Below are positions 1 to 64,000 of a stretch of DNA of 64,000 nucleotides, piece by piece. The notes beneath the pieces were generated by a model. It ran no database searches, was not told the DNA's origin, and saw only the letters and a program-made list of their open reading frames with translations. The stretch's first letter is position 1. Each line of letters starts with the position of its first letter. This DNA is from Hippea alviniae EP5-r. GTDB lineage: Bacteria > Campylobacterota_A > Desulfurellia > Desulfurellales > Hippeaceae. Location: positions 186,001-250,000 of the forward strand of contig NZ_ATUV01000001.1 in NCBI RefSeq assembly GCF_000420385.1. The letters run 5' to 3'. Both the position numbers and the translations under genes were made by a program.

Positions 1-1
1 T

Positions 2-2863
2 TCTGATGGTTATGGTAGTTCTCGTGGTGTTTTGGTTGTGTTGAAAAGGGTTAGAGTAGATAAATTGAAGAAGTATATAGAATCTATAAAAATGGGTTCT
101 GTTCCTTGCTGTTATGAAATTACACGAAAAAATGACTTAAAATTGGGTTTTTATTCCAAGAACGGTATTCAATATATAGTTTTATTTGATATTAATGATA
201 AACCAATTGCGAGTTTGTTGTTCTCATTGCAACCAAGTATTCTGCACTATATATACAGGTTTATAACGATTAATATATTTGGCCTGGCCGTTATCTTTAT
301 ATTTTTGAGTGGTGGTTTAATATATTTTGGAGTGTCTAAGTATTTCATTAGAAAACTGGATAAGCTTTCTAAGAGAATAGAGGATGTTCCAGCCAATCTT
401 GATGTTCTTTACGATAAAGAAATTGTAGAAAAAGAATTTGAACCTATTTTAGAAACTGTATTTAAGCTTGTTGAAAGAATAAAAGAGAGCGAATATATGT
501 TTGAGAAGATAGCAGATATAATACCTGCTGGCATAATAATATGTGGAGAGAAAATAGTTTATGCTAATAGATATGCTAAAGAAGTTATAGGAAGTGAAAT
601 TGTTGGTAGAGATATAAGAGATGTATTGCAGAAAGAAGACCAAGAGGTGTTTGCTAAGAATATAGAAAGGAGAAGAAAAGGAGAGCAATTTACCACAACT
701 CATATTCTAAAATTAAACACTCCTTCCCATGTGATAGTTTATGCTGTATCTACAAGCGTAAAATATAAGGGTGAATATTTGAGTCTTTCAACATTTGTCA
801 ACATAACGGAAATTTTTACATTGAAAGAGAAGTATCAGAGAATTGTAGAACATTTGCCCTACGGGGTTTTTCATAAAATAGTAGAGATTGAAGATGAGGA
901 TGTAAAAAATGAGAAAAATCTTTATATCTCTAAAGAGATAAAAGAAATAACGCTTTACGATGAAGAAGAGGTTAGTAGCCTAAAAAGCTGGGAAAGCTAT
1001 ATAGTTAGTGGTGAAATAGACAAAATAAAAAAACTTATTGAGAGTGGTAAGGCAGAATATGAATACAGAATGAGAAAAAAAGACGGCAAAATAATATGGG
1101 TGAAGGATGTTTCTATAGTTTTAAGTAAAGAAAAAAACAGATATGAGATACTCAATATAATTGAGGATATAACTAAAAGAAAAAAGATTTCCATGTTTTA
1201 TCAAACTCTTTACAGGATAAATGCAATAAAGGTTAAATCCGAAAGGGAAGATGAACTACTAAATTCAATTTGTACATGTCTTGCGGTTACATGTGCTTTT
1301 AAGTTTGTGTGGATAGGGAAAGTCGAAGACAATAAAGTTAAACCTCTGTTTGAATATGGGGACAGAAGTTTATCAGATGCGTTTAAAAATTACTCTTGGA
1401 TATCTCCCTACATAAAGAATGATTCCTTATTCAATTTTTCTAATGATAGTATTTCTTATTATAGTGCCACTCTACCAATTGTTATAGACAATAAAGTTGA
1501 GTATACGCTTAATGTGTATAGTGAGATATTCAGTATTTTTGATGATGAATTTCTTGATTTGCTTAAGCAACTTGCAAGCGATATAGGAGATTCTATAAAG
1601 AGAATAAGATATAGGAAAGAGTTGCTGTATGAGTTTTATCACGATAAACTCACAGGTTTAAAGAACTTTACATCACTAAATGAGAAAATAGGAAATATAA
1701 GCAAAGGTTCGTTGATTTACTTGAGAGTAGATAACCTGCTTACATTAAATCAAGTATATGGAATAGAATTCTCAAATAGGGTAATAAAGAAGATCGGCAG
1801 ACTTATAGCTGGCAAAATAGAAGATAAAGGTGAAGTATTTAAAATTCCGGGGAATAGGTTTGCTGTGTTTTTAAACGAGACAGATAGGGACGAGTTATTG
1901 AATATCGTAGAAAGTATAAAAAGTGCGACGGCAGAGATTGTTTTAGATGACAATAAGGTTCAGGTGACTTTGAGTGTAGGAATAAGTGTATATCCTGATT
2001 TAGTTAGCGATAAAAAAGATTTCATAATATCAGCTGAGACTGCTTTGGTAAAAGCTAAGCAAACAGGAAGAGTTGAATTTTATTCTGAGGATATAAGAAA
2101 AATTATAGAAGAACATTTTAGAATAAGCAATTATATTAAGACAGCCTTGAAAGAGAATAGATTTTTCTTTCATTATCAGCCTGTTTTGGACTTAAATAAT
2201 GGCAAGATAACAAAGTGCGAAGCACTTATAAGGCTTAAAGATGAGGATGGTAAAATGGTAAGCCCAGAGAAGTTTATATCTATAGCCGAACAAATGAATT
2301 TAATAAGGGATATTACTCTTTTAGTTGTAGATAAAGTTCTTAAACAAACCGAGAAGATTCCTGACATAGATGTAGCAATAAACATTAGTGCAAAAGATAT
2401 AAATGATAGAGCGTTATTAAAAGCCATAAAGGATAAACTCACTCATACAAACAGAAGGGGTTTTTCTATTGAGATAACAGAGAGAGATATAGTTGAGAAC
2501 ATCTCAAGGGCTTCTGAATTTGTAAAGGAACTCAGAAAATTAGGTATAAAAGTCGAAATAGATGATTTTGGAGTTAAATATTCTTCCCTAAATAGACTGA
2601 TAGAGATGGAATTTGATGTTATAAAAATAGATAAAACCCTTGTTGATATTATAGGTAATAGAAAAGCTGAAAGGGTTATAGAGTACATTGTTGAACTTGC
2701 TCACTCTTTAGGAGCAAAGATACAAGCCGAAGGCGTTGAAACAAAAGAACAGTTCGATTTTTTGAGAAAAATAAATTGCGATTATATTCAAGGTTATTAT
2801 ATAAGCAAGCCATTGGATTTTGACCAATTTTTAAGTTTTATTGGCAGATACAACGCTTCTTGA
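2..2863 (+). CDS. CHASE4/PAS/GAF/GGDEF-EAL signalling protein, 5' truncated by window edge
   Basis: Multidomain c-di-GMP protein cut by the left edge. The frame is open to base 2, so the TTG at 32 is not a credible start; residues here count from it. The first visible residues (DGYGSSRGVL) resemble the end of a periplasmic CHASE4 sensor domain. A membrane helix follows at about 84-106, then a HAMP-like linker, two PAS-like domains (about 155-265 and 270-390), a GAF-like region (390-535), a GGDEF-like domain (540-685) and an EAL domain (690-943). The GGDEF signature is replaced by PGNRF, so cyclase activity is unlikely. The EAL domain keeps EALIR, IEITERD, DDFG and EGVET, which fits an active phosphodiesterase. 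The inactive GGDEF may bind GTP allosterically (inference). Its 3' end overlaps convergent hemH by 33 bp. Confidence 0.9.
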   Translation, partial: SDGYGSSRGVLVVLKRVRVDKLKKYIESIKMGSVPCCYEITRKNDLKLGFYSKNGIQYIVLFDINDKPIASLLFSLQPSILHYIYRFITINIFGLAVIFIFLSGGLIYFGVSKYFIRKLDKLSKRIEDVPANLDVLYDKEIVEKEFEPILETVFKLVERIKESEYMFEKIADIIPAGIIICGEKIVYANRYAKEVIGSEIVGRDIRDVLQKEDQEVFAKNIERRRKGEQFTTTHILKLNTPSHVIVYAVSTSVKYKGEYLSLSTFVNITEIFTLKEKYQRIVEHLPYGVFHKIVEIEDEDVKNEKNLYISKEIKEITLYDEEEVSSLKSWESYIVSGEIDKIKKLIESGKAEYEYRMRKKDGKIIWVKDVSIVLSKEKNRYEILNIIEDITKRKKISMFYQTLYRINAIKVKSEREDELLNSICTCLAVTCAFKFVWIGKVEDNKVKPLFEYGDRSLSDAFKNYSWISPYIKNDSLFNFSNDSISYYSATLPIVIDNKVEYTLNVYSEIFSIFDDEFLDLLKQLASDIGDSIKRIRYRKELLYEFYHDKLTGLKNFTSLNEKIGNISKGSLIYLRVDNLLTLNQVYGIEFSNRVIKKIGRLIAGKIEDKGEVFKIPGNRFAVFLNETDRDELLNIVESIKSATAEIVLDDNKVQVTLSVGISVYPDLVSDKKDFIISAETALVKAKQTGRVEFYSEDIRKIIEEHFRISNYIKTALKENRFFFHYQPVLDLNNGKITKCEALIRLKDEDGKMVSPEKFISIAEQMNLIRDITLLVVDKVLKQTEKIPDIDVAINISAKDINDRALLKAIKDKLTHTNRRGFSIEITERDIVENISRASEFVKELRKLGIKVEIDDFGVKYSSLNRLIEMEFDVIKIDKTLVDIIGNRKAERVIEYIVELAHSLGAKIQAEGVETKEQFDFLRKINCDYIQGYYISKPLDFDQFLSFIGRYNAS

Positions 2864-3700
2864 TAAGAAAATTGTGAAATCTTTATCATAATTGAAGCAG
2901 TTTATTCTAATGAACTTTCTATAACCATTTTTTAAAGCAATGTTTTTGTATCTAATATCTATCTCATTCGTTGTTTCTGTGTTTTCAGAAGTAAAACTTA
3001 TGGGAAAAATTAAAAGATTCTCGTATAAATTTGAGAGTTCCTTTATTTTTTCTTCTGTTGCGGGTTTTAGCCACCTGATGGGGCCTAACTTAGATTGAAA
3101 AGAGAGAAAAACTTTTGAAGGCAGCCTTTTATCCAAATACCTTGTAAATACTGCTAAATCATGTGCGTATATGTCTTTCTTTGCGTGTTTTTCTGGTATG
3201 GAGTGTGCAGATAGAAGAATGACTGTTTTGGTTGGGTTTAGACTTTTTAATTCTTTCTCTATTCTGTTTTTTACCATGTCAAAAAATTCGTTATAGATAC
3301 AAAATGGTGGTTTGATTTGTTTTGCTTTTTCTAAGATTTTTCCATGAGTTGTGTGTGAGTAGAAATTGTACATTGCTATAACCGTTGAGTTGTCTGTTTT
3401 GGCAATTTTTGGTTTTGAATAGACGAATGCCGCTTCTGTTTTTATGTTAGAGAGTTTCTCTAAAAGTTCGGCTTGCTTGTAAGTGATTTTTTTAAGTGGT
3501 GATGGTGTTGTCTTTAGAATTTTTAAGGTCTCTTTAAATCGCGCAATTGTAATCATTGTAGCCACAAAAGCCCTTATTGGTTGTGGCAGTGGAAGTATAA
3601 ACTTGTCGTTAAACATGTTGAACAGAAAAAATGGTATATCTATTGTCTTCTCAATTGCACCCATATTTACAATTGTAATTTTTTTACTTTGATGTTTCAT
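2831..3700 (-). CDS. hemH: ferrochelatase
   Basis: Inserts ferrous iron into protoporphyrin or coproporphyrin in the last steps of haem synthesis; a cytoplasmic or peripheral membrane enzyme. At 289 residues it is slightly shorter than the usual ~310-320. Visible family motifs are SAHSIPEKH (with the metal-binding His), FQSKLGPIRWLKPAT, and PISFTSENTETTNEID, which holds the conserved acidic residues, although the usual His of that last loop is Asn. It is the third gene of polA-hemE-hemH and starts inside the end of hemE (17-bp overlap), which suggests translational coupling. The assignment rests on motifs and on hemE beside it; sequence divergence makes the exact tetrapyrrole substrate uncertain. 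Confidence 0.88.
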   Translation of the reverse strand: MKHQSKKITIVNMGAIEKTIDIPFFLFNMFNDKFILPLPQPIRAFVATMITIARFKETLKILKTTPSPLKKITYKQAELLEKLSNIKTEAAFVYSKPKIAKTDNSTVIAMYNFYSHTTHGKILEKAKQIKPPFCIYNEFFDMVKNRIEKELKSLNPTKTVILLSAHSIPEKHAKKDIYAHDLAVFTRYLDKRLPSKVFLSFQSKLGPIRWLKPATEEKIKELSNLYENLLIFPISFTSENTETTNEIDIRYKNIALKNGYRKFIRINCFNYDKDFTIFLSRSVVSANKT

Positions 3701-4658
3701 TGTGGACTAAGTCTGTTAAAAACTTTACCTTATCTGGGTCTGTATTTGGCAGAATACCATGAGAAAGGTTAAAGATGTGTGGTATCTCTTCGGTTTCTTT
3801 TAAAACCTTCAAAGTTTCGTTTTTTATTGTTTCTCTGTCTGTGAGTAAGACGGCATTGTCTAAGTTTCCCTGAACACACTTGTTTGTTGAGCTGTAAATC
3901 TTTTTTAGTGAACTTCTTGAATCTATGCTGAAACAGTTGGCTTCTATCTCTTTTAAAAAATCGTTTATGTGGCATGAGTTTTTTACAAAATATATGAGTG
4001 GGGCTTTTATGTTTGAAGCTATCTCTTTTACATAAGGAAAAACAAGGGTTTTGTATAAATTAGCAGGCAATATCCCAGCCCAACTATCGAACAGTTGAAC
4101 CGCATCGCATCCGCTATTCAGTTGAAAATTTAGATAATCTATGGTTAATCTTGTCGTCTTTTCCATCAATGTTTTGAACTCTTCTGGGTTTGAGAACATG
4201 AATACCCTTATGTTTGAAAACTCAGCTCCGCCGAATAGATAACAAAGAAGCGTAAAAGGACTTGCAGCAAAGCCAAGAAGTGGTATATCTGATTGTTCAT
4301 CTTTTACTATTTTTATCGCATCTTTTAGAAACTCTATGTTGTCCAATCCTTTGTATTCAAAGTTTCTTTGTAGGTCTAATTTTGGTTGCACTCCTTCTGT
4401 GTATTCTATTTCTGCACCAACGGACAACAACGGTATGAGTATGTCACTGAAAATGATTAAAGCATCAACGCCCAATTTCAAAGGCATAAGTGTTATTTTG
4501 GCTGCAAGTTCGGGCGTTTTGCACATTTCCAAGAATGAATATTTTTTCTTTAGCTCTCTGTATTCCTTCAGATATCTTCCTGCCTGACGCATGAACCAGA
4601 CAGGCGTGGGTTTTGTTTTTTTGCCTTTAAGTGTTTTAAGAAAGCTATTTTGCTTCAT
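3684..4658 (-). CDS. hemE: uroporphyrinogen decarboxylase
   Basis: Decarboxylates the four acetate side chains of uroporphyrinogen III to give coproporphyrinogen III in the cytoplasm. The 324-residue product begins with the family signature PVWFMRQAGRYLKEYRE near residue 20, containing the substrate-binding Arg residues, and continues with DALIIFSDILIPL (catalytic Asp) and GCDAVQLFDSWAG. Length is close to the ~340 of the family. It starts 14 bp inside the end of polA and overlaps hemH, so the three genes probably form one transcript. Pairing with hemH supports a route to protohaem or coprohaem rather than only sirohaem. Confidence 0.96.
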   Translation of the reverse strand: MKQNSFLKTLKGKKTKPTPVWFMRQAGRYLKEYRELKKKYSFLEMCKTPELAAKITLMPLKLGVDALIIFSDILIPLLSVGAEIEYTEGVQPKLDLQRNFEYKGLDNIEFLKDAIKIVKDEQSDIPLLGFAASPFTLLCYLFGGAEFSNIRVFMFSNPEEFKTLMEKTTRLTIDYLNFQLNSGCDAVQLFDSWAGILPANLYKTLVFPYVKEIASNIKAPLIYFVKNSCHINDFLKEIEANCFSIDSRSSLKKIYSSTNKCVQGNLDNAVLLTDRETIKNETLKVLKETEEIPHIFNLSHGILPNTDPDKVKFLTDLVHNETSK

Positions 4659-7062
4659 GCCAGTTATCTGCGATTTTTGTATGTGTTTTTAGTGGGATTG
4701 AGAAGTTGACCACATTTTCCATTGTCTCTTTTGTTAATTCTGCTATCTCGTCTGCTATTTCTTCTTTTGCTTCTATAAGCAGCTCATCGTGAACCTGAAG
4801 AACTATTTTGGCATCCTTATCTTTGAGCTTCTCGTTGAGCTTTACCATTGCTATTTTTATTATGTCTGCTGCCGTTCCTTGAATTGTTGCGTTTACTGCA
4901 GCTCTTTTTTCAAACTCTGCCAATCGTTTGTTTGAACTGTTAATATTGAAAAAGTATCGCCTTCTTCCAAAATATGTTTGCACATAACCCTGTTTTATGG
5001 TTTTTTCAATTGTATTTTCTATGTATTCTTTAACTTTGCCAAACCTTTCAAAGTATTTCTCTATTATCTGCTTTGCTTTGTCTTTTGGTATGTTTAGTGT
5101 CTTTGCAAGTGATACATATCCCATGCCGTATAAAATCCCGAAGTTTATCGTTTTTGCCATTCGCCTTAGATTGTGGTCAACCATGCTTTTATGGACTCCG
5201 AATAGTTTAACAGCAGTCTGGGTGTGTATGTCTTCGTCGTTTTTGAATACTTCAATGAGTGTCTCATCTTTTGATAGCTCTGCCAAAACCCTTAGTTCAA
5301 TTTGAGAGTAATCTGAACAGATAAGCTTGTATCCCTTTTCTGCTATGACGGATTTTCTTATGCCTAAATGCAACTCATCATCGCCTGCGGGCAGGTTTTG
5401 AAGGTTTGGATTTGAAGATGAGAGTCTGCCTGTTGATGTAAGTGTTTGATTAAATGTTGTGTGGATTCTGTTGTTTTTATCAACCTTTTCCAAAAATGGT
5501 ATTATGTATGTTGAAATCACCTTGGCTATTGCCCTGTATGTGATGATTAATCCTGCTATCTCGTATTTTTCACTTAGCACCTGAAGACTTTCTGAATCGG
5601 TTGAATACCCTGTTTTTGTTTTTTTAATGGGTTTTATCTTGAGCTTTTCAAATAGTATTCGTTGAAGTTCCTTTGTTGAGTTTATGTTGAATATCTCACC
5701 TGCAAGTGCATAGATTGAATTCTCTATTCTGCTCAGTTTGTCTTCCAATTCGTTTTTGAACGATATTAAGTAATCGACATCTATCTTTATGCCTGTTTTT
5801 TCCATTTCAAAAAGCACAATCGATAATGGTGTTTCCACTTCTTTTAGCAAAAACTCAAGATTGTTTTCTTTTATGTAGTTTTTTAAAGGTTCGTAAACTT
5901 TCGCAAGTTTGTCGTGGAAGTTATTGGCTTTTGCAACTTTTAGGTAAATTTCATCATCTATTTGTTCAAAGCATGAGTCTGGTGAGCCCTTCGAGTCTGG
6001 ATTTACAAGATAACAGGCAAGCTTTATATCAAATGGAAGAATGTTAAAATTTACGCCTAAGGATGCAAGTTGCTTTATGTCGTATGCTATTGTGTTTTTG
6101 TCTATCTCAAATACAGACGGTTCAACCCTTTTTAGTGTTCCATTCTCAAACAGCAAGACTGAACCGCTTTGGGAAAACAGAATTGGTTTTTCTTGTTTTG
6201 TTGGTTTTTCTGGTTTTGTTTGTTCTTCTGGAAGTTGATTTATCAGTGATTTAAAGCCGAATTTTAAAAAAATCTCCTTTACTTTTGATATGTCTGCATC
6301 CTTTTTCTCTATCTGATTTAGACTTACATCTATGGGTGCATCCCTTTTTACAACCGTTAGCTCTTTGTATGCAGGAAGATTATTAAGCTCTTTCTCTATG
6401 GCATTTTTCACTTTTGGCTTTAGATTGTCTAAATTATTTAAGATGCCGTCCAAGTTCTTGTAATCTTTGAGAAGCAGGCTTGCCGTTTTTGGGCCTATGG
6501 ATTTAACGCCTGGTATATTATCTATGCTATCACCGACTAAAGCCAAAAAGTCTGCAACCTGTTCTGGATATACGCCCAATTTTTCAAAAACCTTTTCTCT
6601 ATCATAAAGAACCTTTTTAACAGGGTCGTAAAGTTTTATGTCATTATCAACCAACTGAAATAGGTCTTTATCAGTTGCAACGACAATTACTTCAAAGTCA
6701 TGCTTGAGTTTATCGGCAAATGTTGCTATCAAGTCGTCTGCTTCAAATCCATCGAGTTCAATAATGGGAATGCCAAAGGCTTTTATTAACTCTTTTGTGG
6801 GTTCTATCTGGACAGACAACTCATCTGGCATTTTCGGCCTGTTCTTTTTGTAGGTTTCTAATATATCTTCTCTGAATGTTTTTGCTTTTGTGTCAAAGAA
6901 TATGGCTATGTATTTAGGTTTTGCGTTCTCAAACTCTAAAAGTAGCTTGGCAAAGCCAAAGATAGCCGAAGTGGGTTGACCTTTATAAGACAAACCCTTG
7001 ATTGCAAAAAAGAACCTGTATAAAAACGAGCTGCCATCGATAAGATAAACTTTATCTTTCAT
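4645..7062 (-). CDS. polA: DNA polymerase I
   Basis: Family A DNA polymerase of 805 residues for primer removal and repair synthesis. Order: 5'-3' exonuclease (1-290, with DGFEADDLIA and GDSIDNIPGVKSIGPKTA), a 3'-5' exonuclease-like domain (300-450) and the polymerase domain. Motif A is SDYSQIELRVLAELS, motif B has RRMAKTINFGILYGMG, motif C is QVHDELLIEA. In the middle domain the DxE metal-binding pair is absent: the matching stretch reads VLLFENGTLK. Only a later Asp (FDIKLACYL) remains, so proofreading is probably lost, as in Taq polymerase. It is first in polA-hemE-hemH. A good -35/-10 pair lies immediately upstream and there is no clear ribosome binding site. Confidence 0.97.
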   Translation of the reverse strand: MKDKVYLIDGSSFLYRFFFAIKGLSYKGQPTSAIFGFAKLLLEFENAKPKYIAIFFDTKAKTFREDILETYKKNRPKMPDELSVQIEPTKELIKAFGIPIIELDGFEADDLIATFADKLKHDFEVIVVATDKDLFQLVDNDIKLYDPVKKVLYDREKVFEKLGVYPEQVADFLALVGDSIDNIPGVKSIGPKTASLLLKDYKNLDGILNNLDNLKPKVKNAIEKELNNLPAYKELTVVKRDAPIDVSLNQIEKKDADISKVKEIFLKFGFKSLINQLPEEQTKPEKPTKQEKPILFSQSGSVLLFENGTLKRVEPSVFEIDKNTIAYDIKQLASLGVNFNILPFDIKLACYLVNPDSKGSPDSCFEQIDDEIYLKVAKANNFHDKLAKVYEPLKNYIKENNLEFLLKEVETPLSIVLFEMEKTGIKIDVDYLISFKNELEDKLSRIENSIYALAGEIFNINSTKELQRILFEKLKIKPIKKTKTGYSTDSESLQVLSEKYEIAGLIITYRAIAKVISTYIIPFLEKVDKNNRIHTTFNQTLTSTGRLSSSNPNLQNLPAGDDELHLGIRKSVIAEKGYKLICSDYSQIELRVLAELSKDETLIEVFKNDEDIHTQTAVKLFGVHKSMVDHNLRRMAKTINFGILYGMGYVSLAKTLNIPKDKAKQIIEKYFERFGKVKEYIENTIEKTIKQGYVQTYFGRRRYFFNINSSNKRLAEFEKRAAVNATIQGTAADIIKIAMVKLNEKLKDKDAKIVLQVHDELLIEAKEEIADEIAELTKETMENVVNFSIPLKTHTKIADNWHEAK

Positions 7063-7069
7063 CTTAAAA

Positions 7070-7098
7070 AATTTACACTAAAGGGTAAGTTTAGTCAA
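7070..7098 (-). promoter_or_regulatory. sigma-70-type promoter of polA-hemE-hemH
   Basis: Read on the minus strand: TTGACT, a 17-base spacer and TAAATT. The -10 box ends 7 bases before the polA ATG, so predicted transcription begins about 1 base upstream of the start codon. That would make a leaderless or nearly leaderless mRNA, which agrees with the missing Shine-Dalgarno sequence. Confidence 0.6.
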
Positions 7099-7135
7099 CG
7101 AAGAGTTACTGTATGAAATTTGATTGGGGATTAAA

Positions 7136-7996
7136 ATGAGGGGGAATAAGACAAAAGGTTTAGTTGAAATGTTTTTTGCTACTTTTATATGGGGTTCAAT
7201 CCCGCTTTTTTCCATATGGACCAATCTTCCTTCGCCTGTGTTTGTGTTTTTCAGAGTTTTATTTGCTTTTCCTTTTATTTTTTTCTATTCTTTAAGAAAG
7301 CTTGGCAAAAAAGAATTAATTAGAATTAAACCCGCTTTTCCCTTAGTAATATCGGGGATAGTTCTTTCTCTTAACTGGATTTTTTTCTTCTGGGCTATAA
7401 ATCTTACAGATATAACAACAGCTGTTGTGCTTTACTATTTTGGTCCTGTTTTCAGTATTATTCTGGCTGTTGTTTTTCTTAAAGAGCCTTTGACAAAAAC
7501 CCTTATTCTGGCTACATTGTTTGCATTTTTCGGTGCTTTTCTAACCTTTTTACCATCTTTTAGCTACTCGTCGGCTTCGTTTTTTGGTTCGTTGATTGCT
7601 CTTGTCTCTGGTTTTTTATATGGACTTTTGGGATTTATTTCTAAAATTACGACAGCTAAACATTCTTCGTTAAAAATTACGGTTTATCAAATTTTTATCT
7701 CGCTTTTCTTTACTATGCCTTTTGTATTCTTCTTTAAGTTTGGATTGAATTTGACGGTTCTGTTTTTGCTCGTTATAACTGGCGTTGTTCATACAGCTTT
7801 GGCTCTATTTTTGTGGTATGATTCGCTTAATTATATCAAAGTCTCGACGAGTGCCGTATTTTCTTATCTTGATCCTTTCTTTGCTATAGTTTTAGGTTTT
7901 CTAATTCTTCATCAAAAACCGTCCTTGATTCAACTTATAGGTGGGATTTTGATAGCTATTTCAGGTGTTGTTGTGTCTATGGAAGAGGGAAAGTGA
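7136..7996 (+). CDS. DMT-superfamily (EamA-type) transporter
   Basis: Inner-membrane carrier of about 286 residues with ten hydrophobic segments arranged as two EamA repeats. The first repeat starts FFATFIWGSIPLFSIW; the second ends with LDPFFAIVLGFLILHQ followed by IGGILIAISGVVVS, both typical of drug/metabolite exporters. The ATG at 7136 is preferred over the TTG at 7124 because GGGGA lies 6 bases before it. It is divergent from polA and ends just before the promoter of the riboswitch unit, so it is probably monocistronic. The substrate cannot be told from sequence; relatives export amino acids or other small metabolites. Confidence 0.85.
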   Translation: MRGNKTKGLVEMFFATFIWGSIPLFSIWTNLPSPVFVFFRVLFAFPFIFFYSLRKLGKKELIRIKPAFPLVISGIVLSLNWIFFFWAINLTDITTAVVLYYFGPVFSIILAVVFLKEPLTKTLILATLFAFFGAFLTFLPSFSYSSASFFGSLIALVSGFLYGLLGFISKITTAKHSSLKITVYQIFISLFFTMPFVFFFKFGLNLTVLFLLVITGVVHTALALFLWYDSLNYIKVSTSAVFSYLDPFFAIVLGFLILHQKPSLIQLIGGILIAISGVVVSMEEGK

Positions 7997-8006
7997 TTTT
8001 AAAAAC

Positions 8007-8035
8007 TTTACAATTCTCAGGAAAAATTGTAATAA
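8007..8035 (+). promoter_or_regulatory. promoter of the riboswitch/substrate-binding protein unit
   Basis: TTTACA, 17 bases, TAATAA. Predicted transcription starts near 8042, a few bases before the conserved riboswitch core, which is the expected arrangement. Confidence 0.6.
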
Positions 8036-8043
8036 ATTTTAAA

Positions 8044-8160
8044 ATTAAGTCTCCGAGCCTTTTAGCCTAAGGCAAAAAGCTATGGCTGAAGGCCGATAGG
8101 GTATAAGTGGAAACGCTTATGCCTCCCGTGATTGGAAAGGAGATAGTTATGACCGCTCTT
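8044..8160 (+). ncRNA. Moco/Tuco-family riboswitch (molybdenum or tungsten cofactor)
   Basis: The leader matches the Moco RNA motif as I know it: CTCCGAGCC at 8051-8059, a GCCTT/AAGGC hairpin (8057-8073), a 7-bp stem capped by a GAAA tetraloop (8103-8120), then GCCTCCCGT (8121-8129), TGGAAAGGAG (8133-8142) and GACCGC (8151-8156). It lies between a promoter and the gene for a molybdate/tungstate-type binding protein, a known class of target. No intrinsic terminator hairpin is evident between the aptamer and the AGGAGG ribosome binding site (8211-8216), so control of translation initiation is a possibility. Whether it prefers the Mo or W cofactor cannot be judged by eye. Confidence 0.85.
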
Positions 8161-8223
8161 ATCTTTTAGGCAATCTTAACCATATAATATTTATGGATTA
8201 ATTAAAATTAAGGAGGTGCTATC

Positions 8224-8970
8224 GTGCGCAAGTTATTCTTTGGGGTTTTTGTGTTTCTATTTGTTTTTAGTTTTGAGGGTTTTTCCTGCACGCTTTACTG
8301 GTTTACTGGTGCCGGCATCAAAAAGCCTGCTGAAAGGATTGCAAAAATGTTTGAAAAAACTCATCACTGCAAGGTTGCTATTATAACTGGCGGTTCTGGT
8401 CAAGTATTAAACGAGATGCTTCAAACTAAAAAGGGAGCTATATATACTCTTGTTGATGCACTGTTTCTAAAAAAAGCTATAAAACATAAAATCGTTTTAA
8501 AATATGATAAAATCCTTAAACTCACACCTATTTTTCTTATATCTAAAAGTGCAGAAAGTAAAATAAGGACGATTAATGACCTTGCCAAAGCAGGTGTTAG
8601 AATAGCAGGCGGTGATACAAGGGCTATGTGTCTTGGCGAGACATTCAGAGAAATAATGAATAAGCTTCCAAAAGAGTTGAGGGAAAAAATTGAGAAAAAT
8701 ATAGTTGTTAGATGCTTGAATGTCTTTCAAATAGTAGGGTATGTGAAAAGCGGCGTTGTTGATGCTGGTATTGTTCTTGATAAGGCTCTTGTAAGAGACA
8801 CGAATCTCAAGTGGATAGATATACCGGAAAAGTGCAATGTTCATAGGTATGGTTATGTTGCTTTAATAAGGTATTCAAACTCAGAAAAAGCCAAAGAGTT
8901 GTATAATTTTATACTTAAGCATCTTAATGTTTATAGAGAGTATGGATTTGAACTTATAAAGCCCCGCTGA
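8224..8970 (+). CDS. periplasmic molybdate/tungstate-type substrate-binding protein
   Basis: Extracytoplasmic solute-binding protein of 248 residues, ModA/WtpA-like. A signal peptide covers about residues 1-21 (a hydrophobic core, then FEGFSC). The mature start LYWFTGAGIKKPAERIAKMF and the GGSGQVLNEM turn are typical of proteins that bind molybdate, tungstate or similar oxyanions. The GTG start is fixed by AGGAGG 7 bases upstream. No permease or ATPase gene is adjacent, so it must work with a transporter encoded elsewhere. The upstream Moco-type riboswitch supports an oxyanion destined for molybdopterin cofactors. The stop codon lies inside the loop of the terminator hairpin. ModA proteins are usually ~20 residues longer. 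Confidence 0.82.
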   Translation: MRKLFFGVFVFLFVFSFEGFSCTLYWFTGAGIKKPAERIAKMFEKTHHCKVAIITGGSGQVLNEMLQTKKGAIYTLVDALFLKKAIKHKIVLKYDKILKLTPIFLISKSAESKIRTINDLAKAGVRIAGGDTRAMCLGETFREIMNKLPKELREKIEKNIVVRCLNVFQIVGYVKSGVVDAGIVLDKALVRDTNLKWIDIPEKCNVHRYGYVALIRYSNSEKAKELYNFILKHLNVYREYGFELIKPR

Positions 8971-8984
8971 GGGGCTTTTTGTTT
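8960..8984 (+). terminator. intrinsic terminator
   Basis: Stem AGCCCC/GGGGCT with loop GCTGA followed by TTTTTGTTT. The stop codon of the binding protein is part of the hairpin. Confidence 0.85.
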
Positions 8985-9017
8985 GATATATTAAACCATC
9001 TGGAGTATTATTTAGAC

Positions 9018-9635
9018 ATGAGAGTATTTTTGATTGATGTAGATAATACCGTTTATCCACAGGAAGCGGGTGTTTTTGACCTTGTTGATAAGAGAATAAA
9101 CGAATATATGATTAAGTTCTTAGGAATGGACCCACAAGAAGTGCCCAGAAAAAGAATAGAATACTGGCACACATACGGCACTACGATGGCGGGACTTATG
9201 AAACATTATCACATAGACCCACACCACTTTCTCGAATTCACGCATGATGTTAATCTGAACGGGCTTGTAAAACCCAATCCAAAGTTGAGAGAGAAGTTAA
9301 AAGAGATAGATGCCGTTAAGATTGCATTTACAAATGCACCACTAAAACATGCCCAGAAGGTTTTGGAGCTTGTCGGAATAATAGACCTGTTTGTTGATAT
9401 ATTTGACATAATTAGCTCTGATTTTATAGGAAAGCCGCACAAATATCCGTATCAAAAGATAGTTGAGCTAACAAAAGCTAAGAAGTATCTAATGGCAGAC
9501 GATGTCGAAAAAAATATAAAAACAGCAAATCAGCTTGGCATGTTTACTATTCATATCTCAAAAGATGGTGGAATCGGGCATCTGAATATAGATAAGCTTG
9601 AAAATGTGCCGATAGAGATTGTTAACTCTTTATAA
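9018..9635 (+). CDS. HAD-superfamily hydrolase (pyrimidine 5'-nucleotidase-like)
   Basis: Cytoplasmic phosphatase of about 205 residues. Motif I is DVDNTVYP near the start, with the nucleophilic and general acid Asp pair; motif II lies in KIAFTNAPLKHA; the motif III Lys is in GKPHKYPYQ and motif IV in YLMADDVEKN. DxDNTLYP-type motif I is typical of the subgroup containing pyrimidine 5'-nucleotidases (yeast Phm8/Sdt1-like). The ATG at 9018 fits that motif I position; the frame opens earlier, at a TTG inside the terminator tail at 8979. The 3' end overlaps convergent speB by 14 bp. The exact nucleotide substrate is not predictable. Confidence 0.8.
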   Translation: MRVFLIDVDNTVYPQEAGVFDLVDKRINEYMIKFLGMDPQEVPRKRIEYWHTYGTTMAGLMKHYHIDPHHFLEFTHDVNLNGLVKPNPKLREKLKEIDAVKIAFTNAPLKHAQKVLELVGIIDLFVDIFDIISSDFIGKPHKYPYQKIVELTKAKKYLMADDVEKNIKTANQLGMFTIHISKDGGIGHLNIDKLENVPIEIVNSL

Positions 9636-10455
9636 GAAGCAGAAGCTCTCTTACTATGCTTGCAGCAACGATAGATGATACACCGCTTGGGTCGTAATGT
9701 GGTGATAACTCAACCACATCTGCACCGATTAGTCTTTTGTCTTTAAGTTTGAGAAGGAAGTTTAAAAGCTCTTTGTATGTGATACCACCTGGCTCTGGCG
9801 TTCCAGTTCCTGGAAAAACAGAAGGGTCAAGCACATCAAGGTCCACCGTTAAATAGATGGGTTTATCTTTTATCTCGTCCAAAAACTCTTTAGCTTTTGA
9901 CAAATCAAGCATGCACATATTTTTATCTCTTAAAGGCAGGAGTTTATCTTCCCTTACCATACTTCTTATACCGAGCTGATATAGATTTTCAAAGCCTACA
10001 ACTTCGGCTGTTCTTCTCATAACCGTCGCATGAGAGAATTTTTCTGCCCTGTATGAGTCTATAAGGTCGCTATGTGCATCAAGCTGAATAACGACCAAAT
10101 CCTTGAACTTCCTTTTGTGAGCTTTTATTATTGGATAGCTTATCAAGTGTTCACCACCTAAAGCTAAAACCCTTCTGCCCTTTGTAATTATCTTGTGGAT
10201 AAAGCTCTCTATTATTTCAAGGTTTAGATTAACATCAGAATATGAGAGCGGAATATCGCCAATGTCATAAAACCTTATATCTCTCAAATCCTTGTCTTGA
10301 TAAGGACTGTATGATTCTATGCCGTATGATGCTTCCCTTATGGATGCTGGAGCAAAGCGAGAACCAGGTCTAAAGGTGGATGTACCGTCATAAGGCACAC
10401 CCACCAGAACAATACGTGATTTCTTTAAATTGGGATTACTGCAGTAATAATTCAT
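9622..10455 (-). CDS. speB: agmatinase-family ureohydrolase
   Basis: Binuclear manganese hydrolase of 277 residues that splits agmatine to putrescine and urea. Metal-binding motifs are visible in order: GGEHLISYPI, QLDAHSDLID and TVDLDVLDPS, followed by the family loop PGTGTPEPGG. It is the last gene of speH-pdaD-speB and overlaps pdaD by 4 bp (ATGA), so agmatine made by PdaD is the natural substrate. In some thermophiles the paralogue acts on N1-aminopropylagmatine instead; with SpeH encoded in the same operon that alternative is open. Confidence 0.92.
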   Translation of the reverse strand: MNYYCSNPNLKKSRIVLVGVPYDGTSTFRPGSRFAPASIREASYGIESYSPYQDKDLRDIRFYDIGDIPLSYSDVNLNLEIIESFIHKIITKGRRVLALGGEHLISYPIIKAHKRKFKDLVVIQLDAHSDLIDSYRAEKFSHATVMRRTAEVVGFENLYQLGIRSMVREDKLLPLRDKNMCMLDLSKAKEFLDEIKDKPIYLTVDLDVLDPSVFPGTGTPEPGGITYKELLNFLLKLKDKRLIGADVVELSPHYDPSGVSSIVAASIVRELLLLIKS

Positions 10456-10931
10456 TTATTTTCCCACCAGAGAACAACACAGGCAAAAACGGCTCCGTGT
10501 TCTTCAACTATGTGGTCAACGGCGATACTTTCAATTCTTTCTATCTCATACCCCCTGTATTTCATGCCCCACTCTGCCATCTTTCTTACTTGTTCTTCTG
10601 CCTGCTCTTTTGTTATGTCGTAATCTTCAAATTCCATTATCAAACCATTCTTGGTGGGGTCTTTTGGTATGCCTATTGCAACTGCTGCTGCAATCCTTTG
10701 TCCTTTCTTCGATGATGTTAAAGCAGCATAGGCAACGGGCACTAAATCTCCCAAAGGCAGCTCAATGTTATCAACTTTTTTGCACTTCGGGGGCAAAATA
10801 GAACTCATTTTTACTAAATTTGTATTTCCAACGCCGCTTTCTAAAAGTGCTACATCGAAGGCATTAAGCTCGCTGAAGCCTTCAGCTGCAGCTGCTTTTA
10901 TGGTGTAAATATTCGGAGCCCTATTGAACAT
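10452..10931 (-). CDS. pdaD: pyruvoyl-dependent arginine decarboxylase
   Basis: Archaeal-type arginine decarboxylase of 159 residues, made as a proenzyme that self-cleaves at a Ser to give a pyruvoyl cofactor. The cleavage region reads TNLVKMSSILPPKC near residue 40, and the C-terminal half keeps GMKYRGYEIERIES and VEEHGAVFACVVLW. Product: agmatine, passed to the speB product. It overlaps speB by 4 bp, and about 30 bp separate it from speH. This enzyme class is most common in archaea and scattered bacteria, replacing PLP-dependent SpeA. Confidence 0.94.
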   Translation of the reverse strand: MFNRAPNIYTIKAAAAEGFSELNAFDVALLESGVGNTNLVKMSSILPPKCKKVDNIELPLGDLVPVAYAALTSSKKGQRIAAAVAIGIPKDPTKNGLIMEFEDYDITKEQAEEQVRKMAEWGMKYRGYEIERIESIAVDHIVEEHGAVFACVVLWWENK

Positions 10932-10961
10932 GTAAGGTTTCCTCCTAAATAAATAACTTAC

Positions 10962-11393
10962 TTAGATAAAAGCAGCGCTATTGTTTTCTTGTTTTTGCTT
11001 TTGTTGTTGGTGTATAAGAAAAGGTTTGAATTCTAAATTCTCTATCTCTAAGACGCCTCGAAGAACTTCTTTCTCTTCTGTCCGTGAGGGTTTGAGAACC
11101 TTTTTTAAGTATTCATGTGCTTTCCATGGATTTGATGAATCACCACATGTAAAAAAGTCAACTGCTGCAAATCCGTATTCAGGCCAAGTGTGGATTGCAA
11201 GGTGGGACTCTGCGACGATTACGACGCCGCTTACACCGAAAGGGTCGAAAGTTCTAAAGGAAGAAGAAATCACTGTTGCGTTTGCAGCCTTAGCTGCTTC
11301 AATTAAGTGCTTCTCTAATGCCTTTGGGTCATTGAGAAGCTTTCTGTCACACTCAAAGTACTCAGCCAAAACATGTCTTCCAAGTGCCTTCAC
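10962..11393 (-). CDS. speH: S-adenosylmethionine decarboxylase proenzyme
   Basis: Pyruvoyl enzyme of 143 residues that decarboxylates SAM to provide aminopropyl groups for polyamines. The self-cleavage site is the Ser of AESHLAIHTWPEYGFAAVDF near residue 63, and FTCGDSSNPWKA holds the conserved Cys. A short poly-Gln/Lys tail follows residue 125. The GTG start is chosen because GGAGG lies about 8 bases upstream; an ATG four bases earlier is out of frame. It is first in the operon behind a clear promoter. No aminopropyltransferase is encoded nearby. Confidence 0.94.
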   Translation of the reverse strand: MKALGRHVLAEYFECDRKLLNDPKALEKHLIEAAKAANATVISSSFRTFDPFGVSGVVIVAESHLAIHTWPEYGFAAVDFFTCGDSSNPWKAHEYLKKVLKPSRTEEKEVLRGVLEIENLEFKPFLIHQQQKQKQENNSAAFI

Positions 11394-11427
11394 TCATGTG
11401 CCCTCCTTTTTTCTTTTAAAAGTTTTT

Positions 11428-11449
11428 TTGCCATACAAGAGCATGGCAA
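11428..11449 (-). promoter_or_regulatory. hairpin in the speH leader
   Basis: TTGCCAT and ATGGCAA can pair around an 8-base loop in the 5' untranslated region, between promoter and ribosome binding site. On the transcript it is followed by A-rich, not U-rich, sequence, so it is not a terminator. A role in mRNA stability or translation is conjecture. Confidence 0.4.
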
Positions 11450-11458
11450 CAGTCGTTT

Positions 11459-11487
11459 TATATATCACTCTTTGGTTTAAAAGTCAA
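11459..11487 (-). promoter_or_regulatory. promoter of speH-pdaD-speB
   Basis: Minus strand TTGACT, 17 bases, TATATA, about 65 bases upstream of the speH GTG. Confidence 0.7.
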
Positions 11488-11510
11488 AAACTTCTCTGAA
11501 TTAGCTTGAT

Positions 11511-12785
11511 TTATATTTTTATTGGTATATCCGGGTTTATAGAAATTTCATCATCTCGAGAGTCGTAATCCAAAATCTCTGCATACATGCAAAAATTCAG
11601 AAGGGGTTTTAAGACAGAATTTGGTTTTTCTTTAGGTAGTTTCTTTCTTAAGAACTTTTTTGCTTCTTTGGAATTTATGCTTCCATTGTTTTCTTTTATG
11701 AATTTTACAAATATTTTTACTATGGGAAGTTTTAGTAATTCGGTTCTAAATATCTCTTTTCGTTCGTTTATGTCAGCATCCAAGAATTTTCTTCCTGTAT
11801 TGGTTAAAACTATGTATCTGAAGGGTGTTTGGACGAATCCCATAAGTTCAGCCGCAGTTGCTATAATCATTGCTACGGTAAATCTTCTGTTTATCCTTTC
11901 TGATAATTCGAACATTTCTATTTTTCCATCGTTATCTTCTAATACTTCGAGCAGTCCTATAACTTCTCCTACGGTGGCATTCGGTATAGGTAGAAGTTGC
12001 TCATGTATCTTTGTGTAGGGTTCATCGGGTATTATGTTTTTTGTTAAGTAATTTCTTATGGCGTCAACTATCTTCAGAAAGTCGGCACTATTTTGGTCTC
12101 TTGGATATGATAGTTTGTTTTTGTATACCAATTGAACCCTACCGGGTCTTGAGGCCATTATTATTATCTCATCGGACATGTATACGGCTTCTGTTATATT
12201 GTGAGTTACTATTACAATTCCTTTAAGTGATGTTTTTCTTGAGAGCCATAAGTCCATCAACTCTTCTCTTAGATTCTCAGCTGTCAGAACATCGAGAGCA
12301 CTAAAAGGTTCATCCATGCACAATATTTCTGGATTTGATACAAGAGCTCTGGCTATACCAACTCTTTGTTTCATACCACCTGACAAGCTTTTTGGATATA
12401 CATCTTCAAAACCTTCAAGACCTACTATATCAATAACCCTTTTTATCATCTCGTCTTTGTTTCTTATCTCTCTGTTTCTTATGCCTATGGCTATATTGTC
12501 CCATACGGTTTTCCATGGAAATAGAGCAAAGTTTTGAAATACCATAGCCATTTTATCATTAACACCACTTTGAACTTTGCCTTTGTAAAAAACTTTCCCT
12601 TTTGTTGGTTTTAGAAGTCCTGTGATTATTCTTAATAGAGTTGATTTTCCACATCCAGACGGACCTAATATGGACACTATTTTTCCTTCTTCTATAGATA
12701 GACTTATGTTTTCGAGAACGGTTAAAGATTCACTTTTTGATATAGGGAATATCATGTTGATGTTTTCAAGTTTTATTATCTCCAT
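11511..12785 (-). CDS. ABC transporter ATP-binding protein with C-terminal AAA-associated domain
   Basis: ATPase of 424 residues of the nitrate/sulfonate/taurine family. Residues 1-250 are the nucleotide-binding domain: Walker A GPSGCGKSTLLR, signature LSGGMKQRVGIARAL, Walker B ILCMDEPFSALD and switch His in VIVTHNITEA. Residues 265-424 form an extra domain (VGEVIGLLEVLEDNDGKIEM onward) like the AAA-associated C-terminal domain found with duplicated anion permeases, possibly regulatory. It follows the permease gene by 3 bases with GGAG before its ATG. Substrate unknown; family members move inorganic or organic anions. Confidence 0.9.
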   Translation of the reverse strand: MEIIKLENINMIFPISKSESLTVLENISLSIEEGKIVSILGPSGCGKSTLLRIITGLLKPTKGKVFYKGKVQSGVNDKMAMVFQNFALFPWKTVWDNIAIGIRNREIRNKDEMIKRVIDIVGLEGFEDVYPKSLSGGMKQRVGIARALVSNPEILCMDEPFSALDVLTAENLREELMDLWLSRKTSLKGIVIVTHNITEAVYMSDEIIIMASRPGRVQLVYKNKLSYPRDQNSADFLKIVDAIRNYLTKNIIPDEPYTKIHEQLLPIPNATVGEVIGLLEVLEDNDGKIEMFELSERINRRFTVAMIIATAAELMGFVQTPFRYIVLTNTGRKFLDADINERKEIFRTELLKLPIVKIFVKFIKENNGSINSKEAKKFLRKKLPKEKPNSVLKPLLNFCMYAEILDYDSRDDEISINPDIPIKI

Positions 12786-12788
12786 AAT

Positions 12789-14474
12789 CTACTCCAAAGA
12801 GAATCGTTTTGCTGCGTATTTTTGAAGCGGTCTCCATACAACCCTGTTAATAAACACTACACTTAGGGACATAACAATTATGCTTATTGCGAGTAGATGT
12901 AGTTTTCCCGTATCGGTGAAATTGTTTATTAATGCTCCAATACCTATAGCTTGCAGTATCCTACCTTTTACGCTCATGTATTCAGCCACAATGCTTGCGT
13001 TCCATGCCCCACCCGCTGCGGTTATTATGCCAGTGATTAGGTACGGGAACACCACAGGTATATACAAGTTTATCATTTTTCTTAAACCTTTTATGCCAAA
13101 TAGATTCGATGCCTCTTCTAGTTGCTTTGGAACTACGGAAGCGCCAGCTATAACATTGAACAAGATATACCATTGAGTTCCGAGCATCATGAGCAAGATT
13201 GATGAGTAGTTTAGTTGTGGAAACAAGATGACAAACCATGGGTAGATGAGGGGAGCAGGAAATGATGCAAGAATTTGAACTATTGGTTGAACCTTTGACG
13301 ATATTTTTCTATTTTTGCCTATGAGTATACCAATAGGTAGAGCCCATAGTATAGATAATAAAACACTTACATACACCCGTGTCGCTGTTATACCGTCACA
13401 CAATATAATCCTTCCTATCTCTTTCAAACTTATGCCGTTTATGAGTTTGTATAGTTCATAAGCCGCAAATGCGGTTAAAAGTAAAATTATAAAATTAAAG
13501 ACAAAATCTCCCTTAATGTTTCCTGTATGATTTATGGGTTCTGGCGATGTTTTTCTCTTTTTTGTGGAAATAGAGTTTGATAGTTTTTTAAGCAATACTT
13601 CCCTAAAAAAGCGTGTTATGTGGGAATTGACAAGTATATCTAAAATTAATGATTTTTTCTCTTCGTCAGTCTCTTCTTTTAGTGAGAATTTGGAAGACCA
13701 AGCGATGATTGGTTTCCAGAAAACCATATCTATAAAAACAATCATAATAATCATTGCTAATATTCCATATATCTGACCAGCCACATAACCCTTGTTTATT
13801 GCCAGAGCCATGTATGAGCCTATGCCTGGAATGCTGTAGGTTTTGTTTCCCAGTGTGAAGGCTTCACAAACGGTCAGAAAGAACCAGCCTCCAGCCATTG
13901 ACATCATGCTATTCCAAACAAGTCCTGGCATGGCATAAGGAACTTCCACATTGAAGAAAATACCTAATTTTGACATATTGTAAACTTTTGCTGCTTCTAT
14001 CAGTTCTTTTGGAACAGATTTTAAAGATTGATAAAAGCTAAAAGTCATATTCCACACCTGACCAGTAAAAATCATTATTATAGATACGAGTTCAAGTCCT
14101 ATCTCTGTGTGTGGAAATAAAGAGATTAAAGCTAACATCAAACCTGGCAAAAAACCTAAAACGGGTACAGATTGAAGTATGTCTAATGCTGGGATAATTA
14201 TTTTTTCAAGGTATCTGTTTTTTGCTGCTGCGTAGCCAACGACAAATGTAAAGACCAAAGACAGAAAATAAGCTGCGAATCCACGAGACATAGAGAATAG
14301 CGTATATTTTATGAGATTTATTGGCTCTAAAGATATTTTGGCTTGTGGAACAAACGGCTCGGCCCATCTCTCGGCAATAGAGACTATTAGGATAATTACG
14401 AGTATTAAACTTCCTATTACGGCCATATCGTAGAATGTTAATTTTCTTGTATCTAAATTTTCACTTTTAAGCAT
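12789..14474 (-). CDS. ABC transporter permease, two fused membrane domains
   Basis: Inner-membrane protein of 561 residues in which two BPD_transp_1 permease domains are joined. The first EAA-type coupling region is around ELIEAAKVYNMSKLGIFF (residues ~155-175), the second around KQLEEASNLFGIKGLRKM (~455-475); a charged linker at ~265-315 separates them. About twelve hydrophobic segments are visible. This matches duplicated anion-transport permeases (COG4986-like). It is translated just before its ATPase. No periplasmic binding protein is encoded nearby, so the system either borrows one or uses none. Confidence 0.88.
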   Translation of the reverse strand: MLKSENLDTRKLTFYDMAVIGSLILVIILIVSIAERWAEPFVPQAKISLEPINLIKYTLFSMSRGFAAYFLSLVFTFVVGYAAAKNRYLEKIIIPALDILQSVPVLGFLPGLMLALISLFPHTEIGLELVSIIMIFTGQVWNMTFSFYQSLKSVPKELIEAAKVYNMSKLGIFFNVEVPYAMPGLVWNSMMSMAGGWFFLTVCEAFTLGNKTYSIPGIGSYMALAINKGYVAGQIYGILAMIIMIVFIDMVFWKPIIAWSSKFSLKEETDEEKKSLILDILVNSHITRFFREVLLKKLSNSISTKKRKTSPEPINHTGNIKGDFVFNFIILLLTAFAAYELYKLINGISLKEIGRIILCDGITATRVYVSVLLSILWALPIGILIGKNRKISSKVQPIVQILASFPAPLIYPWFVILFPQLNYSSILLMMLGTQWYILFNVIAGASVVPKQLEEASNLFGIKGLRKMINLYIPVVFPYLITGIITAAGGAWNASIVAEYMSVKGRILQAIGIGALINNFTDTGKLHLLAISIIVMSLSVVFINRVVWRPLQKYAAKRFSLE

Positions 14475-14603
14475 CTCTTAAAAATAATCATTGTTAAATT
14501 CTATATCCTTTGAATGATAACATTGATACTTTTTTATTACAAGTTTTTTATGGTTTTTTGATTTCGATATTTAACAAAAAACGACTAAAAACACAGTTTT
14601 TCC

Positions 14604-14632
14604 TTGATTGCTGGGTTTTAAATCTTTATAAT
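14604..14632 (+). promoter_or_regulatory. promoter of the ilvB operon
   Basis: TTGATT, 17 bases, perfect TATAAT, about 68 bases before the ilvB ATG. The leader contains a G-run (GGGGGG near 14650) but no leader-peptide attenuator that I can recognise. Confidence 0.75.
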
Positions 14633-14699
14633 AAAACTTCAAAATTTAGGGGGGATTATTACTTTTTCCTTATAACTTTAAGCTTTTTAAGGAGGAGAG

Positions 14700-16397
14700 A
14701 TGAAACTTACAGGGGCCCAGATTTTTATAGAAGCTTTAAAAAAAGAAGGTGTAAAGCATCTTTTTGGAATACCTGGTGGTGCTATTATTGACCTTCACGA
14801 TGAGATTTACAAGCAGAATGATATAAAATTTATTTTGACAAGGCATGAGCAGGCTGCAGTGCATATGGCTGATGGTTATGCAAGAGCAACTGGTAAGCCT
14901 GGGGTTGTTTTAGTTACAAGTGGTCCTGGTGCAACGAATACCGTGACAGGTCTTGCAACAGCTTACATGGATTCAATCCCTGTCATTGTTTTTACAGGTC
15001 AGGTTCCAACACCATTAATAGGAAACGATGCATTTCAGGAAGCCGATATAGTTGGAATGACACGCTCTTGCACTAAGTATAACTTTCTTGTTAAAAGTGT
15101 TGATGAACTTGCATATACAATAAAGAAGGCGTTTTACATAGCTACAACGGGAAGGCCAGGGCCTGTTCTGATAGACTTTCCGAAGGATGTTCAAGTTGCT
15201 CAAACAGAATTTAAATATCCAGACAGCATTCACATAAGGGGATACAATCCAACCTATCACGGTAATCCAAAACAGATGAAGAAGGTTGTAAAGGCTATAG
15301 CATCTGCTAAGAAGCCGCTTCTATATGTTGGTGGCGGTGCTATAATTTCAGAAGCTCATAACGAGATATATAGACTCGCAAAGAAGCTTCAGATTCCTGT
15401 ATTTACAACGCTTATGGGTATAGGTGCATATCCAGAAGATGATGAGTTGAGTCTTGGAATGGCTGGAATGCACGGCACATACAGGGCGAATATGGCTATT
15501 CAATATTGTGATTTGCTTATATCGATAGGTGCAAGGTTTGACGATAGGGTTACAGGTAAGGTTTCTGAGTTTGCGCCGTATGCGAAAATTGTTCATATAG
15601 ATATAGACCCAACGAGTATAAGTAAAAATATAAAGGTTGATTATCCACTTGTTGGCGATGCAAAACTTGTGCTTCAGGAAATGTTGCCGATGTTTGATGA
15701 ATACTCAAGCGTAAATTGGAAAGAGATAAGAAAGCCGTGGCTTGAGCAAATAGAAAAATGGAAAAACGAGCATAGGCTTGCTTACAACACAGAGACAGAC
15801 GAGATACTGCCTCAATATGTGATAGAAAAGCTGGGTGAATTAACAAAAGATGATGACCCTATAATATCAACGGAAGTTGGCCAGCATCAGATGTGGGTTG
15901 CACAGTTTTACACATTTAAAAAGCCAAGAAGATTGTTGACTTCTGGCGGTTTGGGAACAATGGGATATGGTTTTCCGGCAGGTATAGGAGCTCAGTTTGC
16001 CGTTGGAGACGACAAGCCTGTTTATGTGATAGCTGGTGATGGAAGTTTTCAGATGAACGAGCAGGAGCTCGCAACAATTGTTGCATACAACAAGCCTGTG
16101 AAGGTGATTATTCTAAACAACGGATATCTTGGAATGGTCAGACAGTGGCAGCAGTTGTTTTACGGAAGAAGGTATGCAAATACGAATATCGAAGTTCAGC
16201 CTGATTTTGTTAAGCTTGCAGAAAGTTATGGAATCAAAGCAAGAAGGATTAGAAAAAAGGAAGAAGTTGAAGATGCTCTAATTGAAATTAGAAAGCATAA
16301 AGGGCCTTATATTTTAGATGTAATTATAGCAAAAGAAGAGAATGTTTATCCTATGGTGCCTGCGGGTGCACCACTTAACAATATGCTGCTTACATAA
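14700..16397 (+). CDS. ilvB: acetolactate synthase large subunit
   Basis: Thiamine-diphosphate enzyme of 565 residues, the first committed step of valine/leucine/isoleucine synthesis. The catalytic Glu is in [19 protein letters not shown] (residue ~47); the ThDP motif is [17 protein letters not shown] followed by [17 protein letters not shown], and [10 protein letters not shown] lies in the C-terminal part. Length and the RQWQ segment match anabolic AHAS rather than catabolic ALS. AAGGAGGAGAG precedes the ATG. It heads ilvB-ilvN-ilvC and the following lipid and leucine genes. Confidence 0.97.
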
Positions 16398-16412
16398 AGA
16401 AAGGGGTGGGTT

Positions 16413-16895
16413 ATGAAAAGAATATTCTCAATTATAGTTGAAAATCAATCAGGCGTTTTATCAAGGGTTGCCAATCTTTTCTCAGCAAGAGGCTATAACA
16501 TAGAATCCCTAAGTGTTGCGCCAATAAACGAAGAAGGCTTATCAAGAATGACGATAGTTACAGAAGGTGATGAAAGGATTTTGGAGCAGATAGGCAAGCA
16601 GTTAAATAAGCTGATAGATGTTATAAAGGTTCACGAGTTTGGTGAAGAGCCGTTTGTTGAGCGTGAGATGGCTTTGATAAAGATGCATACGGATATGAAT
16701 ACGAGGGCTGAGGTATTAAGGATTGTTGATATATTTCGTGGCAAAGTTGTCGATGTATCTCATGACTCATACACGATAGAAGTTACTGGCGATTCTACTA
16801 AAATTGACGCTATTTTGAGCTTACTTGAGCCGCTTGGTATAAAAGAGCTTGCAAGAACGGGAAAAGTGGCTATGATTAGAGAAAGAAAAAGATGA
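16413..16895 (+). CDS. ilvN: acetolactate synthase small (regulatory) subunit
   Basis: Regulatory subunit of 160 residues that activates IlvB and gives valine feedback inhibition. The N-terminal ACT domain is clear: SIIVENQSGVLSRVANLFSARGYNIESLSV, followed by the SRMTIVTEGD strand; the C-terminal half (EREMALIKMHTDMNTRAEVL) is the ALS_ss_C domain. It sits 15 bp after ilvB with AAAGGGGTGGG as ribosome binding site. Confidence 0.97.
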   Translation: MKRIFSIIVENQSGVLSRVANLFSARGYNIESLSVAPINEEGLSRMTIVTEGDERILEQIGKQLNKLIDVIKVHEFGEEPFVEREMALIKMHTDMNTRAEVLRIVDIFRGKVVDVSHDSYTIEVTGDSTKIDAILSLLEPLGIKELARTGKVAMIRERKR

Positions 16896-16906
16896 AGGGG
16901 GAATAG

Positions 16907-18565
<1,659 letters not shown>

Positions 18566-18569
<4 letters not shown>

Positions 18570-19303
18570 AAAGGAATAGAGCCGTATATATACTGCCCAA
18601 TATGTTTACGACGATAAATTTGGCAGCAGGGTTTTACAGCATTCTACTTGCGTTTTCGTCTAAATTTTTGGCTGCTGCATGGGTTATCCTGCTTGCCGTT
18701 GTTTTTGATAACCTTGATGGTAAAGTTGCAAGATTGACACATACAGAGAGTGAATTTGGAGTTGAGTACGATTCGTTAAGCGATTTGGTCAGCTTTGGCG
18801 TTGCACCTGCGTTTTTAATGTATTCTTTTGTTTTAAAGGATTTTGGAAGACTTGGCATAATTGCAGCGTTTCTTTTTTTGATATGTGGTGCATTAAGGCT
18901 TGCACGCTTCAATGTTCAGACGACCCACAGGGATAATTTTGTAGGATTGCCGATACCTGGAGCTGCTGCTGTTGTTGCGTCGTTTATACTCGTTTTCTTT
19001 AAATTTGATATAGATTCGCACAAATACAACTTAATCTTTCTTGTAAGTATGTATCTGCTTGCATTTTTAATGATAAGCTCAATCAAATACAGAAGCTTCA
19101 AAAAAGCAAGCACAAGCAAGAAGATTTCAATAAGAGTTTTTGCTTTTATAGTTCTTGTTTTATCGTTGATTGTGTTTAAGCCTTACATATTTGTGCCGCT
19201 ATTGGCATTTATCTATGTATTATCAGGTCCTTCTGAGTATATATATAGAGTTTTTAAACCAAAAAGGGGGGTGGCTTATGGGCAGGAAAATAATAATATT
19301 TGA
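18566..19303 (+). CDS. pssA: CDP-diacylglycerol-serine O-phosphatidyltransferase
   Basis: Integral membrane CDP-alcohol phosphotransferase of 245 residues that supplies phosphatidylserine to Psd. The family signature D-x2-DG-x2-AR-x8-G-x3-D-x3-D is visible from FDNLDGKVARL through GVEYDSLSDLV (residues ~48-73). About seven hydrophobic helices follow. Starts at the ATGA overlap with psd; its last 26 bases contain the leuA start. Confidence 0.95.
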
Positions 19304-20795
19304 CACAACTTTAAGAGATGGAGAGCAATCGCCTGGTGCAAGCATGAATGTTCATGAGAAGATAGCAGTCGCAAAGCAGCTTGAAAAACTCGGAGTTGAT
19401 GTAATTGAAGCAGGTTTTGCAGCGGCAAGTCCAGGTGATTTGGAAGCGATAAAGGAAATTTCAAAAAATGTTGAAAAGCCAATAATAGCTTCTTTGGCAA
19501 GGGCTGTAAGAAAGGATATAGAAGCAGCGGCAGAAGCTTTAAAAGATGCAAAGAGAAAAAGAATACACACATTTATAGCAACGAGTCCAATCCATGTTGA
19601 AAAGAAATTAAGTATGAGTTATGAAGCTGTCAAAGAAGCCGCCGTTGAAGCTGTTAAGTATGCACGAAACTTCTGCGATGATGTTGAGTTCTCAGCTGAA
19701 GATGCAACAAGAAGCGATTGGGATTATTTATGCGAGATATTTGAAGAGACGATTAAGGCTGGAGCAACAACCATTAATATACCTGACACTGTGGGATATA
19801 CAACGCCGCAGGAGTATTATGAGCTTGTTAAATACATATTGAATAAAGTGCCAAATATAGATAAAGTGGTTGTCAGTGTTCACTGTCATGACGATTTAGG
19901 TATGGCCGTTGCAAACTCTTTGAGTGCTGTATTGGCTGGTGCTAATCAGGTTGAATGCACGATAAACGGCATAGGTGAAAGGGCAGGTAATGCCGCATTG
20001 GAAGAGATAGTTATGGCTTTAAAGGTTAGAGCTGATTTTTATAAAGACTGTTATACAGATGTGAACACAAAGGAGATTTATGCAACAAGCAGGCTTGTTA
20101 GCAGGCTTACAGGTATAAAGGTTCCAAGAAACAAGGCAATTGTTGGACTAAACGCATTTGCTCATGAAGCTGGCATACACCAAGATGGAGTAATAAAAGA
20201 GAAAAGCACTTACGAGATTATGAAGCCAGAAGATGTTGGCATAGAAATGAGTAAACTTGTTCTCGGTAAGCACTCAGGCAGACATGGTCTCGAGGAGAGA
20301 CTTAAAGAACTTGGTTATACTCTTACAAAGGAGCAGTTGGAGATAATTTTTGAAGAGTTTAAGAAACTTGCAGACAAGAAGAAAGAGATTTATGATGAGG
20401 ATTTAAGGGCATTAATTGAAGAGAAGTTCAAACTCACACCACAGGTTTATGAGCTTGTATCCTTGCAGGTTGTGGCGGGTAGTGCAGCAAGCCCAACAGC
20501 AACAATCAAGCTTGTTAAGAATGGTGAAGAGTTTGAAGATGCGGCTATGGGCGATGGTCCTGTTGATGCAACATTCAAAGCCCTTGAGAGAATCACATAT
20601 GTTAAAGGCAAGCTAAAGAGCTATGATATACAAGCCTTAACCGAAGGTAAAGATGCAATTGGTGAAGTTGTAGTCAAGGTGTTCTTCCCGGATATAAACG
20701 ACACTATCACAGGCAGAGGAACATCAACAGACATCATTGAAGCATCTGCCAAGGCTTATTTGGATGCTATAAATAAAGCGTTAATGAAGATGTAG
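19278..20795 (+). CDS. leuA: 2-isopropylmalate synthase
   Basis: Condenses acetyl-CoA with 2-oxoisovalerate, the first leucine-specific step. About 505 residues: TIM-barrel catalytic domain with FDTTLRDGEQSPGASM at the start, SVHCHDDLGMAVANSL with the metal-binding His pair and GERAGNAALEE, then the C-terminal regulatory domain with GDGPVDATFKALER. The ATG at 19278 follows GGGGGGTGG and the protein then begins at the usual place. The frame is open further upstream inside pssA, but that part is pssA sequence. It uses 2-oxoisovalerate from the ilv genes of the same run. Confidence 0.96.
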   Translation: MGRKIIIFDTTLRDGEQSPGASMNVHEKIAVAKQLEKLGVDVIEAGFAAASPGDLEAIKEISKNVEKPIIASLARAVRKDIEAAAEALKDAKRKRIHTFIATSPIHVEKKLSMSYEAVKEAAVEAVKYARNFCDDVEFSAEDATRSDWDYLCEIFEETIKAGATTINIPDTVGYTTPQEYYELVKYILNKVPNIDKVVVSVHCHDDLGMAVANSLSAVLAGANQVECTINGIGERAGNAALEEIVMALKVRADFYKDCYTDVNTKEIYATSRLVSRLTGIKVPRNKAIVGLNAFAHEAGIHQDGVIKEKSTYEIMKPEDVGIEMSKLVLGKHSGRHGLEERLKELGYTLTKEQLEIIFEEFKKLADKKKEIYDEDLRALIEEKFKLTPQVYELVSLQVVAGSAASPTATIKLVKNGEEFEDAAMGDGPVDATFKALERITYVKGKLKSYDIQALTEGKDAIGEVVVKVFFPDINDTITGRGTSTDIIEASAKAYLDAINKALMKM

Positions 20796-20797
20796 AG

Positions 20798-20950
20798 ATG
20801 GAAGATAAAAGAATTAGCTGTGCTGTTTGTGCGTGGCGTGCAACATGCAAAAAGAGATATATGCATGGTGATAGTTTTGCACTCCATTGCCCTGACTTTA
20901 CATTTGATTTGAGTTTGAAGAAAAAGGAGAGTAAAGAGAAAAAAAGATGA
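20798..20950 (+). CDS. small Cys-rich protein (50 aa)
   Basis: A 50-residue open frame in the leuA-diadenylate cyclase gap. It begins 2 bases after the leuA stop and ends in an ATGA overlap with the next gene. Four Cys residues are arranged as C-x2-C-x5-C and, 16 residues on, CPDF: SCAVCAWRATCKKRY, then HCPDFTFDLSL, and a lysine-rich tail. The spacing suggests a small metal- or cluster-binding knuckle. I do not recognise a named family, although similar small CxxC proteins occur in related lineages. Tight coupling to the cyclase gene hints at a shared role. Confidence 0.7.
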   Translation: MEDKRISCAVCAWRATCKKRYMHGDSFALHCPDFTFDLSLKKKESKEKKR

Positions 20951-21837
20951 TAACACTTCAGGCGAGCAAGATAATTCTATCCAAGGCACTTGAGATAGCA
21001 AAAGAGTCAGAAAACGCCACGGTGATGGCTTATTATAGCGATATATCGTCGTATTTGAAGGAAGAAGATGGACTGTTTTCTGATAACGGTGTGAAGAAAA
21101 TAATTGTAATGAAGGAAGATGAGTTTGAAGAGAATGAAGAAGAGATAGAGTCCTTAAAATCAATTGGAGAGATAGTTAAGGTTCCTTCAATCAAGTTTGA
21201 TAGGATTAACAAGATAAAGGTTGCTTTAATGATTTGCACATCGTCTGGGATTCTTTCAAAAGACGATGATGTTATAGCTTTGAGCGGCTCTATGAATCAG
21301 GTTGATACGCTTCTGTTTATCGATATATCGAAGGAGAAAGAGCTTTTAAGCTTTAAGGGTGATATAGACCTTGAAAAGTCGGTTAAGCCAGAAGTGTTTG
21401 AGAAGGTTTTAAGGATTGCACTTGAACTTGCCAATCAGGGAAGGGAAGGCAAAAGCGTAGGTGCTATCTTTGTGTTGGGCGATAAGGAGAAGGTGCTTGA
21501 GAATATCAAGCAGATGATATTTAACCCATTCAAAGGCTATGCACCAGATGAGAGAAATATTCTAAAATCAAACCTTGACGATACGTTGAAGGAGTATAGT
21601 TTACTTGATGGTGCTATTGTGATAGACTGCAATGGTGTCATAGAGACAGCAGGAGCATATATCTCTGTCTCTGCTGCCGTTGAAGATTTACCTAAAGGGC
21701 TTGGTGCTCGTCATATAGCAGCAGCATCGATAACGGCAGTGACAAACGCCATAAGTATTGTAGTTTCAGAATCGACGGGAGATGTTACGATTTTCAAGAA
21801 TGGCTCGATTATTACAAGGATTGAGAAGGTGAGCTAA
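20947..21837 (+). CDS. diadenylate cyclase (DacZ/DisA_N-type)
   Basis: Probable c-di-AMP synthase of 296 residues. The N-terminal ~110 residues resemble the pyruvate-kinase C-terminal-like domain of archaeal DacZ (NATVMAYYSD; KVALMICTSSG). The C-terminal DAC domain carries the DGA motif (LLDGAIVIDCNGV, ~220) and a changed RHR motif, GARHIAAASITAVTNA (~252), then VVSESTGDVTIF. Archaeal DacZ proteins also vary at the third position of RHR, so activity is plausible. It overlaps the Cys-rich gene by 4 bp and abuts folD (stop and start adjacent). No transmembrane helix, unlike CdaA. Confidence 0.82.
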   Translation: MITLQASKIILSKALEIAKESENATVMAYYSDISSYLKEEDGLFSDNGVKKIIVMKEDEFEENEEEIESLKSIGEIVKVPSIKFDRINKIKVALMICTSSGILSKDDDVIALSGSMNQVDTLLFIDISKEKELLSFKGDIDLEKSVKPEVFEKVLRIALELANQGREGKSVGAIFVLGDKEKVLENIKQMIFNPFKGYAPDERNILKSNLDDTLKEYSLLDGAIVIDCNGVIETAGAYISVSAAVEDLPKGLGARHIAAASITAVTNAISIVVSESTGDVTIFKNGSIITRIEKVS

Positions 21838-22680
21838 ATGGTTATATTAGACGGCAAGGCGTTATCTGTTAAAATAAAGTCTCAGATAAAAGAAGAAGTA
21901 AGGGTTCTAAAGGAGAAGGGCATAACGCCCGGTCTTGCTTTTATTCTTGTGGGTGATAATCCAGCAAGTCAGGTTTATGTTAATATGAAAACCAAAGCCT
22001 GTGAGGAGGTGGGAATATACTCCATAAACCACAGAATGCCCAAAGAGACAACAGAGAAGGAACTTATCGAAGTAATCAAAATGTTAAACGACAACCCGAT
22101 GGTGCACGGCATCTTGGTGCAACTGCCACTGCCTAAGCATATATCCGAAGAGAGAATTATTGAAGCCATTGATTACAAAAAGGATGTTGACGGATTTCAT
22201 CCTTACAATATGGGCAGATTGGCAAGGGGCAACCCTTTGTTCAGCTCCTGCACGCCGTTTGGCATAATGAAGCTGTTTGAAGAGTATGCTATAGATGTTA
22301 AAGGGAAAGATGTTGTTATGGTAGGAGCTGGGAACATAACGGGTAAGCCCATGTCTTTAATGCTTTTAAATGCAGGTGCGACTGTTCAGGTCTGTCACAT
22401 TTACACTCAAGATTTGAAAGAGAAGACAAAAAGAGCGGATATTCTGATTTCGGCAGTTGGCAAACCAAAGCTTATTACAGAAGATATGGTAAAAGAAGGA
22501 GCGATAGTAGTTGATGTTGGCATAAGCAGGGTTGATAATAAGGTTGTAGGAGATGTGGATTTTGAGAATGTCTCAAAAAAGGTTTCATACATTACGCCTG
22601 TTCCCGGCGGTGTTGGTCCTATGACCATTGCCATGCTGCTTTACAATACCCTGCTTTCTGTAAAGATTAGAGAAGTCTGA
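21838..22680 (+). CDS. folD: methylenetetrahydrofolate dehydrogenase/cyclohydrolase
   Basis: Bifunctional C1-folate enzyme of 280 residues interconverting methylene-, methenyl- and formyl-THF with NADP. Visible motifs are GDNPASQVYVNMKTKACEE with the catalytic Lys, VHGILVQLPLPKH, DVDGFHPYNMGRL, the dinucleotide loop VGAGNITGKPMSLML and TPVPGGVGPMTIAML at the C-terminus. It starts directly after the cyclase stop codon. Confidence 0.97.
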   Translation: MVILDGKALSVKIKSQIKEEVRVLKEKGITPGLAFILVGDNPASQVYVNMKTKACEEVGIYSINHRMPKETTEKELIEVIKMLNDNPMVHGILVQLPLPKHISEERIIEAIDYKKDVDGFHPYNMGRLARGNPLFSSCTPFGIMKLFEEYAIDVKGKDVVMVGAGNITGKPMSLMLLNAGATVQVCHIYTQDLKEKTKRADILISAVGKPKLITEDMVKEGAIVVDVGISRVDNKVVGDVDFENVSKKVSYITPVPGGVGPMTIAMLLYNTLLSVKIREV

Positions 22681-22723
22681 AAGATTAGAATTTTAACTTT
22701 TTGATGATAGAAGGGTTGATGCG

Positions 22724-23146
22724 ATGTTGAGCGAAGAAGTGAAGAAGGATATTTTTGTGATTGTTGAATCTCTGGGTTTTAGTGTTTATGATATTGAGTG
22801 CACGACAAAAAAGATAACCGTTTATATAGACAAGCCTGGCGGTGTTACAATAAACGATTGTGAGCTTGCAAGCAGAAATATATCTGCTCTGCTTGATGTT
22901 AAAGACCCGTTTGTTAACAGCTATGTGCTCGAAGTCTCGAGTCCGGGTATAAACAGAAAGTTAAAAACAGTTGAGCATTTTAAAGCCGCCTTAGGTAAGA
23001 AGTGTCTGATTCATACGCACTTTCCTGTAAATAATTCGAACAGCTTTAGCGGCATTCTGCAAAGTGTTGAAGAAGATGGTGTTGTTATAGGTAATACAAA
23101 GATAGAGTTTGATAATATTAAGAAGGCGAGAATAGATGAGATTTAA
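22724..23146 (+). CDS. rimP: ribosome maturation factor RimP
   Basis: 30S assembly factor of 140 residues and first gene of the nusA operon. N-terminal domain with VYDIECTTKKITVYIDKPGGVTIND split over residues ~20-45, then NISALLDVKDPFVNSYVLEVSSPGINRKL, the family core; C-terminal SH3-like domain. Shine-Dalgarno is weak. It is 15 bp from nusA. Confidence 0.94.
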   Translation: MLSEEVKKDIFVIVESLGFSVYDIECTTKKITVYIDKPGGVTINDCELASRNISALLDVKDPFVNSYVLEVSSPGINRKLKTVEHFKAALGKKCLIHTHFPVNNSNSFSGILQSVEEDGVVIGNTKIEFDNIKKARIDEI

Positions 23147-23161
23147 AGGGGGGATAATAAG

Positions 23162-24247
23162 GTGAGTGAGATTTTCGATATAGCGAAGAAGATTTCAGAA
23201 GAGCATGAGATAGAGATAGAGAAGGTTGTGGACTATCTTGCTGAAGCTTTAAAGATTGCCATTACAAAAAAATATGGTGATGATGTCGATGTAAGAATAG
23301 AAAAAGACATTGATAATGAGATATTTGATGTTTTTATAAAGAAGAAGGTTGTAGAAAGACCGATGCTGGATAGTGAGATAAGTCTTGAAGATGCAAAAAA
23401 GATAAAAAAGGATGCAAAAATTGGCGATTTGATTGAAGAGAAGATTGATGCAAAAAGCTTAGGAAGAATAGCAGTATCAACAATTAAAAATGTTATAACA
23501 AAGCTGCTTAGGGATATAGAGAAGCACAAAGCTTACGAAGAGTATAAACAGTATATAGGTAAGATAATTGTAGGCGAAGTTTGGAGCATAGGTGCAAACA
23601 ACAATGTAATCGTTGATTTTAAGAACGCAATAGGTATCCTGCCAAAAAGGGAGCAAGGTATAAATGATAAGTATGTCGTTGGTGAGAATATTAGGGCTTA
23701 TGTTTTGGATGTTATAGAAGACCCTAAGAATGTTAAACTTATACTTTCAAGGACGCATCCGGGTTTTGTTAAGGAGCTGTTTAAAAAAGAAGTGCCCGAA
23801 GTAAGGGAAGGACTTGTTGAAATAAAGGCTGTTGCAAGGGAACCTTCAAGGAGAACAAAGGTTGCTGTTTATTCAAAGGATTCAAGGATAGACCCTATTG
23901 GAACTTGCGTTGGCTCAAAGGGTGTAAGGATTGCAGCTATTGTTAGAGAGCTTGGCGATGAGAAGATTGATGTTATAAAGTGGAGTGCAGACCCTTCAAT
24001 CTATATTAGAAACGCTATGTCGCCTGCAAAGGTGTTGTCTGTAGAGATAGATGAAGAGATGAAAAAAGCAAGGGTGTATGTTGATGATGCTGAGTATTCT
24101 ATGGCTATTGGCAAGGGTGGAGTTAATGCTAAACTTGCTGCAAAATTGACGGGTTATAACATAGATATAATGAAGATTTCGGATAGAGAAGGTGAAATCT
24201 CCTTTAACGAGACAGCCGAAACGGAGGGAGTAAATGAAGAAAATTAG
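23162..24247 (+). CDS. nusA: transcription termination/antitermination factor NusA
   Basis: RNA polymerase-binding elongation factor of 361 residues: N-terminal RNAP-binding domain (1-130), S1 domain (about 133-200, GKIIVGEVWSIGANNNVIV), KH1 (with the family signature DPIGTCVGSKGVRIAAIVRE) and KH2 (SMAIGKGGVNAKLAAKLTG). It lacks the acidic C-terminal repeats of enterobacterial NusA, as do most bacterial versions. The GTG start follows AAAGGGGGGATAAG. It overlaps infB by 14 bp. Confidence 0.97.
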   Translation: MSEIFDIAKKISEEHEIEIEKVVDYLAEALKIAITKKYGDDVDVRIEKDIDNEIFDVFIKKKVVERPMLDSEISLEDAKKIKKDAKIGDLIEEKIDAKSLGRIAVSTIKNVITKLLRDIEKHKAYEEYKQYIGKIIVGEVWSIGANNNVIVDFKNAIGILPKREQGINDKYVVGENIRAYVLDVIEDPKNVKLILSRTHPGFVKELFKKEVPEVREGLVEIKAVAREPSRRTKVAVYSKDSRIDPIGTCVGSKGVRIAAIVRELGDEKIDVIKWSADPSIYIRNAMSPAKVLSVEIDEEMKKARVYVDDAEYSMAIGKGGVNAKLAAKLTGYNIDIMKISDREGEISFNETAETEGVNEEN

Positions 24248-26372
24248 GGTTTATGAAATAGCAAGAAAGCTTAATACGAAGAGTAATATAGTTATAAAAA
24301 AGCTCAACGACATGGGCATTCCCGTAAAAAGCAACTTTAGTGGAGTCGAAGAAGATAAGGCAAACGAGTTTATAGAGAAGTGGAATAAAAGTAAAAAGGA
24401 AGCCATTAAAGAAGTAAAGCAGAAGAGAAAGGAAGAAGCCAAAAAGAAGAAAAAGAAGCGTCCGAAGGAAGAGCAGGAAGAAAAACCAAAGCCAAAGAAG
24501 AAGCCGGAGTTTAAAGAGAAGTCAAAAAGAGAGTTTTTAGACGATTCTCTGCCGCAGAAGTTTAAAAAGAGAAAGAAGTATAAGAAGCAAACAAAGGAAG
24601 AAGAGCCTGCAGAAGAAGAGAGAAAGGTTATAGAGTACACGCCCACGATGACTGTTTTTGAGTTTGCTCAAAGCTTGGGCGTGGATTTTTCAGAAATTCT
24701 CTCTAAGTTGTTTGAACTTGGTGTTTTGGCAAGAAAGAACGACATTATATCTGAAGATGCAGCTAAAATTATAGCAGAAGAGTACGGATTTGAGATTAAA
24801 GAAGAAGAGAAGGGCAAAGAGCTTGAAGAAGAACTTGCAGAGATTGAAGATAAACCAGAAGATTTAAAAGAGAGACCACCAATTGTTACGGTCATGGGAC
24901 ATGTTGACCATGGTAAGACTTCTATTCTTGATGCAATAAAGAGCACAAATGTTGCAGCAAGAGAAGCAGGTGGAATAACCCAGCATATAGCCGCATATTC
25001 GGTTAAGGTTCAGGATAAGTATATCACATTCCTTGACACACCAGGACACGAAGCATTTACAGAGATGAGAGCTCGTGGTGCCCAGATTACCGATATCGTT
25101 GTTTTAGTTGTTGCTGCAGACGATGGTGTTATGCCACAGACGGTTGAAGCTATAAACCACTCAAAGGCCGCAAATGTTCCTATTGTTGTTGCTATAAATA
25201 AGATAGACAAACCCAATGCCAATCCAGAAAGGGTTAAACAGGAGCTTGCCAATTACGGTATAGTCCCAGAAGAGTGGGGCGGCAATAATCTCTTCGTAAA
25301 TGTCAGTGCCAAAAAGAAGATAGGTATAGATGAGCTGCTTGATACTATTCTGCTTCAGGCAGAGATGATGGAGTTAAAAGCCAATCCGAATAAAAGGGCA
25401 AAGGCTGTTGTTGTTGAAGCTAAGCTTGACAAAAACAGAGGTCCTGTTGCAACGGTTGTTGTAAAGGAAGGAACGCTAAAACAGGGCGATGCCTTTATCG
25501 TTGGTGTTCAGTATGGAAAGGTTAGGGCTCTAATAGATGATAAAGGTAAAAAGGTTAAACAGGTTGGGCCTTCTTTCCCAGCTGAGATTTTGGGTTTACA
25601 TGGAGTGCCAGAGCCGGGTGATACGCTGATTGTTGTAAGTGATGAGAAAAAAGCTAAAGAGATAGCAGAAAAGAGACAGGAAGAGTTAAAACAGGCGATG
25701 CTGTCTCAGAAGACTGTATCGCTTGAAAATATCTTTGAACAGATTGAAGGTGGTGAGATAAAAGAACTGCCTATAATCCTAAAAGCTGATGTTTACGGTT
25801 CAATAGAAGCAATTACAAATGCACTTTCTAAGCTCTCAACTGATGAAGTTACCGTTAAGGTTATACACTCAGCTGTTGGAGCTATAACGAAAACCGATAT
25901 AAACCTTGCAAAGGCGTCAGGTGCAATTATCATAGGCTTCAATGTTAGACCTACGCAAGAAGCCTTAAAGCTTGCCAACGACTTAAAGGTTGAAGTTAGA
26001 ACATACAAGGTAATTTATGAGATTGTAGATGATGTTAAGAAGTCGCTCTCTGGCATGCTCTCACCAGAAGAGAAGGAAGAGATACTTGGCAGGGTTGAAG
26101 TTAGACAGACATTTAAAGTGCCTAAGGTTGGTATAGTTGCGGGTTGTTATGTAACCTATGGAGTTATAAGAAGGAATGCAAAGGTAAGAATTTTAAGGGA
26201 CGGTGTTATAATTCACGAAGGCAGTATCGCATCGCTTAAAAGGTTTAAAGAAGATGTATCCGAAGTCAAAGAAGGTTATGAGTGCGGTGTCGGTATAGAA
26301 GGGTTTAACGATATAAAAGAAGGTGATGTGATAGAAGTTTATCAGATTGTTAAAGTTCAAAGAGAGCTGTGA
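24234..26372 (+). CDS. infB: translation initiation factor IF-2
   Basis: GTPase of 712 residues that delivers initiator tRNA to the 30S subunit. Residues 1-50 form an IF2_N domain, 55-130 a Lys/Glu-rich linker, ~133-185 a second IF2_N domain ([20 protein letters not shown]), then the G domain with [31 protein letters not shown] and [10 protein letters not shown], and domains II-IV. The start lies inside nusA, and its stop overlaps the GTG of the next gene (GTGA). Confidence 0.98.
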
Positions 26373-26653
26373 TTGTCGGTGTAATGGAGATTGATTTTAG
26401 GATAAACGATAGCTTTTCTCTTAAGGATAAAAGAAGGGTATTGAAGAGTATTATTGAAAAAAGTAGGAGATTGTTTAATATATCGATGGCAGAGACAGAC
26501 AACAACGAGATGCATAACTTTGCAACGGTTGGATTGAGCATAGTATCAAGGGATGATGGAAGGTTTATTGAGTCGGTGTTTGATAAAATTTTGGATTTTA
26601 TTGAGAATAACTTTGATGTTGAGATAGTTGATGTTAGAAGGGATTTCCTATGA
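26369..26653 (+). CDS. DUF503 (YlxP-like) protein
   Basis: Small protein of 94 residues with the DUF503 pattern: VMEIDFRINDSFSLKDKRRV near the start and FATVGLSIVSRDD in the middle. It occupies the usual ylxP position between infB and rbfA, overlapping both by 4 bp, and has a GTG start. YlxP-type proteins are linked to ribosome assembly by position only; the biochemical role is not established here. Confidence 0.88.
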   Translation: MIVGVMEIDFRINDSFSLKDKRRVLKSIIEKSRRLFNISMAETDNNEMHNFATVGLSIVSRDDGRFIESVFDKILDFIENNFDVEIVDVRRDFL

Positions 26654-27039
26654 GAAGAAACAGCGGATTTAAAAGAAAAGACAGGGTTGCAAGCGAGATA
26701 AAAAAGGCTGTATCCCATATATTGGAAGTGGAGAGTGGCAACGAAAGACTTAAGGGCATTACTTTGACCGATGTTGAGATGACAGAAGACTTAAGAATAG
26801 CAAGGATTTTTGTAAGTTCTCAGAATAGCGATATGAACGAAGAGCTAACACTCAAGGAGCTGAACAACGCTAAGGGCTTTATAAGAAAAAACCTTGCCAA
26901 AAAGATAAGAATGAAGTATATGCCGCAGCTTGAGTTTGAGTATGATGAGTCAATAGAGTATGGTTTTAAAATAGATGCAATTTTAAAGGAGATAGAAAAG
27001 GAAAATGAAGAGAAAAGTGGCTCAGATTCTGAAGAATGA
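26650..27039 (+). CDS. rbfA: ribosome-binding factor A
   Basis: 30S maturation factor of 129 residues with a single KH-like domain. The core ITLTDVEMTEDLRIARIFVS and LAKKIRMKYMPQLEFEYDES are typical; a Glu/Ser-rich tail ends the protein. It overlaps ylxP by 4 bp, and the start of nrnA lies 35 bp inside it. Confidence 0.95.
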   Translation: MRRNSGFKRKDRVASEIKKAVSHILEVESGNERLKGITLTDVEMTEDLRIARIFVSSQNSDMNEELTLKELNNAKGFIRKNLAKKIRMKYMPQLEFEYDESIEYGFKIDAILKEIEKENEEKSGSDSEE

Positions 27040-27955
27040 AGACTCTTTTTTGATTGTTTCTCACAAAAACCCAGACGGCGATGCGATAGGTTCTTCTTTG
27101 GCTTTATACAGCGTTTTGAAAGAGTTGGGCAAGGAAGTGTATGTTGAAAATCCTACAAAACCTGCATACACATACGACTTTTTGCCCGACTATGATGCTA
27201 TTGAGCCTGTAGGCAATTCAAAAGATGTTAAGGTTGTGATTGCCGTTGATAGTGCTGAGATGCACAGATGCGGGCTAAAGAATGAGTATGTGAAGGATAA
27301 ACTGTTTATCAATATAGACCATCATAAAACCAATCCGGGTTTTGGCGATATCAACATTATTGAGCCTGATGCTGCAGCTGTAGGCTGTATAGTTTGGGAT
27401 ATATTAAAAGAGGGCAATCTGCCAATATCAAAAAGGACTGCCGAGTATCTATATTTAAGCATTCTCACCGATACAGGTTCGTTTAGATACTCATCAACCA
27501 GCCCTAAGACATTTGCTATAGCAGGAGAGCTTTTAAAATTGGGCGTTGAGCCTTGGTATATATCGTCAAACATTTATGAGTCTGAAAAACCCGAAACCTA
27601 TAAACTTCTCTCTTTGGTTCTTGATACATTGACGCTTTATCATGATGGTAAGCTTGCACTTGTTTATGTAACGCAGGAGATGTTCAAGAAGACCAACACA
27701 AGCGCTGATAATACGGAGGGTTTTGTTAATTATGCCCGCAGTATAAGAGGTGTTGAAGTTGGTGTTCTTCTAAGGGAAGATGAGTCGAATGTATTTAAGA
27801 TAAGCATACGCTCAAAGGGTAATATCGATGTTAGCGAAGTTGCTGTTCAGTTTGAAGGAGGTGGCCACAAAAACGCAGCAGGCGGAACAATAAGACTGCC
27901 ACTAAACGAAGCGATAGAAAGAATAGTCTCTGCGTTTGCTTTTTTGAATGAATAG
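27005..27955 (+). CDS. nrnA: DHH/DHHA1 phosphoesterase (NrnA-type nanoRNase / pAp phosphatase)
   Basis: Manganese-dependent phosphoesterase of 316 residues that degrades very short RNAs and often pAp. DHH domain motifs are HKNPDGDAIGSSLAL, AVDSAEMHRCG, NIDHHKTNPGFGD and LTDTGSFRYSST; the C-terminal DHHA1 domain ends with FEGGGHKNAAGGTI. This family can also hydrolyse pApA from c-di-AMP breakdown, which is of note given the diadenylate cyclase gene 5 kb upstream (inference). Confidence 0.92.
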   Translation: MKRKVAQILKNEDSFLIVSHKNPDGDAIGSSLALYSVLKELGKEVYVENPTKPAYTYDFLPDYDAIEPVGNSKDVKVVIAVDSAEMHRCGLKNEYVKDKLFINIDHHKTNPGFGDINIIEPDAAAVGCIVWDILKEGNLPISKRTAEYLYLSILTDTGSFRYSSTSPKTFAIAGELLKLGVEPWYISSNIYESEKPETYKLLSLVLDTLTLYHDGKLALVYVTQEMFKKTNTSADNTEGFVNYARSIRGVEVGVLLREDESNVFKISIRSKGNIDVSEVAVQFEGGGHKNAAGGTIRLPLNEAIERIVSAFAFLNE

Positions 27956-28793
27956 CATCGTTTTGGTGGATAAACCTGCCGATATAACTTCTTTTGATGT
28001 TATAAGGATTTTAAGAAAGAGATTAAAAATAAAGAAGATAGGTCATGCCGGTGTTTTGGATAAGATGGCAACAGGCCTTCTTGTCTGTGCAACAGGCAGA
28101 GCAACAAAGCTTTTAAGTATATTTGAAAACTCGTACAAGGTCTATGTCGCAGAGATTACGCTCGGCTTAAAGACGGACACTTACGATATAACTGGAAGAG
28201 TTGTTGAAAGGTTTAAAGTCGATTTAGACAAAGATAAAATAAAGGGCGTTCTGGCTGAGTTTGTTGGAGAGATAGAACAACTCCCACCGCCATTCTCGAA
28301 TGTGAAATACAAGGGAAAGAGACTGTATAAATACGCTTTGAAAGGTGAGAGTGTCGATATAAAACCAAGAAAGGTTAAGATATACGGCATAAAGCTGCTT
28401 GATATTGACGAAAATAGATTAACCATAGAAGTTAAATGTTCTAAGGGCACATACATAAGAACACTTGCCAACGATATAGGCGAAAGACTTAAATGTGGTG
28501 GTGTTGTTAGTGCTTTGAGAAGAACATTTGTATATCCGTTTTCTGTTGATGAAGCTTCAAAGCCAGAGAATCCCACTATTTTAAACCTTGAGAAGGCTTT
28601 ATCTTTCTTAGACGAAATAGTTGTTCCTGAAGATTTCTTATCTTTTGTAAAAAATGGCGTCTATCCCTGTTCCATTTTTGATTGTTTTAAACTTAAAGAG
28701 AATCTATACAGACTTGTTGATGAGTCTGGAAGACTGCTTGCCGTTATAGAGAGAAAAGACAAGTCTTATTCATATAAGGCCGTTTTTATATAG
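27948..28793 (+). CDS. truB: tRNA pseudouridine(55) synthase
   Basis: Forms Psi55 in the tRNA T loop. 281 residues; the catalytic Asp is in GHAGVLDKMATGLLVCATG (~40), and substrate motifs KVYVAEITLGLKTDTYDITG and CSKGTYIRTLANDIGE follow, with a C-terminal PUA-like region. GVLDKM replaces the usual GTLDPL. Overlaps nrnA by 8 bp and ends the nusA operon; rpsO, its frequent neighbour, is absent. Confidence 0.95.
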   Translation: MNSIVLVDKPADITSFDVIRILRKRLKIKKIGHAGVLDKMATGLLVCATGRATKLLSIFENSYKVYVAEITLGLKTDTYDITGRVVERFKVDLDKDKIKGVLAEFVGEIEQLPPPFSNVKYKGKRLYKYALKGESVDIKPRKVKIYGIKLLDIDENRLTIEVKCSKGTYIRTLANDIGERLKCGGVVSALRRTFVYPFSVDEASKPENPTILNLEKALSFLDEIVVPEDFLSFVKNGVYPCSIFDCFKLKENLYRLVDESGRLLAVIERKDKSYSYKAVFI

Positions 28794-28822
28794 TAAAAAT
28801 TTCATTAAGGTATTTTCACCTA

Positions 28823-28851
28823 TTGACTTTACAACACTAAAGGAGTATTTT
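28823..28851 (+). promoter_or_regulatory. promoter of the padR-type gene
   Basis: TTGACT, 17 bases, TATTTT, followed by GGGGGAGGTGAG as ribosome binding site of the gene at 28877. Confidence 0.6.
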
Positions 28852-28876
28852 ACATAAAAAACGGGGGAGGTGAGAG

Positions 28877-29272
28877 ATGTCTGATGTAGATGTAAAAATT
28901 AAAGGTTGGTGCAAAAACTACCCGGGTGATAGACCACCGAGATTTTTAAGGGCTTTTCTGTTGCTCTTTCTGGCAAAGGAAGAAGCACACGGTTATGAGC
29001 TAATTGAGAAGCTCAAGGAGATGGGTGTAAAGTATGAGACTTACGAGTTTGGTTATGTTTACAAGACATTGAGAAATATGGAGAAGGAAGGCCTTTTAAC
29101 TTCAAGGTGGAATGTTAAAGAGAAGGGTGCAGCAAAAAGGATTTATAGAATTACAGAGAAGGGTATGAAAAACCTTGATGAGTGGGCTGGCGTTTTAATG
29201 AACATAAAGGATAGTATCGAGAGTTTTCTTGAAGCCTATTGGAAGATAAAGGATAAAGAGAATAGTAAATAG
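28877..29272 (+). CDS. PadR-family transcriptional regulator
   Basis: Winged-helix protein of 131 residues. FLRAFLLLFLAKEEAHGYELIEKLKEMG and EFGYVYKTLRNMEKEGLLTSRW (about 24-80) are the PadR DNA-binding domain with its usual YxxLxxLExxGL pattern; GAAKRIYRITEKG forms the wing, and a C-terminal dimerisation helix follows. The start has an excellent GGGGAGGTG site. It may share a transcript with the HD-GYP gene 5 bp downstream. The inducer is unknown. Confidence 0.9.
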   Translation: MSDVDVKIKGWCKNYPGDRPPRFLRAFLLLFLAKEEAHGYELIEKLKEMGVKYETYEFGYVYKTLRNMEKEGLLTSRWNVKEKGAAKRIYRITEKGMKNLDEWAGVLMNIKDSIESFLEAYWKIKDKENSK

Positions 29273-29277
29273 GGCGA

Positions 29278-30462
29278 ATGTATAGAATCAGCGTTGACTC
29301 GCTAAAACCCGGCATGGTGCTGGGTAAGGCTATCATAAGCGACACAGGAGCTGTTCTTTTAAACAGGGGGGTTAAACTCACCCAGTTCTACATAGACCAA
29401 CTGAAAAAATTAGGCTACGATGCTGTCTTTATAGAAGACCCTGATACATCAGATATTGTTGTTGAAGATGATTTAAATGAAAGAACAAGAAGAAAAGCAG
29501 TGCAGCATATAAGGGCACTTTTTAGTGTTCCTTTAAATGAGATGAAAGATATTAAAAAGTCGACGGTCTCTGAGATTAAGAAAAGCATTGAGAAGGGTAG
29601 AATAAAAGAAAAGCTTGCAGATTCTAAGGCACTTAAAAATATAGCGGCAATATCCTATGAGATAGTTGATGAGATTCTTGACTCAAAGATGCTCAGCGGT
29701 CTTGTTAGCTTTAAAAGATATAGCGACTTTACATACAAGCATTGTGTTGATGTTACGGTTTTAAGCGTGGCTATAGCCGATAAGTTTCTTTACGATAAGA
29801 CAAAGTTAGTTGAACTTGCAAAAGGAACGCTTCTTCACGACATAGGAAGAGTGTTGATAGATAAAAGCCTATACGAAGAACCAAGAAAATTATCTAAGGA
29901 AGAGTTTGAAATTATAAAAACCCATCCAACGCTTGGTTATATAACGCTTAAAGATATTGCAGACATAGGCATTATAGCTGCTCACATCGTTTATCAGCAC
30001 CACGAACAGCAAAACGGCCAGGGTTATCCAAGGGGTTTAAAAGGCGACAATACAATGCCATTACCCAGCAAAGAGATTAAAAAGGGTTATATCATGCCTT
30101 TGGCTGAGATAGTGTATGCGGCTAATGTTTACGATGCGCTTGTCTCTCCAAGGGTTTACAGAAGCGCCTATACGCCTGATCAGGCTTTTTTCATTATGAA
30201 AAGAATGGCAGGGACTCATATAAACAGAGAAGTGCTTAAAATGATGTTTGAGATTATACCTGCCTATCCGTTGGGAACCACAGTAATTATCTCTTCTGGA
30301 AGGTATAAAAACTATATAGGTGTTGTCTCGAAGATTCATTCAGATGCGCTCTCTCGTCCCGTTATACGAGTTATGTTTGACGATAGAAGAAAACGAATAG
30401 AGCCATTTGAGATAGACTTAAAAGAGAATCCACACATAAATATTAGCGGAATTATTATTTAG
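29278..30462 (+). CDS. HD-GYP domain cyclic-di-GMP phosphodiesterase
   Basis: Cytoplasmic protein of 394 residues. An N-terminal DUF3391-like domain (1-100: RISVDSLKPGMVLGKAI) precedes the HD-GYP domain with GTLLHDIGRVLIDKS (metal-binding HD), IKTHPTLGY, and the signature HHEQQNGQGYPRGLKG (~242-257), followed by NVYDALVSPRVYR. All catalytic residues look intact, so c-di-GMP hydrolysis is likely. Ribosome binding is weak (AGGGCGA). It converges on ubiB with a 4-bp overlap. Confidence 0.93.
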   Translation: MYRISVDSLKPGMVLGKAIISDTGAVLLNRGVKLTQFYIDQLKKLGYDAVFIEDPDTSDIVVEDDLNERTRRKAVQHIRALFSVPLNEMKDIKKSTVSEIKKSIEKGRIKEKLADSKALKNIAAISYEIVDEILDSKMLSGLVSFKRYSDFTYKHCVDVTVLSVAIADKFLYDKTKLVELAKGTLLHDIGRVLIDKSLYEEPRKLSKEEFEIIKTHPTLGYITLKDIADIGIIAAHIVYQHHEQQNGQGYPRGLKGDNTMPLPSKEIKKGYIMPLAEIVYAANVYDALVSPRVYRSAYTPDQAFFIMKRMAGTHINREVLKMMFEIIPAYPLGTTVIISSGRYKNYIGVVSKIHSDALSRPVIRVMFDDRRKRIEPFEIDLKENPHINISGIII

Positions 30463-32096
30463 AGTTTTTTCTCTGCATCTATTATGCCTATTGCCAATAT
30501 GATAATAAGTATGATACTTACAATAAGCACGACGGGTATAGAGTGAATCGAAGGGCCTATTTTGTTTGAGATAAGAAGACTCATTCCCACAATGATGGCG
30601 CTGATTATTAGGCTTATGCCTATCTGCCTTGCGACATAGCGGAATGTGTCTATCATGCGCGGGAACTGTTCAACTTCAACATTGACCTTTATTGAACCCT
30701 TTTGAAGCGTATTTATCAGGTGTTTCGTCGTTGTTGGAAGTTTTTTTGCTGCGATTAGATAGTCTGGAGATGGTTTTATGAGAATCTTGAAAATGTTTAA
30801 AGGTGAATAGAACTTTTTGGCAAATTTTTTAAAAAATGGTGCTGCTATTTCGACAAAGTTGAAGTCTGGATAGAAATCCCTTCCAACACCATCGGCTATC
30901 ATTATTGCGCGCAGGAGTCTCGATGAGCTGCGTTTTATCAAAATGCCGTGTTTTCTTAAGATGCTGAAGACTTCCCTGAGCATTCTTGATAGATTCATTC
31001 GTTTTAATGGAAGTGAGTGGTATAGCTCTATTAACTCTTCTATGTCGTTTTTTAGCTCGTCTTCATCAAAATCTTCGGGAATATGAGCAAAATTTTCGAT
31101 TGAATAGACAATTCTGCTTGAATCCTTCTCTATAAAACCCGATATCATCTCGATAAGGTTTACTTTATCTTCGTCGGTTATTTTACCGACCATTCCGTAA
31201 TCGATATAACAGATTCTGCCATCTTCCATGATGATTATATTGCCTGGGTGCGGGTCTGCATGGAACAGTCCAACATCAAATATCTGATACCAGAACACCT
31301 TTGCTCCATCGACGGCGAGCTTTTTTAAATCAAAACCAGCATCTATAATGGACTGTTTGTTTGTGGCTTTATATCCGAAGATGTATTCCATTGTAATAAC
31401 CTTTGTTGTTGTATATTCCCAATAGACTTCAGGCACATAGACATAATCAAAGACGCTAAAGTTTTTCTTAAATACATCGATATAATGCGCTTCTATCTCG
31501 TAATCGAGTTCTCTATGTATCGTTTTATCGAACTCTTCGATTAGTGGCATTATGTCGAAATGGAAGAACTGTTTTACCCTGTTTCTTATTAAAGCCCCCA
31601 ATTTTCTTAAAAGAAACATATCTGAATCTATTGTCTCTTCTATGTGTGGTCTTTGAACCTTTACGGCGACGAATGTTCCATTTTTTAGCTTTGCCTTGTG
31701 AACCTGTCCTAAGGATGCACTCGCTTCTGGCTGCTCTTCAAACTCGTCAAAAATCTCTTCAAGTTTTTTATTTGTCTCTTCTTCTATAATTCTTTTGACT
31801 TCGCTAAAAGGGAATGGCTCGACTTCGTCTTGAAGTTTCTTTAGCTCTTCAATAAACGAGATTGGCAATATGCCTTCTTGCGTGCTTAGAAGCTGGCCGA
31901 ATTTGACGAAAGTTGGCCCTAACTCTTCAAGCATCCTTTTAAATCGTTCAGCGACGGTTGTTTCGTCAATGTTGGTTGACTTTTTTGATTTTGTAAACTC
32001 TGCAAGTTCACCAAGTCCATATTTTGCAACGATTAAGGCTATCTGATTAAGTCTTTTTATGCCTTTGATTGTTCTCTTTTTGAATCTCATTCCCAT
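30459..32096 (-). CDS. ubiB: ABC1/AarF (UbiB) family atypical kinase
   Basis: Membrane-anchored kinase-like ATPase of 545 residues, linked to quinone biosynthesis. Motifs: LGPTFVKFGQLLSTQEGILP (the KxGQ region), QPEASASLGQVHKAKL with the A-rich loop, FVAVKVQRP (Lys), FHADPHPGNIIIMEDGRICYIDYGMVG (catalytic and metal-binding Asp) and two hydrophobic C-terminal helices (~490-540). It starts 10 bp inside ubiX. In an anaerobe the likely partner is menaquinone rather than ubiquinone (inference). Confidence 0.92.
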   Translation of the reverse strand: MGMRFKKRTIKGIKRLNQIALIVAKYGLGELAEFTKSKKSTNIDETTVAERFKRMLEELGPTFVKFGQLLSTQEGILPISFIEELKKLQDEVEPFPFSEVKRIIEEETNKKLEEIFDEFEEQPEASASLGQVHKAKLKNGTFVAVKVQRPHIEETIDSDMFLLRKLGALIRNRVKQFFHFDIMPLIEEFDKTIHRELDYEIEAHYIDVFKKNFSVFDYVYVPEVYWEYTTTKVITMEYIFGYKATNKQSIIDAGFDLKKLAVDGAKVFWYQIFDVGLFHADPHPGNIIIMEDGRICYIDYGMVGKITDEDKVNLIEMISGFIEKDSSRIVYSIENFAHIPEDFDEDELKNDIEELIELYHSLPLKRMNLSRMLREVFSILRKHGILIKRSSSRLLRAIMIADGVGRDFYPDFNFVEIAAPFFKKFAKKFYSPLNIFKILIKPSPDYLIAAKKLPTTTKHLINTLQKGSIKVNVEVEQFPRMIDTFRYVARQIGISLIISAIIVGMSLLISNKIGPSIHSIPVVLIVSIILIIILAIGIIDAEKKL

Positions 32097-32638
32097 CTCT
32101 TAAACAGGTTATTGTGTAAGTTTAACTGGTCTAATAACTTGCCTATAACAAAGTCAACGGCATCTTCAAGATTTTTTGGTTTATTATAAAATGTCAACAT
32201 AGGTGGTAAGATTACAACGCCTATTTTTGAGAGTTTTAGCATGTTTTCTAAGTGAATTGGGCTTAAAGGTGTCTCCCTTACGACCATAATCAGTTTTCTT
32301 TTTTCCTTTATGCAGACATCGGCGCATCTTGTTATGAGATTGGAAGCGTATCCGCATGCAACAGCAGAAAGTGTTTTAACCGAGCATGGTATAATAATGC
32401 CTGCATCTATTTTAAATGAGCCACTTGCAAGTGGAGAAGAGAAATCGCTGTTTTTAAACACCTTACACTTTTTCTTTCTTATAAACTCATCGAACTCTTC
32501 TTCTGTCTCCTGCTTGAAAATCCACTTTGCTTCGTCTGATGCAACAACAAACAGCTCATGATTATCATTTAGAACTTCTATGAGTCTTTTGCTTAAAATT
32601 GAACCTGATGCTCCGCTGATTAAAACAGCTATTTTCAT
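32087..32638 (-). CDS. ubiX: flavin prenyltransferase
   Basis: Makes prenylated FMN for UbiD-type decarboxylases. 183 residues with ISGASGSILSKRLIEVL at the N-terminus, PCSVKTLSAVACGYASNLITR in the middle and VVRETPLSPIHLENM, the family hallmark. Overlaps flgA by 4 bp and ubiB by 10 bp. No ubiD is nearby; the product may serve quinone or aromatic decarboxylation encoded elsewhere. Confidence 0.95.
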   Translation of the reverse strand: MKIAVLISGASGSILSKRLIEVLNDNHELFVVASDEAKWIFKQETEEEFDEFIRKKKCKVFKNSDFSSPLASGSFKIDAGIIIPCSVKTLSAVACGYASNLITRCADVCIKEKRKLIMVVRETPLSPIHLENMLKLSKIGVVILPPMLTFYNKPKNLEDAVDFVIGKLLDQLNLHNNLFKRWE

Positions 32639-33516
32639 TGCACTATCACCTGCTTTTTTCCCGTTATAACAGCTGGCATAATCTTCTTTGATGAGAGATA
32701 CATGATTGGTATTATGTCGCCTTTATAACCGCCTTTTAAGGCTTTTGCAACGGTTGTTATTCTTATTCTTCCTGCTACGACTTCGACGCTTACTAAGTCG
32801 CCCATTTTTACGGGTTTAAATCTTCTTGTGTTTGCCGTTGAAAATGTTGAACCTTTGGGTATGAAGTTTGTTGCTATGCGGTTAACTATATATGATTTGT
32901 TTGTGAATGTATTTGGCGCAATGCCGCTTAGCTTTGCAAATGTTATGTCTGATGCTGTTATGATTTGGCCAACTTCTATGTCTCTTTTTGCAACAGGTAT
33001 CAATCTTGTTGTTTGCTCTCTTAATGCTGTAATGTTTATTGTTCTTTGAAATTTGCCGTTTTTTATGGCTTGAATTGTATAAAATGTGAATTTTGTTGAG
33101 TGCGATACAGATACAACTTTGAATTTATAGCTGCCAGCTGGCAATAATATCGGCAGATGAGAAACGATGGTTAGATTTTTTCCTATTATTCTTTGTATGT
33201 CTGAAGCTTTTAAGGTTATCGTTTCTGCTGAAATTTTTACGGTTTTTGAGCCGCATACTGTGGCTTTTATACCTTTTTGTTTTAGGGTGAATGAGATGAA
33301 GGCTTTTGTTAGGGTTATCGAGTTGTTTGCAAATGGTGCTGGTGCAATAACGATGTCTTTTAGGTTTGCCGGATAGCGTGAAGCTATCTCTTTTATTGTG
33401 ATGTTGTTTGAATTGACCGTTGCTTTCTCTTTAAGCACTATATCGCAGCCAAGCGCAGTCTGAATGAGTATAAACAGACTAACGCTTGACATTATTAGCA
33501 GTTTGAAGCATCTCAT
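32635..33516 (-). CDS. flgA: flagellar P-ring assembly chaperone FlgA
   Basis: Periplasmic chaperone for P-ring formation, about 293 residues. An ATG at about 33516 gives MRCFKLL plus a hydrophobic stretch ending TALGC, a good signal peptide. A longer TTG-initiated frame reaches back to 33567 inside flgG but would bury the signal. The C-terminal SAF domain is recognisable: [20 protein letters not shown], then [20 protein letters not shown] with [14 protein letters not shown]. It overlaps the end of flgG. flgH and flgI, usual neighbours, are absent. Confidence 0.88.
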
Positions 33517-34267
33517 CGCTTGTTTGGATTGCCTTTGCATTTGTTTCATAAGCCCTTTGGGCTGCAATCATCTCAACCATCTCTTGGACAACACTTACAT
33601 TACTCATCTCTAAAACGCCCTGTTCGAGTGTTCCGAGTCCATTCGTGCCCGGATTGTTTATTTGCGCTGCTCCTGAAGACTGGGTCGGTTTGAACAGATT
33701 GTGTCCTAACGCTTTTAGTCCGGCTGGGTTGACGAAGTATGCAAGCTGAATTTGACCAATCTGAGTTGGTGTGTTTTGACCTGCTTCAAGCACAGATACC
33801 GTTCCATCGTTGCCTATGTTAATTGCAACCGTGTCGTTTGGAATCGTGATTTGTGGAATTAAAGGATAACCTTCGCTGTTTACGATTCTGCCGTTATTGT
33901 CTATTTTGAATGCACCACTTCTTGTGTATGCTATTGTGCCATCTGGCATTTGAATTTGAAAGAATCCCTTGCCTGCAATTGCGACATCCAACGGATTGCC
34001 GGTTTCTTTAAAGTTTCCTTGAGAGAAGTTCTTTACGACTGCTGCAGGTTTAACGCCTAAACCTATCTGAATGCCTGTTGGTTCCACTGTGTTTGCAGTT
34101 GATGCTACACCTGGTTGTCTAACCATCTGATAGAGTAGGTCTTCAAAATCTGCTCTACTTCGTTTGAATCCAACAGTATTGACATTGGCTAAATTGTTTG
34201 CGATTACATCAACATTGAGTTGTTGGGCTTCCATGCCCGTTGCTGCCGTCCATAGAGACCTTATCAT
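33479..34267 (-). CDS. flgG: flagellar basal-body distal rod protein FlgG
   Basis: Distal rod subunit of 262 residues. N-terminal rod motif [33 protein letters not shown], the central [16 protein letters not shown] and [19 protein letters not shown], and the C-terminal [27 protein letters not shown] are canonical; each is only partly quoted here. Strong ribosome binding site AGGAGG. Follows flgF by 13 bp. Confidence 0.97.
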
Positions 34268-34280
34268 TTTGTCCTCCTAT

Positions 34281-35075
34281 TTAACCTACTTTACTTAGAT
34301 TTCTGACTGTGTTGCCTAAGAGCTCGTTTCCAAGCGAGTCTATAACCTTTTGATACCTTTCAAAGTTTCTTTGGGATTCTATGAGCCTTACCATCTCTTT
34401 TACAATGCTAACATTACTTAGTTCTATGTAGCCTTCTTTAAGGTAGGTGTTTACTGCTGCTGTTGGTGTCTCATTATTTATCGGAACAAACGATGCATTA
34501 GGCATTTTCTTAAGATTTGAGTAATTTCTAAAATCCCTTATAGCTATTTTGTCTATCTGAACGCCGTCTGAAATAACTACGCCGTCAGGGCGTATCATAA
34601 TATTTTTGCCTGTTATTTTGATTAACTTGTGGTTTCTAAAGTAATTTTCGCCCAAAACTGGATATCCTGTATCTCTTTGGACGAGTATACCATCTTTGTT
34701 AATATCAAACTGGCCGTTTCTTGTGTATTCTATGCCGTTAGGCGTGAGAACAACAAAAAAACCTTTGCCTGCCAGGGCGATATCTAATGGGTTGCCCGTA
34801 TGCCTTAAGGGACCTTGAGAGAAATCGATATAATCTACATCCAAGTGTGGGACAGACTCTATTGTCTCGTTGACGAATCTTTCAGCCTGTTTGGTGTTTG
34901 GTGGAATGGGAAGGTTTGCATTTGCTTCTCCCCACACCCTGGACCATGTTTGAACATTTATTCGCTCTTTCTTAAATCCCGGCGTGTTTAGGTTTGCTAT
35001 GTTGTTTGTTATGTTATTAACCCTTTGCATCTCAACTATCATTCCGCCAGCAGCAGAATAGACACCACTGAACAT
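34281..35075 (-). CDS. flgF: flagellar basal-body rod protein FlgF
   Basis: Proximal rod protein of about 264 residues. Starts MFSGVYSAAGGMIVEMQRVN, then NITNNIANLNTPGFKKERI, the core GNPLDIALAGKGFFVVL and the C-terminal VKEMVRLIESQRNFERYQK. The ATG at 35075 is preferred because GGGAGGTG lies 6 bases upstream; the frame extends to 35192 but that part is an AT-rich leader. FlgF is chosen over FlgG because of lower conservation and its place before flgG; flgF-flgG-flgA is a common order. Confidence 0.92.
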   Translation of the reverse strand: MFSGVYSAAGGMIVEMQRVNNITNNIANLNTPGFKKERINVQTWSRVWGEANANLPIPPNTKQAERFVNETIESVPHLDVDYIDFSQGPLRHTGNPLDIALAGKGFFVVLTPNGIEYTRNGQFDINKDGILVQRDTGYPVLGENYFRNHKLIKITGKNIMIRPDGVVISDGVQIDKIAIRDFRNYSNLKKMPNASFVPINNETPTAAVNTYLKEGYIELSNVSIVKEMVRLIESQRNFERYQKVIDSLGNELLGNTVRNLSKVG

Positions 35076-35098
35076 TTTTTCACCTCCCGATTGGTAAA

Positions 35099-35116
35099 TA
35101 GCAAATGCTGTTCCTG
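35099..35116 (-). promoter_or_regulatory. candidate sigma-54 promoter of flgF-flgG-flgA-ubiX-ubiB
   Basis: On the minus strand AGGAACAGCATTTGCT has GG and GC separated by exactly 10 bases, the required -24/-12 geometry. Predicted start is near 35089, just before the GGGAGGTG site of flgF. The match to TGGCAC-N5-TTGC is partial, so this is a candidate; rod genes are sigma-54 dependent in Campylobacterota. Confidence 0.45.
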
Positions 35117-35186
35117 TTATTGAGATTAATAAATAATTAATATAAATTAAATATTTAGTTAAATTAAAAAAATACTTAAAAAACAG

Positions 35187-35214
35187 TTGCAATTTACTCG
35201 TTTTGGACTATAAT
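35187..35214 (+). promoter_or_regulatory. promoter of the diguanylate cyclase gene
   Basis: TTGCAA, 16 bases, perfect TATAAT. The -10 box ends 8 bases before the ATG at 35223, so the transcript would begin about 2 bases before the start codon, and no Shine-Dalgarno is present. Confidence 0.55.
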
Positions 35215-35222
35215 TTTAATCA

Positions 35223-36299
35223 ATGAGCTTCAATAAATGGTTTTACCTTTTAATAGAGTCTAAGGCTATATCGTATCAAAACATAAAACACAGGTTTCTT
35301 AACTTGATTCTTGTCATATGTATTGTACTCTTTGCTGGATTCATTGCTGAAGATCTGTTGGTTAAAGGTTTAGAGAAGAGAATTTTGGCTTCTTTTTCTG
35401 GGTTGCTGTTTACTTCTATTTTGTATTATTTTTCCCGTTTTAGAAGGATTTTTACACCTGTTGCTGTTGTTTTCTTTGTATTTATGCTGTTTGTTTTTCT
35501 GCCGCTTTTGTGGAGTGAAAGCGGTGGAATGATTGGTGTTTTGCCATTCTTTTTTATACTTTATACTGTTGCGATAGTTTTTATTTTTGAAGGAAGATGG
35601 AGAGTGTTCTTTCTATCTGTTGCTTTTGTAGTGGCTGTAGCATTGAGCATTTGGGATTTATTTCATTATGTAGAAGTTGGCTGTTCTAATGTTTCCACTG
35701 TAAGGTTCATAAATAGAAGCGTGGCTTTCTTCTTCGTTGCTATAGCTTTGGCATTGTTTACATCCTTTGCCTTGGGTAGATATAAGAGTGAAAAGCTGAA
35801 AGCAGAAAGTCTCTCTAAGGTTGATTATTTAACTGGCCTGTTTAACAGAAGGGAGGGTATGGAGAGATTAAATTACCTTATAAACTACTTAGAAAGAGAA
35901 GAAAAGAGACTATCCATAATAATGATGGATATCGACGATTTTAAGAAGGTTAACGATAGATACGGCCACATCTGTGGTGATATGGTTTTAAAAGAGATTG
36001 CAGATATAATAAAGTCAAACATAAGGCAAACGGACATAGCAGTTAGATGGGGCGGAGAAGAGCTTTTAATAATCCTTCCCAATGCAGGCAAAAGAGAAGC
36101 TTTCTCTATAGCTGAAAGGATAAGAAGAGAGATAGAAGGACAAAGGTTTAGCTGCGATGGTAATATATTTCATATCACTATAACGGGTGGTATTGCATCT
36201 TACGATTTTGAAAAAAGTGTAGAGAAGAATATAGCATCTGCGGATAAAGCCCTTTACGAAGGAAAAAGGCAGGGTAAAAATAGGAATATTATCGCTTAA
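35223..36299 (+). CDS. membrane-bound diguanylate cyclase (GGDEF)
   Basis: 358-residue protein with about seven hydrophobic helices in residues 25-190 and a GGDEF domain from about 195 (VDYLTGLFNRREGMERL) to the end. The active site is RWGGEELLII and the product-binding inhibitory site RQTD lies just before it, so it should make c-di-GMP under feedback control. The membrane part is not a sensor type I can name. Convergent overlap of 11 bp with the MFS gene. It is divergent from flgF, which suggests a link to motility control (inference). Confidence 0.93.
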   Translation: MSFNKWFYLLIESKAISYQNIKHRFLNLILVICIVLFAGFIAEDLLVKGLEKRILASFSGLLFTSILYYFSRFRRIFTPVAVVFFVFMLFVFLPLLWSESGGMIGVLPFFFILYTVAIVFIFEGRWRVFFLSVAFVVAVALSIWDLFHYVEVGCSNVSTVRFINRSVAFFFVAIALALFTSFALGRYKSEKLKAESLSKVDYLTGLFNRREGMERLNYLINYLEREEKRLSIIMMDIDDFKKVNDRYGHICGDMVLKEIADIIKSNIRQTDIAVRWGGEELLIILPNAGKREAFSIAERIRREIEGQRFSCDGNIFHITITGGIASYDFEKSVEKNIASADKALYEGKRQGKNRNIIA

Positions 36300-37491
36300 T
36301 CTGTTTCTCGAGTTTTAAAAGATAGAAAAAGATGAGAAGGTTTAAAAGTATTATAAAGCCAGTAAGAATGTATGTTGTGCTGAATTTATATATGATGCCT
36401 ATCTGAATACCGAATATTGGGCCTAATGTTCCGCCAATATCACCAAGCAGCTGATAAACTGAAACGGCTTTGCCTCTGTTTTGAAGTGGCGTTATGTCTC
36501 CGAGTATGCTTAAAAGCGAGATGTTGTTTGAACCTATTGCTATGCCGAGCATGATTAGGGATATTACGACTTGAAGTGAGTCTCTTGAAAAAGCAAGCAG
36601 AAGGAAACCTAAGAATACAATAACTGTCGCTGGAAATCCTATTGTTGACCTGTATTTTAGGCTGTCAACGATTCTTCCTGCCGCTATACCGAAGATTCCT
36701 GATGATGCCATCATGAACGCCATCGCAAGTCCGCTTGTAAACCTTGGGTCTGGATAGATGAGAACGATATTTTTCTCTTTTATGAATAAGACAAGTGTTG
36801 CCATTACAACACCCTGAAGCGAAAAGAATGTTAAAAAATTGCCCATGCTTATTACGGCTATGTCTCTGTTTGAGAACATAAATTTAAATGATTCCTTAAG
36901 GTTTATGGCGTTTTTGCCTGCTGGTTTTGTCTTTTCTTTGAAGAAAAATATTACAAGAAGCGCACCCAGTATTGAAGCTATGGCGCTTGATAAAAAGGCT
37001 ATGCAGTTTGAAATAAGACTTGACAAGATACCGCCGATTACAAGTCCAGCTGGAACACCAAGCGATAAAGCTATTCTAACTTTGGCTGTTGATTTGCCAC
37101 GAGTTGCCTTCTCAGAAAGATTTAATGCTATTGTGTTTGCTGAAATAAAAAGGAAGGCTGAGCCTATGCCCCATATTATTCTGCCCAAGAAGAGAAGAAT
37201 GCCGTGCGGCGAAAAGTAAAGCGAAACTACATACAAGATACTTCCGATACTCTCAATAATGAGTCCTAATACTAAAGGTTTTTTACCACCAAAGGTATCT
37301 ATTGTTATGCCAACGAGCTGATTTATAAATACACGAGTAAGCTTATTTGCTGAGATTATTAAACCTATGAAGAATGCCGATAAGCCGAATTCTATGCCCA
37401 GAACAGGCAGTATGGGAAAGACTATTCCACCACCTATGCCGCCCAAAAATACGGCAGTGGGAATTAGCCATCCAATGTCGTTTCTTTTCAT
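36289..37491 (-). CDS. major facilitator superfamily transporter
   Basis: Inner-membrane carrier of 400 residues with twelve predicted helices. The loop between helices 2 and 3 carries the MFS A-motif in variant form (GITIDTFGGKKPLVLG), and helix 4-5 reads LGRIIWGIGSAFLFISAN. The C-terminal half repeats the fold (AAGRIVDSLKYRSTIGF). Resembles drug-efflux type carriers (DHA1), but the substrate is unknown. Monocistronic by position. Confidence 0.87.
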   Translation of the reverse strand: MKRNDIGWLIPTAVFLGGIGGGIVFPILPVLGIEFGLSAFFIGLIISANKLTRVFINQLVGITIDTFGGKKPLVLGLIIESIGSILYVVSLYFSPHGILLFLGRIIWGIGSAFLFISANTIALNLSEKATRGKSTAKVRIALSLGVPAGLVIGGILSSLISNCIAFLSSAIASILGALLVIFFFKEKTKPAGKNAINLKESFKFMFSNRDIAVISMGNFLTFFSLQGVVMATLVLFIKEKNIVLIYPDPRFTSGLAMAFMMASSGIFGIAAGRIVDSLKYRSTIGFPATVIVFLGFLLLAFSRDSLQVVISLIMLGIAIGSNNISLLSILGDITPLQNRGKAVSVYQLLGDIGGTLGPIFGIQIGIIYKFSTTYILTGFIILLNLLIFFYLLKLEKQIKR

Positions 37492-37554
37492 GGTTTCTTA
37501 TAATACTATCTTTGAGTTTGTGGTCAATCGTTGTTTAGGAGCTATCTTCCTTTC

Positions 37555-37583
37555 TTGAAAAAGTGGGATAAAAATAGTATAAG
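37555..37583 (+). promoter_or_regulatory. promoter of the rarA-thiL-corC-rpe run
   Basis: TTGAAA, 17 bases, TATAAG. The predicted start is about 37590, coinciding with an ATG that opens a 14-codon upstream frame overlapping the rarA start. Confidence 0.55.
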
Positions 37584-37620
37584 GTGAGCATGAGATACTT
37601 AAAGAGCTCGGGTTTTTTAA

Positions 37621-38733
37621 ATGGAAGGGAGTGATGTTAACAGTTTTGACGAACTTGTAGGGCAAAAGCATCTATTTGGCAAGAATAAGCCGCTTTATCT
37701 GTTTTATCACTCTGATAAAATTCCGCCATCTCTTATTTTGTTTGGGCCGCCGGGCGTTGGCAAAACAAGTTATGCCAAGCTTTTGGCAAAGAGACACAAT
37801 CTTGAGTATTCTTTCTTAAACGCCACAGATTGTCCATCATCACTGCTTAGGGAGACTTTGAAAAAAGGCACCAAAAATAAGCCCATTCTTGTGGTGATAG
37901 ATGAGATTCACAGGTTTGATAAGAAACAACAGGATATCTTACTTCCATTTTTAGAAGATAAAAGTGCTATTCTTGTTGGAACTTCGACATTTAATCCTTA
38001 CTTTAAGCTTACGAAGGCTCTGCGTTCTCGCTGTTTTGTTTATGAATTTAAAAGGTTGACTGAAGAAGAGCTGTTCGAGATAGGAAAGAGAGTTATACCT
38101 GATTTAGATGATGATAAATTGAGAAAGCTTGTTCTTTTGGCATCTGGTGATGCAAGAAGACTTTTGAATATGATTGATGTTTTGAAAGGAGTTGATGAGA
38201 TACCCAAAGAAGTTGAAGAGCTCTTTGGTGGTGATTTGGGATATGAGAACGAGACAGAAAGGTATGGGCTTATCTCTGCGTTTATAAAGAGTGTTCGTGG
38301 GAGTGATGTTAATGCGTCTCTTTACTATCTTGCAAGACTGCTTGAAGCTGGTGAAGATGCAGAGTTTATAGCAAGAAGACTATGCATACTTGCAAGTGAA
38401 GATATAGGTCTGGCTGATAACAATGCCATAAATATTGCATCATCGACATTAAACATCGTAAGAGAGATAGGCATGCCAGAAGCAAAGATTACGCTTGCTC
38501 ACTGCTGCGTTTATCTTGCCAAAGCTAAAAAATCCAACTCATGTTATGCCGCCATAAAAAAGGCTATAGCGGATATAAAGGGTGGCAATATAATGAAGGT
38601 TCCGCACTATTTGACTCCAAAGGGAAGAAAGGATTACCTAAATCCACACAACTTTAAGGGCTCTTTTGTGAAGCAGAAGTATCTTGAAAAACCCGTTGAA
38701 TACTTTACTCCAAAGGAGAACGACGAAATTTGA
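37621..38733 (+). CDS. rarA: replication-associated recombination protein A (RarA/MgsA AAA ATPase)
   Basis: Clamp-loader-like AAA+ ATPase of 370 residues acting at stalled replication forks. SFDELVGQKHLFGKNKPLY starts the protein, Walker A is FGPPGVGKTSYAK, Walker B VVIDEIHRFDKKQQD, sensor 1 LVGTSTFNPYF, and the C-terminal tetramerisation region has ASEDIGLADNNAI and a late YLTPKGRKDYLNPH. The ATG at 37621 is the only in-frame start, since a stop precedes it directly. It has no clear Shine-Dalgarno. Overlaps thiL by 4 bp. Confidence 0.93.
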   Translation: MEGSDVNSFDELVGQKHLFGKNKPLYLFYHSDKIPPSLILFGPPGVGKTSYAKLLAKRHNLEYSFLNATDCPSSLLRETLKKGTKNKPILVVIDEIHRFDKKQQDILLPFLEDKSAILVGTSTFNPYFKLTKALRSRCFVYEFKRLTEEELFEIGKRVIPDLDDDKLRKLVLLASGDARRLLNMIDVLKGVDEIPKEVEELFGGDLGYENETERYGLISAFIKSVRGSDVNASLYYLARLLEAGEDAEFIARRLCILASEDIGLADNNAINIASSTLNIVREIGMPEAKITLAHCCVYLAKAKKSNSCYAAIKKAIADIKGGNIMKVPHYLTPKGRKDYLNPHNFKGSFVKQKYLEKPVEYFTPKENDEI

Positions 38734-39641
38734 ATATATCAGATATTGGAGAGTTTGGCCTTATTGAAGAGATAAAAAGGCTTACTAAAAATCCAGAAGG
38801 TGCTTTGGGTATAGGTGATGATTGTGCCATTATCGAGTATGGTGAGAAAGAGTTGCTTGTTTCTGTTGATGCTTTGGTTGAAGGTGTTCATTTCTTTGAA
38901 GATGCTAATCCTTATCTGCTCGGCAGAAAGTCGCTTGCAGTCAATATAAGTGATGTTGCTGCAATGGCTGGCATTCCTAAGTGGTGTTTTCTTTCGATAA
39001 GCATTGGAAAGGGTGTTGCTAAGGAGTGGATAGATAGTTTTATGAAAGGATTTTTAGATTTAGCAGAAGAGTATAATGTCTATCTGCTTGGTGGCGATAC
39101 GACATCTTCTGAAAAGACGGTGATAAATATAACGATAATTGGTGAAAACAGAAAGGGAAAATCCCTAAAAAGGTCAACGGCTAAGGTTGGAGATTTGGTT
39201 GTTGTAAGCGGTAGGATAGGCTGCTCTTTTGCGGGTTTTAAAGCTTTAAGAGATAGTATTGAAGGTTTTGAAGAGTTAAAGGATAAGCATTTAAATCCAA
39301 AGCCTATGGTTGAAGAAGCTTTAAAAATTAGGGATATAGCAACGGCAATGATAGATATAAGCGATGGACTTGTTCAGGATTGTGGTCATATAGCAGAATC
39401 GAGCAAGGTAAAGATAGAGCTGTTCTGGGATAAGATACCGTTCTGCGATACGGATATTGCAACAGAAGAAGAGATGCTTTGTGGCGGTGAAGATTATCAG
39501 ATTCTTGCAACTATAAGAAGCAATGCAGGTTTGCCTGATGGTTTTTATGTAATAGGAAGGGTTGTAAAAGGCGAAGGTGTTGTGCTTTTGAAGAATGGTA
39601 AGTCTGTGGAACTCAAAGATTGTGGTTATAGGCATTTTTAA
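38730..39641 (+). CDS. thiL: thiamine-monophosphate kinase
   Basis: Phosphorylates thiamine monophosphate to the active diphosphate. 303 residues: GIGDDCAIIEYGEKELLVSV and DALVEGVHFFEDANPYLLGRK bind Mg-ATP and substrate; GGDTTSSEKTVINITIIGE and MIDISDGLVQDCGHIAESS are the later family motifs. It starts with TTG in a TTGA overlap with rarA. Its product would feed IlvB, among other enzymes. Confidence 0.94.
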   Translation: MNISDIGEFGLIEEIKRLTKNPEGALGIGDDCAIIEYGEKELLVSVDALVEGVHFFEDANPYLLGRKSLAVNISDVAAMAGIPKWCFLSISIGKGVAKEWIDSFMKGFLDLAEEYNVYLLGGDTTSSEKTVINITIIGENRKGKSLKRSTAKVGDLVVVSGRIGCSFAGFKALRDSIEGFEELKDKHLNPKPMVEEALKIRDIATAMIDISDGLVQDCGHIAESSKVKIELFWDKIPFCDTDIATEEEMLCGGEDYQILATIRSNAGLPDGFYVIGRVVKGEGVVLLKNGKSVELKDCGYRHF

Positions 39642-39652
39642 GGAGAAACGAG

Positions 39653-40924
39653 ATGGTTGACTTAAACTATGAGTTTGCCCTGATAGCCGTTTCACTGATT
39701 GCAAGTGCATTTTTCTCATCGAGCGAGACAGCTTTGACTTCTTTAAGCCCACTTAAGGTTGCTCAAATCATAGAAAACGGCGGCAAAGAAGCTAAATACT
39801 TCTCTATCTGGATGAATCATCCAAATAAGATGCTTAATACAATTCTTATAGGAAACAATGTGGTTAACATCTTTGCTTCTGTCTTGGCTGGCGATATAGC
39901 AATGAAGATTTCTGGTTCTGCACAACTTGCCATGACGACGGCAATAATGACGATTCTTATTCTCTTTTTTGGCGAGATTACGCCTAAAACATTCGCAAAA
40001 CACAATGCCGAAAGCTTTGCTCGTTTCTCCATAAGGATTCTTGTGTTTTTTTACTATCTCTTTTATCCGTTTACATACATAATAAACCTGTTTGCTAAGG
40101 GCATTATAAAGCTTGCAGGCGGTGAGATAGACAAAGAAAAGCCCTTAATCACGGAAGATGAGCTTGAGTTTATGATAAGTGTGAGTCAGCAGGAAGGGAT
40201 TTTGGAAGATAAAACAAAGGAAATGATGCACAATATTATCGACATTAAGAATGTGTCGGTTAAAGAGATAATGGTGCCAAGAACAGAGATGGTTTGCATA
40301 GAGATAAACAAGAGCATCTCTGATTTGCTTGATTTGATAGAAGAGCATGAGTATTCAAGAATTCCAGCATACGAAGGCAGGCTTGATAATATTATCGGCA
40401 TCATTTATATCAAAGACCTTATAAAAAAGCTTAAAGAGAAAAGTATTGAGTATATAAGCTTAAGGGAGATACTAAGAGAAGCGATGTTTGTGCCAGAGAC
40501 GAAGCATATTTACGATTTGTTTAAAGAGTTTCAGGCAAAAAGGGTGCATGTGGCTATTGTGATTGATGAATATGGCGGTGTTGCAGGACTTGTTACGATG
40601 GAAGACATTTTAGAAGAGATTGTTGGTGAGATAAGGGATGAGTATGACGAAAAAGAAGAAGACGAGTTTATAAAAGTCAGTGATGATAGATTTATCGTTG
40701 ATGCTGGTATGGATTTAGATGACTTCTGTGAGAAGTTGGGCATAGAGAAGACAGAAGAGATGGAAGAGTATGAAACCGTTGCAGGCCTTGTGTATGATTT
40801 GGCAGATAGAATTCCAGCAGAAGGTGATGAGTTTGAGTTAGAAGGTAAATACAGGATAAAAGTTCTTAAGGTTTCTGGAAAGAAAATTGAAAAGATAGAG
40901 GTGAGAAAAATTGAGCAAAACTAA
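39653..40924 (+). CDS. CNNM/CorC (HlyC) family membrane transport protein with CBS pair
   Basis: 423 residues: an N-terminal DUF21/CNNM membrane domain (1-190; ASAFFSSSETALTSLSPLK, ILFFGEITPKTFAKHNAE), two CBS domains (~205-330; IMVPRTEMVCIE, AIVIDEYGGVAGLVTMEDIL) and a C-terminal CorC_HlyC domain (~345-423). Family members export or regulate Mg2+; the older haemolysin label is not meaningful. Overlaps rpe by 14 bp. Confidence 0.93.
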   Translation: MVDLNYEFALIAVSLIASAFFSSSETALTSLSPLKVAQIIENGGKEAKYFSIWMNHPNKMLNTILIGNNVVNIFASVLAGDIAMKISGSAQLAMTTAIMTILILFFGEITPKTFAKHNAESFARFSIRILVFFYYLFYPFTYIINLFAKGIIKLAGGEIDKEKPLITEDELEFMISVSQQEGILEDKTKEMMHNIIDIKNVSVKEIMVPRTEMVCIEINKSISDLLDLIEEHEYSRIPAYEGRLDNIIGIIYIKDLIKKLKEKSIEYISLREILREAMFVPETKHIYDLFKEFQAKRVHVAIVIDEYGGVAGLVTMEDILEEIVGEIRDEYDEKEEDEFIKVSDDRFIVDAGMDLDDFCEKLGIEKTEEMEEYETVAGLVYDLADRIPAEGDEFELEGKYRIKVLKVSGKKIEKIEVRKIEQN

Positions 40925-41570
40925 ATTGATAGCACCATCTCTGCTCTCTGCTGACTTTCTGCATCTTGAAGATGAGATTGAAGCTGTTATAGATGCAGGC
41001 TGTGATATGCTTCATCTTGACATAATGGATGGACATTTTGTTCCTAATCTTACATTTGGGCCATTTATTGTAGAACAGATAAAGAAGGTTTCAAAAGTTC
41101 CTTTAGATGTTCATCTAATGATAGAAGAGCCCGATTTGTGGATTGAGCGATACATTGAAGCTGGCGCTGATTATCTTGGCGTTCACTTTGAAGCAGATGT
41201 TCATTTAAATAGAACGCTTAGCAGGATTAAAGAGCTAAAAGCAAAGCCGTGCGTTGTTATTAATCCATCAACAGGGCCAGAAAGCCTTGAGTATGTTCTT
41301 GATATTGTTGATATGGTGCTTGTTATGAGTGTTAATCCTGGCTTTGGTGGTCAGAAGTTTATTGAGAGTTCGATTAGAAAGATAGAGTGGCTGAGTCAAT
41401 TTAGAGAGAAAAGCGGACTTGATTATCTAATTGAAGTTGACGGTGGCGTTAATTTGGATAATATTGGCAGGTTGTCCAAAGCCGGAGCTAATGTATTTGT
41501 TGCAGGTAGTGCGATATTCTCAACGGATGATTATAAGAAGACTATTGCCGAGATGAAGGAGAGAATATGA
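40911..41570 (+). CDS. rpe: ribulose-phosphate 3-epimerase
   Basis: TIM-barrel enzyme of 219 residues interconverting ribulose-5-P and xylulose-5-P. IAPSLLSADFLHLEDEI starts the barrel; HLDIMDGHFVPNLTFGP carries metal ligands; VMSVNPGFGGQKFI and LIEVDGGVNLDNIG bind phosphate and metal. Starts with TTG preceded by GAGGTGAG. Overlaps the glycosyltransferase gene by 4 bp. Confidence 0.96.
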   Translation: MSKTKLIAPSLLSADFLHLEDEIEAVIDAGCDMLHLDIMDGHFVPNLTFGPFIVEQIKKVSKVPLDVHLMIEEPDLWIERYIEAGADYLGVHFEADVHLNRTLSRIKELKAKPCVVINPSTGPESLEYVLDIVDMVLVMSVNPGFGGQKFIESSIRKIEWLSQFREKSGLDYLIEVDGGVNLDNIGRLSKAGANVFVAGSAIFSTDDYKKTIAEMKERI

Positions 41571-42520
41571 TTAGTGTTGTTGTGCCGGTTTATAACGAAG
41601 AAGAGAATGTAGGCATTCTGTATGAAAAGATAAAGAAGGTTATGGAAGATAACAATTATGAGCATGAGATAATTTTTGTTGATGATGGCTCAACAGATAA
41701 GACATTTGAGAAGCTAAAAGAGATAGCAGAGAAAGACAAAAAATTTAAGGTTATACGATTTAGGAGAAACTTTGGACAAACTGCCGCAATGGCTGCGGGA
41801 TTTGATTATGCTAAAGGTGAGATAATTGTTAGTATGGACGGTGATTTGCAAAACGACCCTGAAGATATACCAAAGCTTATTGATAAGCTAAACGAAGGAT
41901 ACGATGTTGTAAGTGGTTGGAGAAAGGATAGGCAAGACGAACCGAAAAGGGTGTTTTTATCCAAAGTTGCCAATAAACTTATAAGCAAAATAACGCATGT
42001 TGAACTGCACGATTACGGTTGCTCTTTGAAGGCATATAGAGCATGTGTTGCTAAAAATTTACACATGTATGGTGAAATGCACAGGTTTATTCCAGCTTTG
42101 GCAAACATTTACGGTGCAAGTATAGCCGAAATCCCTGTTAAGCATCACCCAAGAAAGTTTGGTAAAAGCAAATACAACCTATCAAGAACATTTAGGGTTA
42201 TTGTTGATTTAATACTCGTCTATTTTATGCAGAAATTTATGACTCGCCCTATGCACTTCTTTGGTGTTTTAGGTTTTTTTATGGCTTTTGCAGGCTTTTT
42301 AATAGATGGGTATTTGGCTTTTGAGAAGATGTTTTTTGGTGTCTCTATCGGCAACAGGCCACTTCTGCTTTTAGGCGTTCTTTTGATTCTTACAGGCGTT
42401 AACTTTCTGGGTATAGGAATAATAAGCGAGATTTCAACTCGTATATATTATGAGAGTCAGGGTAAAAAGATTTACAACATTAAGGTTATCTTAAATGATG
42501 ATAGCGAAAAATCCACTTAG
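41567..42520 (+). CDS. family 2 glycosyltransferase with two C-terminal membrane helices (DPMS/ArnC-like)
   Basis: Inner-membrane glycosyltransferase of 317 residues. The GT-A domain has ISVVVPVYNEEENVG, IIFVDDGSTDKTFE and VSMDGDLQNDPEDIPKL (DxD-type metal site). Two hydrophobic helices at ~232-255 and ~265-290 match enzymes that transfer sugars to polyprenyl phosphate. The acceptor is probably undecaprenyl phosphate (family knowledge); the sugar is unknown. trkH begins 26 bp before its end. Confidence 0.92.
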   Translation: MISVVVPVYNEEENVGILYEKIKKVMEDNNYEHEIIFVDDGSTDKTFEKLKEIAEKDKKFKVIRFRRNFGQTAAMAAGFDYAKGEIIVSMDGDLQNDPEDIPKLIDKLNEGYDVVSGWRKDRQDEPKRVFLSKVANKLISKITHVELHDYGCSLKAYRACVAKNLHMYGEMHRFIPALANIYGASIAEIPVKHHPRKFGKSKYNLSRTFRVIVDLILVYFMQKFMTRPMHFFGVLGFFMAFAGFLIDGYLAFEKMFFGVSIGNRPLLLLGVLLILTGVNFLGIGIISEISTRIYYESQGKKIYNIKVILNDDSEKST

Positions 42521-43820
42521 GTCTATAGTTTTAGGTTTTCTCATTGTTATATTGACGGGTGCTTTGCTTCTTATGTTGCCTTTAAGCTCAAAAAGTGGTG
42601 GTTTAAGCCCTGTTAATGCGCTGTTTATGTCAACATCGGCTGTTTGTGTCACAGGCCTTGCAGTCGTGAGCCTGACAAAGCTTACTCTGTTTGGTCAGCT
42701 TGTGATACTTGCTCTGATTCAAGTTGGCGGTTTTGGTTATATGAGCATGACATCAATGATATTTTTAACCTTTAAAAAGCATCTTTCCTATAGGGATAAA
42801 CTGATTTTGAAGGAAGCCTTAAGTTATCCTGAAATGCACTCGATAACGGGCTTTTTCAAAAGGATAATGGTTTTTGCTGTTATGTGTGAGATTGTTGGTG
42901 CATCTCTTCTCTTCTTTGTATTTTACCCAGATATGGGAATAGAAAAGGGTATCTATTATGCCATATTTCACTCGATAAGTGCATTTAATAACGCTGGTTT
43001 TTCTCTCTTTTCTGACTCGTTTGTTGGGTATAAATACAATCTGCTTTTGAATCTTACCATAATGTCTCTGATTGTTGTTGGCGGTATAGGTTTTATCGTG
43101 ATTGATGAGCTGTATCTTTTTAAAAAGGGTAAAATAAGGTATCTCTCTTTGCATGTGAAGACAGTTCTTTTGAGCACGGCTATTTTGATATTTGGCGGTG
43201 CAATACTGATTTATGCAATTGAGAAGCATGGGATTTTAGCAAATCATGGGTTTTTTAAGGATATGCTCGTGAGTGTTTTTCAGAGCATAACGACAAGAAC
43301 GGCAGGTTTTAATACTGTTGATTTAAGTTATATGCACAACTCGACGCTGTTTCTCTTGGTTGTTTTAATGTTTATCGGAGCATCACCAGCTTCCACGGGT
43401 GGTGGGATAAAGACGACAACGGCTGCTACAGTGTTTTTGGCAATATACTCATACATTAGAGGGGAAAAAGAAGTTGTCGCATTCAGAAGAAAGATACCTG
43501 ATGAGACGGTTTATAAATCCTTTGTTGTAATCGTGCTTTCGTTTATGGTTGTCTCTGTCTCGGCATTTGTTCTGAGCGATATTGAAAAGGTGAACTTTTT
43601 AGCTGCTCTATTTGAGAGCGTTTCTGCTTTATCGACAGTTGGGTTGTCTGTGAGTAAGACTTCGTTGAGCCTTTCTGCAAGTTTTAACGATTTTGGAAAA
43701 TTGCTTATAACCCTGCTTATGTTTATGGGCAGAATAGGACTGTTTAGTTTCTCTGTTGCACTCTTTAAGAAAAAGGTGTTAAGGAGTTATAGACTTCCTG
43801 AAGGGAGAATATTCGTATGA
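42495..43820 (+). CDS. trkH: Trk/Ktr-type potassium uptake protein, membrane subunit
   Basis: K+ translocating subunit of 441 residues with four pore repeats. The P-loop/filter regions are TSAVCVTGLAVVS, SAFNNAGFSLFSD, SITTRTAGFNTVD and SALSTVGLSVSKT, in that order. Size and the ATMLP-like GALLLMLPLSSKSGGLSP start match KtrB more than E. coli TrkH. It overlaps trkA by 4 bp, giving a two-gene uptake system. Confidence 0.94.
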   Translation: MMIAKNPLRSIVLGFLIVILTGALLLMLPLSSKSGGLSPVNALFMSTSAVCVTGLAVVSLTKLTLFGQLVILALIQVGGFGYMSMTSMIFLTFKKHLSYRDKLILKEALSYPEMHSITGFFKRIMVFAVMCEIVGASLLFFVFYPDMGIEKGIYYAIFHSISAFNNAGFSLFSDSFVGYKYNLLLNLTIMSLIVVGGIGFIVIDELYLFKKGKIRYLSLHVKTVLLSTAILIFGGAILIYAIEKHGILANHGFFKDMLVSVFQSITTRTAGFNTVDLSYMHNSTLFLLVVLMFIGASPASTGGGIKTTTAATVFLAIYSYIRGEKEVVAFRRKIPDETVYKSFVVIVLSFMVVSVSAFVLSDIEKVNFLAALFESVSALSTVGLSVSKTSLSLSASFNDFGKLLITLLMFMGRIGLFSFSVALFKKKVLRSYRLPEGRIFV

Positions 43821-44464
43821 GCGAGCTGTTTTGTGTTATAGGTTTGGGCAGGTTTGGTAAGAGTGTTGCTCAAAGGCTTATGGAACTTGATAAAGATGTT
43901 ATATGCATAGATAAGAGCGAAGATGTAGTTAAGGAAGTTGCAGAGCTTCTGCCTGCTGTTTATCAGGCTGATTGCACGGATGAGAAGGCTTTGAAAGAGA
44001 TAGGTATAGATAATGCGACAACAGCCATTGTGTCTGTTGGGAATAACATAGAGACAAGTGTTCTGAGTGTGGCTATATTGCACGGGTTTGGTATAAAGAG
44101 TATCTACGCAAAGGCGATAAACGCCTTGCACGGTAGAGTGCTTGCAAAGGTTGGAGCGACAAAAGTCATATTTCCTGAAAAAGAGAAGGGTATAGACCTT
44201 GCAAACCACTTGGCAGGGATTGATATAATCGAAGCGATTGACTCAACAGGCAACTATGTGCTTGCAAAGATTTCAGCACCAAAGATATTTTTTGACAAAA
44301 GCATTGTTCAGCTTGATGTTAGAAAAAGGTTTGGTTTGACGATAATAGCTATAGAGAGAAACAACAAGATAGACATAAACCCATCGCCAAATGAAGTTAT
44401 ACAAGAAGGCGATATGCTGCTTGTTGTAGGTTCTAAGTCTGATGTTGAGAAGGTGGGTAAGTGA
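43817..44464 (+). CDS. trkA: Trk/Ktr system potassium uptake regulatory protein
   Basis: Cytosolic RCK subunit of 215 residues that gates TrkH. RCK_N with VIGLGRFGKSVAQRLMELDKD as Rossmann loop and CIDKSEDVV as nucleotide-binding strand end; RCK_C from ~135. Single RCK unit, thus KtrA-like. In many bacteria KtrA-type proteins bind c-di-AMP through RCK_C, and this genome probably encodes a diadenylate cyclase at 20947, so such control is possible (inference). Confidence 0.94.
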   Translation: MSELFCVIGLGRFGKSVAQRLMELDKDVICIDKSEDVVKEVAELLPAVYQADCTDEKALKEIGIDNATTAIVSVGNNIETSVLSVAILHGFGIKSIYAKAINALHGRVLAKVGATKVIFPEKEKGIDLANHLAGIDIIEAIDSTGNYVLAKISAPKIFFDKSIVQLDVRKRFGLTIIAIERNNKIDINPSPNEVIQEGDMLLVVGSKSDVEKVGK

Positions 44465-45522
44465 TGGAGTTTGCTTTAAAGTGGCTTGCCTTTGAGATAA
44501 CGCCGAGATGTAATCTAAACTGTATCCACTGCAGAACGAACGCTTCTATGAATTTAAAAGATATCTTGAGCTTTAAGGATATAAGAAAGACGATTGATGA
44601 GATATCAAAGGAGTTTAAACCTGTTATTGTTTTAACCGGTGGTGAGCCACTTTTAAGGGATGATGTTTTTGAGATTGCGGATTATATAAGAGGCAAAAAT
44701 ATGAGAGTGGGACTTGCAACAAACGGCACACTCGTCGATGATGAAATGGCTAAAAGGATAAAAGAGCATTTCGACATTGTTTCACTTTCGCTTGATGGTT
44801 CAAAGGCTGAAGTTCACGATGATTTTAGGCAGGTCAAAGGTGCTTTTGATTCTGTCGTTAGGGCTGCTAAAAACCTAAAAGAAGCAGGTGTTGAGTTTAT
44901 AATAAACTCATCTTTCACAAAGAGAAACCAGCACGATATAGAGAACACCTATAAACTTGCAAAATCGCTTGGAGCTAAAGCGTGGTATATGTTTATGATT
45001 GTGCCAACAGGCAGGGCGAAAGAGATTTTTGATGAGTTAATAGACAAGGAAAATTATCAAAGGATTTTAAAGTGGCACTTTTATATGGAGCTAAAAGAGA
45101 AAGATATGCTTGTTAGACCGACATGCGCACCCGAGTATTACGCTCTTGTTGATATGGAATCAAAAAAGACAAGCGTTGATTTTAAAAGGAGAACGCTAAA
45201 ATTTTCAACAGGTGGAGCAAAGGGTTGTGTTGCAGGTCAACTGATTGCGTTTATAGGTTATGATGGAAGTATAAAGCCTTGTAGCTATTTTTTAAGGACA
45301 GCCGGTAATATCTTAACCGACGGGTTTTTAAATGTGTGGTACAACTCTGAGATTTTCAAGAATTTAAGGAATTTTTCCTTGTATGAAAAGTGTTCAAAGT
45401 GCAGGTATGTAAATGTATGTGGTGGCTGCAGGGCAAGGGCTGATGCCTATTTTGGCGATTATTTGGCTTTAGACCCATACTGCTTTGTGGAGGTGCCAAA
45501 CTATGAAAATAAACGACTTTAA
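44464..45522 (+). CDS. radical SAM/SPASM domain protein
   Basis: Iron-sulfur enzyme of 352 residues. The radical SAM cluster motif is RCNLNCIHCRT (C-x3-C-x2-C) near the N-terminus; the VLTGGEPLLRDD loop binds SAM. The C-terminal SPASM domain has spaced Cys residues, including CVAGQL, IKPCSYF, CSKCRYVNVCGGCRARAD and DPYCF, for auxiliary clusters. It resembles haem-synthesis (Ahb/NirJ) and peptide-modifying groups, but the substrate is not clear. Its GTG/ATG start overlaps the trkA stop, and it overlaps the sirtuin gene by 20 bp. Confidence 0.88.
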   Translation: MEFALKWLAFEITPRCNLNCIHCRTNASMNLKDILSFKDIRKTIDEISKEFKPVIVLTGGEPLLRDDVFEIADYIRGKNMRVGLATNGTLVDDEMAKRIKEHFDIVSLSLDGSKAEVHDDFRQVKGAFDSVVRAAKNLKEAGVEFIINSSFTKRNQHDIENTYKLAKSLGAKAWYMFMIVPTGRAKEIFDELIDKENYQRILKWHFYMELKEKDMLVRPTCAPEYYALVDMESKKTSVDFKRRTLKFSTGGAKGCVAGQLIAFIGYDGSIKPCSYFLRTAGNILTDGFLNVWYNSEIFKNLRNFSLYEKCSKCRYVNVCGGCRARADAYFGDYLALDPYCFVEVPNYENKRL

Positions 45523-46339
45523 GCTTTTGAAAGAGAGAATAGAGAAATCGGAGAGCTGTCTATTTTTAACCAGTGCTGGTATGAGTGCAGATAGTGGTAT
45601 TCCAACATTTAGAGATAAGGAAGGTTACTGGAGCAATTTTCCCGTTTTTAAAAGGCTCGGACTTGAAGCTATAGAACTTGCAAACCCGCACAGCTTCGAA
45701 GTTAGACCGCAGTATGCTTGGGCATTCTATGAGTGGAGAAGGAGAAACGCACATGAGAATAAGCCGCATAAGGGCTATCATGTAATAAACAGAATGATTA
45801 AGGAAGTGTTTAAAAAGTCGTTTGTTCACACAACCAATACGGATGGTTATCACATAATATCAGGCCTTGATGAGTCGCTCGTGTATGAAGTTCACGGTTC
45901 TATGTGGAGACTTCAATGTATGCGTGGAGCTGCCTGTTCGTATGGTGTTAAAGAAAATAGAGATGTTCCGTTGTGCGATTTGGATTACAAGACCATGATT
46001 GCAACTAATTTGCCAAAGTGTCCTGTTTGTGGCGAGCTTCTGCGTCCGAATATTCTGATGTTTGGCGATTGGTATTATGTTGAAAATGAGTATCAGATAA
46101 GGAATTATCATAATTTTGTTAATGATGTTGGTGTGCCTGATTTAATTTTTCTTGTTGGCTCAAGTTCAGCCGTTCCTACAAACGATTATATAGCAAATAG
46201 ATTTCAGGCAAAAGGTTCTTTTGTAATTACGATAAACCCAGACCCATCATCAACAGCGGTGTGCAAACCCAATCTGTTTATTCAAAAGAAGGCTAAGGAG
46301 ACATTTGAGATGATAGAAGAGATGATATTTAGCCTATAA
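45503..46339 (+). CDS. SIR2-family NAD-dependent protein deacylase
   Basis: About 278 residues. NAD-binding motif is SAGMSADSGIPTFRDKEG; the next motif is TTNTDGYHIIS instead of the usual QNIDxLH; the catalytic His is in VYEVHGSMWRLQC. A zinc site is formed by LQC, AAC and CPVCGELLRPNILMFGDW. The TNxDG and RPNILMFGDW variants mark a divergent bacterial sirtuin class. The ATG at 45503 has GGAGGTG upstream; the frame extends to 45485. Its start lies inside the radical SAM gene, so the two are translationally coupled. Convergent 11-bp overlap with the following gene. Confidence 0.9.
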   Translation: MKINDFKLLKERIEKSESCLFLTSAGMSADSGIPTFRDKEGYWSNFPVFKRLGLEAIELANPHSFEVRPQYAWAFYEWRRRNAHENKPHKGYHVINRMIKEVFKKSFVHTTNTDGYHIISGLDESLVYEVHGSMWRLQCMRGAACSYGVKENRDVPLCDLDYKTMIATNLPKCPVCGELLRPNILMFGDWYYVENEYQIRNYHNFVNDVGVPDLIFLVGSSSAVPTNDYIANRFQAKGSFVITINPDPSSTAVCKPNLFIQKKAKETFEMIEEMIFSL

Positions 46340-48077
46340 CTCTGTTTTTGCCTTCAGCTTTTGCTTGATACATTCTTTTGTCTGCTATTCTGATAAGCTC
46401 TTCTATATCTTTTGGATTGTCTTCAATTGACGATACGCCGATACTTACAGTGCAGCAAAGTGAAAAGTCTTTTTTGGCATCGTATAAAATCTTGCCGTTT
46501 TCTATACTCTCTTTTATCCTTTTTGCAACATGATATGCTTCGTTTTTGTTTGTATTTGGAAGTATAACAAGGAACTCTTCACCACCAAATCTTACAGCTA
46601 TATCCACACTTCTTATGTTGTCTTTTATGGTTTCTGCAATCTTTTTTAACACCCTGTCGCCTGTGTCGTGTCCGTATGTGTCGTTTACCTTTTTAAAATC
46701 ATCTATGTCTATCATTAAAAGGGATAATCCATGTCTGAATCTGTGAGCTCTTTTAAACTCCCTGCATAGGAACAGCTCTATATATCGCCTGTTGAAGAGT
46801 TCTGTTAGTGGGTCTGTAATGGTTTCTTTAAACAGCTCTATGTTTTTCTTCTTGAGACATAAGAGCTGTCTCTCTTTTAGAGATGCCATTGCAATGGGTG
46901 TTTCAAACTTTGATAAAATCTCAAGGTCTTCTGATATCTTTATCTGTGTGGGGTTTAAAATCATAAAACAGACGCCTAAATATTTTTCGTCTGAATCAAG
47001 AATAGGAAATATGTAAGCTGGGTCTTTTATATTGAGTAAAGAATGTAGAATTGATGGCTCATAGAATACTGCACCTTCCTTCAGATAACTTGACGAGTTT
47101 AGAAGCATTCTCACTTTGTCTTTGTCTTCAATAAAATCAACCCTATCTGTTTCTGAGTCTAAAACGATAATATTTTGTTCATAGTCATCGGATAGAAACA
47201 CCTTTATTGACTCTATTCTGTAAAACTGATTTAGTGCCTTTGTTATCTTGTGCACGACATTGAAAAAGCTCTCCTGTAAAGCTATGATTTTTATTGCTTC
47301 TTCTAATGCTGAATTGAGTTTTGAAAGTTTTACTATGTTTTGCGTGTATTTAAAGTTTTGGAATATGCCGCATTCCATATTTCTCATTTTCTTAATTATT
47401 GGTTTTATAAACTCTTCTTTGATTATAGAGCCGTGTTGTGGTGCTATAAGCTTTAGCGGGTATTTTTCTATGTTATCAAGGCCGTGATTGAGTATTGTTG
47501 AGCTGGGCATGTAATGTTGATGAAAAACCTTCAGCTTTTCGTAATAGTCTTCTGCACTTTTTGCAAACAGCTCAAACTCTTCAGTAAAGCCACCGAATAA
47601 ATCACTTGAAAAAAGCGTCTCTGTCTTTGTGTCGTATGTGCAGAATGCTCCGGGAAAATGAAGGTAAGGAGTGAAGATAAATTCAAGCCTTCTGTTTAGA
47701 GCCTTTAGTTTCCAGCCATTCTCTTCTACTTCGTATAGTTTTATCTTCCAGTCGTAATGTTTAAGCAGAGCCCATGCTCGCCAGTGCGTAATTATTGTTA
47801 AATCATCCCTGTTTATGTCTTCTATTAAATCGTCAACACATGCGACTATGTCAGGGTCTTGGTGATGACAAATAAGGTATTTTATATTTTTTAAGTTTGT
47901 TATTTTCTTTATCTTTGACTTTACAATAGGATAGGTTAATCTTGAACCCGGGTCTAATAGTATAGATTCGTCATCGTTGTTAATAAAATAGACATGACAC
48001 TGAAATTTGTCGTTTTTTAATTCTGAACCAACCCAATATATCTCTTCTGCTATCTCTATTGGGTTGTTAAGATTCAT
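46329..48077 (-). CDS. metallo-beta-lactamase (ODP-like di-iron) / GAF-like / GGDEF fusion
   Basis: 582 residues. Residues 1-235 are a metallo-beta-lactamase fold with LLDPGSRL, CHHQDPDIVACV, HFPGAFCTYD, LFSSDLFGG and APQHGSII, the ligand pattern of flavodi-iron/ODP oxygen-binding domains. A GAF-like region follows (~250-400), then a GGDEF domain with TDPLTELFNRRYIELFL, inhibitory site RSVD and active site RFGGEEFLVIL. Probable role: oxygen- or NO-responsive c-di-GMP synthesis in the cytoplasm (inference from ODP sensors). It is last in the obg-nadD-rsfS operon, overlapping rsfS by 11 bp. Confidence 0.88.
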   Translation of the reverse strand: MNLNNPIEIAEEIYWVGSELKNDKFQCHVYFINNDDESILLDPGSRLTYPIVKSKIKKITNLKNIKYLICHHQDPDIVACVDDLIEDINRDDLTIITHWRAWALLKHYDWKIKLYEVEENGWKLKALNRRLEFIFTPYLHFPGAFCTYDTKTETLFSSDLFGGFTEEFELFAKSAEDYYEKLKVFHQHYMPSSTILNHGLDNIEKYPLKLIAPQHGSIIKEEFIKPIIKKMRNMECGIFQNFKYTQNIVKLSKLNSALEEAIKIIALQESFFNVVHKITKALNQFYRIESIKVFLSDDYEQNIIVLDSETDRVDFIEDKDKVRMLLNSSSYLKEGAVFYEPSILHSLLNIKDPAYIFPILDSDEKYLGVCFMILNPTQIKISEDLEILSKFETPIAMASLKERQLLCLKKKNIELFKETITDPLTELFNRRYIELFLCREFKRAHRFRHGLSLLMIDIDDFKKVNDTYGHDTGDRVLKKIAETIKDNIRSVDIAVRFGGEEFLVILPNTNKNEAYHVAKRIKESIENGKILYDAKKDFSLCCTVSIGVSSIEDNPKDIEELIRIADKRMYQAKAEGKNRVIG

Positions 48078-48390
48078 TACTCTCTCTATGTTTTATCGCC
48101 TTTTCCCACAAAGACTCAAGGTCATACTCTTTTCTTTTGTCTTCCGTAAACAGATGAATAACAACATCATAGCAGTCTATTAAAGTCCAACTGCCATCCT
48201 GAGTCTCTTCAATGTGATGAATATCTATGCCGCTCTTTTTAATTTCGTCGTAAATGGCATAGACCTGTTTGTTTGAACTGACTGTTCCGATAATGAAGAA
48301 ATCGAAAATGGAAGACTGATTCCTTAAGTCTATGCTAACAATCTCTTCAACCTTCTTATCGTTTAAAATCTGAATGAGTTTCTCTTTCAC
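48067..48390 (-). CDS. rsfS: ribosomal silencing factor RsfS
   Basis: 107 residues. Binds uL14 and blocks subunit joining in starvation. Family core: VSIDLRNQSSIFDFFIIGTVSSNKQVYAIYDEI and EETQDGSWTLIDCYDVVIHLF (partly quoted). Overlaps nadD by 4 bp, the usual arrangement. Confidence 0.94.
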   Translation of the reverse strand: MKEKLIQILNDKKVEEIVSIDLRNQSSIFDFFIIGTVSSNKQVYAIYDEIKKSGIDIHHIEETQDGSWTLIDCYDVVIHLFTEDKRKEYDLESLWEKAIKHRESNES

Positions 48391-49016
48391 TGGTATAACC
48401 TCTTCTCTTTTATGAAATTTTCAACCTTCTCTGGCACAAGGTATTTTATACATTCACCGTTTCTTATTTTTCTTCTAATCATACTTGATGATACATCAAA
48501 GGCAGGTGGTGTGTAAATATAAACCTTTCTTTTTTGTGTTGGGTATTTTCCGTTTTCGTGTATCTCTTCAAAATCCACAAGCTCTGCATATTTGTTTAAA
48601 ATAATTTTTGTGTCGTACTCTGGCCTTCTTATCACGATAAATGTTATCTCATCAACCAATCTTTTATAATCCTTCCATAAATTTAGATAGTAAAAAGCGT
48701 CTGTTCCAACCACAAAGAACAGGTTATCTTCTTTTAGTTCTTTTTTTAGCTCACCAATCGTGTCGATCGTATAATTAACCCTGTTTGAGTCTATTTCAAG
48801 CCTTGAGATTTCACAAAACTTTAGTCCTTCGATTGCAAGTTTGAGCATTGTATATCTATACTCTGCATTTGCCACATTGTCTTTTTTGTGTGGTGGTATG
48901 CCTGTTGGCAAGAATATTACCTTGTCTAATTTAAATGTCTCATAGACACTTATTGCCCCTCTTATGTGGCCTATGTGAACGGGATTAAATGTCCCGCCAA
49001 AGATGGCTATTCTCAC
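48387..49016 (-). CDS. nadD: nicotinate-nucleotide adenylyltransferase
   Basis: Forms deamido-NAD in the cytoplasm. 209 residues: nucleotidyltransferase motif FGGTFNPVHIGHIRGA at the start, FLPTGIPPHKK, FFVVGTDAFYYLNLW and the C-terminal DVSSSMIRRKIRNGE (SSTxxR). Overlaps proA and rsfS by 4 bp each. Confidence 0.96.
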   Translation of the reverse strand: MRIAIFGGTFNPVHIGHIRGAISVYETFKLDKVIFLPTGIPPHKKDNVANAEYRYTMLKLAIEGLKFCEISRLEIDSNRVNYTIDTIGELKKELKEDNLFFVVGTDAFYYLNLWKDYKRLVDEITFIVIRRPEYDTKIILNKYAELVDFEEIHENGKYPTQKRKVYIYTPPAFDVSSSMIRRKIRNGECIKYLVPEKVENFIKEKRLYQ

Positions 49017-50266
49017 TCTCTTATCTGTCCGTTTCCTATTATTTTGTATTTGTATGTTGTAAGCTCCTTTAGTCCTGCTGGCCCACGAGCATGCAGCTTG
49101 TTTGTGCTTATGCCTATCTCTGCACCAAACCCGAATACACCGCCATCTGTGAAGCGTGTTGATGCGTTTACATAGACACAGCTTGCATCCACTTCATCTA
49201 AAAATCTCTCTGCATTTGTAAAATTCTCTGTGATGATGGCTTCTGAGTGTTTTGAGCCATGCCTGTTTATGTGTTCTATTGCTTCATCTAAGCTTTCGAC
49301 AACTTTGATTGATAGTATTAAATCTAAATACTCTTCGTCCCAATCCTTATCTGTTGCTACTTTTATATCGGGCAGGATTTTAAGCGTTTTGGGACATCCC
49401 CTTAACTCAACTTTTGCTTCATCCATCATCTGTTTGAATTTTGGTAAAAACTGCTCTGCAATGCTTTCATGAACAAGTAGCGTTTCCATAGCGTTGCAAA
49501 CGCCCGGGCGCTGAACCTTGGCATTGTATGAAATATTTAAGGCTTTTTCCATGTCTGCATCTTTGTCTATATAGGTGTGGCATAAGCCCTTGTCGTGCTT
49601 TATAACGGGCATTGTTGCGTTTTCTGAGACGAATTTTATTAGGCCTTCGCCGCCTCTTGGCACGATTGTGTCTATGTATTTATCCAGCTTTAGCATATAC
49701 AAGACTGCGTTTCTGTCTGTCTCATCGATGAAGCTTACAGCATTTTCGTCTATTTTATTTTTTATTAAAGCTTCTTTTACTAACTCAACCAGAAATTTAT
49801 TTGAGTTTATTGCTTCTTTTCCGCCTTTTAAAACGGTGCTGTTGAATGATTTTAAGCACAATATCGCCGCATCTACGGTTACATTGGGTCTTGACTCGTA
49901 AATTATGCCTATTGTCCCAATTGGGACTCTTACCTTTTCTATCTTAAGCCCATTTTCCAATCTCCAGCCGTCTATCACTTCACCAACAGGGCTTTTGAGT
50001 TTTTTTACAGTTTCAACAGCTTCGATTATTCCGTCTATGCGTTTGTCGTTTAGAAGCAGTCTATCGATTAGAGCGCTTTTTAGATTGTTCTCCTTTGCCT
50101 TTTTGATGTCTATTTCGTTGAACTCTTTTATCTTTTCTCTGTTTTTGTCGATTAAAGCCTTTAGCCCTTCAAGTGTTGCGTTTATCCTATCTTCGCCTAT
50201 TTTTGATAGGCTAAAAAATGATTGATGAGCTTTTTTACATAGACTTTCTATTTTCTCTTTGAGCAT
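49013..50266 (-). CDS. proA: gamma-glutamyl phosphate reductase
   Basis: Second step of proline synthesis, NADPH-dependent. 417 residues, standard length. Motifs: IGIIYESRPNVTVDAAILCL, KGGKEAINSN, and the catalytic Cys in VQRPGVCNAMETLLV; late HSEAIIT and RFTDGGVFGFGAEIG. Separated from proB only by the maoC-like gene. Confidence 0.96.
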   Translation of the reverse strand: MLKEKIESLCKKAHQSFFSLSKIGEDRINATLEGLKALIDKNREKIKEFNEIDIKKAKENNLKSALIDRLLLNDKRIDGIIEAVETVKKLKSPVGEVIDGWRLENGLKIEKVRVPIGTIGIIYESRPNVTVDAAILCLKSFNSTVLKGGKEAINSNKFLVELVKEALIKNKIDENAVSFIDETDRNAVLYMLKLDKYIDTIVPRGGEGLIKFVSENATMPVIKHDKGLCHTYIDKDADMEKALNISYNAKVQRPGVCNAMETLLVHESIAEQFLPKFKQMMDEAKVELRGCPKTLKILPDIKVATDKDWDEEYLDLILSIKVVESLDEAIEHINRHGSKHSEAIITENFTNAERFLDEVDASCVYVNASTRFTDGGVFGFGAEIGISTNKLHARGPAGLKELTTYKYKIIGNGQIRE

Positions 50267-50275
50267 TTTTGCACC

Positions 50276-50747
50276 TCATTTGTATAGTCTGAAGACCTGC
50301 TCAGCAACAACGGCAGGTTTATCTTCGCCTTTTATTTCAACAATTATTTTATAGATTATCTCAACGGAATCGCCCAAGTTTTCTATCGATAAGGGTATAA
50401 GCTTTGCTCTGATGTAAGAGTTTACTTTGACGGCGTTTGGAAACCTTACCTTGTTAAGTCCATAGTTTAGGCGATACTTCATCTTTGGGTAATGCTCTTC
50501 AAAAAATACAGGGTCGTTGCTCTTTGTCAAAAATGGTATGAGAGATAGGGTTAAAAATCCGTGGGCTATAGTTGTTTTGTAAGGTGAGTCAACTGCCGCT
50601 TTGTGTGGGTCTGTGTGTATCCACTGTTTATCGGAAGTTATCTCAGCGAATCTATCTATCAACTCCTGAGTTATCTTGAACCACTCGCCCGTATAGACAA
50701 TAGAGTTTAACTTTGTTTTGTAAAACTCAATCAACTCGTCAAACTCA

Positions 50748-50755
<8 letters not shown>
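50276..50755 (-). CDS. MaoC-like (R)-specific enoyl-CoA hydratase/dehydratase domain protein
   Basis: Hot-dog fold protein of about 159 residues. ITQELIDRFAEITSDKQWIHTDP with the Asp/His of the hydratase motif, then TIAHGFLTLSLIPFL, match MaoC/NodN-like dehydratases. The ATG at 50755 is preferred to a TTG two codons earlier. It is inserted between proB (8-bp overlap) and proA, where it has no obvious role in proline synthesis; the substrate is probably an acyl-CoA or acyl-ACP. Confidence 0.88.
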
Positions 50756-52810
<2,055 letters not shown>

Positions 52811-53059
52811 TTAAGGATAAACACTAACAAACTTCTTGCCGAGTTTTTCTTCAAACTTTACCGTTCCGCTTACTAAAGCAAAGAGCGTATCGTCTTTGCC
52901 CTTGCCTGTATTTTTGCCCGGATGCCACTTTGTTCCACGCTGTCTTACCAAAATTTCTCCAGCCTTTACTCTTTGCCCATCAGCCCTTTTTACGCCTAAG
53001 CGCTTGCCTATACTATCTCTTCCGTTTTTGGTTGAGCCAAGACCTTTTTTGTGAGCCAT
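52811..53059 (-). CDS. rpmA: 50S ribosomal protein L27
   Basis: 82 residues starting [20 protein letters not shown], with [20 protein letters not shown] and [16 protein letters not shown], canonical for bL27. No N-terminal cleaved extension of the Firmicutes kind. Lies 11 bp after rplU. Confidence 0.98.
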
Positions 53060-53070
53060 CTATTTCCCCC

Positions 53071-53370
53071 TTATGATACTATCTTTGTGATTTTTACTTC
53101 GGTGAAATACTGCCTATGACCCTTCTTCCTTTTGTATCCCTTTCTCCTTTTAAACTTAAACACGATAATCTTTTTTGCCTTAGCTGTTCTTATTACCTTT
53201 GCTTCAACCTTTGCGTTCTCTACATAAGGGTTTCCAACCTTATCTCCAACCATTAACACTTTGTCAAAACTTATCTCGCTTTTTGGTTCGGCATCAAGCT
53301 TTTCAACTCTTATCACATCGCCTTCTTTTACGATGTATTGTTTGCCGCCCGTTTCTATGACTGCGAACAT
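53071..53370 (-). CDS. rplU: 50S ribosomal protein L21
   Basis: 99 residues from the ATG at 53370: [20 protein letters not shown], then VLMVGD and [20 protein letters not shown]-type tail ([20 protein letters not shown]). The frame opens at a TTG at 53403, but the ATG follows GGGGTGTTTGAG and gives the usual N-terminus. First gene of the rplU-rpmA-obg operon. Confidence 0.96.
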
Positions 53371-53406
53371 CTCAAACACCCCTTTTCCCTTTCGTTTTGC
53401 CAAAAG

Positions 53407-53435
53407 CTTTTACAAAATTTGATTTGCTTTGTCAA
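53407..53435 (-). promoter_or_regulatory. promoter of rplU-rpmA-obg-proB-maoC-proA-nadD-rsfS
   Basis: Minus strand TTGACA, 17 bases, TAAAAG, about 37 bases before the rplU ATG. The strongest -35 in the core region of this window, fitting ribosomal protein genes. Confidence 0.7.
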
Positions 53436-53455
53436 TTGTTTTACAATTTTTCATT

Positions 53456-54517
53456 ATGTTAAAGGTGAATTTCTGGCTAAGAAAACTCCTTAAAGAGTGG
53501 CTGTTTCTGTTTTCCACAATAGGCGCTATTATAACGAGCATATATTTAAAACGCATTCCGCATTACAGTGTGAGTGATTTTAATGTTCTGTTTATCATAT
53601 TTAGCTTTCTTGTTGTTTTAAAAGGACTTCAGAATAGTAAGGCTTTGTATTTTGTTGCAGCTAAGATTGGCTTGGGAAGATTTGTCGGTCTAAAGCTCAT
53701 TTTTCTTACGCTTATTCTTGCCATGTTTTTAACCAATGACATATCACTTCTGCTTGTTGTTCCTATAACGATTTTAATGGATGTTGAGAATAAAGATATG
53801 CTTGTGATTTTGGAAGCTATTGCCGCTAATGCTTCAAGTGCTCTCCTGCCGAGTGGAAACCCACAGAATATGTTTATTTACTGGTTTTACAGTTTGAATC
53901 TTTTTGAGTTTGTTAAGGCTATATATCCCTTCTGTCTTGTCTCTGTTGTTCTTCTTGTAATTTTTGCTCTATTATTTAAGTTTGAAGGCAAATCTTTGAA
54001 TTTATCATTCTCTGTTGAGCCTAATTATAAACTTTATCTTATTCTGCTTGTTTTGATGATAGCTGTGATATTGAAGTTTGTTCCTATATGGACTGGCTTG
54101 ATTGTTGTTTTCTATGCAGTTTTGTTTGATAGAGATGCTTTAAAGATAGACTATTTTCTGCTTGGTATATTCTTTATGTTTTTTGGCTTTACGGATAATT
54201 TAGCTCATATCTTGAGATTTAGTTTTACGAAAGGCGACAGTGTATTTGTTTTTTCTGCTCTATTTAGTCAGTTGATAAGCAATGTGCCTTCTGCTCTGTT
54301 TTTTGCAGATTTTACAAACAACTGGAAAGCCCTTTTATGGGGTGTAAGCGTAGGTGGTTATGGTAATTTGATAGGTTCTTTAGCCAACTTAATCGCTTAT
54401 CGCATTTATGTCTCCCATGTTGAAGAGAGTAAGAAATTTTTATGGAAGTTCATGGTAATAGGTTATTTTTTCTTCTTTAGTTTATTTTTGTTTAGAATTT
54501 TATATAATTACAATTGA
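53456..54517 (+). CDS. ArsB/CitM-like (SLC13-type) anion permease
   Basis: Inner-membrane protein of about 353 residues with ten or so helices. The signature TNDISLLLVVPITILM and the paired ANASSALLPSGNPQNMFIYWF are typical of the ArsB/NhaD/citrate transporter fold, with a second re-entrant loop near SNVPSALFFADF. The ATG at 53456 is chosen over the TTG at 53429. The family is ~420 residues; this one is short. Substrate unknown; no arsenic genes are near. Confidence 0.8.
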   Translation: MLKVNFWLRKLLKEWLFLFSTIGAIITSIYLKRIPHYSVSDFNVLFIIFSFLVVLKGLQNSKALYFVAAKIGLGRFVGLKLIFLTLILAMFLTNDISLLLVVPITILMDVENKDMLVILEAIAANASSALLPSGNPQNMFIYWFYSLNLFEFVKAIYPFCLVSVVLLVIFALLFKFEGKSLNLSFSVEPNYKLYLILLVLMIAVILKFVPIWTGLIVVFYAVLFDRDALKIDYFLLGIFFMFFGFTDNLAHILRFSFTKGDSVFVFSALFSQLISNVPSALFFADFTNNWKALLWGVSVGGYGNLIGSLANLIAYRIYVSHVEESKKFLWKFMVIGYFFFFSLFLFRILYNYN

Positions 54518-54611
54518 AAAGAGGATGGATACAGGAAATTTGAATTCTTTTTTGGATTCTTACTTTGAAAAAAATTTGAAAATGTTTAAAGTTTTGAGTG
54601 TTTAAAAAGTG

Positions 54612-54640
54612 TTGACTTTTGATTACTCTTTGTGTATATA
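54612..54640 (+). promoter_or_regulatory. promoter of tRNA-Phe
   Basis: TTGACT, 17 bases, TATATA, ending 10 bases before the tRNA 5' end. Confidence 0.75.
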
Positions 54641-54650
54641 AATCGTGCGT

Positions 54651-54726
54651 GCCGAGATAGCTCAGTTGGTAGAGCAAGGGACTGAAAATCCCTGTGTCCG
54701 TGGTTCGATTCCACGTCTCGGCACCA
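54651..54726 (+). tRNA. tRNA-Phe (GAA)
   Basis: 76 bases folding as a canonical tRNA: acceptor GCCGAGA/TCTCGGC, D arm GCTC/GAGC, anticodon arm AGGGA/TCCCT with loop CTGAAAA (anticodon GAA), T arm CGTGG/CCACG with TTCGATT loop, encoded CCA. It marks the left boundary of the integrated element; the 3' half is the likely attachment core. Confidence 0.97.
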
Positions 54727-54742
54727 TGAAAAGCCTTTTATG

Positions 54743-54781
54743 AAGCCGTTTAGGGCAACAAGCCTTAAACGGCTTTTTTAA
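54743..54781 (+). terminator. intrinsic terminator after tRNA-Phe
   Basis: 14-bp stem AAGCCGTTTAGGGC/GCCTTAAACGGCTT (one G-T pair), 5-base loop, then TTTTTTA. Could belong to the chromosome or to the end of the element. Confidence 0.9.
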
Positions 54782-54792
54782 TTTCTACCCAA

Positions 54793-54813
54793 ATTAGTCC
54801 ACTATTAGTCCAC
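54793..54813 (+). repeat. tandem ATTAGTCCAC repeat, candidate integrase arm site
   Basis: ATTAGTCCAC occurs twice, at 54793-54802 and 54804-54813, an 11-base period or about one helical turn, 67 bases beyond the tRNA end. Direct repeats in this position are typical of tyrosine recombinase arm-binding sites. Confidence 0.55.
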
Positions 54814-55139
54814 AACTTTCATGTTCTGAGCGGCTGTTTTGCTTCCGACCCTCTTCTGTTTTAATGAGACTTTTCATCCTGGTATGCTTTATTATTTTTC
54901 AGTCTGTTTCTTTTGCTTTTTATTTTTTTCTATTTACCTTTTTTATTGTCACAATCATCACAACAGACAAAATGTTGGATTTTTACTTTTGCTGTGGGGA
55001 AATTCAAGTGACGATATGTGACGGTTGGTATCTCTTTATGTGACGATAGATGTATTTTTACTTGAGAGTGATTTTTACTGAATGGATTTATTATATAGAG
55101 ATTTATGGAGTTACTGCTGTTTTTCATCTTATTCACTTT
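54814..55139. other. gene-free stretch at the element's left end
   Basis: About 330 bases with no convincing gene. It holds a T-rich tract (54880-54950), a run of GTGAC-type repeats (described separately) and CACAATCATCACAA at about 54949-54963, a reverse-strand echo of those repeats. It lies downstream of the primase gene. Confidence 0.6.
55008..55047 (+). repeat. iteron-like GTGACGAT repeats
   Basis: GTGACGAT at 55008-55015, GTGACGGT at 55018-55025 and GTGACGAT at 55040-55047. Steps of 10 and 22 bases keep them on one face of the helix. Candidate binding sites for an element-encoded replication, excision or regulatory protein. Confidence 0.5.
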
Positions 55140-57524
55140 TCAGTCAGTCTTTTGATAGTTATCAAACTTCCCTTTCTGGTATGTTCTCTTTTTTATATCT
55201 ATCTTCTTTCTTCTTAAAAAGCTTGCAGCCATCATAAGCCTTTGACTAAATTTATTGGACGCTTTGGGAAGCTCTGCTTTTACTTCCTTATCTGCAAAGT
55301 TAATTAAGATATTCATAAGCTCTGTTGCACTGCCCTTCCAACTATCTTTATCTTCAAACCAACTCATGAATGTTGAGACAAGGGCATCATCAGCCAAAGA
55401 AGCGTCTATTATTTTCTCTATGTTTTTTAGGTAGGAATTTAAAAGCCTTTTTTCTTTGCTCTCATATTCACAAGCTGCAAGCCATACGGCAAAATCAGCC
55501 CTTCGTGGTTTCTCTTTTAGGTTTACTCTGTTTATATTTCTTAATCCTTCGGATACCATATCGCACAATGCTCCCAGAATATATGGGTGCTCTTTTTCAA
55601 AATCTTCAAATAATTTCTTTTCTTCTTTTCTTTGCTTAGGATCGACTGGTTTTAGGTTTATCATTACAACCCTATCAAGCAAGTCTTGATAAACAAATAC
55701 ATTGCTTATAGCTGTGAGTATCACGGATGATGCAGCAGTTAGAATAGCTTCTTCATAATCTGTAAACAATCTTCTTTTGGATATACTGCTGCTATCCAAT
55801 AATCTGCATAAGCTATCTGAAAAATTCTGAGAGCACTTTGAGATATTATCCACAACAACAACCTTGCTTCTTGATGCTGCAATAATTAAATCCTCTTCGC
55901 TTTTTAGTGTTGAGAGTTTCTGTTTTATATCAGGATCAACTACGGATTTAATCATTTTAGCCATTGTTGATTTTGTGCTGCCCTGCTCACCTGTTAAAAT
56001 CATGCCTATATGGTTCTCATTCGGACTTAGGACATTTAGCAAAAAACCAACAATTACATTAAAGCCTTCATCATCGATATTTAAAAACTCTTTCAATCTA
56101 TTTACATTTCCACTTTCTTTTGGTTCCGGTAAAGAAAGGGTGCTTGCATATCTTATAAAATTAACAGGGCTTTTATCCAAGATTCTCCAGCTGTTTGGTG
56201 TGATTTCAATAACACGCCATTTCTCGTCTGCTAAATCTATATAGATATTGCCGTTATAATAAGCCACTCTGTAAAATACATCCTCCTCTTTTGACTCATT
56301 TGAGATAATGCTGTCAAGAGTAAATATTACATTATCTGCCACCTTAGGATATAAAACCTTTTTTGTTGTTCTGTAGTAGATAGAAGAGATAAACTTCTTA
56401 AACTCTTTACTTCTAATCTGCATTATTTCAATATGGCTTTCGTTTTTTTGGTCATCCTTATCTTTGTCTCTATCCTTTTTTATTTTTACCTTTGCATAGG
56501 ATTCTCCATCTTTTGAGCGGAAGAATTTTGTTTTTTCTTTAACAAGGCTTAAAGCCAGATCGATGGGTGAAATCTTATCTGAATCTTTATCTTCAAACTC
56601 CTTTGCTTCCTTAAAGGATAAAACTACAGCTTCCTTACCTTTCTTGAGTAAGACATCATTAAAATCTACTCCTTTTGAGTTTTCAGGTATATCCATAGGT
56701 GGTGGGATTAGATAGACATGTATACCTTTATTTTCCTTCAAGAGTTTCTTTGCATTTTCCAAAGCTGCTTTGTATCCCGTGTCACTTTTATCTTTATCGT
56801 AGAAAATATAAACATTCCTTATACCTAAAGGTATTTCAACATCAGGCATATTTGAAGCAGAAAGAGTTGCCCAAATGGGTAGAATAGGTAAAGCTTCCTT
56901 TATACTCAATGCTGTCTCTATACCTTCAACTAAGGCTAAACTATCCAGAGGTTCTCCAAAGTGGACGCTATAACCCTTTGAAGGTAAGCCTTTTAGGAAT
57001 TTTTTCTCTTTTTTGACTACTTTTCCATCGTTGGTGTTTTCTAAAATAGTCATATGGAGCGTTTTTAGATTGTCATGGATATCAACGACTCTTGCTAACA
57101 TTATATTATCTTTGTAAAGTCTTAGGTCGTAGCTTTTAGTAACACCCCTTGATTTCAAATATTTTTTTATTGTTTCGGAATTTTTTACTGAGTTATTCCA
57201 CATATAAGTAGCTTTTTCTATAGTTGATTGATTTTCTTTAGTTCCAATATTTTGAGGCAAATAGGATTTAAAGAGTTCTTTTACTGCCTCTTTTGCATTT
57301 AAACCTTTAACTTTTGCATATACATCTATTATATCTCCTGAATACCCACATCCAAAACAATAAGATAACCCATTTTCAAGGTTTATGGAAAAAGATGGGT
57401 TTTTATCCTCATGAAAAGGGCATCTATGCCAGTATTCTTTTTTGCCTGATGTTGTTTTAATTGTGCCATTTGGCAATATATCTTTAACGATATCGATAAT
57501 ATATGGCTTTAACTCTTCTATCAT
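55140..57524 (-). CDS. DnaG-like zinc finger/Toprim primase fused to D5-type helicase
   Basis: 794-residue replication protein of the element. A CHC2-type zinc finger uses C35/H38 (RCPFHEDKNPSF) and C56/C59 (YCFGCGYSGD). A Toprim-like domain at about 185-300 shows LVEGIETALSIKEALP and YIFYDKDKSDTGYKAA. The C-terminal ATPase domain has Walker A TGEQGSTKSTMAK (~505), Walker B KVVVVDNISK (~553) and an arginine-finger-like DLLDRVVMINL. It would prime and unwind element DNA. It follows the AlpA-like gene by 9 bp. Phage and satellite primases share this architecture. Confidence 0.88.
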   Translation of the reverse strand: MIEELKPYIIDIVKDILPNGTIKTTSGKKEYWHRCPFHEDKNPSFSINLENGLSYCFGCGYSGDIIDVYAKVKGLNAKEAVKELFKSYLPQNIGTKENQSTIEKATYMWNNSVKNSETIKKYLKSRGVTKSYDLRLYKDNIMLARVVDIHDNLKTLHMTILENTNDGKVVKKEKKFLKGLPSKGYSVHFGEPLDSLALVEGIETALSIKEALPILPIWATLSASNMPDVEIPLGIRNVYIFYDKDKSDTGYKAALENAKKLLKENKGIHVYLIPPPMDIPENSKGVDFNDVLLKKGKEAVVLSFKEAKEFEDKDSDKISPIDLALSLVKEKTKFFRSKDGESYAKVKIKKDRDKDKDDQKNESHIEIMQIRSKEFKKFISSIYYRTTKKVLYPKVADNVIFTLDSIISNESKEEDVFYRVAYYNGNIYIDLADEKWRVIEITPNSWRILDKSPVNFIRYASTLSLPEPKESGNVNRLKEFLNIDDEGFNVIVGFLLNVLSPNENHIGMILTGEQGSTKSTMAKMIKSVVDPDIKQKLSTLKSEEDLIIAASRSKVVVVDNISKCSQNFSDSLCRLLDSSSISKRRLFTDYEEAILTAASSVILTAISNVFVYQDLLDRVVMINLKPVDPKQRKEEKKLFEDFEKEHPYILGALCDMVSEGLRNINRVNLKEKPRRADFAVWLAACEYESKEKRLLNSYLKNIEKIIDASLADDALVSTFMSWFEDKDSWKGSATELMNILINFADKEVKAELPKASNKFSQRLMMAASFLRRKKIDIKKRTYQKGKFDNYQKTD

Positions 57525-57533
57525 TCTGCCTCC

Positions 57534-57767
57534 TTATTCGGATATAACTTTAACCTGATGTTTCTCTATGAAATTTTCTATGTCTTCCGGCCTATAAAGG
57601 ATCTTTCCACCTACCTTCAAATACGGTATCCATTTCTTTTCCCAGCGCATATTGGCAAGCCATTTCTGGGAAAGGCCGTAAATTTCTTCAACTTCTTTGG
57701 GAGTCAAATACTTTTTCATTTTCTCCTTTCCTCCTTCCGCAAACTTTTTCTCTCTGTTTTGCCTCAT
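57534..57767 (-). CDS. AlpA/excisionase-like helix-turn-helix protein
   Basis: Small DNA-binding protein of 77 residues. YLTPKEVEEIYGLSQKWLAN followed by PYLKVGGKILYRPEDIENFI is the MerR/AlpA-type winged-helix fold used by excisionases and phage regulators. The first ATG (57767) has AGAAGGAGG 8 bases upstream. A second ATG at 57719 also has a GGAGG and would give the 61-residue domain without the basic leader, so the start is uncertain. Translated just before the primase; probably controls excision or this operon. Confidence 0.8.
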   Translation of the reverse strand: MRQNREKKFAEGGKEKMKKYLTPKEVEEIYGLSQKWLANMRWEKKWIPYLKVGGKILYRPEDIENFIEKHQVKVISE

Positions 57768-57800
57768 GCTTCAGACCTCCTTCTCATTCTTTCATTTTCC

Positions 57801-57909
57801 CTAAAAGTTTAGAGCAAGAAAGATCCTAAAGAAACAGACTCACGCAGAATATTGATTTTTATAAAACCTTATAGGAATGGGAATTTTTTAGCTTCTTGGG
57901 TGAGTCACG
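57801..57909 (-). repeat. control repeat, copy A (upstream of alpA-primase operon)
   Basis: Read on the minus strand it contains GTGACTCAC, then CCTATAAGGTTTT, then GTGAGTCTGTTT and a TTGCTCT...ACTTTTAGG tail. The same elements in the same order and spacing occur at 61979-62088 on the plus strand. The two GTGA-N-TCAC-type sites are 65 bases apart. GTGACTCAC is itself a dyad. It lies within 140 bases of the start of its operon. Confidence 0.75.
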
Positions 57910-58004
57910 CTGTGAAAATTTTTCAAATGCTGATTTTTTATCGATTTTTTTCTACTATAAGACTGTAAAATGAAAGTCCTGATTTTGGAAAAAGGTAGGT
58001 TGGC

Positions 58005-59297
58005 TCAGATATCAGTAACTACAAACCTATAAGCCGGAATAACCTTGATTCTCACACCTTCTTCAACAATCTCTTCTTCATCATCAAAGGTTACAATAAA
58101 CCCTTCTTTAAGATTAAAGTATTTACAACACTCTATAAGCCCTTCAATTTCCCTTTTTCTTGTTGCTTCTGATGAGAACTCATAGCAGACCTGAATGGCC
58201 ATTCTTTCATCAACAACAAAATCACACTCTCTTTTGCCTTTAAAGAATTTTATACTGTTATATTTTGTTTTAAGCTCATGCCAGATTAAGTTTTCAAGCA
58301 ATGCTCCACGGCTGGTCTCACCAAATGAGCGTATGGCATTCAAAAGGCCATTATCCACAAAGTAAACTTTCTTCTCTGAAAGCTCAGATTTTAAAACAGA
58401 GTGATGATGTTTCTTAACGAGTCCTATCAAAAATGAAGTCTCCATATAATACAGATAGTTATACAAAGTATTTTTGCTTACCTTTATGCCTTGAGACTTA
58501 AGCTCATTGTAAATCTTATTTGTAGAAAAGCTGCTTGTTATGTTTTCTGCAACCCTTTTTATGAAGTATTTCAAGACAAAAGGCTCTTTTATGCTATATC
58601 TTTCCACTATATCCCTATATATCATAACATTAAAATACTCCTGCAGAGCAAGAAGTTTTAGCTCTTTTCTCATTAACGGAATCTCTGGAAAACCGCCGTA
58701 TACAAGAAACTCGTTGAATAGCTTGATTAATTTTGCTTTTTTGTTTGTATCGTATATATCCACATTAAAATCAAACTTGAAGTCTTTAAACCTTAAAAAC
58801 TCTTCAAATGTTAAAGGGCTGACTTCGTATGTTAAAGTTCTTCCCCTTAGGGATGTTGCAATCTCATCACCAAGCAGTTTGGAATTTGAGCCGGTTATAA
58901 AGATGTTCTTTGTTATAGTTTCGTATACCCTTCTTACAAATCTCTCCCAACCGTTTACATTTTGAATCTCATCGAAGAAAAGATATATATCCTTTAAATC
59001 TATATCAGGATATAGCTCTGAGTATGCCTGAAGCAATAGATTTAAATCTTCCTTTGTTAAATCCATTCTCTCATCTTCAAAATTGATGTAAACACATCTT
59101 CTTTTGTCTATTCCATCACTTATCAGCTCACTTATTGTTCTAAAAAGCAGGTAAGTCTTTCCAGCTCTCCTTGAGCCTATAACAGATACAATCTTATTAG
59201 AATCCACAGGTAGTTTTATGTTTCTCTCAATAACTGATGGCAAATTCCAGGAGTGAAACTCTACTATGATTGATTTTAAAACTTCTTTCTTTTTCAT
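58005..59297 (-). CDS. AAA ATPase with DUF4143 C-terminal domain
   Basis: 430 residues. The AAA_14 domain (30-170) has Walker A VIGSRRAGKTYLLF, Walker B IYLFFDEIQNVNGWERF and sensor FITGSNSKLL. Residues ~200-430 form the DUF4143 region with winged-helix part and ENLIWHELK...GKRECDFVV...AIQVCYE, a pattern like a PD-(D/E)XK nuclease fold. Such proteins are common cargo in archaea and thermophiles; function is not established. It is the first gene of the bracketed module, read toward the left repeat. Confidence 0.88.
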   Translation of the reverse strand: MKKKEVLKSIIVEFHSWNLPSVIERNIKLPVDSNKIVSVIGSRRAGKTYLLFRTISELISDGIDKRRCVYINFEDERMDLTKEDLNLLLQAYSELYPDIDLKDIYLFFDEIQNVNGWERFVRRVYETITKNIFITGSNSKLLGDEIATSLRGRTLTYEVSPLTFEEFLRFKDFKFDFNVDIYDTNKKAKLIKLFNEFLVYGGFPEIPLMRKELKLLALQEYFNVMIYRDIVERYSIKEPFVLKYFIKRVAENITSSFSTNKIYNELKSQGIKVSKNTLYNYLYYMETSFLIGLVKKHHHSVLKSELSEKKVYFVDNGLLNAIRSFGETSRGALLENLIWHELKTKYNSIKFFKGKRECDFVVDERMAIQVCYEFSSEATRKREIEGLIECCKYFNLKEGFIVTFDDEEEIVEEGVRIKVIPAYRFVVTDI

Positions 59298-59382
59298 AGG
59301 GAAATATTATTAAATATTGTTATCTTTTGCAAGGAAAAAACAAGGGTCATCGTGTTAATTTCTACTTTCGGAAATGTATATT

Positions 59383-59411
59383 TTGACATTCTACTAAAAA
59401 CATATTATAAA
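59383..59411 (+). promoter_or_regulatory. promoter of the AbiE-like operon
   Basis: TTGACA, 17 bases, TATAAA, 42 bases before the ATG at 59454. AbiEi-type antitoxins repress their own promoter through inverted repeats; none is obvious by eye. Confidence 0.75.
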
Positions 59412-59453
59412 TTATATTGTTAATGATGTTTGTTTAGTAATTAGGATGAAAAA

Positions 59454-60041
59454 ATGAATACAGAAAAACTCGAAGTTCTATTCGATAAGCTGTTTTTTAC
59501 AACCATAGATGTTGCCAACTTGTTTAACTATACGATTGAGTCAGCAAGAGTGTTCTGCAGTAGATACGTAAAGAATGGATTGTTTATTAGACTCAGAAAA
59601 GATATGTATATTACAAGTTTTAAATGGAAGAGCTTGACTATTGAAGATTTCTTTAAAATCTCATCATTCTTAAGAGTTCCATCATATATTTCCCTGATGA
59701 CAGCCTTGAGTTATTACGGAGTTACAACGCAGATGTATAACAACTATTTTGAAAGCATAACAACAAAGAGCAGCAGATACTACGAAGTAAAAGGTGCGGT
59801 TTTCAAGTATTACAAAGTTAATGATAGATTCTTCAATAGCTACATTAGAAAAGACGGATATTTTATTGCTACTAAAGAGAAGGCTTTTGTTGATAGCGTA
59901 TATCTGTTCTCTTTTGGAAAGTATAAATTTGACAACAGTGCTATTGATTATTCAAAACTAAACAAAGATAAGGTGTTTTCTATCGCTGAAAACTTTCCTA
60001 AAAAAACTATAAAGTCACTGGAGAAATTATGGAACATTTAG
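59454..60041 (+). CDS. AbiEi-type antitoxin/transcriptional regulator
   Basis: 195 residues. The N-terminal winged helix (FFTTIDVANLFNYTIESARVF, then YVKNGLFIRLRKDMYI) and PSYISLMTALSYYGV are the layout of type IV antitoxins of the AbiEi family. ATKEKAFVDSVYL matches the conserved segment of the C-terminal domain. It overlaps the following nucleotidyltransferase gene by 13 bp. Role: repress the operon and counter the toxin. Confidence 0.85.
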   Translation: MNTEKLEVLFDKLFFTTIDVANLFNYTIESARVFCSRYVKNGLFIRLRKDMYITSFKWKSLTIEDFFKISSFLRVPSYISLMTALSYYGVTTQMYNNYFESITTKSSRYYEVKGAVFKYYKVNDRFFNSYIRKDGYFIATKEKAFVDSVYLFSFGKYKFDNSAIDYSKLNKDKVFSIAENFPKKTIKSLEKLWNI

Positions 60042-60694
60042 AGAAACACGAGCAGTTCGAACTTGAAGTATTGCAAAAGATGCATAATGCGAAATTGCTT
60101 AATAAGTTAATATTTGTTGGTGGAACAATGCTCAGGCTATGTCATGGATTGGATAGGTATTCAATGGATCTTGATTTCTGGACTGTAGATAAGATTGATG
60201 AGACTAAACTGTTTTCTGACTTAAAAAATCTATTCGAAGAAAATTATAAAATTTTGGACTCTCAAAATAAGCATTACACAATAGTTTTTGAGATTAAATC
60301 TGACTCATACCTTCAGAAACTAAAGATTGAGATAAGAAAAGAGCCGAAAAAGATTAAGTTTGAAAAGAGTATAGCATACAGCCCGAGCTCTAATATACAG
60401 GTTATGCTAAACTCAATAACACTTGATGAGATAATGAAAGCAAAGATAGAAGCATTCTTAAATAGGAGAGAAATAAGAGATGTGTATGACATTGAATTTT
60501 TGTTTAAGAAGGGCATAAAACTCAACATTGATAAAAACACGGCCGAGAAGATTGTTAAAGGGATAAACAATCTAACAAAGAATGACTATAAAATAAAACT
60601 TGGTTCTATTTTGGAGCCAGAGAAACGCAAATATTACAACGATGCGAATTTTAGGATATTGAAGTCGTATCTGCAAGGTATAGTCAATCAATGA
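60029..60694 (+). CDS. AbiEii-type nucleotidyltransferase toxin
   Basis: 221 residues. Nucleotidyltransferase core LIFVGGTMLRLCHGLDRYSMDLDFW contains the GG-[ST]-x9-DxD pattern (residues ~29-50, partly quoted), followed by TLDEIMKAKIEAFLNRREIRDVYDI, the Lys and RxxRDxYD element of AbiEii. Family members transfer nucleotides to tRNA or other targets and cause growth arrest, often giving phage resistance. Catalytic residues appear intact. Confidence 0.87.
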   Translation: MEHLEKHEQFELEVLQKMHNAKLLNKLIFVGGTMLRLCHGLDRYSMDLDFWTVDKIDETKLFSDLKNLFEENYKILDSQNKHYTIVFEIKSDSYLQKLKIEIRKEPKKIKFEKSIAYSPSSNIQVMLNSITLDEIMKAKIEAFLNRREIRDVYDIEFLFKKGIKLNIDKNTAEKIVKGINNLTKNDYKIKLGSILEPEKRKYYNDANFRILKSYLQGIVNQ

Positions 60695-61269
60695 TAAAAT
60701 TTACCCAAGTAATCCTCAATCTGTTCATATTAAAACTTAAGGTCAAAAAGGAAACAAAACATACAAGATGTAAATAACCTACTTGATTATGTGGGTTTGA
60801 AGATTTGTATTAGAATGCAAATTCTTACATCTTTTTATTGCACTGCAATACAATTAATATGGTATAGAAGATTAGCCTTAACAGAATTCTCAAATTTGAA
60901 CATGCACTGATCTCCCTATGTTAAGGCAAAAATTATCATTCTCTTGGTATTACGCTTTTCTTTAACTATCTATTTGCCAAAAGGTTCTTCTTTTCTGATA
61001 TTAACTGTTAGTTATTAAAGGCTCAGGAATGGAAGAAAAAGCCTCTTATCTTGGAAGAGAAAAATCCAATTCAGGGTGAAACAGGATGCTTTATAATGAT
61101 CAGGTTTATTTTCAAGAAGCTTTTTAACATTACTCAGTTAATTGTACTCTATCCATGGATATTTTGACAGATAAAAAATTATCCAATTATTTTTACCTTC
61201 GGCATGAATTTGGAGTTTTAACCTCTAGATACAAAACACCAATTATTGAGATGGATTACTCATAAAAAG
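60695..61269. other. 575-base gene-free region inside the element module
   Basis: No open frame longer than about 36 codons. It contains an inverted repeat GCCTTAACA (60875-60883) / TGTTAAGGC (60919-60927) with a 35-base gap. Frames are interrupted by many stops in both directions; it may be a decayed gene or hold a small RNA. I see no transposase remnant. Confidence 0.55.
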
Positions 61270-61680
61270 TTAAATCAATATGAATCTATTAAAACCTTTA
61301 TTTTTCAGACCATTTATTAGCTTTTTATCTCCTGTCCACAGATAGGCATTTAATTCCAGTGATAGAGCTACAAAAGGAGTGTCTTTCTCATCTATATCTT
61401 TACACAGATCAAAAGCCTTTACCTTTGAGCTATAAGAAATCAAGTCCTCATTGTAAAACTCTATTATTTTTGAGACATCATAAAGAACTGACAAAACTTC
61501 ATTCTCTTTTAAATGCGAATATTTAACAATCTTTTCTTTATATTTAAACAGTTCAACAAACATAAAACGGCAGGTGAAAAATTTAATGCCACTAGAAAGA
61601 AATAGAAAATCCCTTTCTTTATTTTTATCCTTCAATAAGATTGAAAAAATTATATTTGTATCAACAACAACCTTTTTCAT
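61270..61680 (-). CDS. PIN-domain ribonuclease toxin
   Basis: 136 residues. PIN fold with VVDTNIIFSIL (first Asp), a Glu in FMFVELFKYKE, and the C-terminal acidic cluster DIDEKDTPFVALSLELNAYLWTGDKKL (partly quoted). Pairs with the small upstream antitoxin gene (4-bp overlap). Type II toxins of this kind cleave tRNA or rRNA. Confidence 0.86.
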   Translation of the reverse strand: MKKVVVDTNIIFSILLKDKNKERDFLFLSSGIKFFTCRFMFVELFKYKEKIVKYSHLKENEVLSVLYDVSKIIEFYNEDLISYSSKVKAFDLCKDIDEKDTPFVALSLELNAYLWTGDKKLINGLKNKGFNRFILI

Positions 61681-61892
61681 TGCTTAGCTACAAAATTCTC
61701 CCTGTTCTCTTCCCACCACTTCCTTTTCAGTTCTTCGGCCATTTCAAAAGCCTTTTCTTCTGTAAGCTTACTTTTAGCTACAGTCTTTTCAATCTCAAGA
61801 GCTTTAATGATATTAGAGAAGTAATCTATGGATAGAAGCTCTTTTGGAAAAGATATGACAACATTCTCATCTTCAATCTTTATATCTATCAT
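61677..61892 (-). CDS. antitoxin partner of the PIN toxin
   Basis: 71 residues, charged, with an N-terminal strand part (IKIEDENVVISFPKELL) and a helical Lys/Glu-rich C-terminus (KAFEMAEELKRKWWEENREN). Size, charge and the 4-bp overlap with the PIN gene fit a type II antitoxin; no named DNA-binding motif is certain. Ribosome binding site TGGAGG. Confidence 0.75.
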   Translation of the reverse strand: MIDIKIEDENVVISFPKELLSIDYFSNIIKALEIEKTVAKSKLTEEKAFEMAEELKRKWWEENRENFVAKQ

Positions 61893-61919
61893 CTTAAACC
61901 TCCATTTTACCCTTTCCTA

Positions 61920-61947
61920 AGTATAAAATAACCCATAAAAAAATCAA
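61920..61947 (-). promoter_or_regulatory. promoter of the PIN toxin-antitoxin pair
   Basis: Minus strand TTGATT, 16 bases, TATACT, 28 bases before the antitoxin ATG. It lies about 30 bases from control repeat copy B on the opposite strand. Confidence 0.6.
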
Positions 61948-61978
61948 TTTTTTTAGAATAATTTATTATTTTTCCTAA

Positions 61979-62088
61979 GGTGACTCACCCTTTTGATCAA
62001 CAAATCCCTATTACTATAAGGTTTTTTAAAACTCTCGTTTTTTACGTGAGTCTGTTTATTCACTCTTTTGCTTGCATTAGACTTTAGG
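61979..62088 (+). repeat. control repeat, copy B (upstream of the coupling-protein operon)
   Basis: GTGACTCAC (61980-61988), ACTATAAGGTTTT (62013-62025), GTGAGTCTGTTT (62046-62057) and an ACTTTAGG end (62081-62088). Same order as copy A, with 66 instead of 65 bases between the GTGA sites. Orientation is opposite to copy A on the chromosome but identical relative to the downstream operon. Confidence 0.75.
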
Positions 62089-62173
62089 CGTGAAGCTTGA
62101 TCAAGGTTGGAGTTTTTCCTGGTCAGGAAAATGGATTGATGTTTAATGTAAAGCTCTTTGAAGGAGGTTTTTT

Positions 62174-62257
62174 ATGGCTTACCTAACCCGGGATGGAAAG
62201 ATGGATGAAACATTTTTAAAGAATCTTGGAAAGGAGAGCATCTATGTCAAAGATTGA
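62174..62257 (+). CDS. possible 27-residue leader ORF
   Basis: ATG with AAGGAGG spaced 6 bases opens a 27-codon frame (MAYLTRDGKMDETFLKNLGK and seven more residues). It ends 14 bases inside the next gene, so it could couple translation. No homology recognised; retained because the ribosome binding site is the strongest of this operon. Confidence 0.4.
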   Translation: MAYLTRDGKMDETFLKNLGKESIYVKD

Positions 62258-62516
62258 TATGCATATTAGTCTGGATAGCTCTTATTTCTCCCTTATGGAG
62301 AAAATGAGAGCAAAAAAGACAAGGAGTGCGTTTATTGAAGAACTTCTGGATCACAAAAAAGAGATAAACAGCATTTTAGATCATTTGTCAGCAGTAAAAA
62401 ACAACCAGAAGCGCATATTTGCATTGCTGCTTCTGATATCGGAAAAGTGTGAAGTATCGGATGAAAAAATCAAAGCAGTTATGCTCGAAAATAAAGATAA
62501 CAAGGAGGAGTTATGA
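62244..62516 (+). CDS. small element protein, possible mobilisation accessory factor
   Basis: 90 residues from the ATG at 62244 (AAAGGAG upstream); a TTG at 62226 is the alternative. IDMHISLDSSYFSLMEKMRAKKTRSAFIEEL looks like a ribbon-helix-helix motif with a strand then two helices (partly quoted), followed by a coiled-coil-like helix. Its place directly before the coupling ATPase (4-bp overlap) suggests a relaxosome or transfer regulator (inference). Confidence 0.65.
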   Translation: MSKIDMHISLDSSYFSLMEKMRAKKTRSAFIEELLDHKKEINSILDHLSAVKNNQKRIFALLLLISEKCEVSDEKIKAVMLENKDNKEEL

Positions 62517-64000
62517 GCAGATCCGTTTTAGGTATAGGTGAAGGATTTGATCTGTTTGTCAACAGGATTAGATACATTGCATACTTTCTTATATACAATA
62601 TAGGCCTAACTATCATTGCCTTTTTAGTATCCTTTTTCTATTTTGCGCAGAAGGATTCCAACATAATATTTATTCTCAAATACAGCATAAAATACGGCTT
62701 TTACAATCTAAAACTATGGTTCTTTGAAGGACTTGTTAAAAATCAAAAGCTACCTTTTGATTACGGCTTTGCTCAAAATATATACAGAAAATACTTCTCC
62801 CTTATACTCCACACCCATGCCTTTTATTATGCTATTGGTATTTCTGTACTCATTTTCCTTATCACCTTCTTTTTAGTCTACAGATATACAAAGAAGTTAT
62901 CAGATAAGCGCATAGTAAGAGGCACAAAGATTAAAAATCTGGGCAAAGTTAAAGAGCTCTCCAAGTTCATAAGACCGAAAGATGAAGTAAAGCACACTAT
63001 TGTGATAGGAACGACAGGCTCAGGCAAGACACAGTCCTTACTGAATCTAATGAAAGAAAAAATCACTGAAGGCAAAAATGTCATTTTTGATGCAAAAGGA
63101 GATTTCTTATCCAGGTTTTTTAGAAAGGGAGTAGACATTATTCTAAATCCCCTGGACATAAGGAGCCATAGATGGAACTTTTTGGAAGAAATTGAAGATA
63201 TAGCAGATCTTGAAACTCTCTCCCAATCTCTTATCCAGAAACCAAAGGGAAGCATAAACCATACATCGGATTATTTTATCAAGAATGCGCAACAGATACT
63301 GTTTATGCTCCTTCAACAGCTACTGGAAAAAGGCGTATTAGACAACAGCAAAGTTAGAGAAGCCATACTAAATGAGATATTCTACAAAACAGATTCATCT
63401 TTGCTTTCTGGTTTTAAAAAGGATCTGAATCTTGGCAGCAATGTATCGCTTGCAGATACATTATCCACACTCAGGGTACATCTCTCCTTTGCAAGGGCTA
63501 TAGGTTATGAGCCCGATGTTAATCCAAAGTTTCATATAAAAGAGTGGATAAGCTCTCATGAGAACAGAAATGTGTACATAACCTACGATTTTAGCAAATC
63601 GCCTATAACAGAAGGCTTCTACTCCGCATTCTTAAATATGCTTCTGCTTCGTTTATCATCTATGCCGGATATAAACAGCGCAAACGGCTCAAAGATAAGA
63701 ATCTGGATAGATGAACTTGCAAATCTTCCAACAATACCAAATCTTGGAGAAGCTCTATCTTATGTAAGGAGTAAAGGAGTAGCGTTTTATTTGTCCACCC
63801 AAAGCCTTGAAGGTCTTAAAAGAAGATATAAGACTTTTGAAATTGCAGATATACTTAACAACTGCAACACAATAATCTCCTTTGCTGCCAACGATTCATT
63901 CACGGCAGAAACCATTTCAAAACTGATAGGCCAAACCCAGATAGAGCTGCCCAGTAAGAATAATTTCTCAAGCCCTAAAATCTCTAAAATTGATGGTATA
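62513..64000 (+). CDS. type IV coupling protein (VirD4/TraD-like), 3' truncated by window edge
   Basis: First 496 residues of an open frame that leaves the window. Two membrane helices at ~22-45 and ~100-122, then an FtsK/VirD4-type ATPase with Walker A VIGTTGSGKTQSLLN (~164-178), NVIFDAKGDFLSRF, Walker B IRIWIDELANLPTIPNL (~397) and FYLSTQSLEGLK, the TraG/TraD Gln motif. It would link the relaxosome to a conjugation channel. ATG starts in the ATGA overlap with the preceding gene. Confidence 0.9.
   Translation, partial: MSRSVLGIGEGFDLFVNRIRYIAYFLIYNIGLTIIAFLVSFFYFAQKDSNIIFILKYSIKYGFYNLKLWFFEGLVKNQKLPFDYGFAQNIYRKYFSLILHTHAFYYAIGISVLIFLITFFLVYRYTKKLSDKRIVRGTKIKNLGKVKELSKFIRPKDEVKHTIVIGTTGSGKTQSLLNLMKEKITEGKNVIFDAKGDFLSRFFRKGVDIILNPLDIRSHRWNFLEEIEDIADLETLSQSLIQKPKGSINHTSDYFIKNAQQILFMLLQQLLEKGVLDNSKVREAILNEIFYKTDSSLLSGFKKDLNLGSNVSLADTLSTLRVHLSFARAIGYEPDVNPKFHIKEWISSHENRNVYITYDFSKSPITEGFYSAFLNMLLLRLSSMPDINSANGSKIRIWIDELANLPTIPNLGEALSYVRSKGVAFYLSTQSLEGLKRRYKTFEIADILNNCNTIISFAANDSFTAETISKLIGQTQIELPSKNNFSSPKISKIDGI

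Follow-up and report, generated by a model that had tools for sequence, protein, structure and literature searches.

The locus lies in the window, that is, the whole stretch of 64,000 nucleotides of the Hippea alviniae EP5-r genome that was analysed, and belongs to a gene run in which leuA, folD, psd, pssA, rimP and nusA were identified by NCBIfam matches. Between leuA and a gene for a diadenylate cyclase (DAC) of the DacZ family, a small open reading frame (ORF) occupies the gap, starting after 2 bases of spacing from the end of leuA and sharing the bases ATGA with the start of the cyclase gene (Table 1). An earlier note on this DNA had described such a tiny gene, filling the leuA-cyclase gap and overlapping the cyclase by ATGA, and had read a C-x2-C-x5-C...CPD pattern in its product; the coordinates of both genes agree with this description, and the cysteines of the small protein (C8, C11, C17 and C31) are spaced in the same way, C-x2-C-x5-C-x13-C-P-D.

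Table 1. Coordinates (window positions) of the features in and around the small four-cysteine gene
Feature	Position	Strand	Basis
leuA, 2-isopropylmalate synthase	19278..20795	+	TIGR00973, 752 bits; adjoins the small gene in 25/25 class loci
Small four-cysteine protein gene	20798..20950	+	ATG start, 50 aa; 25/25 class genomes, 43/290 genomes, core pN/pS 0.188
Conserved core, C8-x2-C11-A-W-R-x2-C17-x13-C31-P-D-F-x3-D37	20819..20908	+	Alignment of 48 members
Variable Lys/Glu-rich tail of the small protein, codons with purine-rich region	20909..20950	+	AAGGAG/AAAGAG-type stretches upstream of the DAC start
ATGA, small-gene stop and DAC start	20947..20950	+	Open DAC frame begins within the small ORF, 22/22 class loci
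Diadenylate cyclase, DacZ-family, 296 aa	20947..21837	+	PF02457, 82 bits (cut-off 27)
Cyclase aa 17-133, probable N-terminal sensor domain DacZ_P	20995..21345	+	PF21755, E 0.0026, below the family cut-off
DAC catalytic domain of the cyclase, aa 162-287	21430..21807	+	DGA 21607-21615; R-H-I 21709-21717
folD	21838..22680	+	NCBIfam; 3' of DAC in 20/22 DAC-bearing class loci

The small ORF is, judging by its conservation, a genuine gene that evolves under purifying selection. A search with the window protein detected it in 30 of 61 genomes, one of which (G049) was rejected because the match, L031, is a frame antisense to a GC-rich gene, and a profile built from 40 members extended the search to 290 genomes. 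The earlier note had named the lack of a homologue in any relative as an outcome that would count against its reading; homologues were found in 43 of these genomes, including every one of the 25 that belong to the same class as the window genome (Desulfurellia, hereafter the class). In the alignment of 48 members, the four cysteines and D37 are invariant, A12, W13 and R14 are at least 90% conserved, and the pooled pN/pS given in Table 1 comes from 30 codons of the core compared between the window copy and 12 relatives, comparisons that all share the window sequence and are therefore non-independent. A chance ORF is ruled out by this conservation together with the pN/pS. The named records that contain the gene come from Desulfurellales, Nitrospirota (Nitrospirae), Nitrospinota and Deferribacterota genome bins.

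By its sequence pattern, the small protein is a member of an unnamed family of proteins of about 45-80 aa with the signature C-x2-C-A-W-R-x2-C-x10-15-C; the window protein fits C-x2-C-A-W-R-x2-C ... C with the following D and is a founding row of the alignment. The window protein has no match in Pfam, and the 40 members yield only weak, single-member Pfam matches (best E 0.018); there is no family for the small protein in NCBIfam or PADLOC, a profile search of the PDB sequences gave chance-level matches (best E 0.55), and a plasmid search with the small protein gave no match. At the level of literature listings, nothing relevant to the small protein was found under DacZ neighbourhoods, argS-SPOR, Hippea c-di-AMP, THEP1 fusions or CAWRATC. 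An AlphaFold model computed from 48 sequences has low confidence scores (mean pLDDT 55.8, pTM 0.20) and is uninformative on the fold.

The make-up of the core suggests that the small protein probably binds metal, and the site would most likely hold a [4Fe-4S] cluster (the alternative being zinc), because the three-cysteine part matches the Fe-S motif of Cas4. The small protein and the Cas4/AddB motif (PF01930 family) share C-x2-C-[AS]-[aromatic or His]-x3-C and a total of four cysteines, and the corresponding pattern, C..C[AS][WYFH]...C, is shared by all 12 Cas4 loci retrieved from this genome set and occurs in 0 of 744 other ORFs of at least 100 aa in the window and 38 loci (746 ORFs were scanned, both matches being read-through frames of the small gene). 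As described in those parts of PMC3466216 that deal with the cluster, Cas4 holds it by four cysteines, a C-terminal triad and an N-terminal Cys, and zinc replaces the cluster in a related nuclease. The geometry of the small protein differs from that of Cas4 in that the fourth cysteine is located 10-15 residues downstream of the triad rather than far upstream, and the protein itself, unlike Cas4 and AddB, is a stand-alone polypeptide of about 50 aa that lacks a nuclease domain and has no significant Pfam or PDB match; at the sequence level, this is a likeness of motif, not membership. Small stand-alone zinc-ribbon and zinc-knuckle proteins show a two-knuckle CxxC...CxxC pattern. The small protein resembles these in size and in its four-cysteine composition but departs from them in the cysteine spacing (x2, x5 and x10-15) and in the lack of a Pfam zinc-ribbon match for the window protein.

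The neighbouring cyclase, the sole PF02457 match in the window genome, is predicted from its domains to make c-di-AMP and to belong to the DacZ family, a known kind of enzyme with its own sensor-type domain. The DGA motif is present in 21 of the 22 class DACs (the exception, in L013, reads DGC) and G-x-R-H-[IML] in all 22, and 8 of 15 class cyclases match the DacZ_P domain with an E of at most 0.01 (best E 2.1e-10). The window cyclase can be aligned over its full length with two annotated haloarchaeal dacZ products at 29-32% identity and scores 133.7 bits against NF041371, the haloarchaeal DacZ equivalog, the cut-off of which, 430, is not reached; by these measures, it is related to the haloarchaeal DacZ and is not the haloarchaeal equivalog. 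In those parts of PMC6741144 that concern these enzymes, DacZ and CdaZ make up one family with a pyruvate-kinase-C-like N-domain and some bacterial members, and the window cyclase conforms to this type in having a C-terminal DAC, a DacZ_P-type N-domain and the same PKGLG-x-RH context as the two haloarchaeal products. The differences are that the class cyclases are bacterial and have RH[IML] in place of the RHH of the two haloarchaeal copies and the RHR of the solved CdaA chains, and that the gene 3' of the window DAC is folD, whereas the haloarchaeal dacZ operons have mscS2 as the next gene, according to the portion of the same source that describes them.

The search for riboswitches found none of the c-di-AMP type in the window or in the rest of the genome, which has a single DAC gene and no c-di-AMP riboswitch. 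Elsewhere in the window, a molybdenum/tungsten cofactor riboswitch (RF01055, 8039-8158 on the + strand, 82.8 bits) is located about 65 bases 5' of an ORF (8224-8970) that, by eye, has the look of a periplasmic molybdate/tungstate-type binding protein.

Within the class, the gene order around the small gene is nearly uniform. A DAC lies directly 3' of the small gene in 22 of the 25 class loci, that is, in all DAC-bearing class genomes, which span three families (f1, f2 and f3), and the two DAC-bearing loci for which folD is not counted end before the folD position. The other three class genomes (G020, G022 and G024, from one family, 87-94% complete) keep leuA next to the small gene and have zero PF02457 matches genome-wide; in G024, a HAD hydrolase takes the place of the DAC 3' of the small gene. 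At the chosen starts, the small gene and the DAC overlap by 4 bases in the window and by 14-47 bases in 19 other loci. The DACs of L010 and L017 (1622-2521 in each) lack an ATG, GTG or TTG codon where the start would be expected and possibly use a rarer start codon or start further in; for these two, the overlap is not pinned down.

The small gene and the DAC are probably translationally coupled, to judge from the arrangement of the two frames, because the open frame of the DAC begins within the small gene, purine-rich stretches are found in the tail codons, and the + strand has no predicted terminator-like site from leuA to the DAC; the tail codons would hold the stretch at which ribosomes bind for DAC translation. 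Within the window, an overlap such as ATGA is commonplace: exactly 4 bases are shared by 10 of the 42 same-strand neighbour pairs, psd and pssA of the same gene run also have a 4-base overlap, and 30 of the 42 pairs overlap or lie no more than 5 bases apart, a spacing measured from the nearest possible start, which favours closeness.

Outside the class, the small gene was not found next to a DAC in any of the sets searched. With seven CdaA-type DACs and that of the window as tblastn queries and flanks of 0.4 to about 6 kb, no DAC was detected within the flank in any of the three sets, outside-class genomes (0 of 18), genome_contigs loci (0 of 18) and Nitrospirota-type loci (0 of 33); the sets overlap in species (in the latter two, for example, L045 and L132 have the same protein), so that these counts are not summed, and the locus counts leave out L031 as well as second copies (L001, L018, L020, L021, L025-L027, L032-L034, L053-L079, L130, L135 and L137). 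A DAC is present in 15 of the 18 outside-class genomes, and in 12 the distance from the small gene exceeds 130 kb or the two lie on separate contigs, the remaining three not being included in the distance count. Across the 290 genomes, 37 of the 259 that have a DAC carry the small gene, as do 6 of the 31 without one (Fisher p 0.43, uncorrected for kinship). Six genomes, namely, the three class members without a cyclase, G087, G213 and G228, have the gene without a PF02457 match, which rules out the small protein as an obligate DAC partner; in G213 and G228, this absence is inferred from the table of matches, where the absent numbers correspond to exactly 11 unlisted misses.

These observations bear directly on the central proposal of the earlier note, namely, that the small protein is a redox or metal sensor partner for c-di-AMP synthesis, a search for the motif upstream of DAC genes in other genomes being suggested as a check and homologues unlinked to DAC genes being regarded as evidence against it. 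What survives of this proposal is a real gene with a metal-type motif that keeps its place upstream of the DAC, and its overlap with it, in all DAC-bearing class genomes; what finds no support is the dedicated partnership, given that the homologues examined outside the class are not linked with DAC genes. The small protein is probably not a dedicated partner of c-di-AMP synthesis because DAC linkage is lacking outside one class and because members of that class keep the gene without the cyclase.

The neighbours of the small gene differ from one lineage to another. In 8 of the 18 outside-class genomes (loci L113, L117, L118, L121, L122, L125, L126 and L127), argS, detected by tblastn with a Pfam-verified argS copy, is directly 3' of the small gene, and ispF is 5' of it in 2 of the 18; a gene for a SPOR-domain protein follows argS in several of these loci and is directly 3' of the small gene in L120. 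No argS was found beside the small gene in the 25 class loci, the 18 genome_contigs loci or the 33 Nitrospirota-type loci. In the phylum taken as Nitrospirota, on the ground that the small protein of L132 is the same as that of L045, a Nitrospirae record, the small gene is present in 39 of 118 genomes. Here, another kind of neighbour appears, a nuclease-fold gene that encodes a protein of about 280 aa without a Pfam family (u280) and precedes the small gene in 14 of the 18 genome_contigs loci. The structure predicted for u280 is confident (mean pLDDT 87) and similar to Can2/Card1/VC1899 (Foldseek best E 4.5e-7, TM about 0.5), and the protein (L049:5120-5974 together with 11 relatives) has no conserved cysteines and contains an invariant GGDYD...E-x-K, a PD-(D/E)XK-type signature. 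Of the 118 genomes, 24 have u280 and 16 have both genes. As a constant partner, u280 was rejected because none of the 25 class genomes has the gene and because, in G037 and G055, it occurs in the absence of the small gene.

In the same phylum, the small module is also found fused to an enzyme. In the Nitrospirota-type families f215 and f216, it forms the N-terminus of a THEP1-type NTPase (PF03266, NF010248), and a degenerate copy occupies this position in f221; the window genome differs from these in that its small module stands alone. The fusion loci are L151 (1501-2166), L143, L154, L155, L159, L161, L162 and L165, along with the degenerate L163 (f221), which has 24% identity to the NTPase and a changed P-loop. 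A relative of the NTPase was recognized by tblastn in 9 of 9 fusion loci, and PF03266 matched in 3 of 3 tested (E 3.4e-46 or better). A 248-aa frame in L134 was considered and is not a fusion. THEP1 was likewise rejected as a constant partner: the window genome has no PF03266 match and, in the class, strong full-length matches are confined to family f3.

With a probability of about 0.6, the small protein is an independent member of its unnamed family, with a single four-cysteine metal site and a general role that does not depend on c-di-AMP, and its adjacency to the DAC reflects the operon order of the class. Under this reading, the small gene would lie beside the cyclase because, in the class, the run leuA-small-dacZ-folD-rimP-nusA is a compact operon whose consecutive genes overlap or nearly touch and are probably coupled in translation; in other lineages, the operon context of the module is different, with a position before argS, one after u280 or fusion with the NTPase. 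Against the general role stand the failure to find a single constant partner of the small gene, from which a reaction could be named, and the constancy of the leuA-small-DAC order in the DAC-bearing class genomes, which would be expected of a specific link as well. Metal binding, the preference for Fe-S over zinc, translational coupling and the general role are all inferred here.

That constancy, with the overlap that accompanies it, is the principal argument for a partnership restricted to the class, whereby the module would have been recruited to DacZ, would bind it co-translationally and would make c-di-AMP synthesis dependent on iron or redox state. The fusion with a THEP1-type NTPase in Nitrospirota, which indicates that the module can serve a nucleotide-handling enzyme, points in the same direction. 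We nevertheless consider such a partnership unlikely: three class genomes retain the small gene in the absence of any DAC, the other lineages examined show no DAC linkage, leuA is a more constant neighbour than the DAC, the DAC already has a sensor-type N-domain of its own, and overlaps are ordinary in the window.

The argS context invites a different interpretation, under which the small protein would be a zinc knuckle that binds nucleic acid close to tRNA charging or processing. Apart from argS itself, hisS is seen by eye 5' of the small gene in one outside-class genome and mnmA or tilS 3' of it in others, the operon in the window runs on into rimP and nusA, and the core of the small protein has a mean net charge of about +2. 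The tail, however, conserved neither in length nor in charge (net charge from -6 to +5), provides no conserved basic extension, argS is missing beside the small gene in the class and in both other locus sets, the argS context may itself be a lineage-specific operon order, and many of the neighbours are not translation genes; a role of this type thus appears quite improbable.

More doubtful still is the possibility that the module is a detached Fe-S 'staple' hooked onto different nucleotide-handling enzymes depending on the phylum, by fusion to the NTPase, by placement beside u280 and by overlap with DacZ, in the last case rendering c-di-AMP synthesis responsive to iron or redox state. We know of no earlier case of Fe-S control of c-di-AMP synthesis, and this one, if true, would be the first. 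Finally, the notion that the small ORF mainly brings ribosomes to the DAC start, the peptide being incidental, is consistent with the DAC frame opening inside it, the purine-rich tail codons and the absence of a predicted + strand terminator between leuA and the DAC, but is very improbable and largely refuted for the core, which is conserved where no DAC follows and is under purifying selection, such that a coupling role may be left to the tail only.

The analysis delineates a family of small proteins that is represented in several phyla and is not covered by the copies of Pfam, NCBIfam and PDB that were searched. An appealing but largely lineage-bound inference on c-di-AMP sensing is removed, and what remains of it is narrowed to one bacterial class. 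The fusion with the THEP1-type NTPase offers a Rosetta-stone route to the role of this small family.

Follow-up and report, generated by a model that had tools for sequence, protein, structure and literature searches.

The window, that is, the complete stretch of 64,000 nucleotides under analysis, includes the left part of an integrative mobilizable element of about 28.8 kb (MOB_F) located in a tRNA-Phe gene (gaa; 54651..54726, + strand; ARAGORN and Rfam tRNA), and the two control modules described here sit within this element. The att core (54676-54727, 52 bp) recurs at C1:269414-269465 with 90% identity, a tyrosine integrase is encoded just inside the right end of the element, and the Rfam search returned the tRNA only. 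A strong terminator-like hairpin at 54742-54776, just inside the left end, is placed to terminate tRNA-Phe.

The left operon encodes an AlpA/excisionase-like HTH_17 protein (57534..57767, - strand; Pfam PF12728 and PHROG excisionase families), followed by a primase with a CHC2 zinc finger, a Toprim domain and a possible helicase domain (55140..57524, - strand; Pfam Zn_ribbon_DnaG and Toprim_3, the RNA_helicase match being slightly under the Pfam cut-off). The right operon begins with a putative ribbon-helix-helix (RHH) relaxosome accessory protein (62244..62516, + strand; 43% identical to a protein of locus L018, genome G016), continues with a TrwB/TraD-type coupling ATPase (62513..64000, on to C1:250357, + strand; Pfam TrwB_AAD_bind, 5e-62), and extends beyond the window with a MOB_F relaxase (C1:250361-253039; Pfam TrwC, 6e-69; NCBIfam MobF, 1e-64). 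Between both operons lies a cargo region of mixed orientations, constituted by an AAA_14/DUF4143 ATPase (58005..59297, - strand; Pfam, PADLOC PDC-S01), an AbiEi/AbiEii pair (59454..60694, + strand; Pfam PF08843, NCBIfam, PADLOC) and a PIN toxin with a putative small antitoxin (61270..61892, - strand; Pfam PIN_2, TIGR00305), for which no family match was obtained. No VirB4-type protein (PF03135) is encoded in the whole genome, so the element is mobilizable and needs a helper; further, no match to T4SS pore families was found among its scanned ORFs. Searches of viral contigs with the relaxase and the primase found nothing, and among the matches listed, the best plasmid MobF protein was only about 29% identical to the relaxase. 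The original prediction placed two divergent transfer units here, one opening with alpA and the other with the coupling ATPase; the left operon is indeed alpA-primase, although it is a replication unit rather than a second transfer unit, and the right one starts with the RHH-like gene, the coupling ATPase being second.

Each operon is preceded by a control module, the left one at 57801..57909 (- strand) and the right one at 61979..62088 (+ strand), which by alignment, pattern searches and shuffles are candidate promoter-operators of alpA-primase and of the RHH-coupling ATPase-relaxase operon, respectively. The MAFFT alignment agreed over the full length originally proposed for both segments, with GTGACTCACCC, CTATAAGGTTTT, GTGAGTCTGTTT, CTTGC and ACTTT collinear in the two copies, and yielded 72% identity over 103 columns. 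Their local alignment score was 67, far above chance (dinucleotide shuffles, 17.7 +/- 2.6, maximum 32, n=5000), and no third place in the rest of the window scored >32 against the module. The whole genome has two exact matches to the two-box pattern, and 24 other genomes of the class have none.

Both modules are homologous, share a conserved grammar, are tied to the element and stand at operon starts. The distal box, GTGACTCAC (left, 57900..57908, - strand; right, 61980..61988, + strand), is a dyad of the form GTGA-C-TCAC, and the proximal box, GTGAGTC (left, 57837..57843, - strand; right, 62046..62052, + strand), is a half-dyad, GTGA-S-TC; the start-to-start distance between GTGA sites is 65 bases on the left and 66 on the right, as originally described. 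A -10-like hexamer is found 25 nt from each proximal box (TAAACT, 57806..57811, - strand; TAGACT, 62078..62083, + strand). The GTGACTCAC dyad, previously put forward as the binding site, is a likely box, extended in relatives to the 15-bp palindrome AGGGTGACTCACCCT, but it represents the distal box only. Across copies, the conserved elements are dyad boxes around GTGA(C/G)TC located on the same DNA face, approximately six helical turns apart. Among the four long-type copies, 62-64 bp (about six helical turns) separate the outer arms, whose middle base switches from C to G between elements, jointly on both sides, with the dyad being kept.

The most constrained feature of the module, absent from the earlier description, is how far TARACT lies from the proximal box, exactly 25 nt in six copies; two further copies carry one-base variants of the hexamer, namely TAAGCT (L066) and CAAACT (G008:C124). 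Each of the six strict loci has a single TARACT in a span of 83 bp, always at offset 25, for which the random expectation is P about 0.001 per locus. Formulated as TCAC - gap - GTGASTC - 25 nt - TARACT, the strict pattern was scanned in 25 genomes against a reversed control, giving six hits, all within the four genomes carrying this relaxase family, and 0 hits in the control. A search of viral contigs with the pattern gave 45 hits, none accompanied by relatives of the element's genes, and these were discarded as chance occurrences. A sigma-70 scan found no consensus promoter in either module, the -35 being poor. A role as a single-stranded hairpin was also discarded as a shared property, as strong folding was observed in the copy of L046 only (z -6.6) and not in the others.

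The location at operon starts, the constant spacing from a -10-like hexamer and the dyad boxes on one face together indicate a promoter carrying two operators, and promoter activity is inferred on these grounds. The explanation that we consider probable is that the modules constitute a shared promoter-operator bound by one element-encoded regulator. The proximal box would overlap the -35 region of a weak promoter, with the -10 TARACT located exactly 25 nt further, and a single dimer or tetramer encoded by the element would bind both modules, linking the operon for transfer (RHH, coupling ATPase and MOB_F relaxase) with that for replication (alpA and primase).

The search of related genomes recovered a related module before the same operons. 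The two related contigs named by this search correspond to Desulfurellales/Desulfurellaceae MAGs. In G013 and G006, relaxase, related module, alpA and primase are found on one strand with no cargo between them. The alpA gene, whose product in the window is 64% identical to that of G013, is the first gene of the alpA-primase operon in 3/3 contigs showing that operon. In G016 (L018), two palindromic box pairs precede the RHH operon, and a module of this type is also found in G006:C20 and G013:C64 before a conserved ORF of 163-167 aa. A profile built from four module copies detected one further copy, in G008:C124 (E 9e-8), with five boxes at spacings of 66, 21, 65 and 65 bp before another ORF; the module is thus not confined to the two operons, as copies also stand before two other ORFs. 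Several of these copies are related by descent and are consequently not fully independent. The relatives are fragmented MAGs, and no contig among them spans both the RHH operon and alpA-primase. Other primase elements, in G004:C163 and G008:C106, carry no module.

Regarding the genomic surroundings of these copies, the 163-167-aa protein, of unmatched family, is encoded under the module at L056 2334-2825 (-) and L066 2548-3048 (+), neighboured by umuC and HigA-like genes in the former and by divergent LexA/UmuDC-like genes in the latter. At L123 3136-3445 (G008), five GGGTGA(C/G)TC boxes are followed by a 102-aa ORF and then by an IS200-type transposase. A different MOB_F element lacking the module is found at L061 5361-10328 (G008:C15), beside its own integrase, with a coupling ATPase, an Arc-like RHH protein and a relaxase that are 26-29% identical.

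The in-line order in G013 and G006, with no cargo, does not support the earlier view of an inverted pair bracketing toxin-antitoxin cargo as a functional arrangement, and indicates that the bracket seen in the window is a local rearrangement; no copy of the boxes was found within the cargo. Judging from gene order, the alpA-primase unit most likely moved to the left end, which produced the inverted arrangement, with the cargo lying between the modules by circumstance. It follows from the map that, once the element is excised as a circle, transcripts starting at the left module would pass through alpA and primase and cross the att junction in the direction of the integrase gene.

The likeness of both modules could also merely reflect a recent duplication or gene conversion that copied one regulatory region, with no joint regulatory function. 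The left and right copies are 72% alike, whereas each is only 51-61% identical to the copies of relatives, so that copies within the element are more alike than those of different elements; such likeness is expected under one cognate protein as well as after conversion of one copy by the other. Nevertheless, box, spacing and -10 have been kept in relatives although the surrounding DNA diverged, and we regard duplication by itself as an extremely improbable explanation.

Under a shared promoter-operator, two element-encoded proteins may be considered as the binder. The RHH-like accessory protein is the likeliest, because a conserved palindrome, probably part of oriT, follows immediately downstream of the right module, and this protein would act both as an autorepressor and as a relaxosome factor; we put it forward tentatively, short of an even expectation, as the shared regulator. 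Its gene lies between the candidate oriT and the coupling ATPase/relaxase genes in both the window and L018. The putative RHH assignment comes from the sequence pattern, the place of the gene and a moderately confident AlphaFold model (pLDDT 72, pTM 0.42), in which helices 12-23 and 27-68 follow an unresolved N-terminal stretch, a pattern that fits RHH; Pfam, PHROG, PDB and Foldseek searches gave no support for the fold. Alternatively, AlpA would be the regulator of the same promoter-operator, activating its own promoter from the left copy and the transfer operon from the right one. The centre of the proximal box near -40, a usual activator position, the poor -35 hexamers and the first place of alpA in the left operon wherever it was seen are in line with this. 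Conversely, HTH_17/excisionase proteins usually bind direct repeats, whereas the boxes here are dyads, and copies of the module are also found before RHH operons and unrelated ORFs that have no alpA nearby. Autoactivation by AlpA is known from the E. coli PICI EcCICFT073 (PMC6092414), which makes AlpA a real alternative, albeit an unlikely one, and the RHH-like protein suits the position and the dyad better. A host-encoded regulator may also act on the modules. From the original proposal of one regulator acting through a duplicated operator, a duplicated promoter-operator before the replication and transfer operons, conserved in related elements, is retained.

The nearest precedent is SmpO. 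The gene of this RHH relaxosome factor is adjacent to oriT, and the protein recognizes a pair of dyad sites with a spacing of 65-67 bp, the specificity of which changes in step (ossA-ossB, pWBG749-family oriT; PMC8136818); the window resembles it in the dyad spacing, in the specificity bases changing together and in the accessory gene located between the candidate oriT and the relaxase. In contrast, SmpO sites are known only at oriT and its relaxase is of another plasmid family, whereas in the window a second module stands before the replication operon, and binding is predicted. The F-like TraM (PMC8136818) and R388 TrwA are likewise small RHH-type proteins encoded before a TraD/TrwB-type ATPase and a MOB_F relaxase, and the GANTC motifs bound by TraM (PMC8136818) recall the window boxes, which contain GACTC/GAGTC; however, no sequence homology to TraM or TrwA was detected for the RHH-like protein, and the boxes differ in being longer dyads with a spacing of about 65 bp. 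Autorepression of the operon is frequent among RHH factors; MobC of RA3, for instance, exerts it through a palindrome in its own promoter near oriT, thereby controlling its relaxase operon (PMC4175270). Repression of the same kind is inferred for the window, where a duplicated module stands over two operons in place of the single operator of RA3.

A broader reading, which we hold as doubtful, is that a relaxosome accessory protein serves as master switch of the whole mobilizable element, with conjugation, replication and extra genes forming one regulon of co-evolving operator specificity; equally doubtful is its corollary that the two-box module marking oriT was copied before the replication operon and, in relatives, before other ORFs. 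Little is known about how integrated mobilizable elements that lack a conjugation pore of their own time replication and transfer, particularly in phyla that have received less study. If true, transfer and replication would be directly linked through an oriT-binding protein that controls relaxase and primase jointly. A duplicated operator with a readable grammar provides a regulon that can be tested and a means of finding relatives of the element in Desulfurellaceae genomes.

The candidate oriT/nic neighbourhood is the palindrome TTTTCCTGGTCAGGAAAA (62114..62131, + strand), which together with its 3' flank is conserved between the window and G016 (L018), is found only downstream of the right module and may mark oriT. 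Both modules could instead be oriT or relaxosome loading sites, giving an element with two oriT-like sites in opposite orientation, as the right copy lies at the usual MOB_F oriT place, beside accessory gene, coupling protein and relaxase, and the two-box spacing equals that of the SmpO sites. However, the CCTGG(T/C)CAGG palindrome is missing from the left copy and from the copies before alpA in relatives, and nic was not identified in either copy, so this alternative is highly improbable. In relatives, a 108-bp identity is shared between two genera (G016:C57, L018 414-525; G006:C20, L056 (rc) 2195-2306) and breaks off abruptly on one side, just after CCTGGCCAGGGA, immediately behind the palindrome; this end is a candidate for recombination at nic, or for an oriT mimic near a PglZ-domain gene, and the identity may also come from an assembly effect or MAG chimerism.

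Returning to the promoter-operator, a function of the 110-bp sequences as replication sites, similar to P4 ori/crr or PICI origins, in which the primase would bind two sets of boxes on either side of an AT-rich core, is very unlikely. PICI/P4-like origins have iterons behind the primase gene, whereas the modules lie upstream of operons, the AT content of their core does not exceed that of the intergenic DNA nearby, and a fixed TARACT spacing is not expected of an origin. A different, tight cluster of three GTGACG(A/G)(T) iterons (55008..55045, + strand), separate from the modules, lies right behind the primase. This GTGACGAT repeat, with about three copies in each place, is also behind the primase in G013 (L045 (rc) 6589-6683) and beside the control region in G016 (L018 133-225); by its placement, the cluster behind the primase is more likely the replication origin than the modules are. 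The order alpA then primase, with iterons behind the primase gene, is shared with the alpA-pri-rep region of Gram-negative PICIs (PMC6092414), from which the element differs in being relaxase-mobilized, with no phage packaging gene seen. A second cluster, GTGACGATATGACGATTGTGACGG, is found near the right end, outside the window (L004 6554-6578; C1:266554-266578), about 3.2 kb from the first iteron cluster when the element is circular and the distance is counted over the att junction. We presume that both clusters are reminiscent of the P4 ori/crr pair.
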